The notes beneath the pieces were generated by a model that was not told the DNA's origin, did no database searches, and saw only the letters and a program-made list of their open reading frames with translations. A DNA stretch of 40,359 bases from NCBI GenBank assembly GCA_023245995.1, contig JAHFJH010000008.1:1-40359 (forward strand), in the 5' to 3' direction. This DNA is from Candidatus Doudnabacteria bacterium. GTDB taxonomy: Bacteria > Patescibacteriota > Doudnabacteria > UBA920. The translations under genes were made by a program, and so were the position numbers. Below are positions 1-40,359 of this stretch, piece after piece; positions within the stretch are counted from its first letter, which is position 1; each line of letters begins with the position of its first letter.

Positions 1-1572
1 AGTGCGGAGCTTAAATTGGAAATTAAAGCAGGCTTGGTTGGAAAGTTTGCAAACGCAGTAAGATTAATTGCAGTAGAGCCAAGCGATTCAAGTCTTGTTA
101 ACAATCAAATTGAGTCCGACTTAGAGGTTACAGGTGCAGCAGATACTACACTTACCTGTGTACCAAACGAAGAAACAGTCTTTGTAAATCAGAGCGCTGT
201 TTATGCGGTTATTGGTGGTACAGGAACTTATGAGTGGTCTGCTCCTAGTGGTAGTCAAGTATCCGGTATGGGCCCAAATTTTGCGACAACATATAGTGAG
301 ACAGGAGTGCATGTAATTACTGTAACTTCTGGAACGCAAAAGACTAGTTGTAGCGTTAGCGTGGAAGAAGCTCCGAAGGTTGTGCCAGTTTTCGACCTAG
401 CTATAACAGAGCAGGTAAGTCCTGCTGTGGTAGTAGTTGGACAGACTGCTTTGTTTACAGTAACGCTAAAAAACAGAACACAAGTGGTTGCTAGTAACGT
501 GCTGGTATCGGCTTTAATGCCAAGCAGTTTTAAGCTTGAAAAATATGCAGTTTCAGTTGGGGATTATGTGCCTGCTACAGGAGTGTGGAATGTTGGTACT
601 ATACCTGCAGGACAAACGGTTACGGCAACTTTTAATGTAACAAGTCAAAATGCACGTACGGTAACCGCGCAGGCTGTATTGGGTGGCTCAGTTCCGGAAG
701 ACACAGATAACAGCAACAATGTCGCATCCGCTACTCTATATACAAATACAACGACTGCACTTCAGGGTCCTCTTGCATGTGTACTTTCTACAAATAGTGC
801 GAATGTAGGACAGGTGGTTACTGCCTACGCTGTTGGCGGGAACATTGCCACGCGGACTTGGAGTGCCCCAGATGGTAGTAGTACGAGTGGCGGAGGATCT
901 AACTTTTCTACACTTTTTTCTTCTGCTGGTAAACATGTAATAACTCTTACATCGGAACAAGAAAGCGCGGAGTGTACGGTAGACGTAAAGCCTTTACCTG
1001 TAGGTACTTCTAGTGCGAATTTGTCATTGGTCCAAAGTATTACTCCCACAAGTATTTCTCTGGATGGCAAGGCGGTAATTGTTTTGACTATTACCAACGC
1101 TGGTCCAGATGTCGCGAATTTGGTTAGTGTCAAAGAAAATTTGCCTAGTGGCTTGAGTATGGTTAACCTACAGGCTGGTCAGGGAACGTATGATAAAACG
1201 AACGGTCTGTGGAACGTAGGGAGTGTTGGTCCTACTCAACATATTACTTTGTTAATAACTGTGAAAGCCATTCGTGCTGGTAAGTATACAAGTAGTGCAG
1301 AAATATTTACAAGTGGTAGCAAGGACCCCAACTCAACACCAAACAATGGACTTGCCTCTGAGGACGACGCAGCTTCTGCTGCTATAACGGTAACGGGCGA
1401 GAATGCAAATACTACTTTGCCTATAACACCCATTGCAATTTTTGCCGGGCTTTGCATATTAGCTTTACTTGCAGCTCTTAGAGTAAAGACTAAGCGCGAT
1501 GTGCGCTTGCACACGCCTGGAGGACATACACAAGTAGATTTTGGCGCGCCAGTAAATACACCCAGTTCGTAG
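1..1572 (+). CDS. Surface protein with DUF11-like/Ig-like repeats and C-terminal TM anchor (5' partial; frame open to window edge)
   Basis: Frame open from base 1 (SAELKLEIKAG...); repeated 'NVGTIPAGQTVTATFNVTSQN'/'NVGSVGPTQHITLLITVKA' DUF11-type motifs; C-terminal hydrophobic segment LPITPIAIFAGLCILALLAAL followed by basic residues. Confidence 0.8.
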   Translation, partial: SAELKLEIKAGLVGKFANAVRLIAVEPSDSSLVNNQIESDLEVTGAADTTLTCVPNEETVFVNQSAVYAVIGGTGTYEWSAPSGSQVSGMGPNFATTYSETGVHVITVTSGTQKTSCSVSVEEAPKVVPVFDLAITEQVSPAVVVVGQTALFTVTLKNRTQVVASNVLVSALMPSSFKLEKYAVSVGDYVPATGVWNVGTIPAGQTVTATFNVTSQNARTVTAQAVLGGSVPEDTDNSNNVASATLYTNTTTALQGPLACVLSTNSANVGQVVTAYAVGGNIATRTWSAPDGSSTSGGGSNFSTLFSSAGKHVITLTSEQESAECTVDVKPLPVGTSSANLSLVQSITPTSISLDGKAVIVLTITNAGPDVANLVSVKENLPSGLSMVNLQAGQGTYDKTNGLWNVGSVGPTQHITLLITVKAIRAGKYTSSAEIFTSGSKDPNSTPNNGLASEDDAASAAITVTGENANTTLPITPIAIFAGLCILALLAALRVKTKRDVRLHTPGGHTQVDFGAPVNTPSS

Positions 1573-1708
1573 TGGTATGTTATAGATGGGTGTGCGTTTG
1601 TAATTTTTTTATAGTTAGTTTTGTCGTGCCAGTTTGCCCATGCTACTATGTAGCTTAGCTTTAGCATGTATTTTATAGTTGGAAAGCTAAGGACTATATG
1701 AAATTTAT

Positions 1709-2443
1709 ATGAGATATGACGAACGGGTAACTGCCATTATTTTAAAGCAACAAGCTATGAATGAAGCGGATGTGTTGCTAACACTATACACGGAAGAGTA
1801 TGGTAAACTTCGTGCGCTTGCAACTGCTGTGCGAAGACCTTCAAGCAAACTTTCTTATGCTTTGCAGCCAGGCAGTCTGTTCGAGGCTCGTTTAGTTGGT
1901 CGCACAATGCATGATTTGTTAAAGTTAGCAGGTGCCACACCTAAACATATCTATATTCGTGAGTTGTCAGAAATTCGGGGGGTGTTGCTGTTTTGGATTC
2001 AGGAAGTTGTGTTAAGAGCCACTCCAGACGCAGAGACAAATTCAACCTTGTTTAAAATTGCCCTTGAATATATGCAGGCTGTTGGTATTTTCTCAGAAAT
2101 TTATGAACATAGTAAGCCTTTGATAATTGCTACAAGCGCGCAAATATTGCAGGCATTGGGCAGTGCTGTTCACGAGCCAGCAGAAGAGCCAAAATTTTAT
2201 AGTGTATTTGGAGGTGGCTTTTTTCTAGAACCTAACTCGGCTGATGCCACAGCCATAACACACGACCTATGGGAGCGCTATAGTAAGCTTGTTCGAACTC
2301 CGTTGCTAGAAGCTGTAAGTTTGCAAACACAGCCTGAAGATGCTTTGCTTTTAAGTGTACTCTCGCGCAGTTTAGAGCAATATATAGACCGAACTATTCG
2401 TACTGGTGCCTTTTTTGGTGGTATACTTAATTCAGAAGCATAA
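1709..2443 (+). CDS. recO: DNA repair protein RecO
   Basis: N-terminal OB-fold sequence 'ERVTAIILKQQAMNEADVLLTLYTEEYGKLRALATAVRRPSSKLSYALQPGSLFEA' typical of RecO. Confidence 0.88.
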   Translation: MRYDERVTAIILKQQAMNEADVLLTLYTEEYGKLRALATAVRRPSSKLSYALQPGSLFEARLVGRTMHDLLKLAGATPKHIYIRELSEIRGVLLFWIQEVVLRATPDAETNSTLFKIALEYMQAVGIFSEIYEHSKPLIIATSAQILQALGSAVHEPAEEPKFYSVFGGGFFLEPNSADATAITHDLWERYSKLVRTPLLEAVSLQTQPEDALLLSVLSRSLEQYIDRTIRTGAFFGGILNSEA

Positions 2444-2506
2444 ATTAAGAATTATGGTTTAATTCCTAATTTATAATTAGCAATTACTAATTTCCAACCT
2501 GTAATT

Positions 2507-4324
2507 ATGGAAAATTTTACTAAGCAACCATTGGGCAATTCGTCCTTAGATCAAGATACAAGAGATAAAATTTCACCTGCGCAAGATGCATCTCCTGCTG
2601 TAAGCGGACTTGAGTCACAGGGTACTGGGTTTTTTGCAAAAAACAAATGGTTTGTATTGGTTTTTGTGCTCGCCATTGTTGTTATTGGGATTTTAACCTT
2701 ATTTATTTTTAGAAAACCTAATAGCGTAAAAGAAGGCAAGGTTACAATTGATTTAGTTGTGCCTTCTGAAGTACCAAGTAGCGGTGAGGCGGTTGTGCGA
2801 GCAGTTGTTTCTAATAACGACAGCACAACCTTAACTCATTTAGAGTTAGAAATGGTATATCCAAGTGGTACAGTGTTTGTAAGTAGTAATCCAGAGGCAA
2901 AGAATTTGTCTGGAACCTTGTACAGTTTGCCAGATATATCTCCTGGGGCGAATGTTGCAACACTTATTAAACTAAAATTTGAAGGCGGTGTAGGAACAAA
3001 TGCTCCTATAACAGCCAGGCTGAAGTATTCTCTTGCAGGTTCTAGTGCAAGCTTTACCAAGGAGCAGCAAACTACGGCCAAGTTGGTCGCCGCAGGAGTA
3101 AGTGTGGAGCTACAAGGCCCAGTTACGGCAACAAATGCTCAGCTTGTTAGTTATACCGTGCATTATGCTAACCAAAGTACGGAAGGTTTTGACAGGGTAA
3201 GAGTAAAATTGGGTTTTCCGTCGAGTTTTCAGTTTGCTTCTGCAACTCCTGCATCGACGCAGGGTACCGACACGTGGGATATTGGTCAGCTTGCGCCCAC
3301 AGCTGAAGGCACTATAACCGTTAGTGGAACGTTTTTATCTGCTAGTCTGGGTCAGGGTGTAACTGTTAACGCGAGCGTGCTTGTGCCAGATAAAAACGGT
3401 GGTTATTATGTTCAGGCAGAATCGCAATTTAGCACGTCTATAAGTACGCAACCTTTAGTCGTAACTCAAAGTTTAGATAACGGAGAGCAGACTTCAGTCG
3501 CCGATCCAGGCAATACATTGCAATATAAATTATCCTATCAAAACAACGCATCTGTAGCAGCTCGAGGGGTAAGAATTGTTATGACAATAGACTCTGCGAC
3601 TATGGATACGTCCACTGTGCAAGCAGAGGGAGCTTTAGTTTCTGGAAATACCATTACTTGGAGTGCTGCGTCAAAGTCTGAATTAGAAGTGGTAAATCCA
3701 AACGAGGCAGGTACGGTATTGGTTTCTTTTCGCATTAAGGACCCCCCAGTTAAAGATCGTTCTATTAATCCTGATGTCATAACTAATGTAAAAATAAAGT
3801 CGGATGAGTACGATACTTTTTTGCCGGGTAATAAAATGCAAGTAAAAATTGCTACCAAAGCTCGCCTTGAGGGAACAGTGGCATTTGTTGACGGTCAAAA
3901 ACCGCCTAGAGTTGGCCAACAAAGCAGGTATTCTGTAAGTATAAGTGTAAAAAATACTACTAGTGATGTGACGGGCTCAGATATAGTTATGTTTGTTGCA
4001 ACAGGTGCTGGTAGCTTTGATAAAGCAACGGTAAATAAAGAAGAGGCAAATGCTGTGTCGTTTGATACTTCAACTGGAAAGTTGGTATGGCATGTGGCTA
4101 CGCTCAAAGCACACGTGGGTGAATTCTCTCCAGCAAGAATACTACAATTTACACTTCGTGCTGTTCCAGGCGCAAGCCAGGCAGGTTTACCTTTGCCTTT
4201 GGTAAAGAATATTATTTTTACTGGTACGAACGATTTTACCGCCCAGACTATTACAAAGTCAATTACGCAGTTAACCACTAGCGATACTGCAACGGCAGAT
4301 GCAGGCGGTATAGTTATACAGTAG
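2507..4324 (+). CDS. Membrane-anchored DUF11-like repeat surface protein (N-terminal TM)
   Basis: TM segment WFVLVFVLAIVVIGILTLFIF near N-terminus, then several DUF11-like beta repeats ('TWDIGQLAPTAEGTITVSGTF'). Confidence 0.75.
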   Translation: MENFTKQPLGNSSLDQDTRDKISPAQDASPAVSGLESQGTGFFAKNKWFVLVFVLAIVVIGILTLFIFRKPNSVKEGKVTIDLVVPSEVPSSGEAVVRAVVSNNDSTTLTHLELEMVYPSGTVFVSSNPEAKNLSGTLYSLPDISPGANVATLIKLKFEGGVGTNAPITARLKYSLAGSSASFTKEQQTTAKLVAAGVSVELQGPVTATNAQLVSYTVHYANQSTEGFDRVRVKLGFPSSFQFASATPASTQGTDTWDIGQLAPTAEGTITVSGTFLSASLGQGVTVNASVLVPDKNGGYYVQAESQFSTSISTQPLVVTQSLDNGEQTSVADPGNTLQYKLSYQNNASVAARGVRIVMTIDSATMDTSTVQAEGALVSGNTITWSAASKSELEVVNPNEAGTVLVSFRIKDPPVKDRSINPDVITNVKIKSDEYDTFLPGNKMQVKIATKARLEGTVAFVDGQKPPRVGQQSRYSVSISVKNTTSDVTGSDIVMFVATGAGSFDKATVNKEEANAVSFDTSTGKLVWHVATLKAHVGEFSPARILQFTLRAVPGASQAGLPLPLVKNIIFTGTNDFTAQTITKSITQLTTSDTATADAGGIVIQ

Positions 4325-4330
4325 GGTCAT

Positions 4331-4732
4331 ATGAATAATGAATTGCAAGAAATTATACAAAGCAGTACATTCGAGGTTGTTCCTGGAAGCTATGTTTATG
4401 CACAGGTGAGCACCGTTGGAGATGAGCGAAAGCACTTTTTAGTTGCCCGTGATGCAGACGAAATTACTGTTGTAACCACAGAAGATAATTTGGCCGAAAT
4501 GGATTTGATCGGGCGTAATAAAGATAATTATGCGTTAATTGGTTTGCGTGTGTCTGTGCCTTTTTATTCTGTTGGTTTTTTGGCATTGGTCAGCCAGAAA
4601 ATAGCAGAAGCTGGGATGAATATACTCATTGTCTCCACTTACTCTAAGGACTATATTATGGTAAGGCAAGATTTGTTACAGCAGACGAAGCAGGTCTTGC
4701 TTGGAATTGGGTTTACAGAATACATAAAGTAG
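4331..4732 (+). CDS. ACT-domain-like protein
   Basis: 133 aa; 'YALIGLRVSVPFYSVGFLALVSQKIAEAGMNILIVSTYSKDYIMVRQDLLQQTKQVL' resembles CASTOR/ACT-type folds; 6 bp after the preceding gene. Confidence 0.6.
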   Translation: MNNELQEIIQSSTFEVVPGSYVYAQVSTVGDERKHFLVARDADEITVVTTEDNLAEMDLIGRNKDNYALIGLRVSVPFYSVGFLALVSQKIAEAGMNILIVSTYSKDYIMVRQDLLQQTKQVLLGIGFTEYIK

Positions 4733-4770
4733 TAGTGTGTATACGTTTAATATTTATAAACTAAATTGCT

Positions 4771-4809
4771 AAAAAACACTTCCTAAATACATGTAGGGAA
4801 GTGTTTTTT
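4771..4809. terminator. Rho-independent, bidirectional hairpin terminator between convergent genes
   Basis: aaaaaacacttcct...agggaagtgttttttt inverted repeat with A/T tracts. Confidence 0.8.
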
Positions 4810-4832
4810 TTAGTTTAGAGTATTTAAAATTA

Positions 4833-5879
4833 TTATTGTGGGTATATATAACCAACCACGCTGTCGGCTTCTATTGTTCTATAGCTTTTTACTCCCAGCC
4901 CTTCGTAGTTCATTTCAGAAATGTATATAGTACCTTTGGCAGGGTTAACCGACTCTACAAATGCCACATGTCCGTACCTACCGGCTCGTGAGGTTACAAC
5001 GGCACTTCCTGCAAGCGGTGCTTGCCCAGTTTTGTAGCCGGCTCTTTGGGCGTTTGCAAACCAGTCTTTGGCGTTGCCGTGGAATGTTATTTTCATTTTT
5101 CTTGCTACGTACCAAGTGCAGTTGCCACGAACAAATGTGCTACTGCCTGCTACATCTGGAATGGAAGAATAATTTATACCAACGGTTCGAGCTTTTGCAA
5201 TTGCTTTTGGCGGTGTTGCTACCGAACCACCTGGGCACATAATGTATTGACCCGGCTCTACGCTATCCGCTCCATCTAGTCCGTTATAAGAGATAATTTG
5301 TTCTTCAGAGCATTTAAATTTTCTTGCAATACCAGCAATTGTTGTGTCGTTGTCTGCCAAAACGAGCACGCCCTTAACTGATGGAATAACTAAATACCAT
5401 CCAGGTTTAATGGTGTCGGAAGTCAGGTTGTTTGACCATTTAATAGTGTTAATGTCTATGTCAAACTGTTTAGAAATGGAGCCAAGCGTGTCGCCGCCTT
5501 GTGTTTCGTAAATTTTAATCTGGTTATCTAAAAGTGGTTTTATGCTGTCGGGTATGCTTGTGGCCAAGCCGTCTTCGTCTATGGTGTTAAGCGGACTTTG
5601 AGTTAAGCTAGTACCTGCTACCTGCGTGGAACTGTTTGGCACTATTTGTTCGTTGGCTCTGGCTTTGGTAATTAGTCCATTTGAGTCTGTGACAGTCAGA
5701 GTAGTGCTAAACAATTTGCTGTAGAGAGCGGGGTTGGCGCTTGGTTGTTTGTAGAGGGTTGCAGCTGCCAAACTTTCATCTTGTTTTAGTATGCCTTGGT
5801 GGCCCATACTAATGTTGGCTAGAATAACAACTAAAGCGAGTGTAATAAGTGCAGCCTCGTCGGCAAATTTCATAGCCAT
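4833..5879 (-). CDS. LysM-LysM-CHAP peptidoglycan hydrolase, membrane-anchored
   Basis: TM near N-terminus; two LysM-like segments ('YETQGGDTLGSISKQFDIDINTIKWSNNL', 'DNDTTIAGIARKFKCSEEQIISYNGL'); CHAP motif 'GNCTWYVARKM...GHVAFVESV...ISEMNY'. True N-terminus uncertain (see findings). Confidence 0.85.
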   Translation of the reverse strand: MAMKFADEAALITLALVVILANISMGHQGILKQDESLAAATLYKQPSANPALYSKLFSTTLTVTDSNGLITKARANEQIVPNSSTQVAGTSLTQSPLNTIDEDGLATSIPDSIKPLLDNQIKIYETQGGDTLGSISKQFDIDINTIKWSNNLTSDTIKPGWYLVIPSVKGVLVLADNDTTIAGIARKFKCSEEQIISYNGLDGADSVEPGQYIMCPGGSVATPPKAIAKARTVGINYSSIPDVAGSSTFVRGNCTWYVARKMKITFHGNAKDWFANAQRAGYKTGQAPLAGSAVVTSRAGRYGHVAFVESVNPAKGTIYISEMNYEGLGVKSYRTIEADSVVGYIYPQ

Positions 5880-6548
5880 TTTATGCCATGGTAAACGGGC
5901 CAGTCTGGTTGCAGGATAGGTAATTAAGCTATCTTTACTTATGTGTTTAAAGCTGTTTGTTGTTTTTTTAAACAGAGTTCTAACAAAATTTGAGTAAAAT
6001 AAAATGTCAAAACTCTTTGTCTTGACGGGTTCTTGACTGAGCCGAGTAATGCGTATGTGGTTGTTTGGTAATTTAAACTTGGAAATACAATTCCTTTTCT
6101 CGTGCTGTTCAGTCGAATGATAATAAAAGCAGAAAGGTCGACTTTAGCACGCATGTCACAAACTTAAAAAGTACTAGATTTCTTTTTGTGCTATTTGTAG
6201 TACCTACGAAGTTTGAACAGTGGAGCCTGCGAGTTGAAAAATTTCTTTATGAAAATTCTTTTAGCATTTGCAGGTGACATATTTAATTTTAGTTAGGAGA
6301 TAGGTAACTATCAAGCACAGACTGCCAATGTTTCTTTATATGCGCTAATTTAAGCAAAAAAAACTATTTTAGTTCTTAAGTATGCGGTAATTTGGCTTTT
6401 TTGCGTATTTATTGGCGTTTATGTAGGAAATACTAATTAGAAGTTAAATCGTGTATTATGTAGTGGTGTTTTACGCGTACATTTTTTAAAGTTTATATTT
6501 TTTGATACCTAGAATTTTTAAATTGAAAGTGTTTTGGATTTATAAAAT

Positions 6549-8828
6549 ATGTTTGAGAATTTGGACTTAAAAAGTTTAAACGAGAGACAAAGGTTGGCTG
6601 TAACTGCTCCAATGAAACCTGCGTTAGTGCTTGCTGGCGCTGGTAGCGGTAAGACCCGCGTTCTTGCGTTTCGTATTGCGTACGTTATTGACATGGGTTG
6701 GGTTAGCCCCGAACATATATTAGCACTGACTTTTACAAATAAGGCTGCCCGTGAAATGCAGAGCCGTGTGCTCGCTTTGCTTGGTGGAAAGTCCGGACAA
6801 CAGACTGCCGACAACAGACTACCTACTACCAAAACTCCGACTTTAAGTACATTTCACAGTTTGGGTGTGAGAATTTTGCGACAACATGGCTATTTGTTAA
6901 ATTTACCAAAAACTTTTGCAATATACGACAAAGAAGATCAACTCAAAGTTTTAAAAGACGTTTATGTGGAAAAAGAGCTGGATGAGAAGATAAAGCCTCA
7001 GGCAGTCCTTCATTTTATTCATACCGTTAAAAACAATGGCGTGGCACCCGAAGTTTTGGCTGAGCAGTATAGCGGGTATATGTCTCAAACTTTTTTGCAA
7101 GGTTATTATGGCTACCAAGCAGCGCTACTAGCTCAGGGTGGGGTGGATTTAGACGACTTGTTAGTGTTGCCACTTAAGCTCTTGTCTAGTTTTGAAGAGG
7201 TCCGTAGTTACTATCGGGCACGTTTTAGGTACATATTAGTAGACGAGTACCAAGATACAAATCCCGTACAGTATGCTCTGCTTAGGCAATTATCTCCGCC
7301 CGCGGCTATTTTTGTGGTGGGCGACGACGCACAAAGTATTTACGGTTTTAGAGGTAGCGATATAACTAACATATTAAATTTTGAACATGATTTTCCAGAG
7401 GCAGAGGTATTTGTTTTAGACCAGAACTATCGTTCCACCCAGAATATTTTGGCTGTATCTGGGGCGGTTTTAAAACATAGTAAAGAACAAAAACCAAAAG
7501 TTTTGTGGACAGAAAATTCTGCAGGGCAGAGGGTTGTGGTTCGAGAGTTTGCCAATGAAACAGCGGAGGCCAATTTTGTGGTCCGTACTATAGTAGAGCT
7601 GGCCAGTGGAATTACGAATCATGATTCACGAATTATGAATCAAGCTGAAGAAAGTCCTGAATTAAGTTTTGATAGTGAATTAGATACTGAAGAACGGCCG
7701 TTTTCTGTGCTTGATTATATGTTGGAACAGAGAAATGCAAAGTCAAAAGGTAAAAGTCAAAATTATAGCACTGTTCATTTACCAGAAAAGCATGCTCCTT
7801 TGAGTCAGTTTGCTATTTTGTATCGCACGCATGCTCAGTCACGAGCGCTTGAAGACGCCCTTTTGGCTTCAGGGGTGCCGTATAAAATTGTCGGAGGTGT
7901 GCGCTTTTACGATAGGCAAGAAGTAAAGGACGCTTTAAGTTATTTGCGCGTTTTGCAAAACATTCGAGATTTTGTTGCACTGACGCGCACCTTTACTGCA
8001 CCCCCAAAAGGCATAGGTGACAAAACCGGTAGTTTGGTTAAGGCGCTTATATTAAAAAATGAAGAATTAGAAACAAACCAACTTGCAAGTGTTGAGGGTG
8101 AACTGGAGGGTAGCCGGCAAGTGGGCATTTTGGGCAACATTCTAATGTTTAAAAAATTGCGCAAAGAAGTATTAACGGCTTTGCCTGGAGTTAAAAGCAG
8201 GACATCTGTAGTAAGTTTCTTTGACATGTTGTTGTCTTGGCTTGAGGCAGATACCATATTGCCTTTACACGAGTTGCTTATGCGCATTATTCACGAGTCG
8301 GGACTTGTTAAATATTTTAGCGATGGTACAGAAACAGGGGATGCGCGGGTAGAAAACTTAGTAGAGTTGGTTTCGGTTGCGAAAAAGTTTAGTCAAGAGG
8401 GTTGGCAGGATGCCTTGCCAAAATTTTTGGAAGAGGTAGCGCTTGTTAGTGATGTAGATCAAATAAGTGATGAACATGATGTTGTAACACTTATGACCTT
8501 GCACTCTGCAAAGGGTTTAGAGTTTGACACGGTATTTTTTACAGGTTTAGAAGAAGGACTACTGCCACACAGCAGAAGTATGCAAGACGAGGCCGCTTTG
8601 GCGGAGGAAGTGCGGTTGGCTTATGTAGGTGTAACTCGTGCCAAACAGAAATTGTACATGACTTATGTCATTATGCGTGGCTTGTTTGGTGAGTCGCGCT
8701 TGGCAGTGCCTTCAAGGCTTCTTCGCGAATTACCCGAGCACTCAGTAGAATGGAGAGGAAGACCTAGGTTTTTACCCAATTCAGATAGCCCAAACAGTGG
8801 CGTGACGTATGAGCCGTTTGTAGAGTAA
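6549..8828 (+). CDS. pcrA: UvrD/PcrA-type superfamily 1 DNA helicase
   Basis: Motifs LNERQRLAVTAP, LAGAGSGKTRVLAFRIAYVI, VDEYQDTNPVQYALL, VGDDAQSIYGFRGSD, LDQNYRST, TLHSAKGLEFDTVFFTGLEEGLLPH, EEVRLAYVGVTRAK. Confidence 0.92.
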   Translation: MFENLDLKSLNERQRLAVTAPMKPALVLAGAGSGKTRVLAFRIAYVIDMGWVSPEHILALTFTNKAAREMQSRVLALLGGKSGQQTADNRLPTTKTPTLSTFHSLGVRILRQHGYLLNLPKTFAIYDKEDQLKVLKDVYVEKELDEKIKPQAVLHFIHTVKNNGVAPEVLAEQYSGYMSQTFLQGYYGYQAALLAQGGVDLDDLLVLPLKLLSSFEEVRSYYRARFRYILVDEYQDTNPVQYALLRQLSPPAAIFVVGDDAQSIYGFRGSDITNILNFEHDFPEAEVFVLDQNYRSTQNILAVSGAVLKHSKEQKPKVLWTENSAGQRVVVREFANETAEANFVVRTIVELASGITNHDSRIMNQAEESPELSFDSELDTEERPFSVLDYMLEQRNAKSKGKSQNYSTVHLPEKHAPLSQFAILYRTHAQSRALEDALLASGVPYKIVGGVRFYDRQEVKDALSYLRVLQNIRDFVALTRTFTAPPKGIGDKTGSLVKALILKNEELETNQLASVEGELEGSRQVGILGNILMFKKLRKEVLTALPGVKSRTSVVSFFDMLLSWLEADTILPLHELLMRIIHESGLVKYFSDGTETGDARVENLVELVSVAKKFSQEGWQDALPKFLEEVALVSDVDQISDEHDVVTLMTLHSAKGLEFDTVFFTGLEEGLLPHSRSMQDEAALAEEVRLAYVGVTRAKQKLYMTYVIMRGLFGESRLAVPSRLLRELPEHSVEWRGRPRFLPNSDSPNSGVTYEPFVE

Positions 8829-8895
8829 ACTATGTGTATACATGTATGTTAAGCTGACTATTTGTAATTGTGATAAATAATTTTTAAGGTATTCA

Positions 8896-9768
8896 ATGAC
8901 TGTAAGTGAATTAAAAAATCTATTAAATCGGTACAAGTTAAAGCCAAACAAAACTTTTGGTCAACATTTTTTGTTAGACGATTCCGTTTTGGATTCTATG
9001 GTAGAAGCGGCAGACGTGAAGTCTACAGATATAGTTTTAGAGGTAGGGCCTGGTATTGGAAATTTGACTAGCAAGCTTGTAGCTGTAGCTGGAAACGTGC
9101 TGGCCGTAGAAAAAGACACCTCACTTGAGTTTCTTTTGAGTGATATTACCAATAAACATAAAAATTTAAGTGTCGAATATGCAGATATAATGCGGTTTAA
9201 CTTTACTCAGGCACTCAAGACTTTAAAGGTAGCTCACAAATTGAAGCCAGGACGGTTGCGCTATAAAGTTGTTGCAAATATTCCGTACTATGTTACAGGA
9301 AAGTTACTACAACTTTTTTTGCGAGCTCAGGAAAAACCAGAAAGTATAACTGTTTTGGTGCAGGCGGAAGTCGCGAAGAACATGGTGGCAGAACACGGGT
9401 CCATGAACCTACTTGGTCTTTCTGTGCAACTAATTGGTAAACCAAAGTTCGTTTTGCCTGTGCCTGCAAGTAGTTTTTATCCTGCGCCCAAAGTAGATAG
9501 TGCGATAGTGCATATAAATATTCCTGAAAAGCCTTTATTTGCTAACGTGGACGAGGGGTTTTTGTTTCGTGTTGCGAAGGCTTGTTTTTCGGGTAAACGC
9601 AAACAAATTCATAACAGCCTTGCTTCCGGTTTTAGGCTCTCGAAGTTGGAAACAGATAAGATTTTAGAACAGGCTCACATTGCTCCGAGTATAAGACCAC
9701 AAGAACTCTCTGTAGAAGATTTTGTTCGGTTAGCAAAAATTTACAATGAATTAGTTAACCACAGTTGA
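8896..9768 (+). CDS. rsmA: 16S rRNA (adenine(1518)-N(6)/adenine(1519)-N(6))-dimethyltransferase RsmA/KsgA
   Basis: KTFGQHFLLDD, VLEVGPGIGNLTSKL, VVANIPYYVTGKLL, FYPAPKVDSAIVHI; AAGG SD-like sequence upstream. Confidence 0.93.
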   Translation: MTVSELKNLLNRYKLKPNKTFGQHFLLDDSVLDSMVEAADVKSTDIVLEVGPGIGNLTSKLVAVAGNVLAVEKDTSLEFLLSDITNKHKNLSVEYADIMRFNFTQALKTLKVAHKLKPGRLRYKVVANIPYYVTGKLLQLFLRAQEKPESITVLVQAEVAKNMVAEHGSMNLLGLSVQLIGKPKFVLPVPASSFYPAPKVDSAIVHINIPEKPLFANVDEGFLFRVAKACFSGKRKQIHNSLASGFRLSKLETDKILEQAHIAPSIRPQELSVEDFVRLAKIYNELVNHS

Positions 9769-9835
9769 TTTTTTAGTTTATATTAATTTTGTGGTATAAT
9801 ATATTTGCTATATTTAAATAAATAAGAAATAAACT

Positions 9836-10429
9836 ATGTTAAAACAAAAGAGGCTACAAAAAATTATTGTTTTTATGATTGGGGTTTCCCTCTTGGCTGT
9901 TGGCTGTTCAAAAAAGAAAGAGCAGGCGCCCGTGACATCTACGACAAAGATTGGGGAAAATGGTTCTAAGGTGGTTGTATCTACAAATATCCCAAGCGGT
10001 TGGGTGAATTTTGTTTCTGGAGATAATGTGAATTTTGATATCGCCATGCCTAAAACATGGGTAGTGGATGACGTTAGTCAGGAAAACCACTTTATTATCC
10101 GTTCCAGTGCCGGTGCTACTGGTGCTAAGGCTGGCGACTCTTTGATGATATTTAATGTAAATAAGTTAAGCGCTAAGTCTTTGGCAGAGCAGGTAGTGGC
10201 TGACACCAAGGACGGGAAGAATGTAAGTACAGCTACTTATGGTAAAACAAATACTGGTCTTGAATATGCCTTTGTTCGCTATACAGATACCGCGAGTACG
10301 GTAAAGTCTTGGTCGGCATATGCTGTTGCAACAGGGCTTGGAAGTTATGTGTCTATTAAAACAGCTACAAATGGTGGGGACGAGGTCGCTTCGCAGATTG
10401 TGAAAACTGTAAGAGTGTGGAAGCGTTAA
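9836..10429 (+). CDS. Putative lipoprotein
   Basis: Lipobox-like signal peptide IVFMIGVSLLAVGCSKKK; extracytoplasmic beta-rich domain. Confidence 0.7.
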   Translation: MLKQKRLQKIIVFMIGVSLLAVGCSKKKEQAPVTSTTKIGENGSKVVVSTNIPSGWVNFVSGDNVNFDIAMPKTWVVDDVSQENHFIIRSSAGATGAKAGDSLMIFNVNKLSAKSLAEQVVADTKDGKNVSTATYGKTNTGLEYAFVRYTDTASTVKSWSAYAVATGLGSYVSIKTATNGGDEVASQIVKTVRVWKR

Positions 10430-10449
10430 AATAATATTATAAAAAGTAC

Positions 10450-12435
10450 ATGCTTATGAAACAAAAACTATATTTTTCCGTTGGCGCTTCCGTAGGTATT
10501 TTAGGGCTGTTTATTGCCAGCGTGTTTGTATATACAGCGCCTAATGTATATGCCGAAGATTGTTTTGGCAGTCCTACGGCTTGCGCTACACCACCCACAG
10601 TAAATAATTTTGTCTCCCAGTGTCCAGATGGACAAGTTAACTCTGGCAACTCTGGTAGAGGAGCAAACGCTACACCAAACTGTACACCTTGCCCACCAAA
10701 TACAGTTAAGACGCTCATTTATGGTTCTGAGGCATGTCTTCCACCTGGGTACGTACCTGTGTATAGTTTTGACCCAAACATATTTCAAATCGGACAAAGT
10801 GGTGAAATTTGTCGTAAAGACGGACAACACTTTACCGGTGCCATTGGAAACAGACTACCTACCCGTAAGTACGACTGCTGTGGTATAGGTGTAAGACAAA
10901 ATAGAACTGCAGGAAATAGCTTTGACTATGTGTGTGAAAATGGTGGCGCTCCAGGTACTATTCCAGTTCCGACTGCTTTGGGCGGAAGTGGCTCTGGAGG
11001 CTCCGGAAGCGGCGGTGGAGGTAGTGGTTCTGGTGGCGGCGGAAATAACGGCGGGTTTGTTTCCCAGTGTCCAGACGGACAAGTTAACTCTGGTAACTCT
11101 GGTAGAGGCGCAAACGCCACACCAAACTGTACACCTTGTCCACCAAACACAGTAAAAACTCTTATCTATGGTTCTGAGGCATGTCTTCCACCTGGATATA
11201 CGCCAAATTACAGTTTTAACACAGAAGTATTTCAAATTGGTCAAAGTGGTGAAATTTGTCGCAAAGACGGTCAGCATTTTACTGCAGCCATTGGGGACAG
11301 GTTTCCCACTCGTAAGTATGATTGTTGTGGTTTAGGCATAAGACAAAATAGAACTGCAGGAAACAGTTACGATTATGTATGTGAAAATGGAGGTAGTGGT
11401 GGTGTAATACCTACTCCAATATCAGGTGGAGGTGGCGGAAGCGGCGGTGGAGGTAGTGGTTCTGGTGGTGGTGGAAATAATGGTGGGTTTGTCTCCCAGT
11501 GTCCAGATGGACAAGTTAACTCTGGCAACTCTGGTAGAGGCGCAAACGCTACACCAAACTGTACACCTTGCCCACCAAATACAGTTAAGACGCTCATTTA
11601 TGGTGGTGAGTCATGTCAGGTGCCTGGCTATGTTCCAACATATAGTTTTAATACAGACGTCTTCCAAATCGGACAAAGTGGTGAAATTTGCCGCAAAGAC
11701 GGTCAGCATTTTACTGCAGCCATTGGAAACAGACTGCCTACCCGTAAGTACGACTGCTGTGGTATAGGTGTAAGACAAAATAGAACTGCAGGAAATAGCT
11801 TTGACTATGTGTGTGAAAATGGTGGACCTCCCGGCACTGTTGGTAATTTAGGCGCAGGCGCAGGCGCTGGTAGTGGATATTTAGCTTCATGTATAGGCGG
11901 GGGTAAAGCAGATAAAAATGATCCAGGTATTGGGGTAGAGGTGAAGGCTGATGGAACCATTAGCGCGAGCGTTGAACTTTCCGGCATTACTGGTGCTGTA
12001 ATAAAAATAGATGGCAAAGTTGCAACAGGGAAAAACTTTGCTCTCTCAGCTGGGCAAGTACTAACAGTAACTGTTGGGACAAATACTTACACAGCCGACA
12101 CGGATGGGCTAAAACCGGGTGAGTCTATGTCTGTCCTTATTCCTATGCCGTGCATTAAGGTAAACCCTCAAACAGAAGAGCAGGCTCAAATGGATGAGCC
12201 GGAATTGGAAGCATTCATTAACGGCGATGGTATTGTGAAATCTGGTATTGCTGCTGGAACTTTCCAAATATGGTACATGGTAAAAGGGGATAAGACTAAC
12301 ATTAAGTGGAAACCGTATACTTCTGTATTTACAGTTCAGGGTAAGGGAGTAATTTCCGCAAAAACAAAGTTTGGCGACGATGAAAGCTTGGTAACTTCTA
12401 CAAGTTTTGACGCCACCCCTCCCAAAAAGGAATAA
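10450..12435 (+). CDS. Secreted cysteine-rich tandem-repeat protein (3 x 113 aa) with Gly/Ser linkers and unique C-terminal domain
   Basis: Signal-peptide-like N-terminus (MKQKLYFSVGASVGILGLFIASVFVYTAPNVYA); three near-identical repeats FVSQCPDGQ...YVCENGG separated by GSGGGGSGSGGGGNNGG-type linkers. Confidence 0.88.
   Translation: MLMKQKLYFSVGASVGILGLFIASVFVYTAPNVYAEDCFGSPTACATPPTVNNFVSQCPDGQVNSGNSGRGANATPNCTPCPPNTVKTLIYGSEACLPPGYVPVYSFDPNIFQIGQSGEICRKDGQHFTGAIGNRLPTRKYDCCGIGVRQNRTAGNSFDYVCENGGAPGTIPVPTALGGSGSGGSGSGGGGSGSGGGGNNGGFVSQCPDGQVNSGNSGRGANATPNCTPCPPNTVKTLIYGSEACLPPGYTPNYSFNTEVFQIGQSGEICRKDGQHFTAAIGDRFPTRKYDCCGLGIRQNRTAGNSYDYVCENGGSGGVIPTPISGGGGGSGGGGSGSGGGGNNGGFVSQCPDGQVNSGNSGRGANATPNCTPCPPNTVKTLIYGGESCQVPGYVPTYSFNTDVFQIGQSGEICRKDGQHFTAAIGNRLPTRKYDCCGIGVRQNRTAGNSFDYVCENGGPPGTVGNLGAGAGAGSGYLASCIGGGKADKNDPGIGVEVKADGTISASVELSGITGAVIKIDGKVATGKNFALSAGQVLTVTVGTNTYTADTDGLKPGESMSVLIPMPCIKVNPQTEEQAQMDEPELEAFINGDGIVKSGIAAGTFQIWYMVKGDKTNIKWKPYTSVFTVQGKGVISAKTKFGDDESLVTSTSFDATPPKKE
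10609..10947 (+). repeat. Coding tandem repeat unit 1 (339 nt / 113 aa, 8 Cys)
   Basis: FVSQCPDGQVNSGNSG...DYVCENGG; near-identical to units at 11056 and 11488. Confidence 0.93.
11056..11394 (+). repeat. Coding tandem repeat unit 2 (339 nt / 113 aa, 8 Cys)
   Basis: Alignable to units 1 and 3 without gaps. Confidence 0.93.
11488..11826 (+). repeat. Coding tandem repeat unit 3 (339 nt / 113 aa, 8 Cys)
   Basis: Alignable to units 1 and 2 without gaps. Confidence 0.93.
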
Positions 12436-12452
12436 ACCTTTGTAAACATTTG

Positions 12453-12489
12453 AAAAAGTCGCCCCTCACTCTAGTGAGAGGCGACTTTT
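12453..12489 (+). terminator. Rho-independent terminator after Cys-rich repeat gene
   Basis: aaaaagtcgcccctcactctagtgagaggcgactttt. Confidence 0.85.
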
Positions 12490-12662
12490 ATGTTTGCGAA
12501 CCTTATTTTTTAGTTGTGTATATTTGCGCGTCTACAAATATATAAGCTAGCTATTTTAGAGGGCAACTTTACTTGTAGCCTTTTGGCGACTTGTGTTGTA
12601 ATGAAGTGGTCTTGATGTTATACTAAAACTAAAGTATTAGAGTGTATTTTAAGAAACAAAAT

Positions 12663-14870
12663 ATGAAAATTGCTAATCAACAAAAATTAATTATTGGAGT
12701 TGCTGGTTTGGCAGTGTTTGTGTTGTTAGTAACTACTGTGTGGAGTCGGCCGGGATTTTTATACCGACCAACGTCACCGGAGAAGCAAGCTGAATTGCAG
12801 AAATCGCAGGCAGACAGTTTAAAGGAGTATAGGGATTATTTGGCCAGTGTTCATACAGACCCAATTGCTAGTAGTTTAATTTTTGCCAAAGTTTTTGATA
12901 CTAAAGCCATAGCCCAAGATATACGTGAACAAATAGGTGCAGACAAGCCCGCAGTTATTCCAAAAGTTAATTTAACAGATCTTAAAGTGAATAACACGGC
13001 CGACCCGGCAGTTATAAAGGATTATGTAAGCAAACTACAAGACAGGCTTGCACAGTACCACGGTGAAGTATTGCCCACCTTAGATAACGTACTTACGGAT
13101 TTTCCAGATGTAGTATTAGCCTCGAATGCCGATAACTCCGCTAAGTCTTTACTTACTGACTTATACAGCCAAAGCGTGCCAAAACCAGCCATTCCTTTGC
13201 ATAGCGCTATTATTAGTGCTTATACAACCAGTGAGCAAATGTTTGCCGACGCAAAGCATGCGGCCTCTTTAGATGCGCCGACCGGACAGTGGAAACATTC
13301 AAATCTAGCCTATGTAACAACTCGCACACAGGTGGATTCTATGAACGATATTGTAAAACAGCTAGAACAGGCATACGCGTTTAACGCAGGAGATACAAGC
13401 GAAGGCGGCGAGTCTAACGTCTTTATCCCCATAGCAAAAGCTGTTCCAGTAAGCGTTATATATAGCATACCGCAAACAGTTTCTAATTTTTTGCGTTCTG
13501 CGCTTGGGGTTGCGATTATAAACGCAACTAGGCAAATGTTGACGAAATATATAACCAACACAGAAAAGAACTATTTAGTTTCTAACTATTTATACTACAC
13601 AAATGCTTTAGTGAACTCTAAATACGCTAACGACTACTTAAATAAAAATATTCCAGACGCAAAAGATCGTGAACAAATAAAAAAGTTTTTACCTGAGTTT
13701 AGTTGTGGTATTCAAAACGAAGCTGAATTACAAAAGCAAATGAGTGCCAAGGCTATAGAGTTTTTAGGTTTCGATCCAAAATACTTAGACCCAGCCGATC
13801 CTGACTTTTATAAAAAAGTGGTAAAAACAGTGGACCCAAAGGCAGACACAACTGGAGATGGTTACCGCAAGTTTTATGAATCTTTAGCTACTGTTGCCAG
13901 TGCATCAGCTAATGGTGCTGCGTTTACAGAGGAAATTGGTCCTACTAAAAAAGTAGCTCAGACCGCGGATTTAAAAAACATTAAAGTTTCGCTAGATAAC
14001 ATTTCCGGCCAGCAGAGAGCTGCCAGCAACGCACTCTTTAACATACCGGTGGCTAACGCTACTACGGGGAGTTTTGGGTTTGATAAGTTTATGACCAACC
14101 AAGTGCTGGGCATACTTAAACAGTTTTTAATTAAGGAAGCGGTGGTTATAAAAGAACAGCAAACTTGCGTAAAAGTACCGGTTGTAAATCCTATTATTCC
14201 AGGAGATTTTACACCAAACAAAATACAGCCGACCGAGGCAGAAGTGCAAGCCTGTACTGACGACCCAACGGGCGAGGAATGTGCAAGAATATATTTCCAG
14301 ACTCCATATGACTCTGGTGGAAATTCGCTACTTACCGACTGTCCGGTGCTACAAAATGTTTCAAACAATGGTCGCATACTTTCGGACGGTTTATACTTAA
14401 ATGTGTCTCCGGCTAGGACAAAAGTTGGAGTCGATATACAGCTGGACTACGGGTTGCAGCCTGCATGTGCTCAAAAGATTGCTGAAAACTTAAAAGCAGG
14501 TTCAACCTTGCAGTTGGGTGTGTATGGCGGAGACTTCTATCCAACTAGTTGTGTGCTTCCAACCGACCCAGAAGACCCTACAAAACAAATTGTAGTAGTA
14601 CAACCATTCTCAACCCAGTTGGAAGGTTCTGTAGTTCTCGACTCAAGGCTTATTGCAACCAGACTGGACAGAAATGGTGTAGAGGTAGTAAAACCCGGAA
14701 GACAAGTGGTAACTGCACTTATAACTGGCGTAGATGATGACGGACATCCTTTGTGTATTAGTGGTACAGTTGAACTACAACTTGACGCACCGAATATTCG
14801 CTCAGAGCTTCCAGCTTCGAGTCCGTTTGCCTTACGACCTTTGGGAAAATTTGCACTGGCTTGGCGGTAA
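12663..14870 (+). CDS. Large anchored extracytoplasmic protein of unknown function (secretion-locus orphan); GTG alternative start at 12642
   Basis: Long ORF; N-terminal TM LIIGVAGLAVFVLLVTTVW; extended -10 TGTTATACT at 12616-12624 supports the downstream ATG. Confidence 0.75.
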   Translation: MKIANQQKLIIGVAGLAVFVLLVTTVWSRPGFLYRPTSPEKQAELQKSQADSLKEYRDYLASVHTDPIASSLIFAKVFDTKAIAQDIREQIGADKPAVIPKVNLTDLKVNNTADPAVIKDYVSKLQDRLAQYHGEVLPTLDNVLTDFPDVVLASNADNSAKSLLTDLYSQSVPKPAIPLHSAIISAYTTSEQMFADAKHAASLDAPTGQWKHSNLAYVTTRTQVDSMNDIVKQLEQAYAFNAGDTSEGGESNVFIPIAKAVPVSVIYSIPQTVSNFLRSALGVAIINATRQMLTKYITNTEKNYLVSNYLYYTNALVNSKYANDYLNKNIPDAKDREQIKKFLPEFSCGIQNEAELQKQMSAKAIEFLGFDPKYLDPADPDFYKKVVKTVDPKADTTGDGYRKFYESLATVASASANGAAFTEEIGPTKKVAQTADLKNIKVSLDNISGQQRAASNALFNIPVANATTGSFGFDKFMTNQVLGILKQFLIKEAVVIKEQQTCVKVPVVNPIIPGDFTPNKIQPTEAEVQACTDDPTGEECARIYFQTPYDSGGNSLLTDCPVLQNVSNNGRILSDGLYLNVSPARTKVGVDIQLDYGLQPACAQKIAENLKAGSTLQLGVYGGDFYPTSCVLPTDPEDPTKQIVVVQPFSTQLEGSVVLDSRLIATRLDRNGVEVVKPGRQVVTALITGVDDDGHPLCISGTVELQLDAPNIRSELPASSPFALRPLGKFALAWR

Positions 14871-14905
14871 GACAAAAGTTTTGTGTGATTAGGTAATTTA
14901 TTTGC

Positions 14906-17900
14906 ATGGTGAATTTTTATAGACATAAGCATTTTACTAAATATCTAAAAGTACTTATTTTAGGTATTATTGCTAGTGCTTTTCTGTTTGCTCCGCTAAC
15001 TGTTAGCGCTGCCGTGCCCATTACGCCAAGGGAACCAGTTGCAGCTACTGGTAGAGTCTTGCAAGCGTCTACATGCGACACTGTACATGGCTTGGATGTT
15101 AGTATTTCCCCAGCAACTGCGGCGATTGGCCAAAAGGTTACCTTAACAGCACAGGTAAAGTCTTTTTGTAGGTCTGCAGTCGCGAGCAACGCTGTATTTG
15201 TATTGGACATATTTAACGGACCAATTTCTGCTGCTAATACGTCTATTGCGACTATTCGCGGAAGCGGTTACCAAGCCACAAGCGAAATACTTATAGCTCC
15301 TGCAGCGTATAGCGTTGGAGACCATTTGCTTGCCGCTCGGATGGTTTATAAAGATACAGACAACAATATGTACGGCGACGCAACTTTTCAAGTTACTGCC
15401 GCAAGTACTACGGGTGCTGCAACCTTAAGCGTAACCAGAGATGCCAATCCCAGCGTGAGCGCTATAAGCGGTACAGTGACAATGACTTTTCACGCACTTT
15501 ATAGTAAGGGCGGGTCAAATATAGAAGCAACGGCCATACAGTACACTTGTGCAGTTGGAGAAGTAGACGCGCGAACAGCCGACGGGTCTCTTGCCGACAT
15601 AGAATGTAATTATGACAAAACAGCGAGAAGCCATACCGTTACCATGCAAGCTATGCAAAGCGTTAACGGTGCTTTAGTTGCTATTCCTGGTGCAACTTGG
15701 ACAACAAATATCCAAATTACCGGCCACGAAAGTGACGATAGTATTTTAAACACAGTTGTTGGAGCGGGAAAAGCAGCATGGTCTGCGCTTGGGTGCATTA
15801 GTTGGCTTGTGGGTGGTCCAGAATGCACAATCAGCCTCATGATTTCAACCATTTCCGACGTTTTTGGCTCTGTGCTTAAAGTTGGTAGTTTATTGTTGGC
15901 TGTTTTTATGGAAAGAATTTTATCCATACAAACATTTACTCCAAAATTTGCGCAAGTAACTTTTGCAGGTTGGGTAATTTTCCGAAATCTTGGAAATATA
16001 TTTTTCATTTTAGCTATCGTGGCTATAGGTGTTGCTACGGTATTTCGTATATCTGGCTGGGCGGTAAAAGACCTATTGGTAAAACTTATAATTGGGGCAA
16101 TACTCATTAACTTTAGTTTAACGATTGCGCAGGCAATTTTGGGCATTGCTGACACTGTGCAACATCAATTTTTACCGGGGGCGTCGGGTGTGGTGCGTGA
16201 AATTATTAATCCGTTTTTTTCTTCAAGTATTTGGCAGTCTATAACAGTAGATGGCGATTTTGGTACCTACCAAGCGGCAGCGAAATCCATTGTAAACTTT
16301 TGGTTTATGTTTGCCGCGTTTATTGCCATTTTGGGCATAACTTTTTTACTTGTGGTAAGGCTTGTAATGTTGTGGTTGTTGCTTATGTTTTCGCCTTTGG
16401 CCTATGTGGCTATGGTGTTACCGTTTACTCGCAAGTATTCGCACATGTGGTGGAGCAAGTTTTTGCAGTGGGCTTTTGTCACTCCTATAGTTGCTTTTAT
16501 GCTTAATTTAACAGCGCTTGTTACAAGAGAAAACTCTAAGGTTTTTGATAATTTAACAACTCTTGACCCAAGCTTGCAAAATAGTTCACTAGAAAGCACG
16601 GTGTCCGCCATGGCTGTACGACTAGTTCCTTTGGTTTTTATGTACATGACTATAAAAGTTGCTTCTTCATTTGGTAAGGGTGCTTCGGGTTTTGTTGATA
16701 AAACATTGGAAAAAGGCCTTGGGGCTACATTCTTGCCAGCAGCAGCTACTGGCGCGCTAGCTTTAAGTGCTACAAAATACGGCGCTACTCGTTTAAACCA
16801 GTTTAAGCAAGAAAAAACTTTGGCAGCAGCTGAAAAGGGTGGTATTGGGGCTAAAGCTGCACATCTAATTTTAAGTCCTATTAGTACCGGCAAGGGAATA
16901 AAAGCTGCGTTTGACGCTAGTGCCGCGGACAGAAAACGGCGAGGCGAGCACGCACAAGATATGTCTGCTGAAATTCTTTCCAAGTCACCGCTTGGTGCCT
17001 TACTTGGGCATAAGTCGCTAATAGGCGCAGTTGAAGCTCGTAAAGCAAAAGAAGCAAAAGAGCTTATGGACAAAATGGTTGGATACAGCCAACCGCAAAG
17101 CTTGCAAGGTTTTGAAGCAGCAGTTAAGGATAAAAATAGCACTGCAGCAGAAGTAGAAATTATGCGTCATGTTCAAAATAGAGATCTTGGTACTATGCTT
17201 GCAGCAGAAGGTTTGGGTAATACATTGGCAGGAAAAATAGAGTTCCTAGATAGACGGGTGGCCGACGGTACCTTTACCGAAGAAACAGCAGCGCGTTTGT
17301 CTGGACAAATAGACTCTGAAGCAAAAAAACAAGGCGACTTACATTATATGGGTGGAACTCGTGTTGAGGGCGATAAACTTGTACGCATAACCAGCGCCGA
17401 CATCGCTACTGCAGGTTCTGCTGGTGCAGATGAATTCGCAAAACAACAAGCTAAGTATGCAGAAAGACTTACAGACATGGGTGCGGGTGCGAGAGCCAGA
17501 GATGCCAGTTTTGGTATGGTTATGAGAGAAGACGGTGCAGTGCCTGTAACGGATGTTGACAGGTTCCAGTACCAGCAAGAGTATATAGAACGAATAGCTA
17601 ACCTTAGCGATGCAGATGTAAATGCGGCAGACTCAGTAAACGACAAGCGCAAGCGTCAAGAGTTGAAAGCACTGTTTGACCCAGTGGTTGGTGAACTGCG
17701 AAGGCAAAAGGCAGTTGATGCTATTGCCGTGGAACTTGCAGCAGAAGCTGCAAAAGAAGGTGTAACTTTAACTGCGGCTGCGGCTGGTGCTGAAGCACAA
17801 GACAAGTTTAATAAATATTTGCGTAAGTATTTGCAGGTTACGACTTCTGGTCAGGCTATTAATAAGAAATCAAGGGATTTGTTTACAACGCTTTCTCGCG

Positions 17901-18364
17901 AAAATGCCAATTTTGGTTCTTCCTTAAAAGGCATTGGGAGTGCAGACAGACGTCGTGTAGAAGATTATGTAAACAATTTAGGTACTTCACCGGAAGACTA
18001 TACGTACAATATGCGTTCAGATATCAACACAATATTCACCTCAATCTCTCCGGCTCAGGCCGCAGCAGCGCAAGCAGAGTTGCAAGCAACAGTGGCTAAG
18101 TCTGTTGCAAGTCGCTTTAGTCCCGTGGCTTTTGGTATTACATCTCCTGTAACCCATACTCAGCTAGATACCATTCGCAATGGAGTTGCTACAGCCATAC
18201 AACGCATTGTCGCACTTCCAGCAAATGCAGGCGTGCCCTTAAAGAATTTACAACCCGCCTTGCAACGCGCGGTTGATGCAGAGCTAAATTCTATGCCTCC
18301 TGCGGCAACAGGTTTAAGTGCAGCTGAAGTTGCGGCAGTCGCAGCAAAAATTTCTAAAGTTTAA
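14906..18364 (+). CDS. VirB6/TrbL-like multi-TM protein with N-terminal extracellular and long C-terminal helical domain
   Basis: Signal peptide, then clustered TMs (AGWVIFRNLGNIFFILAIVAIGVATVFRI, LLVKLIIGAILINFSLTIAQAIL, FAAFIAILGITFLLVVRLVMLWLLLMFSPLAYVAMVLPF); neighbours PrgI and VirB4. Confidence 0.75.
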   Translation: MVNFYRHKHFTKYLKVLILGIIASAFLFAPLTVSAAVPITPREPVAATGRVLQASTCDTVHGLDVSISPATAAIGQKVTLTAQVKSFCRSAVASNAVFVLDIFNGPISAANTSIATIRGSGYQATSEILIAPAAYSVGDHLLAARMVYKDTDNNMYGDATFQVTAASTTGAATLSVTRDANPSVSAISGTVTMTFHALYSKGGSNIEATAIQYTCAVGEVDARTADGSLADIECNYDKTARSHTVTMQAMQSVNGALVAIPGATWTTNIQITGHESDDSILNTVVGAGKAAWSALGCISWLVGGPECTISLMISTISDVFGSVLKVGSLLLAVFMERILSIQTFTPKFAQVTFAGWVIFRNLGNIFFILAIVAIGVATVFRISGWAVKDLLVKLIIGAILINFSLTIAQAILGIADTVQHQFLPGASGVVREIINPFFSSSIWQSITVDGDFGTYQAAAKSIVNFWFMFAAFIAILGITFLLVVRLVMLWLLLMFSPLAYVAMVLPFTRKYSHMWWSKFLQWAFVTPIVAFMLNLTALVTRENSKVFDNLTTLDPSLQNSSLESTVSAMAVRLVPLVFMYMTIKVASSFGKGASGFVDKTLEKGLGATFLPAAATGALALSATKYGATRLNQFKQEKTLAAAEKGGIGAKAAHLILSPISTGKGIKAAFDASAADRKRRGEHAQDMSAEILSKSPLGALLGHKSLIGAVEARKAKEAKELMDKMVGYSQPQSLQGFEAAVKDKNSTAAEVEIMRHVQNRDLGTMLAAEGLGNTLAGKIEFLDRRVADGTFTEETAARLSGQIDSEAKKQGDLHYMGGTRVEGDKLVRITSADIATAGSAGADEFAKQQAKYAERLTDMGAGARARDASFGMVMREDGAVPVTDVDRFQYQQEYIERIANLSDADVNAADSVNDKRKRQELKALFDPVVGELRRQKAVDAIAVELAAEAAKEGVTLTAAAAGAEAQDKFNKYLRKYLQVTTSGQAINKKSRDLFTTLSRENANFGSSLKGIGSADRRRVEDYVNNLGTSPEDYTYNMRSDINTIFTSISPAQAAAAQAELQATVAKSVASRFSPVAFGITSPVTHTQLDTIRNGVATAIQRIVALPANAGVPLKNLQPALQRAVDAELNSMPPAATGLSAAEVAAVAAKISKV

Positions 18365-18366
18365 CT

Positions 18367-19734
18367 ATGGCTACGAACATTCAAACATTGGTAGGACAGT
18401 CTACATGGAATAAGGCTGAACAGCAATTGGTTTTGGGCATGGTTCCTTTGCTTGGTCCGGTTTTTTTAGCAGAGCTGTCTACTCGTTTGCAATCTGCCAG
18501 TTTTGAATATGAGTCTGGTATATGGCTACATACTTTGGAAGTTTGTACGGGGCTCGTAAAAGGTCTCCAAAATAAAGATACGTCTGCTCTTTTGGTGTTT
18601 TCTAGTTCTTATGAAGAGCCACTCTTGGATTTTGGAAAATCTTTAGTGCCTATGGCGGTAGATTTGTTAAATGGTACAGTGCCAAATACACCTCCGCTTG
18701 GCAACCCAGATGCATTGGTGGTAGCAAAGTTTGCAATAGGCTTTATAGAACTTGTTCCAGAACGAGCGTTGGTTTGGTGGGTGCAAAATAATTTACTTCG
18801 TTATTTTGCTTCGTTCCCTCTAACGCAATTATTTATGAAACGAAAGCAAGCCGATTGGGCAGGTATAATGGAAGGCTGGGGAGAGGCATATGTACTGGCA
18901 TTAAAGAAAAATCAGGAACTGTTAGGTAAACAAATAATTGTAGGAGAAAATGTGTTGGCGCCTACTGTAGAGCATTGGCTTTCGGAGTACGATGTGTTCG
19001 CAGGAAAACCCAGTCCACAGCGTGAGGCTTTTGAGCGTTTGCGGTACATACAAGAGAATGTAAACTGCAAAGCGCTAAGTAAAGACGAACAACAGGTGTT
19101 GCTTAAATTGTGTGAGTTGTATGATTGGTTTTCGGACCCATACGTAGCGGAAGCAGAGGAAGACGAGCTAAAGAGTTCCTCTACAGAAGCCCGCACGCAA
19201 GCGAATAAAAGCGTTGCCAAGGTGCCAGCAGAAGACGCGCCAAGACAGCAATCAGTTGCACAACAAACGGAACCAAGCAAAAGTTTCCAAGAGGATGAGG
19301 TGCTAATACCAGAAAAGCCGAGTGTAAATATTCAGGGAATTTTAAGCAAGAATCCCGTATTTCCTACGCAAACTGCTGGCCTGCTTGAAGTAGAGAAAGA
19401 TTCTGGTGTGCCCAAGGCTTATGTTTTGCCTGCAGCTCCGGAAATTTTGACGGAGGAAGAAAAAGTCTATTCACTGAACACATCAAAAGTGACTGCCCCT
19501 GTTGCAAAAGAGCCAAAGCCGACACCCCAGCCACCAACCAAGCCACAACCAAAAGTGGCTGAGCAGGTAAGTAATGCACTGCCACCGAGAATTGTTCCAA
19601 TGCGACAGCCAAGTGGGGTGTCGGACAAGTTAGATATGGCCGCGGTAGCGCAGAATGCAAAACAAAAGGAACTAGCTATGCAAGCAGAAGTAGATAAAAA
19701 GCTTGCGGCTTTAAAAAGAAAATCGGGACAATGA
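18367..19734 (+). CDS. Hypothetical cytoplasmic protein; helical N-terminal domain, Pro/Gln-rich C-terminal region
   Basis: Long ORF 2 bp after the VirB6-like gene; no TM; low-complexity C-terminal tail. Confidence 0.7.
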   Translation: MATNIQTLVGQSTWNKAEQQLVLGMVPLLGPVFLAELSTRLQSASFEYESGIWLHTLEVCTGLVKGLQNKDTSALLVFSSSYEEPLLDFGKSLVPMAVDLLNGTVPNTPPLGNPDALVVAKFAIGFIELVPERALVWWVQNNLLRYFASFPLTQLFMKRKQADWAGIMEGWGEAYVLALKKNQELLGKQIIVGENVLAPTVEHWLSEYDVFAGKPSPQREAFERLRYIQENVNCKALSKDEQQVLLKLCELYDWFSDPYVAEAEEDELKSSSTEARTQANKSVAKVPAEDAPRQQSVAQQTEPSKSFQEDEVLIPEKPSVNIQGILSKNPVFPTQTAGLLEVEKDSGVPKAYVLPAAPEILTEEEKVYSLNTSKVTAPVAKEPKPTPQPPTKPQPKVAEQVSNALPPRIVPMRQPSGVSDKLDMAAVAQNAKQKELAMQAEVDKKLAALKRKSGQ

Positions 19735-19761
19735 GCTTGAGTTTATATCGAGTATATAATT

Positions 19762-20631
19762 ATGAACAACCAAACAAGCGTTGAAGCGTTACAAAAGCTA
19801 ATTAAAATTTCTGGACATTTGTCTTTAAGAGAACGAGACGAATGGCTTGGGCTTTTACCGTACATGAACGACCGGCAAAAGTACGAGCTTTTAGCAATTT
19901 TGCAACCAGAACTCGTTGCGACAAAATCTTCCGTGCCTTCATTTGAACTAGAACTGCCAGCGGGTCCAGTAGAATTAGATTTACCTGCGCCCAGCCAAAA
20001 CAGTTTAAAGCAAAGCGCAGACGTAAATAATACACCTATTGAAGCATTGCCTTTAGGTACTCCAATTTCTGCATTTATCAACCGTAATTTTGGCTCTTCA
20101 AAACTTAATACTTCAACATCTACAAACAGTATTAGCGAAAAGTTAGTTGCAAAGAACGAGGATATAACGAAGCCTAAAACAAAAATTGTACCAGAGCGGC
20201 CCATAGTGCCAAGCAACTCGGTGTCTATGGCGGTGCCTAAAGCGCCAGTCCGACCAGAGGTTCCGGTAACTTCGACCAGCATTAGTTTGGATTTTCTACC
20301 CGAAGCTAGCACCGAAGAGGTATTGTCGAATATTAAAAACTTAGAAGATACACGGAAAATAAACGTTGCAACGTTTAGGAGTCTTGGTGCGGAAGGTGTG
20401 CAAGAGGTACTTAATAAACTCTGCGAAAAATTTGGTTACTTTTCTTTACAATTTGCCCTAGAACACTCTCCTTTGTATCAAACGTACTTAATCGTAGGTA
20501 GTAAGTCTCTTAAGGGGGCGCAGACGTTTGATCAGACTAAAGCGGAGTTAGATTCCAAGGGTAAATCGTATTTAACCAAAGAAGAGTTTGAACAAGTAAG
20601 TGATATTTTGCAAAAATTGAAGAATTCCTAG
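19762..20631 (+). CDS. Hypothetical cytoplasmic protein, secretion locus
   Basis: Long ORF in the same array; helical ends joined by a Pro/Ser/Thr-rich linker. Confidence 0.7.
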   Translation: MNNQTSVEALQKLIKISGHLSLRERDEWLGLLPYMNDRQKYELLAILQPELVATKSSVPSFELELPAGPVELDLPAPSQNSLKQSADVNNTPIEALPLGTPISAFINRNFGSSKLNTSTSTNSISEKLVAKNEDITKPKTKIVPERPIVPSNSVSMAVPKAPVRPEVPVTSTSISLDFLPEASTEEVLSNIKNLEDTRKINVATFRSLGAEGVQEVLNKLCEKFGYFSLQFALEHSPLYQTYLIVGSKSLKGAQTFDQTKAELDSKGKSYLTKEEFEQVSDILQKLKNS

Positions 20632-20651
20632 CGTGTAAATTGGGGGTGGCA

Positions 20652-20660
20652 TGGTATAAT
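20652..20660 (+). promoter_or_regulatory. Extended -10 promoter element (TGG-TATAAT) upstream of PrgI/VirB4 unit
   Basis: atggtataataat, 91 nt upstream of ATG. Confidence 0.5.
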
Positions 20661-20750
20661 AATATGTATGGACCTTTATCTTTAACACTTGGTCAAAGCT
20701 ATTTTCGGTTAAAGATTTGAGGTAAATGATTAAGGACATTCGCGCAAATT

Positions 20751-21203
20751 ATGCAGTTTCCGGTGCCACAATTTACCGAAGTAGAAGACAAAATAATTGG
20801 CCCCTTAACTGTAAGGCAGTTTTTTATATTGCTTGTTACAGCAGGGATTATATTTTTTTCATATTCTTTGAGTAAAGATTATTACGTTACGGGGGCTGCA
20901 GGCTTTTTGGTTGGAGTGCCTGGTTTGCTTTTAACTTTTGGTCAGTTTAATGGCCGTCCCATGTATTCTTCCATTATTGTGTTTTTGAACTTTCTGACAA
21001 AACCCAGATTTTTTGTTTTTCATAAAGAAGCGGAAAATAAAAAGACATTAGAGGTTAAAGATTTGAAGCAACAACCTGTTGCAAAGCCAACAGAACCTGG
21101 GGATGACACTCGTAGTAAGCTTAAAAAGGTGGCATACCAGTTGCAGTTGCGCGAGGAGCAGGAGAAGGAGTTGTTGTCCACTAAGCAAAAAATAACAAAA
21201 TAA
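20751..21203 (+). CDS. PrgI family protein (VirB3-like T4SS membrane component)
   Basis: FPVPQFTEVEDKIIGPLTVRQFFILLVTAGIIFF... typical PrgI start plus two hydrophobic segments; precedes VirB4. Confidence 0.85.
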   Translation: MQFPVPQFTEVEDKIIGPLTVRQFFILLVTAGIIFFSYSLSKDYYVTGAAGFLVGVPGLLLTFGQFNGRPMYSSIIVFLNFLTKPRFFVFHKEAENKKTLEVKDLKQQPVAKPTEPGDDTRSKLKKVAYQLQLREEQEKELLSTKQKITK

Positions 21204-21304
21204 CATGGTAACAAATTGGCATAAGAGTGTCTTATTCAACTAGAGAAAATTATTTTAGCCTGTTTGTATGTTACATTGTTAGTATGTTAAATGGATAAAT
21301 TGTT

Positions 21305-22015
21305 ATGGCTTTAGAAATGCAAAAACCAAATCAAGCTAAGGGTGTGTCTACACATTCAACTTTACGGATTTCTGAAATTCGTGACGACATTGTTATCATG
21401 CAAGACGGTACTCTTAGAGCTATTTTAGCCGTATCTTCTACCAACTTCGACCTAAAAAGTGAGGAAGAACAGAATGGCATAGTTTACGGATATCAAAGAT
21501 TTCTTAACTCTTTGGACTTTCCACTACAGATACTAATGCAGAGTCGGACTCTGGATATTGCTGACTACGTGAGCCGGCTGAAGATTACAACAACACGGTT
21601 AACCAATGAGTTGCTTAAAATGCAAGCTAACTACTATATAGATTTTATTTCTCAGTTAGTGACTGATGCGAATGTTATGAGTAAAAGTTTTTATATAATT
21701 ATTCCGCTGTCGCAGAATGTTACACCTCAAGCCAGTGGTTTCTTTTCTAAACTTTTTGGCGGAGGTGGAGTTGCAAAACAAACAAATCAACGCTTGGAAA
21801 ACCTGCGTCATTATGGTGAGCAGTTACAGCAACGCGTAGACTCTATTGTTAGCAATTTGTCCGGTATGGGTTTAAAAGTGGTTAGGTTAGACACAGGTGC
21901 TTTAATAGAGTTGTATTATAATTCGTATAATTACGAGTCTGCTCCGGCTTTAGATAGCGCGAGTCTTAAAGATATAAAAGTAATTACTACACCGGAGACG
22001 CCTAAGGTGGCATAA
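21305..22015 (+). CDS. TraC/VirB4 N-terminal-domain-like protein (no ATPase domain)
   Basis: 'LRISEIRDDIVIMQDGTLRAILAVSSTNFDLKSEEEQNGIVYGYQRFLNSLDFPLQILMQSRTLDI' resembles the TraC-like N-domain; ends 6 bp before the VirB4 ATPase ORF. Confidence 0.8.
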   Translation: MALEMQKPNQAKGVSTHSTLRISEIRDDIVIMQDGTLRAILAVSSTNFDLKSEEEQNGIVYGYQRFLNSLDFPLQILMQSRTLDIADYVSRLKITTTRLTNELLKMQANYYIDFISQLVTDANVMSKSFYIIIPLSQNVTPQASGFFSKLFGGGGVAKQTNQRLENLRHYGEQLQQRVDSIVSNLSGMGLKVVRLDTGALIELYYNSYNYESAPALDSASLKDIKVITTPETPKVA

Positions 22016-22021
22016 AATTTT

Positions 22022-23878
22022 ATGAGTATTTTTTCTTCAAAAACTCCAGAGCAAATTCAGGCGGAAAAGATAAAGTTGCAAGCTGCCAAGACAAATACTG
22101 AGGTAAACCGTCAGGTGGTTGAGCTTGAGAAAATTTATCAAGAAGGTCTAACTTCTTTAAAGGACTTAATTTCCCCCGCAGCTGTTAAATATGAGAGTTC
22201 GTATTTTGTTCTAAATGGAAAGTACGGTAGAAGTTTCTTTGTTTTAGCTTATCCTCGGTTTCTTTCTTCTAACTGGCTCTCTTTTATTATAAATTCCGAA
22301 GGACAGTTGGACGTGTCAATGTTTATTTACCCAATCGACTCGGCTACTATTTTAAAGAAATTAAAATCTAAGGTTGGTGAAATTGGGTCACAGCTTGCTA
22401 TAAACCAAGAGAAGGGCGTTGTTCGCGATCCTATGTTAGAAACAGCCTATGGCGATGTGGAAGGCCTGCGCGACGCACTTTTACAAGGTACAGAAAAGTA
22501 TTTTAGGTTTGCTCTATACTTCACCATATACGCAGACAATGTAAAAGATTTGGATGAGCAATCGACCATACTTGAAAGCACGCTTGGGGCTAAGCTGGTT
22601 GTTACAAAAAGGGCTCTTATGCAAACAGAGCAAGGGTTCGTGTCTACTTTGCCTTACGGATTAGATGAAATGAACATAGGCAACAACTTAAACACCAGCC
22701 CGCTCTCTACGACTTTCCCTTTTGTTTCTCCAGATTTAACCAGTAACGATGGTATTTTATATGGTATAAATCGACACAACAACAGCCTTATATTGTTTGA
22801 CCGGTTTAAAATGGAAAATGCTAACTTTGTTGTGTTTGCAAAATCCGGTGCTGGTAAGTCGTATGCTATAAAATTGGAGATACTACGTAGCCTTATGATT
22901 GGCACTGAGGTTATGGTTATAGACCCTGAGAATGAATATCAGCATTTGGCCGAAGCTGTGGGCGGTAGTTTTGTTAGCATTTCGTTAAACTCGCAGTCGC
23001 GCATAAACCCATTCGACTTGCCGAGAGGTCTTGAAGGAGAAAGTCAAGAAGACGTTATGCGCAGTGCCATAATATTTTTACTTGGATTAATGAACTTAAT
23101 GCTTGGTAAATTAGATCCAACCGAAGAAGCATTAATGGATAAAGCGATATGGCAAACTTACGCAAAAAAAGATATTAGTCCTACAAGCAATCTTACAAAT
23201 GCCGAATTTCCAACCATGGGGGACTTGGTGGAGGTGCTATCTGGAATGGTGGGCGCAGAAAATTTGGCACAACGTTTGTCTAAATACACTCAAGGTACGT
23301 TTGCTGGTATTTTTGATCAACAAAGCAATGTAGGTCTTGTAAATTCCCTAGTAGTTTTTTCTATACGAGATTTAGAAGACATACTGCGACCTATAGCAAT
23401 GTTCGTTCTGGTAAACCATGTGTGGAACTTGGTGCGAAGCGAACTTAAACGTCGTATATTAGTACTAGATGAAGCTTGGGTTATGATGCAACATGAAGAC
23501 AGCGCAAGGTTTATATTTGGTATTGCTAAGCGTTGTCGCAAATACTATCTTGGTCTTACTACCATTACGCAAGACGTGGCCGACTTTATGGCCTCTCCTT
23601 ACGGCAAGCCAATTGTTACCAACTCATCTATACAAATGTTGTTAAAACAAAGCCCAGCGTCAATTGCTATAGTTGCTGAAACATTTTTCTTAACTGAAGG
23701 AGAAAAGTATTTGTTGCTTGAAAGTGAGGTTGGTGAAGGAATATTTTTTGCGGGTAGCAAACATGCTGCTATTAAGGTGTATGCGTCTTATATAGAAGAC
23801 CAAATAATTACCACCGATCCTAAACAATTGTTGGAAATTAAGGAACAACAAAAGACTCAAGCAGCGCAAGGAAAGTAA
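22022..23878 (+). CDS. VirB4-family type IV secretion ATPase
   Basis: Walker A FAKSGAGKSYAIKLE; VIDPENEYQHLAEAVGG; Walker B RILVLDEAWVMM; LTTITQDVADFM. Confidence 0.9.
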   Translation: MSIFSSKTPEQIQAEKIKLQAAKTNTEVNRQVVELEKIYQEGLTSLKDLISPAAVKYESSYFVLNGKYGRSFFVLAYPRFLSSNWLSFIINSEGQLDVSMFIYPIDSATILKKLKSKVGEIGSQLAINQEKGVVRDPMLETAYGDVEGLRDALLQGTEKYFRFALYFTIYADNVKDLDEQSTILESTLGAKLVVTKRALMQTEQGFVSTLPYGLDEMNIGNNLNTSPLSTTFPFVSPDLTSNDGILYGINRHNNSLILFDRFKMENANFVVFAKSGAGKSYAIKLEILRSLMIGTEVMVIDPENEYQHLAEAVGGSFVSISLNSQSRINPFDLPRGLEGESQEDVMRSAIIFLLGLMNLMLGKLDPTEEALMDKAIWQTYAKKDISPTSNLTNAEFPTMGDLVEVLSGMVGAENLAQRLSKYTQGTFAGIFDQQSNVGLVNSLVVFSIRDLEDILRPIAMFVLVNHVWNLVRSELKRRILVLDEAWVMMQHEDSARFIFGIAKRCRKYYLGLTTITQDVADFMASPYGKPIVTNSSIQMLLKQSPASIAIVAETFFLTEGEKYLLLESEVGEGIFFAGSKHAAIKVYASYIEDQIITTDPKQLLEIKEQQKTQAAQGK

Positions 23879-23912
23879 GTTTTAAATGTTTTAGTGTGTA
23901 GATGCGTTAAGT

Positions 23913-25022
23913 ATGGCTAACGAATCCCAAAATTCAGCTGACCCAAATAATAACCAAACCGAGGCGGCAGATTCTGCCGTCTTTAAACCACAGGCTAAAG
24001 ACAGTGACCAGACAACAGATGGTTCTACTAATACAGACACTGGTGCTGACACTGAAACGGATGGCGAAACAGACGGAGCTCTAGGCCAAATTCGGGCAAG
24101 CCAGAAAGAATCAACTTTGGGCAGAGTCGGAGACTATGCTTCAGACATGGCTTCAGGTAAACTTTTCGACAAGAAAGTAAAACAGATTCAGGAACGGCAG
24201 GCGGCAAAGTCTGGTAGTGGCAACACTTCTGGAGAGGGTACTTCGGAGGCAGGGGTAAATTCTAACAGTTGGCGTGACCAGTATAAAAGAGGGGCCGATG
24301 CGCGCAAAAGAGGGGAAAATCTTAAAGACGCATACAGGGACGAAAGACGCATTCGGCGAGCTCCTACAGGCGGTGGAGCAGATATAGCAGGCGACACAGC
24401 TCGTGCGGCTGGAAAAGAAGCAGTAACAGATACAGCAAAAGCTGTAGGTACAGAAGCGGTTAAGGACACCGCTAAGGGTGTTGGCAAAGAAGTCGCGAAA
24501 GATGGTGCTCGCATAGCGCTGGAGGAGGGTGCGGATGTAGTTCCAGGGCTTGGTTTGGTTACAGCAGTCGATTACAAGGGAGTTAAACATACAGTCCAAG
24601 ATACTGCCCGAGAGCTAAAAGATTTTCATGTGTTACGCGCAGCGAGCAGGGCAGTAACGGGTTTAGGTAAGAGCGCGGCTGTTACATTGTTTAGGGCATC
24701 TTACGATTTATGGGTAATTGGTTTTACCTTAGGCTTGTCGTTGTTGGTTACATTCTTTTTGGGTAACATACTCCTGTTCGTCCCAGACGCGGATATAGGT
24801 CCACTTGAAAAGTTGGTTATTATAGGCACTGATTTATTTTTATTCTTTTTGTTAATGGGAATAGTAGTTATGTTAATTTATGCTTATTGTAAAGTTGACG
24901 GTTCTGGTCAAGGGGTGGTCGGGGCTGCTAGTGGTATAGTTGGGTCTGTTGCTGGGGCGCTCTCAAACTTATTTGGTGGGTCTTCTGGCGGGAGTGGGGT
25001 ATGCCAAGCATTTAGTTTGTAA
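23913..25022 (+). CDS. Membrane protein with amphipathic repeats, two TM segments and glycine-zipper-like C-terminus
   Basis: KEAVTDTAKAVGTEAVKDTAKGVGKEVAKDG repeats; TMs LWVIGFTLGLSLLVTFFLGNILLFV and LVIIGTDLFLFFLLMGIVVMLIYAY; GVVGAASGIVGSVAGALSNLFGG. Confidence 0.7.
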   Translation: MANESQNSADPNNNQTEAADSAVFKPQAKDSDQTTDGSTNTDTGADTETDGETDGALGQIRASQKESTLGRVGDYASDMASGKLFDKKVKQIQERQAAKSGSGNTSGEGTSEAGVNSNSWRDQYKRGADARKRGENLKDAYRDERRIRRAPTGGGADIAGDTARAAGKEAVTDTAKAVGTEAVKDTAKGVGKEVAKDGARIALEEGADVVPGLGLVTAVDYKGVKHTVQDTARELKDFHVLRAASRAVTGLGKSAAVTLFRASYDLWVIGFTLGLSLLVTFFLGNILLFVPDADIGPLEKLVIIGTDLFLFFLLMGIVVMLIYAYCKVDGSGQGVVGAASGIVGSVAGALSNLFGGSSGGSGVCQAFSL

Positions 25023-25053
25023 ATGCGTATTTGTGGCCTTATACTGCGAATTA

Positions 25054-25062
25054 TGTTATATT
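25054..25062 (+). promoter_or_regulatory. Extended -10 promoter element (TGT-TATATT)
   Basis: ttatgttatatttg, 37 nt upstream of ATG 25091. Confidence 0.45.
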
Positions 25063-25090
25063 TGAAAGAGGTAAATTTGTTTGAAATCAA

Positions 25091-26248
25091 ATGAATAAAA
25101 AAGCAATTACAATTTTAGGAGCAATATTTTTATTAATTGTTGGTACACTGGTTTTTTTAATCTTTCAACGCCGGTCAGCAAATAAAAATAAGACCACCAC
25201 ACCAAATCCAGTTGTTACCCCAACTCCTGTGACGGTGGCAACCCCACTACCAACGGGCGGACCGACTCCAACGCCAGATGGTGGGACAACGGTGTATGGT
25301 TCAAATAAAGCTATAAAGTTAACTGACGAAAATGTAGTTAGTCCGGTATTGTTTTATAAGGGTAACGGAGTTGCTTATTTTACGGGGCAGGGTCAATTGT
25401 ATCAGGCCGACATAGACGCTTCAAGCAGTGAACTAAAACTGACCAATAAGCGAGAACTTGGGGTCCCTACTAAGTCTGGAATAACAAAAATTTATTGGCC
25501 AGCCGCAGGCAATAACTATATTGCGGAAATGCAAAGTTCTAACGGCTCACATGCATGGAGTGTATATGTAAGTGATAAGGGTGAGTATGTAGATGTGCCA
25601 AAGCAGGTAACTAATTTTACTTGGACGCCCGACGGTGAACAACTTATGTATTTATGGTTGGACAATAATAAAACCAACCTAAACATAGCTCCACCCGACT
25701 TGGCGACTTGGCGCGTATTAACCGATATTTGGGAGAATGATGATGCCATAAGTATGTCCCCAGATGGTAAGACAATTTTGTTTTGGCGAACAGCGAGCGC
25801 CGACGCTACAAATAATATAAATTTAGTAACGCCAGACGGGAAACTATTTCGAAGTGTTGTAAAGGACGGTTTTAACAGCGGAGTAGTATGGAGCCCAGAT
25901 AGCCAGAAGTTTGCCTTTAATAAGAAAAGCGCAACAGGGTTTTGGCAGTTATGGGTTGGGAACTTATCTACTGGAGAAGTGCAAAATATGAATGTGGAAG
26001 CAGTGGTCGACAAGGTGGTTTGGACTTCAGATGGTAAAAGTATGTATGTAGCTGCAGCAACTTCTGGTAGTGGAGAGCATTTCTTATTACTAGACGCGGC
26101 AACCGGAAAACAGCAAAGTATAGATTTAGACTCAAGCGTGCTTGCATCTGATTTGTTTTTAAGCAAAGACGGCACGAAGCTCTTTTTTAAGAACAATGTA
26201 GATGGTAGTTTGTACTATGTAGATTTGGCTACCGTAGCACTAAATTAG
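25091..26248 (+). CDS. Membrane-anchored WD40/TolB-like beta-propeller protein
   Basis: N-terminal TM, PT-rich linker, then repeats 'FTWTPDGEQLMYLWLD', 'SMSPDGKTILFWRT', 'VWSPDSQKFAFNK', 'VWTSDGKSMYVAA'. Confidence 0.8.
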   Translation: MNKKAITILGAIFLLIVGTLVFLIFQRRSANKNKTTTPNPVVTPTPVTVATPLPTGGPTPTPDGGTTVYGSNKAIKLTDENVVSPVLFYKGNGVAYFTGQGQLYQADIDASSSELKLTNKRELGVPTKSGITKIYWPAAGNNYIAEMQSSNGSHAWSVYVSDKGEYVDVPKQVTNFTWTPDGEQLMYLWLDNNKTNLNIAPPDLATWRVLTDIWENDDAISMSPDGKTILFWRTASADATNNINLVTPDGKLFRSVVKDGFNSGVVWSPDSQKFAFNKKSATGFWQLWVGNLSTGEVQNMNVEAVVDKVVWTSDGKSMYVAAATSGSGEHFLLLDAATGKQQSIDLDSSVLASDLFLSKDGTKLFFKNNVDGSLYYVDLATVALN

Positions 26249-26428
26249 TAAATAATAAAACTAAATTACAACACAAGACTTTTTAAGACTTACAGAGGCT
26301 AATATAAATTTATTGTGTAAGATATTAGTATCTCAGTTTTGACAGGTCTTTTAATTTTATCCATTTTTAAATTACTTGTGGTTATTCTTGTATTGTTATA
26401 TTGTTAGTTTGCTCGTAATAAGTTTTTT

Positions 26429-27763
26429 ATGTCTAAAGTAAGTCAACAATTTATATGTGCTAATTGCGGGTTTACGACTGCTCGTTGGCAGGGTAAGTGT
26501 CCAGAGTGCAATGAGTGGGATACCTTAGCTATGAAAACAGTTGTTAAGCAGACGAGTGGAACAGCGAGTGCGGGGACGCCTGTGAGCCTTAAGTCAGCTG
26601 GAGAACAGGGTAATGCCCGAGTAGCTACGGGTTCAAATGAACTAGATAGCGTGCTCGGTGGTGGTTTTGTGCCTGGTAGTTTGGTACTGCTTGGTGGAGA
26701 TCCAGGCATAGGTAAGTCTACCTTGGCTTTGCAAACTGCGCTAAAGATGTGCAACGCAGGAGAGCCAGTGCTGTATGTATCGGGTGAAGAGTCGGCTCAC
26801 CAAATAAACCTTCGTAGTCAGCGAATAGACAAGAAAACCGATTTGCGTGTGTTGTCTGAAACGAATTTGGAAGTAATACTTGCCACGCTAGAAGCCGAAC
26901 AACCGACCCTCGCAATTATTGATTCTATACAAACCATTACTAGTGAGCAGGTAAATGGCGTTGTTGGCGGAGTGAGCCAAGTTTCTTTTGCCACGAATAG
27001 TTTTATGCGTCTTGCAAAGTCTTTGCATGTTACGTTACTAATTATTGGTCATGTTACAAAAGAAGGTATGTTGGCAGGACCGAAAACTTTAGAGCACATG
27101 GTGGATACAGTGTTGTATTTAGAAGGCGAACGGTTTACATCTTTACGAATTTTACGTTGTAACAAAAACAGGTTTGGTAGTACGGGAGAGGTTGGTGTAT
27201 TTGAAATGAAAGAAAGCGGTTTAGTAGAAGTCCCCAACCCCGCTGCTTTGTTTTTAGAACATAGAAGCGAAGGCGTAGCAGGAACATGTGTTGCAGCTAT
27301 TTTGGAGGGGAATAAGGTGTTGTTGTTAGAGGTGCAGGCCCTGACAAACCCTTCTAGCTTCGGTTATCCTAAACGTGCAACATCTGGGTTTGATGCTAAC
27401 AGACTGCAACTGCTTGTTGCCATTATGGAAAAACGATTGGGCGCAAAATTATCAAATCAGGATATATATATAAATGTTGCGGGTGGATTTTCTTTAGAAG
27501 AACGTGCAGCTGACTTGCCTGTGGTGCTGGCTATTCTCTCTAGCTTGCACAATGTGGTTTTACCAGCTCACCTTATAGCTTTTGGGGAAGTGGGACTTGC
27601 GGGTGAGGTACGTGGGGTTACACAAGTAGAAAAACGAATAAAAGAGGCGGAAAAATTAGGTTTTAGCGAGATGTATACTGCTTTTACAAAAGGTGCTAAG
27701 AAAGAGTTGCATAGCTTAAAATTTATAACAGAACTCGCAAAGCTTTTCAATTTAACAAAATAA
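26429..27763 (+). CDS. radA: DNA repair protein RadA/Sms
   Basis: CANCGFTTARWQGKCPECNEWDT zinc finger; GGDPGIGKSTLALQ; C-terminal Lon-like domain with KNRFGSTGEVGVFEM. Confidence 0.95.
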   Translation: MSKVSQQFICANCGFTTARWQGKCPECNEWDTLAMKTVVKQTSGTASAGTPVSLKSAGEQGNARVATGSNELDSVLGGGFVPGSLVLLGGDPGIGKSTLALQTALKMCNAGEPVLYVSGEESAHQINLRSQRIDKKTDLRVLSETNLEVILATLEAEQPTLAIIDSIQTITSEQVNGVVGGVSQVSFATNSFMRLAKSLHVTLLIIGHVTKEGMLAGPKTLEHMVDTVLYLEGERFTSLRILRCNKNRFGSTGEVGVFEMKESGLVEVPNPAALFLEHRSEGVAGTCVAAILEGNKVLLLEVQALTNPSSFGYPKRATSGFDANRLQLLVAIMEKRLGAKLSNQDIYINVAGGFSLEERAADLPVVLAILSSLHNVVLPAHLIAFGEVGLAGEVRGVTQVEKRIKEAEKLGFSEMYTAFTKGAKKELHSLKFITELAKLFNLTK

Positions 27764-27804
27764 CAACTAAACAACTTAACATAAGTCTGAGTTGTTTAAT
27801 TGTT
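27762..27804. terminator. Hairpin between convergent radA and recG (possible bidirectional terminator)
   Basis: aacaactaaacaac ... gttgtttaattgtt inverted repeat. Confidence 0.65.
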
Positions 27805-27829
27805 ACATTGTTTACATGATTAATTGATT

Positions 27830-29920
27830 TCACTCCATATGCAGTTCTTCACTAAGAGGAGTGGCTAGAGTTTTTAGTATTTTGTAACTGTCCAAGTTCG
27901 GGTCTTGGGTAGTTAGGTCATGCGCTGCTTGTTTTGCTTTTTCTAATACTTTCAGCGTTAAGTATTGGCCGTATTTAAACTGAAAACCTGTCTGATTTGT
28001 GCCGAAAAGAGAGCCAAACCCTCGGGTTTTTAGGTCGTATTCTGCTAGTAAAAAACCATCGCTTGTTTTTGTAAAAAGTTTTAAGCGTTCCTCTGCTCCA
28101 GCTGAGCCGGAGAATATTAAGCAGTATGACTGGTGCTCCCCACGACCAACTCTTCCTCTAAGCTGGTGTAACTGCGCGAGGCCAAACCTTTCCGCGTCTT
28201 CTATTATCATGACGCTGGCGTTTGGTATGTCTATACCAATTTCAATAACAGAAGTTGCTACTAAAATGTCGATTTCTTTATTTTTAAAAGCTAACATGAC
28301 AGTGTCTTTTTCTGTGCCCTTCATGGAACCGTAAACTAGTCCTAGCTTTAAGTGAGGGAAGACTTTTGTTTGCAGGCGGGCAAATTCTGCTTTTGCTGCT
28401 TTGCTTGCAAGCTTGTCCGACTCTTCCACAAGAGGTGTGATAATAAATGCCTGTCTGCCAGATTTTATTTCTTTGTCTATGAAATTGTACGCCCCAGATC
28501 TTTTATCTTCTGGTACTAGCCATGTTTTTATAGTTTTTCGATTTTTTGGTAATTCGGTAACAGTAGTTATTTCCAAGTCCCCATAGAGCGCAAGTGCTGC
28601 TGTTCTTGGTATTGGGGTTGCTGTCATGGATAAAAGGTGTGGATAACGAACAAGTGTCGATTTTTTAATCGTATTTTTACTATTTGCATTACTTATCTCT
28701 GTTAACGCGCCACGTTGCTCCACTCCAAAGCGGTGTTGTTCATCAATAATTACAAACGCGAGGTTTTTAAAGTTAACAGATTCTTGCAATATGGCATGTG
28801 TACCTATTAAGAGGTTAACTTTGCCATTTTTTACATGGTTTAATAGCTCTATTTTTTTAAATGCATGCTTGTTTAGCGTGTGAAAGTTACGTGTAAGCAA
28901 ACCAACTTTTAATTCCGACTTTTTTACCTTAAAGTTGTATTGAAGAATATTTTCAAAATGTTGTCTGGCTAGAATTTCAGTTGGGACTAGGAAAGCGACT
29001 TGAAAGCCTTCGTCAATAACTTGCATTGCAGCTAATAGCGCGACAATAGTTTTACCACTACCTACATCACCCTGCAGTAGTCTGTTCATGGGGTGCTTGT
29101 GCTCTATGTCTTGCAGTATGGTCCATAGCGCTACTTTTTGACCCTCTGTTAGGGTAAAAGGTAGTTTAGCAATGGCTGATTTTATATATGGTATTTCGGT
29201 TTTTATGCTAGGTGCAGACCATTTTTTTAGTTGCTGTCTATGTTGTTCAACTGCAAGTTGTTGTATAAAACTTTCTTCAAACGCTAGTCTTTCTTGAGCC
29301 TTTGCAAGCTGCTCTAAATTAGACGGAAAATGTAGTTCTTCGACCGTTTTATTAATTGGTAAAATGTTATATTTTCGTATTATATTTTCGGGTAAAATAT
29401 CTATTAGTTCATGTGCATGCGAAAGCTGTTCATGTACAAGCTTTCTAAAGGTTTTTGGAAATATAGCGTCTGGCAGTTTGTAAACAGGTACAAGTCTGCC
29501 TGTGTGTATGGACTCCTTGCTAACTTTTTCGTATATTGGGTTTGTTAGTTGCAACCCTTTATACTGGTCCACCTTGCCTGAAAGTAATACTTCATCGCCT
29601 TGGTGCAGTGTCTCTGCTATGTAGCTAATATTAAACCAAGTTATTTTTATAGTTCCCGTGCTATCGGAAATAATTGCCTCTGTTAGCATTTTTCTCGTAG
29701 CAAAAGAAAACCTTGCGGCTATTGTCTTTATTTTACCGCGAATAGTTACAATTTCGCCTGCCTTAAGTTCTGCAATAGGACTAAATTTACTAAAGTCCAA
29801 ATAACGAGCGGGGTAGTATGCAAGCAAATCGGCAATTGTGTGTATGCCTATTCCTGCTAGGGCTTTAGTGAGTTTCGGCCCAGTTTTTGAGATTTTGTAC
29901 ACAGTGTCTTCAAGATTCAT
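27830..29920 (-). CDS. recG: ATP-dependent DNA helicase RecG
   Basis: MNRLLQGDVGSGKTIVALLAAM, IIDEQHRFGVEQRG, SMTATPIPRTAAL, QLRGRVGRGEHQSYC. Confidence 0.94.
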   Translation of the reverse strand: MNLEDTVYKISKTGPKLTKALAGIGIHTIADLLAYYPARYLDFSKFSPIAELKAGEIVTIRGKIKTIAARFSFATRKMLTEAIISDSTGTIKITWFNISYIAETLHQGDEVLLSGKVDQYKGLQLTNPIYEKVSKESIHTGRLVPVYKLPDAIFPKTFRKLVHEQLSHAHELIDILPENIIRKYNILPINKTVEELHFPSNLEQLAKAQERLAFEESFIQQLAVEQHRQQLKKWSAPSIKTEIPYIKSAIAKLPFTLTEGQKVALWTILQDIEHKHPMNRLLQGDVGSGKTIVALLAAMQVIDEGFQVAFLVPTEILARQHFENILQYNFKVKKSELKVGLLTRNFHTLNKHAFKKIELLNHVKNGKVNLLIGTHAILQESVNFKNLAFVIIDEQHRFGVEQRGALTEISNANSKNTIKKSTLVRYPHLLSMTATPIPRTAALALYGDLEITTVTELPKNRKTIKTWLVPEDKRSGAYNFIDKEIKSGRQAFIITPLVEESDKLASKAAKAEFARLQTKVFPHLKLGLVYGSMKGTEKDTVMLAFKNKEIDILVATSVIEIGIDIPNASVMIIEDAERFGLAQLHQLRGRVGRGEHQSYCLIFSGSAGAEERLKLFTKTSDGFLLAEYDLKTRGFGSLFGTNQTGFQFKYGQYLTLKVLEKAKQAAHDLTTQDPNLDSYKILKTLATPLSEELHME

Positions 29921-29966
29921 ATTAGTATCCTAAAATAGAAGACTATCTTTCTTACTCAGTTTCGAA

Positions 29967-30043
29967 TGGTGACCCTAGCTGGAATCGAACCAGCGACCTT
30001 CTCCTTCGGAGGGAGACGCTCTAATCCACTGAGCTACAGGGCC
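29967..30043 (-). tRNA. tRNA-Arg (anticodon CCG), CCA encoded
   Basis: GGCCCTGTAGCTCAGTGGATTAGAGCGTCTCCCTCCGAAGGAGAAGGTCGCTGGTTCGATTCCAGCTAGGGTCACCA folds as a cloverleaf; loop CTCCGAA. Confidence 0.93.
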
Positions 30044-30074
30044 TTAGATATTCTAATTTATATATTGTAAGTAA

Positions 30075-30107
30075 AACAAAGAACCACCACAAGGGTGGTT
30101 CTTTGTG
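30075..30107. terminator. Rho-independent hairpin terminator
   Basis: acaaagaaccaccacaagggtggttctttgtg. Confidence 0.8.
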
Positions 30108-30116
30108 TGTCATAAG

Positions 30117-30590
30117 TTAAAAATGGAAGCGGTGGGCAATGCGTTGGGAAAAAGAGGGGAGAGAATTTTCTGCTTCTGCCAAATGTTTTAGTAACAAGTT
30201 TCTTATTGCTGCTCCGTCTTGGTCTAGTAGCTCAATAATTATTGTCTGCCGTAGGTATGTACTCGCTTCAAGATTTAAGGTTTTGTGGTCTTTTGTATTT
30301 ACTATCCAAAAATGTTTAAAGTGTTTATACGGAATGTAAAGCTTGCCCAGTGTTACGCCTTCGTTGTCCAACTCTACAGTAACAACTTCGGGTTTGCGTT
30401 TGGCAAAAAGAGTAATCAGTACAGCCAAAATAACCATAGTAGCAGCACCAAAGTAGTCGCTGACTATAATTTGGTAGGCTGTTAAAATTAATAATATAAA
30501 ATAAAGCGCACTGTACCAGCCGAAAGATTTGTCGTATTGTTTAAACTCTGGCGCTTCCCAACTAAAATGAATTGTGTTTGTTTCTGCCAT
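30117..30590 (-). CDS. Small membrane protein with two TM segments, unknown function
   Basis: Start chosen at MAETNTIHFSWEAPEF (30590) because the longer ORF start runs into tRNA-Ser; TMs YSALYFILLILTAYQIIV and GAATMVILAVLITLFA. Confidence 0.75.
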   Translation of the reverse strand: MAETNTIHFSWEAPEFKQYDKSFGWYSALYFILLILTAYQIIVSDYFGAATMVILAVLITLFAKRKPEVVTVELDNEGVTLGKLYIPYKHFKHFWIVNTKDHKTLNLEASTYLRQTIIIELLDQDGAAIRNLLLKHLAEAENSLPSFSQRIAHRFHF

Positions 30591-30611
30591 GTTTTTATTA
30601 TAGCACTTTTT

Positions 30612-30620
30612 TGCTATAAT
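30612..30620 (+). promoter_or_regulatory. Extended -10 promoter element (TGC-TATAAT) for tRNA-Ser(TGA)
   Basis: ttgctataatgag, 18 nt before the tRNA 5' end. Confidence 0.6.
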
Positions 30621-30638
30621 GAGATTCCGGCATGTTCT

Positions 30639-30727
<89 letters not shown>

Positions 30728-30765
30728 GAGTTTTATGCTATTTTATAAATTTTTTATGTCTTGCC

Positions 30766-31680
30766 ATGAATATTTTAGTTATTACTGGCGGGTCGTCTCC
30801 AGAACGAAAGATTTCTTTACTTTCTGCCAGAATGGTAGCGAAAGTTCTTCGTGAAAAGAAACATAGCGTTACCGTATTTGATTTTAAAAATGGTTTAACA
30901 CATTTAAAAGATCTTTTACCCAAATTTAATCTTGCATGGCCAATAATGCATGGCAAAGAAGGGGAAGACGGAGTTCTTTACCAATTTCTTAGCTCAAGTA
31001 AAATAGCTTATGTTGGTTCATCCCCAAAGGGTGCAAAAACAGCTTTCGATAAAATTTTATTTAAAAAGTATTGCAATAGAAAACGTTTGCCTACGGCTAA
31101 ATGGAAGATTATAGCAAATGCAAAGGGGATAGGCAAATTTGGCTTTCCCTGCGTTTTAAAGGGAGCATATGGTGGTTCCTCAAAGGAGGTGTTTTTACTT
31201 CGTTCGGGTCAAGACTTAGAAAATATTCAGGTACGGAAGTTGTTGCGAGCCAATAATAAATTTTTTGTTGAAAAGTTAGTGACTGGAACAGAGATTACCG
31301 TCGGCGTGCTTGGTGGAAAACCTCTTCCAGTTTTGGAGATAATTCCTCCAAAAGGTGCTTGGTTTAACTATAAGAACAAGTATTCGGGCAAGACTTTGGA
31401 GGTTCCATTCGCTCCTTCTGTTAGTTTGGACGTTCAGCGAAAAGCGAAGAAGTTGGCTATGCAAATTCATAAAGATTTAGATTTAGGAAGTTATTCTAGA
31501 ACCGACATTATAGTGGAAAATAATATTCCCTACATTATTGAAATAAATACACCCGGGGGTGTTGGGTTTACAGCTGAGAGCTTGCTACCTAAGGCTGCAA
31601 AGGCTATGGGCATGTCTTTTGGCAAGCTAGTTGAAGCCATTTTGGCCGATGTCAGCAAAATAAGTGCTGATATTAATTAA
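30766..31680 (+). CDS. ddl: D-alanine--D-alanine ligase
   Basis: ITGGSSPERKISLLSARMV, WPIMHGKEGEDGVLYQFL, FPCVLKGAYGGSSKEV, YSRTDIIVENNIPYIIEINTPGG. Confidence 0.92.
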   Translation: MNILVITGGSSPERKISLLSARMVAKVLREKKHSVTVFDFKNGLTHLKDLLPKFNLAWPIMHGKEGEDGVLYQFLSSSKIAYVGSSPKGAKTAFDKILFKKYCNRKRLPTAKWKIIANAKGIGKFGFPCVLKGAYGGSSKEVFLLRSGQDLENIQVRKLLRANNKFFVEKLVTGTEITVGVLGGKPLPVLEIIPPKGAWFNYKNKYSGKTLEVPFAPSVSLDVQRKAKKLAMQIHKDLDLGSYSRTDIIVENNIPYIIEINTPGGVGFTAESLLPKAAKAMGMSFGKLVEAILADVSKISADIN

Positions 31681-31696
31681 ATAGAGAACATTCCAT

Positions 31697-31740
31697 AAAA
31701 CAAAAACAGCCTTATCTCTAGAATTTGGCTGTTTTTGTTT
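31697..31740. terminator. Rho-independent hairpin terminator downstream of ddl
   Basis: aaaacaaaaacagcc ... ggctgtttttgttt. Confidence 0.8.
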
Positions 31741-31872
31741 GTTTACGTTGTGGCTTGCCACCTCGCAAATCTTTATGTATCTAGGTGAAAGACGTTACAT
31801 CTTTCATATCCGGAAATCTGTGCCGGAGTCTGGTTTTGCATCTCTTGTGCAAAACCAAGTCCGAAACCGATT

Positions 31873-32979
31873 TTATTTTAAAGGGTATTGGGGTAAAGGG
31901 CTTTCTACTTGGAAACCGCTTTGCAAAGTATCTGGCTCGGTAGCCGCTTCCGTTGGAATAGCTGTGCTGTCTTTTGGTGCGTCTTTGTCTTGGGTATTTG
32001 CAGAATCTGCTGCAGCTTTTACTTTGCCAGGCAGACTAGTAACGGTAATATTTTTGGCAGTTAGTTTGTCACCAGTTTTAACAGCGCTAACACTAACTGT
32101 TATACCAACTTTAAGTATTGTTTTGCTTTCACTGTTTTTTGGTTGCGCTATTTCTGTTTTATCATTTAAGATTATTACTTCTTTGCCTACGGTAAGGTCT
32201 TTGTCGGTAATAGCTGTAATTGTGCCATTTATAGTAGTGGGTAGTTCTGCTAAAGCCGACTCGTTTGAGGCTGCAACAAGCAGACGTTTTGCTTCGGCAA
32301 TAGTTTTAGTTCCTGCTTCGGCAACGGTTAAGGCCTTGGCTGCGGCGTCTTTGACCACCTCGCTAGTTTGGTTGCCACTAATTACCTTAACTTGAGTTTC
32401 GTTAATAGATGCCAGCCTGTTAAGCAGAACAGAATTTTTTTGAGCAATGGCTACTTTATTCACGCTTTCTATAGTGGCTACTGTTTGGCTGCTAAGTTCA
32501 TTTAGTGCGGCTGCCTTGGTTCTTGGGTCTGCATTTGTGTCTTTCAAAATAGCTTCTGTTTCTGCTAATCTGTTTTCTGCAAAAGAAAGCTGAAGGTTCG
32601 CTTTGGCGTTATCGTCGGCTACGAAACTTAAACGAAGTGTTTCCGATTTACGTTTATAAGCGTATAAGGTGCTACCAGGTTTGCTGCCGGAAGCAAGTAC
32701 AATTGTAACTAGGACTCCCATAGCTAAAGTCGCCATGCCAAAGTAGCTGGTTCTGCGAATAAGATGTAAGCTGTTGTGTGCTGGTTCTGCAAGTTCTGCT
32801 GTTAAATATTTACGTTGTTTCTGAGAGTCTGGAAGGGGATTCTTAGGAAGGTTGCGTAAGCTCTCCGAAATATTTAGTAGTTCAGTTGTATCTGGGTTTA
32901 ATGTGGTCATTATAAAAGGACTACCTGCTTGTGCAAGCGTACGTTCCAACTTTTTAGCTTTTATATATGTCCTTATCAT
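31873..32979 (-). CDS. DUF5667-like membrane protein, putative regulator/anti-sigma partner
   Basis: TM FGMATLAMGVLVTIVLASG followed by 'GSTLYAYKRKSETLRLSFVADDNAKANLQLSFAENRLAETEAIL'; ATGA overlap with the sigma factor gene. Confidence 0.78.
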   Translation of the reverse strand: MIRTYIKAKKLERTLAQAGSPFIMTTLNPDTTELLNISESLRNLPKNPLPDSQKQRKYLTAELAEPAHNSLHLIRRTSYFGMATLAMGVLVTIVLASGSKPGSTLYAYKRKSETLRLSFVADDNAKANLQLSFAENRLAETEAILKDTNADPRTKAAALNELSSQTVATIESVNKVAIAQKNSVLLNRLASINETQVKVISGNQTSEVVKDAAAKALTVAEAGTKTIAEAKRLLVAASNESALAELPTTINGTITAITDKDLTVGKEVIILNDKTEIAQPKNSESKTILKVGITVSVSAVKTGDKLTAKNITVTSLPGKVKAAADSANTQDKDAPKDSTAIPTEAATEPDTLQSGFQVESPLPQYPLK

Positions 32980-33575
32980 TGATTAAAGTTTGTTCTGTCC
33001 TTAAAGTGTTCGCGCAGTTTAGTAAGAGCTCGAAATTGTAATATACGTATGTTGCCTTCGGACTTGCCTAAAAGTTCGGCAATTTCACTAATTTCAAATT
33101 CTTCTAAAAATCTTAATTTAACAACCGTTTGTTGGTCTTGCGGTAGGCTACTTAAGGCTTTGAGTAGTCGAACTTCCTCAGACTGTAACTGCAATGTGTC
33201 TATGGCAGTGGTCTCGAACGACTCTAGCGACTCCAGTTCTTCTATGTTTACCGTAACTGTAGTTTTGCGGTAATGGTCTATAAGCAAATTACGAGCAATT
33301 TGGAACAGCCAGCCACGTAGTTTCGGTGAGCCACCTTTTAAAGAGCCTAAAGCTTTAAAGGCTTTTAAAAAAACCTCTTCGGTCAAGTCTTCGGCGGTTT
33401 GTTTGTGACTTGTACGGTAATAGAGAAATTTAAAAATATTTTCAAAATACCGGTCGTAAATAGCGCCAAATGCGTCTGCGTCGCCATTTTGCGCGTCCAA
33501 TAATATATTGGACTCTATGGATGAGTCTGACACATTTTTACCTTTACTAATATTAAAGACGGTTTCTTGGCTCAT
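32976..33575 (-). CDS. ECF-type sigma-70 family RNA polymerase sigma factor
   Basis: GAIYDRYFENIFKFLYYRTSHKQTAEDLTEEVFLKAFKAL; LPQDQQTVVKLRFLEEFEISEIAELLGKSEGNIRILQFRALTKLRE. Confidence 0.92.
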   Translation of the reverse strand: MSQETVFNISKGKNVSDSSIESNILLDAQNGDADAFGAIYDRYFENIFKFLYYRTSHKQTAEDLTEEVFLKAFKALGSLKGGSPKLRGWLFQIARNLLIDHYRKTTVTVNIEELESLESFETTAIDTLQLQSEEVRLLKALSSLPQDQQTVVKLRFLEEFEISEIAELLGKSEGNIRILQFRALTKLREHFKDRTNFNQ

Positions 33576-33614
33576 TTGTTACAAAAGGGGATAAATACAC
33601 GGGTATCAGCACCA

Positions 33615-33623
33615 ATTGTAGCA
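33615..33623 (-). promoter_or_regulatory. Extended -10 element (TGC-TACAAT) upstream of sigma factor gene
   Basis: Minus strand aaaTGCTACAATtgg, 40 nt before ATG 33575. Confidence 0.4.
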
Positions 33624-33704
33624 TTTTTCATGGTTTTGGTCTTTTTGAGCGATAGTTTTTTGTTCTATAATTTGCTGCTGTATTGCTAAAATGAGTATAT
33701 TATT

Positions 33705-33733
33705 TTGACTCAAAGCCGTACATTAGTTAGAAT
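33705..33733 (+). promoter_or_regulatory. Sigma70-type promoter (TTGACT-N17-TAGAAT) upstream of tRNA-Ser(GCT)
   Basis: ttgact caaagccgtacattagt tagaat. Confidence 0.55.
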
Positions 33734-33809
33734 ATGATAGCTAATTTAAGGGTAATTTGTTAGGCAATTATATTGGTAATTGCGTGTGCAAGTTCTGCGC
33801 TTTTATGAT

Positions 33810-33937
<128 letters not shown>

Positions 33938-33994
33938 TAGTGGATGAGCTATGCATGAAGGTGATACTGTACGTGTGAATAAGGTTTAAAGCAT

Positions 33995-34687
33995 ATGATA
34001 AATAAACTTTTTTTAAGTGGCGGCGGAGACCAGGAAACAACGTATGAATTTGATGAGCTATTTTTTTGTTCGCTGCCATTGAAAGCCAATATTCTTTACA
34101 TTCCGGTTGCCATGGCCAGTACTGTGGAAAAAAGGAAGTCGTGTTTGGACTGGTTTTCAAAACTTGTTTCAAGCCATGAAAGTAGTGAAAGGCATTATAG
34201 TTTTGTAATATGGAATGGTGATGAGGATTTGCCAAATTTGCATAATTATAGTGCTATATACGTCGGTGGAGGGAACACTTATCGGTTATTGGCTATTTTG
34301 CAAAAAACGGGAATGTTGGAAAGTCTACTTGAATATATAAAACAAGGTGGAATTTATTATGGCGGTAGTGCCGGTGCGGTTATTTCTGGGAGGAGTTTGC
34401 GAACAGTAGAAGAAGAAAATTTAGAAAACTACATAAACCATCTTGGCATGGACATGGTACGCGGCTTTTCTATATTTCCGCATTTTTCAAATAGCGATGA
34501 ACAAAGGGGCGCTATTAAAAATATTTGTGTCAAAAACACTCTAAATATAGTTGCAGTTCCAGAAGGCTCTGGCATTGTAATTGAAGAGGCAAATATCTGC
34601 GTTTTTGGCATGGCTTCTGTTTATACGCAAGACGATAAAGTCTATGAATGTACACATGGAGATAGCCTGAAAAATTTTGTGAAATAA
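33995..34687 (+). CDS. pepE: Peptidase S51 (dipeptidase E-like)
   Basis: LFLSGGGDQETT, IYVGGGNTYRLL, GGIYYGGSAGAVISG nucleophile motif. Confidence 0.8.
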   Translation: MINKLFLSGGGDQETTYEFDELFFCSLPLKANILYIPVAMASTVEKRKSCLDWFSKLVSSHESSERHYSFVIWNGDEDLPNLHNYSAIYVGGGNTYRLLAILQKTGMLESLLEYIKQGGIYYGGSAGAVISGRSLRTVEEENLENYINHLGMDMVRGFSIFPHFSNSDEQRGAIKNICVKNTLNIVAVPEGSGIVIEEANICVFGMASVYTQDDKVYECTHGDSLKNFVK

Positions 34688-34715
34688 ATAGTAGTCTTGC
34701 TTGTAGTAATACATA

Positions 34716-35215
34716 GTGTCAATTAAGAAATTTATTATGCAAATGTCAACAAAAGGTTTTGGGATTGTTATAGCAGTCGTTGTTATTGTGGGTGGAGCAT
34801 TTTTGCTATTCAGCAAAAATAATAACGCAGTACAACCTACAGTACCCGTAGCAGAGCAGTCGGCTACGCCAACAATAGAGCAACAATCAAACCCTACTCC
34901 GAGCACCATAGCAAATACTCCAACTCCGACTATAAAAGTTACCCCAACTTTATCACCGACTGCTACACCTCCTGCTACAAATACTTATTCCATGGCTATG
35001 GTAGCAAAGCATGGCGGTAGCTCCAGTTGCTGGACTGCTATAAATGGTAAAGTCTACGACTTAACAGCATGGATTGGCCAACACCCTGGTGGTCCGGTAA
35101 ATATTTAAGCATCTGTGGAAAAGACGGTAGTAGTGCTTTTAACGACCAACACGGTGGTCAATCCCGCCCAAAGAATGAACTTGCTGGCTTTGAAATTGGC
35201 ACGCTGGTTAATTAA
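34716..35215 (+). pseudogene. Membrane-anchored cytochrome b5-like heme-binding protein, interrupted by a 1-nt frameshift near 35103-35108
   Basis: Frame 1: ...WTAINGKVYDLTAWIGQHPGGPVNI*; -1 frame continues LSICGKDGSSAFNDQHGGQSRPKNELAGFEIGTLVN*; N-terminal TM and PT-rich linker. Confidence 0.8.
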
Positions 35216-35231
35216 CTAAGTTAAGAAGTGC

Positions 35232-35263
35232 AAAATCGCTTACATAGTTGAGCGATTTTTTGT
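35232..35263 (+). terminator. Rho-independent terminator
   Basis: aaaatcgcttacatagttgagcgattttttg. Confidence 0.7.
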
Positions 35264-35367
35264 TTTGTTATGTGTTAAGCTAAATAAGGGTGTGGCGTTA
35301 AATGCGTCTGAGCATTAAAAATGCATATTGGCTTACTTGCTTTAATATTTTTTATTTTTTTAGTTAT

Positions 35368-35931
35368 ATGACTTGGCGGACACATATGGCGGTTGGGGCA
35401 AATGCAATTTGGCTTGCAGGTTTTGCGGGAAAGTTAGACGCGTCTATTTTGTTGTTACTTTTTGTTGCCTGTGGAATGAGTCTTCTGCCAGATATAGATA
35501 TTGCAGGCAGTGGCGCCAAAGTGCACTATGTTGGCGGGGGAGTCTTGGGTGTGTTTCGTGGCGTTTTCCATGGTGTGTATTTTGGCCACCGTGGTTTAAT
35601 GCATTCTGTTTTGGCTGCTGTAATTGTTTTTGTTGTCTGTTGGTTGTTTACGCATAGTTTATTTCCTGTACTGCCATTTGTAGCGGCTTTAGCTTACTTC
35701 AGTCATTCTTTAATAGACGGTTTTAACGACAGCGTTGGGTATTTTTACCCATTTGTGTTAAGGAAGGTTTCTTTATTGCCAAAGTTTTTAAGGGTAAAAG
35801 TAGGCGGTCCGGTAGATGTCGGTCTTATGTATGTTGCGCTTTTGTGTTTGGCGTTGTTTTTTTTAGTGCATGCTCAAAGTTTTTTGCCAAATATTAATTC
35901 CTCTTTTATACTTGGGCAGAGGGAGTATTAA
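35368..35931 (+). CDS. YdjM-like membrane-bound metal-dependent hydrolase family protein
   Basis: MTWRTHMAVG, SLLPDIDIAGS, HRGLMHSVLAA, YFSHSLIDGFNDSVGYFYPF; several TMs; start moved from 35302 to the conserved-looking ATG. Confidence 0.78.
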   Translation: MTWRTHMAVGANAIWLAGFAGKLDASILLLLFVACGMSLLPDIDIAGSGAKVHYVGGGVLGVFRGVFHGVYFGHRGLMHSVLAAVIVFVVCWLFTHSLFPVLPFVAALAYFSHSLIDGFNDSVGYFYPFVLRKVSLLPKFLRVKVGGPVDVGLMYVALLCLALFFLVHAQSFLPNINSSFILGQREY

Positions 35932-35935
35932 ATTT

Positions 35936-36355
35936 ATGAAAATATATTTTGCTGGTTCTATTCGTGGCGGTAGGGACGACGCGGGTTTTTATGCGAAGCT
36001 TATAGAAGTATTGCAACAATACGGAACAGTACTAACTGAACATATTGGCCTAAAAACTTTAACCGATAACGGTGAACAGCGTCCGCCTGAAGAAATATTT
36101 GAAAGGGATACTGCATGGGTTAAGGAGGCTTCTGTGGTTGTAGCTGAAGTTACGCAACCCAGTCTTGGTGTAGGTTATGAAATTGGTTTGGCGGAAAGTT
36201 TGCGCATACCAGTTCTTTGTCTGTTTCGAACCAGCTCCGACAAACGTTTATCTGCTATGATTTCTGGAAATACATATTGTGTCGTAAAAAAGTACGACTC
36301 AATAGATGACGCTGTACGTATTTTAGCCGAGTATTTTAAAAAAACTGCTAAATAA
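35936..36355 (+). CDS. Nucleoside 2-deoxyribosyltransferase family protein
   Basis: MKIYFAGSIRGGRDD...; ERDTAWVKEASVVVAEVTQPSLGVGYEIGLAESLRIPVLCLFR. Confidence 0.85.
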   Translation: MKIYFAGSIRGGRDDAGFYAKLIEVLQQYGTVLTEHIGLKTLTDNGEQRPPEEIFERDTAWVKEASVVVAEVTQPSLGVGYEIGLAESLRIPVLCLFRTSSDKRLSAMISGNTYCVVKKYDSIDDAVRILAEYFKKTAK

Positions 36356-36395
36356 AAAAGCCTGGACACGGGTGAGATGCGCCAAGCTTGCAGTG

Positions 36396-36938
36396 TTACA
36401 CTTTGTGCATTTGTTTTGCTCGCCAGTACCTTATCGGCGTGTGTTTGCGCACGCGGTTGGCCAGTGGTTGGCTAACTTCGTGCCTAGTATTGCACCCTCC
36501 TCTCGTGCACACCCAGAGTAACTTGTCCCCGTCAGTGTTCAGGTCCATGTAGTCTGGGTGCTCAAGGCAGAACCTTGCAGATGTTGCTAGCGAGAGCAAA
36601 ATTTCCGCAAGATGCCTGAACCTTTGTGGAAACGTGTCCTTGTTAACGTATTGGTTAATTTTGGACAATTTCCACGCTGTCACGTCTTGTCCGCTTGGAC
36701 GTCGCGCTTTAATGAGAAGTTGCATCATTTTTTTACCTTTCGGAAAAATAATGCGCCCAGAAACCGCAGTCCAAATTACCAACACAAGTCTGCTTGTAAT
36801 TGTGGTGGTAATTTTTCGTTCGGCGTCTAGGTTAGGAGCTTCCTCGTTGCTACAGCGAAAGTCCAAACCTTCCAAGTAGCGCAAAAGCTTTGCTATAGCT
36901 TTTCGCGCAACTTCGGTTACTGCTTCGTTGCGTTTCAT
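36396..36938 (-). CDS. Orphan hypothetical protein in a locally GC-richer island
   Basis: 180-aa ORF with GGAGG SD (36943-36947) and TTGACA-N17-TAAGAT promoter upstream; sequence not recognised. Confidence 0.65.
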   Translation of the reverse strand: MKRNEAVTEVARKAIAKLLRYLEGLDFRCSNEEAPNLDAERKITTTITSRLVLVIWTAVSGRIIFPKGKKMMQLLIKARRPSGQDVTAWKLSKINQYVNKDTFPQRFRHLAEILLSLATSARFCLEHPDYMDLNTDGDKLLWVCTRGGCNTRHEVSQPLANRVRKHTPIRYWRAKQMHKV

Positions 36939-37008
36939 ACGCCCTCCGGTTTGATTGTGAACGGTTTGCCCGCGTTACAACCCTCGAGGTAGGCGACTGA
37001 TTGCTTGT

Positions 37009-37037
37009 ATCTTAGTGTTTTGTAATTTGCCTGTCAA
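37009..37037 (-). promoter_or_regulatory. Consensus-like sigma70 promoter TTGACA-N17-TAAGAT driving the orphan ORF
   Basis: Minus strand ttgacaggcaaattacaaaacactaagat. Confidence 0.65.
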
Positions 37038-37065
37038 AGGGTGCATACGCCATATTTTGCAAAGG

Positions 37066-37773
37066 CTAGTCTTGTGCTATGGCCACGCACCAAACTTCTT
37101 TGGCACCTTTTTGTTTTAGGATTTTACTAGCTTCTCGAAAACTTGTGCCTGTGGTAGTTACGTCGTCTATAAGAATTATTATCTTGCCTCGCACAAAAGT
37201 ATTTGCAAGCAGACCAAAACAGTTTTCCATGTTTGCTAGTCTTGCGGATCTATCTAAATCTTTTTGGACTTTTGTCGCGCGTAAACGCACTAGTGTTTCG
37301 GAATATGGCAGGCTGTTTTGTATTGCGAAGATTTTTGCTATTGTTTCTGACTGATTAAAACCACGCCAGCGTTTTCTGCTTTTGTGTAAGGGTAGGCAAG
37401 TAACAAGAATGGAGGTTTTGTCTGCTGTATATGGGGTAACAAACTTTTTAGCTAACATTTTTCCTAGTTCTGTAAAAACGTCGGGAATAAAATTATATTT
37501 GCCGCAAATAATGCTCTCTGAAAGCCCACCAGAGTGGTAGTCGTATAAGCACTAGAGTCTTTCCGGTGTGTGTCCGTTTTGGCAATGTGTGTGCGTAAGA
37601 CCAAATAGACTTGTTTTTGAGCAAATAATGCAGCGTTGGTGTTGGGGAAAAGCAAATTGAGCAAAACACTTACCGCAAATAGTAGTAGTCTTTTCTTTTT
37701 TGCATACAACACAACGAACTGGCAAAAGCGTGTCTATGAGTAGTTTATATGCGTCTATAAAGATTTTGTGCAT
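37066..37773 (-). pseudogene. comF: ComF family amidophosphoribosyltransferase, interrupted by a single in-frame TAG at 37552-37554
   Basis: Same frame on both sides of TAG: LLPVRCVVCKKEKTTTICGKC...HTPERL*CLYDYHSGGLSESIICGKYNFIPDVFTELGKMLAKKF...GRGFNQSE-like RWRGFNQSE and IIILIDDVTTTGTSF PRPP motif. Confidence 0.88.
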
Positions 37774-37812
37774 AGACCACTATAGCACAAAGTTTGGTTT
37801 TCGTAAGTATAT

Positions 37813-37842
37813 AAAAACCCCGGACATTTGTCTGGGGTTTTT
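37813..37842. terminator. Rho-independent hairpin terminator
   Basis: aaaaaccccggacatttgtctggggttttt. Confidence 0.85.
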
Positions 37843-37845
37843 GCT

Positions 37846-40359
37846 CTAGGCTACAACCGGAATTGCTGAGTTAGATTTAGTTATGGAAAAACTAACTTTA
37901 TTATTTTGAATAGTTGCGGTTATGAGGCTACCCGGTTTAACAGGTCTTTCTATAAGCTTACCGGCGAGTGGGTCTTCAATAAGCATTTCTATATTTTTTC
38001 GAATAAATCTTGCACCTTGTAGTGGGTCAAAACTTTTTTCTGCTATAAATTTTGCCAACTGCACAGTGGGTTTAAAGCTAATTTGTTGTCCTTGGAGTCT
38101 GTCGGCGAGTATTCGTAAATGTAGCAGAGAGATTTTTTTTAGTTCGGCTTGGCCCAGTGGTCGGAATACAATAATTTTGTCTATTCGGTTTACAAATTCC
38201 GGTTTAAACGACTGCTTAATTTGTTCTAACACACCTTCTTTAATTTTGTCATATTCAGCGTTCAGCTCTACTTCTTTTGGCGTGTGCTTGTCTCCTATAT
38301 TTCGTTCAGCAAAACCAATTTTAGCAGCTTCACGGGTTAGTTCCTGCATGCCTAGGTTGGAGGTCATTATAATTATTGTGTTACGGAAGCTAACCGATTT
38401 GCCTTGTGCGTCTGTAAGTGTGCCGTCTTCAAGAATTTGTAACAAAATGTTAAATACATCTGGGTTTGCTTTTTCTATTTCGTCAAACAAAACTACTGAA
38501 TATGGCTTTCTGCGAACGGCCTCTGTGAGTTTACCGCCTTCCTCATAACCAACGTAACCGGCTGGTGCTCCTATAAGGCGAGCTACGTTGTGTCGCTCCA
38601 TGAACTCCGACATGTCTACTCGAATAAGCGCATCTTCATCTTCGAAAATTTCTTTGGCTATAACTTTGGCCGTTTCAGTCTTTCCAACACCCGTAGGGCC
38701 TAAGAAAATAAATGATCCTAGTGGCCGCTTTGGGTCGTGCAAACCCGCGCGGGACCTACGAATAGCTTTCGCTACTTCGGAAATGGCTTCGTCTTGGCCA
38801 ATTATATGGGTTTGTAAAATTTCTTCTAAACGAGCAAGTTTTCCAATTTCCGTTCTAGTAAGCCGGTCTAGCGGAATTTTAGTCATCATGGAAACCGTGT
38901 GGGCTATGTCTTCGGCGGTAATTTTCCGGGTTTCTTTGACTGTTTCATTTTTAAGCTCGGTTTCCAAAATATTTTTTTGGCTTAGCAAAAGTTGCTCTTG
39001 CAAACGTAAATGTTCGGCTGTGGCAAAGTCGCCTTGCCAGACTGCTTTGTTTTTTTCAGTTTCCAAGTTTTGCAAGTCGTCTTCTATTTTTTTCTTTTGC
39101 CGTAAGGACTTGGAAGACTCGGTCAGGCTACGTAAAAACGCTGCGGTTTCGTCCACTAAGTCTACTGCTTTGTCGGGCAAGAAGTGGTCTTGTATGTAAC
39201 GGCTGGAAAGTTCCACGGCAGCTTTTATGGCTTCGTCGGTAATGGTTATTTTGTGATGTTGTTCATAGTTAGCGCGCAGGCCTTTTAAAATGTCCACTGC
39301 TTCGCTTTGGCTGGGTTCTTCCACCAGAATGGACTGAAATCTACGTTCTAGTGCAGCGTCGTGCTCTATGTGTTTTTTATATTCCGCTAGGGTGGTTGCG
39401 CCCACAACACGAATTTCACCTCTAGCAAGTGCTGGCTTTAAAATATTGGCTGCATCTAAACTGCCCGTAGCGCTACCTGCGCCCACCATGGTGTGCAGTT
39501 CGTCTATAAATAGCACGATGTTCGGGTCGGCTTTTACTTCGTCTATTATTTGCTTTAATCGGTTTTCAAATTCACCACGGAACATGGAACCTGCAACCAC
39601 AAGCGCTAAATCTAGAGATAGTATGCGTTTGTCCAACAAAATATCTGGGACCTCGCGTTTGGCTATGGCCAAAGCCAGACCTTCCACAATAGCTGTTTTG
39701 CCCACACCGGCTTCGCCAATTAGCACCGGATTATTTTTTGTACGTCTAGACAAAATAGAAGTCATGCGAGCTATTTCCGCTTTTCTACCAATTACAGGAT
39801 CTACTTTGCCTTCACTTGCTTTTTTAGTTAAGTCGGTGGTGAAGTATTCTAGTGCACTATGGTTGCCTTGTGCGCCTTGCGGTGCATTTGGTTGCGGTTG
39901 TAGGGGAGTAGTGCGATCGTCTTGGGTGCTATTTTCCGGAAATTTTGAAATGTTTTCAAAAACTGAAAGCAAATTATGTTCAAGATCATGGCTGTCTACG
40001 CCAAGCTTGCTTAAAATAACTTTTGCTCTATTACCTTGCATGGAAATAAGTCCGTACAAAAAATGTTCTGTGCCTATAAACTGGTAACCAAACTGGCTCG
40101 CTGCAATAGCAGAACGCTCAATGGCAGTTCTAAGGTTTTCGGAGAGTACGGGTTTCCAATGGTCTACTTTATGGTTGGCGTTGACTTGGTCTATTTCAGG
40201 CTTTAATCGGTCGGTGGAAAGTTGTGCGCGTGCTAAAATTTCTGCTGCAAAAGAATTTTTCTCCGCAACTATGCCATATAGTAAATGCTCTGTGCCAATG
40301 TGGTCGCACTTTAGTTCTTCAGAAATTAGTTGTGCTGAAATAAGAGCATTTTTTGCTCT
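37846..40359 (-). CDS. clpC: ClpC/ClpA-type AAA+ ATPase (5' partial; N-domain runs off window end)
   Basis: Two AAA modules (IGEAGVGKTAIVEGLA; FLGPTGVGKTETAKVIA); frame stays open upstream of 40059 through two Clp-N repeats (GTEHLLYGIV..., GTEHFLYGLI...) to the window edge. Confidence 0.92.
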   Translation of the reverse strand, partial: RAKNALISAQLISEELKCDHIGTEHLLYGIVAEKNSFAAEILARAQLSTDRLKPEIDQVNANHKVDHWKPVLSENLRTAIERSAIAASQFGYQFIGTEHFLYGLISMQGNRAKVILSKLGVDSHDLEHNLLSVFENISKFPENSTQDDRTTPLQPQPNAPQGAQGNHSALEYFTTDLTKKASEGKVDPVIGRKAEIARMTSILSRRTKNNPVLIGEAGVGKTAIVEGLALAIAKREVPDILLDKRILSLDLALVVAGSMFRGEFENRLKQIIDEVKADPNIVLFIDELHTMVGAGSATGSLDAANILKPALARGEIRVVGATTLAEYKKHIEHDAALERRFQSILVEEPSQSEAVDILKGLRANYEQHHKITITDEAIKAAVELSSRYIQDHFLPDKAVDLVDETAAFLRSLTESSKSLRQKKKIEDDLQNLETEKNKAVWQGDFATAEHLRLQEQLLLSQKNILETELKNETVKETRKITAEDIAHTVSMMTKIPLDRLTRTEIGKLARLEEILQTHIIGQDEAISEVAKAIRRSRAGLHDPKRPLGSFIFLGPTGVGKTETAKVIAKEIFEDEDALIRVDMSEFMERHNVARLIGAPAGYVGYEEGGKLTEAVRRKPYSVVLFDEIEKANPDVFNILLQILEDGTLTDAQGKSVSFRNTIIIMTSNLGMQELTREAAKIGFAERNIGDKHTPKEVELNAEYDKIKEGVLEQIKQSFKPEFVNRIDKIIVFRPLGQAELKKISLLHLRILADRLQGQQISFKPTVQLAKFIAEKSFDPLQGARFIRKNIEMLIEDPLAGKLIERPVKPGSLITATIQNNKVSFSITKSNSAIPVVA

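What the first reader, a model, noticed from the sequence alone, without database searches (positions are those of the whole stretch)
10450..12435. Secreted protein built from three 113-aa, eight-cysteine repeats on Gly/Ser linkers: candidate undescribed extracellular domain family
Seen directly: signal peptide, then three gap-free 339-nt repeats (FVSQCPDGQ...NCTPCPP...EACLPPGY...GEICRKDGQHF...KYDCCG...YVCENGG), each with 8 Cys. They are separated by flexible GGSGSGGGGSGSGGGGNNGG-like linkers and followed by a beta-rich unique C-terminus. I do not recognise the repeat. Inference: disulfide-stabilised beads on a string displayed next to a T4SS-like machine, possibly an adhesin, pilus or host-contact protein.
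Basis: partly seen in the sequence, partly recalled or inferred. Interest (0 to 1): 0.72.

Follow-up and report, generated by a model that had tools for sequence, protein, structure and literature searches.

The report
Modular cysteine-rich secreted repeat protein
A tiny, probably host-dependent bacterium (Candidatus Doudnabacteria) makes a secreted protein of three near-identical cysteine-rich beads on flexible linkers, whose modules are reshuffled between related species; it is probably a surface binding protein, encoded beside but transcribed separately from a type IV secretion locus.

Summary
ORF 10450-12435 (+, 661 aa) has a signal peptide, three gap-free 113-aa repeats (89-91% identical, eight Cys each), Gly/Ser linkers and a unique C-terminal domain (CTD). 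All 28 cysteines fall in even sets (2+24+2). Synonymous sites between copies are far diverged while protein sequence is held (dN/dS 0.07-0.18), so the repeat is a selected domain. It is not one indivisible domain: each repeat is two 4-Cys modules, A and B, and B also occurs alone in relatives. A, B and the CTD were found only in the three held genomes of this genus (relatives are Ca. Doudnabacteria MAGs); nothing passes a Pfam, NCBIfam or PDB threshold. Module A has a consistent but non-significant TNF-receptor/ephrin-like resemblance. The type IV secretion link is positional: two of three genomes carry the A/B protein in the rsmA-VirB6 slot, the third has it elsewhere (the slot holds a different protein sharing only the CTD), and a strong terminator separates the gene from the secretion genes. 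The constant neighbour is a lipoprotein gene. Best reading: a multivalent, domain-shuffled surface binding protein, a new family of the cysteine-rich extracellular attachment proteins already proposed for this bacterial group. Function is inferred.

The parts
10450..12435 (+). 661-aa secreted modular protein, whole ORF
   Evidence: single copy in own genome
10450..10554 (+). Sec signal peptide, likely cleavage after NVYA (residue 35)
   Evidence: sequence shows directly; hydropathy maximum 2.2 at residues 9-27; no signal-peptide predictor was available
10561..10584 (+). Post-signal two-Cys mini-loop CFGSPTAC, conserved in the G001 homologue as CFGSVTAC
10609..10947 (+). Repeat 1: module A (4 Cys, 10609-10776) + module B (4 Cys, 10777-10947)
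10948..11055 (+). Gly/Ser-rich linker 1
11056..11394 (+). Repeat 2: module A (11056-11223) + module B (11224-11394)
11395..11487 (+). Gly/Ser-rich linker 2
11488..11826 (+). Repeat 3: module A (11488-11655) + module B (11656-11826); gene-conversion mosaic with repeat 1
11827..11871 (+). Pro/Gly/Ala-rich linker 3
   Evidence: sequence shows directly
11872..12432 (+). C-terminal domain, two Cys, found elsewhere only in the G002 slot protein (about 30% identity, E about 1e-18)
12454..12489 (+). Strong intrinsic-terminator hairpin just after the gene, -22.9 kcal/mol, z = -6.1
   Evidence: the simple consensus scan did not list it because of a mismatch in the stem
9836..10429 (+). Lipoprotein gene (lipobox LLAVGC), 20 bp upstream; its homologue immediately precedes the A/B gene in all three genus genomes
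12642..14870 (+). Secretion-associated membrane-anchored protein, conserved through the family
   Evidence: role unknown
14906..18364 (+). VirB6/TrbL-like protein
   Evidence: sub-threshold TrbL; 19 of 22 family genomes
20751..21203 (+). PrgI (VirB3-like)
   Evidence: above the Pfam cut-off
22022..23878 (+). VirB4-like ATPase, CD1110 family
   Evidence: 349.5 bits vs cut-off 325

Best explanation
A Sec-exported, surface-displayed or released multivalent binding protein. After export, a membrane-anchored DsbA-like oxidoreductase pairs the cysteines. Each 113-aa bead (module A + module B) is a small rigid ligand-binding unit, flexible Gly/Ser linkers let the three beads bind at the same time (avidity), and the C-terminal domain holds the protein at the cell surface or at a partner. 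The neighbouring lipoprotein, probably transcribed with it, is the likeliest tether. Between related species the beads, linkers and C-terminal domain are exchanged, as expected if the target surface (host cell or matrix) changes. Shown: anatomy, purifying selection, module shuffling, a terminator between it and the secretion genes, presence of a DsbA-like protein. Inferred: disulfide pairing, surface location, binding function, ligand, tethering.
For: Signal peptide and 28 Cys in even sets. Conserved extracytoplasmic oxidoreductase with FQCPYC motif, two Thioredoxin_4 proteins per genus genome. dN/dS 0.07-0.18 between beads with dS up to 0.95, and mosaic copies 1/3 indicating gene conversion that keeps beads alike. 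Domain shuffling: window = (AB)x3 + CTD; G001 = (AB)x2 + B + other C-terminus; G002 unlinked = AB + B + GW beta module; G002 slot = GW x2 + same CTD. Linker sequence is not conserved (Gly/Ser vs Pro/Thr), so linkers act as spacers. Lipoprotein gene precedes the A/B gene in 3 of 3 genomes. Precedent: Peribacteria encode large, cysteine-rich extracellular proteins thought to act in attachment (PMC4736985).
Against: No homologue of known function, no carbohydrate- or adhesin-domain match, no LPXTG motif or second transmembrane anchor seen, so even surface retention is unproven. No VKOR partner for the oxidoreductase was found. Bead structure prediction is only moderate (pLDDT 72.7, pTM 0.51). Only three genomes carry the family.
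Confidence: 0.5

Rival explanations
1. It is a working part of the type IV secretion machine at the host interface: a PrgB-like or VirB5-like tip/contact protein specific to this genus.
For: Sits in the slot between rsmA and the secretion genes in the window and in G001 (contig ends overlap 225 bp at 95.6%). In G002 the same slot holds a secreted protein sharing the CTD. Most other genera of the family examined have a secreted protein in this slot as well. No PrgB-like adhesin has been found in Patescibacteria although monoderm systems rely on such adhesins (PMC12102498).
Against: Strong terminators follow the window gene and the G002 slot gene. The G002 A/B protein lies away from the secretion genes. 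The slot proteins of other genera are not detectably homologous to the CTD.
Confidence: 0.22
2. It is a released Cys-rich effector, inhibitor or toxin acting on host or competitors.
For: Small disulfide-rich beads and no obvious cell anchor; rapid module turnover between relatives.
Against: No immunity gene recognised, no toxin or inhibitor family match above threshold; three nearly identical beads on long Gly/Ser linkers fit avidity better than catalysis.
Confidence: 0.15
3. It is a structural envelope or matrix protein (S-layer-like or biofilm matrix) with no specific ligand.
For: Repetitive, disulfide-rigid and flexible segments; large secreted DUF11/PKD proteins also flank this locus.
Against: No S-layer homology domain matched; single copy; a differing module complement in each relative is unusual for an essential envelope component.
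Confidence: 0.13

Closest known systems
Large cysteine-rich extracellular proteins of Peribacteria (Patescibacteria), PMC4736985
   Same: CPR bacteria, signal peptide, high Cys content, proposed attachment role, variation among strains
   Different: [quoted passage not shown] no sequence comparison with the A/B modules was made here
TNF-receptor / ephrin-receptor-like (GCC2/GCC3) / NCD3G cysteine-rich domains
   Same: Module A has the CPxG...C-x2-CPxxT...C pattern; sub-threshold Pfam scores (20.8 vs cut-off 23.1 bits in G001); most top Foldseek hits are TNF receptors in PDB, as are the top three in BFVD
   Different: No score passes a threshold (Foldseek E >= 0.16, TM-score about 0.3 or less); chance frames in the same genomes score up to 17.8 bits with the same Pfam model; module B has no counterpart
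PrgB-type adhesins of Gram-positive conjugation systems
   Same: Secreted surface protein encoded near a VirB4/PrgI-type locus; would play the contact role
   Different: No sequence similarity found; separated by a terminator; linkage not constant

Membership tests
TNF-receptor / Ephrin_rec_like (PF07699) cysteine-rich domain | Profile match above the curated cut-off | tested here: not met
   Best 20.8 bits vs 23.1; 3 of 6 module-A members match, best E 0.014; genome-wide chance level up to 17.8 bits
TNF-receptor / Ephrin_rec_like (PF07699) cysteine-rich domain | Same fold | tested here: inconclusive
   Top PDB and BFVD Foldseek hits are mostly TNF receptors, none significant; model pTM 0.51
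NCD3G (PF07562) | Nine-Cys domain of family 3 GPCR, score above cut-off | tested here: not met
   13.7-14.2 bits vs 38.9
EGF-like / TIL domains | Profile match | tested here: not met
   No EGF or TIL model among matches up to E = 1 for the whole protein, or E = 10 for the modules
PrgB-type conjugation adhesin | Sequence match to a PrgB model or related solved structure | tested here: not met
   None in Pfam, NCBIfam or PDB sequences
PrgB-type conjugation adhesin | Transcribed with and serving the secretion system | tested here: inconclusive
   Adjacent in 2 of 3 genomes but behind a terminator in the window
Cys-rich extracellular attachment proteins of CPR bacteria (PMC4736985) | Secreted, unusually Cys-rich, in a CPR genome | tested here: met
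   Signal peptide, 4.2% Cys, relatives are Ca. Doudnabacteria MAGs
Cys-rich extracellular attachment proteins of CPR bacteria (PMC4736985) | Attachment function | not testable with these tools
   Needs binding or imaging experiments; not shown for the published proteins either

The most novel reading that the evidence does not exclude
The slot between rsmA and the type IV secretion genes is a diversity site for fast-changing host-contact proteins of Patescibacteria. In this genus it is filled by shuffled Cys-rich (A/B) and GW-beta beads, in two of the three genomes on a common C-terminal docking domain, supplying the adhesin missing from descriptions of the Patescibacteria secretion system.
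Probability: 0.2. Interest if true: 0.7.

Novelty: new member of a known kind. Interest (0 to 1): 0.37.

Why it matters
How Patescibacteria recognise and hold their hosts is largely open. A published survey found no PrgB-like adhesin for their type IV secretion system (PMC12102498), while Cys-rich extracellular proteins have been suspected as attachment factors (PMC4736985). This finding gives a concrete, expressible candidate with two undescribed small disulfide modules and a C-terminal domain, and shows that such proteins evolve by module exchange at a fixed locus.

Tried and rejected
A single indivisible 8-Cys domain: rejected, because module B occurs without A in G001 and G002. Recent tandem duplication or assembly artefact: unlikely, dS up to 0.95 between copies. 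Homology of the CTD with the small secreted proteins in the same slot of other genera: not supported, hhalign probability 0.1%. Membership in the TNF-receptor/ephrin-like family: not claimed, since chance frames score nearly as high. PDB hits of the full protein are Gly/Ser linkers of engineered antibodies and MHC chimeras, i.e. composition. PHROGs hits (E 2.5e-4 and 3e-3) have no stretch passing on its own and unknown function. Full-length AlphaFold model without alignment is useless (pLDDT 34.7). No match in phage or plasmid records. The viral-contig scan gave no answer twice. A shuffled-module control for the Pfam score was prepared but not run.

Full report
OBSERVATION. ORF 10450-12435 (+) encodes 661 aa. 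Three repeats of 113 aa at 10609-10947, 11056-11394 and 11488-11826 align without gaps at 89-91% identity to the first, all eight Cys invariant, and TRF finds the same array. The protein has 28 Cys: two in a post-signal loop (CFGSPTAC), 24 in the repeats, two in the C-terminal domain (CTD). At 4.2 per 100 residues it stands far above the rest of the window. Copies differ by dS 0.95 (1-2), 0.31 (1-3) and 0.81 (2-3) with dN 0.05-0.06 (dN/dS 0.07-0.18). Copies 1 and 3 are nearly identical at codons 1-38 and 77-113 but differ strongly at 39-57, the pattern of partial gene conversion. The repeat is thus old, kept by selection and homogenised.

WHERE IT LIVES. The window is a 40-kb contig of a 0.95-Mb, 96%-complete genome holding one copy of the gene. 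The named relatives found by scanning 85,462 species genomes are two Candidatus Doudnabacteria MAGs (JAEUSE010000009.1 and JAHFJI010000039.1), and nothing else was confirmed. That scan used one short peptide pattern, so distant relatives could be missed.

TWO MODULES, RESHUFFLED. Homologues in the two other genomes of the genus (G001 and G002) show that a repeat is two parts. Module A (56 aa) has the order C...C-x2-C-P...C; module B (57 aa) has C-x2/3-DG...CC...C. G001 reads A-B, A-B, B and then a different Cys-containing C-terminus, with Pro/Thr instead of Gly/Ser linkers. An unlinked G002 protein reads A-B, B and then a 'GW' beta module. The G002 protein in the secretion slot lacks A/B, has two GW modules, and ends in the same CTD as the window protein (about 30% identity, E about 1e-18). 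Profiles of A and B in 50 genomes of the order and of the CTD in 382 genomes of the phylum give strong hits only in this genus; the weak others (E above 1e-4) look like chance. Because B occurs alone, the simplest inference is that each module closes its own two disulfides.

KNOWN DOMAINS. No Pfam or NCBIfam model passes its cut-off and no meaningful PDB sequence match exists. Weak hints for module A agree with one another: Ephrin_rec_like at 20.8 bits vs cut-off 23.1 in G001, NCD3G sub-threshold, decoy receptor 3 as best PDB profile hit at E 0.21, and TNF receptors filling most top Foldseek places in PDB and the top three in BFVD. None is significant. The same Pfam model scores up to 17.8 bits on chance frames in related genomes, and the bead model is only moderate (pLDDT 72.7, pTM 0.51, all beta). 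This is a lead on fold type, not membership.

DISULFIDE CAPACITY. All three genomes encode two Thioredoxin_4 (DsbA-like) proteins. The window genome's C45 copy is membrane-anchored with an FQCPYC motif. No VKOR was found. A thiol-disulfide oxidoreductase family is enriched in CPR bacteria (PMC6744442).

THE TYPE IV SECRETION LINK. Downstream lie a membrane-anchored protein conserved in the family, a VirB6-like protein, PrgI and a VirB4 ATPase. Gene order uvrD-rsmA-...-slot-VirB6 is kept through the family. In G001 the A/B gene is in the slot: its contig end overlaps the secretion contig by 225 bp at 95.6% identity. In G002 the slot holds the CTD protein and the A/B protein is elsewhere, next to sigma-factor genes. 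In other genera the slot mostly holds a small two-Cys secreted protein, not detectably related to the CTD and not found in this genus (this empty answer has no positive control). A terminator hairpin of -22.9 kcal/mol, z = -6.1, follows the window gene by about 20 nt, and similar hairpins follow both G002 genes; none was seen after the G001 gene, which is followed by a second lipoprotein gene. The lipoprotein gene lies 20 bp upstream in the window and its homologue precedes the A/B gene in all three genomes. So the gene sits at the secretion locus but looks like a separate lipoprotein + repeat-protein unit.

MECHANISM. Most likely the protein is exported by Sec, oxidised outside the membrane, and displayed as three rigid beads on flexible linkers that bind a surface ligand by avidity, with the CTD and/or the lipoprotein holding it at the cell. 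The export signal (by sequence), selection, shuffling and the predicted terminator are shown; disulfides, display, ligand and tethering are inferred. A role as contact protein of the secretion machine is a serious rival, since most genera examined have a secreted protein in that slot and no PrgB-like adhesin has been found in Patescibacteria (PMC12102498). Tn-seq in a cultured Saccharibacterium implicates adhesins and the type IV secretion system in epibiotic growth (PMC10633639).

VERDICT. Observation confirmed; interpretation partly supported. The A, B and CTD families appear undescribed, but the kind of protein, a Cys-rich extracellular candidate attachment protein of a CPR bacterium, was already proposed in Peribacteria (PMC4736985).

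Noticed in passing
L069:7164-7523, L070:5880-6296, L075:6007-6342, L077:6459-6917, L078:7921-8316, L079:8853-9218: Family of small secreted two-Cys proteins (PFGG... / GGRFLPG... motif) in the rsmA-VirB6 slot of other genera; possible secretion-system-associated surface protein without annotation.
   Followed up: partly
L075:5015-6004: A 329-aa secreted protein with 12 Cys in the same slot in genome G011, unrelated by eye to modules A/B.
   Followed up: no
window 12642-14870: Looks like a fusion of the ~250-aa membrane gene and ~630-aa gene that are separate in other genera, with an extra C-terminal part; a relative sits near dnaX and a coupling-protein-like gene elsewhere in the family.
   Followed up: partly
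window 21305-22015 and 22022-23878: VirB4 appears split: a TrsD/TraC-N-terminus-like gene followed by the VirB4 ATPase gene.
   Followed up: no
window 4833-5879 (-): LysM-CHAP cell-wall hydrolase next to uvrD, kept in synteny across the family; a candidate VirB1-like enzyme for the secretion locus.
   Followed up: no
L028:338-2372 and L009:1801-3489: An unannotated 'GW' beta module of about 115 aa is shared by two secreted G002 proteins (twice in the first, once in the second); no Pfam match.
   Followed up: partly
L028:11471-14408 and window 16-1572: Large DUF11/PKD-repeat secreted proteins at the start of the same syntenic block.
   Followed up: no
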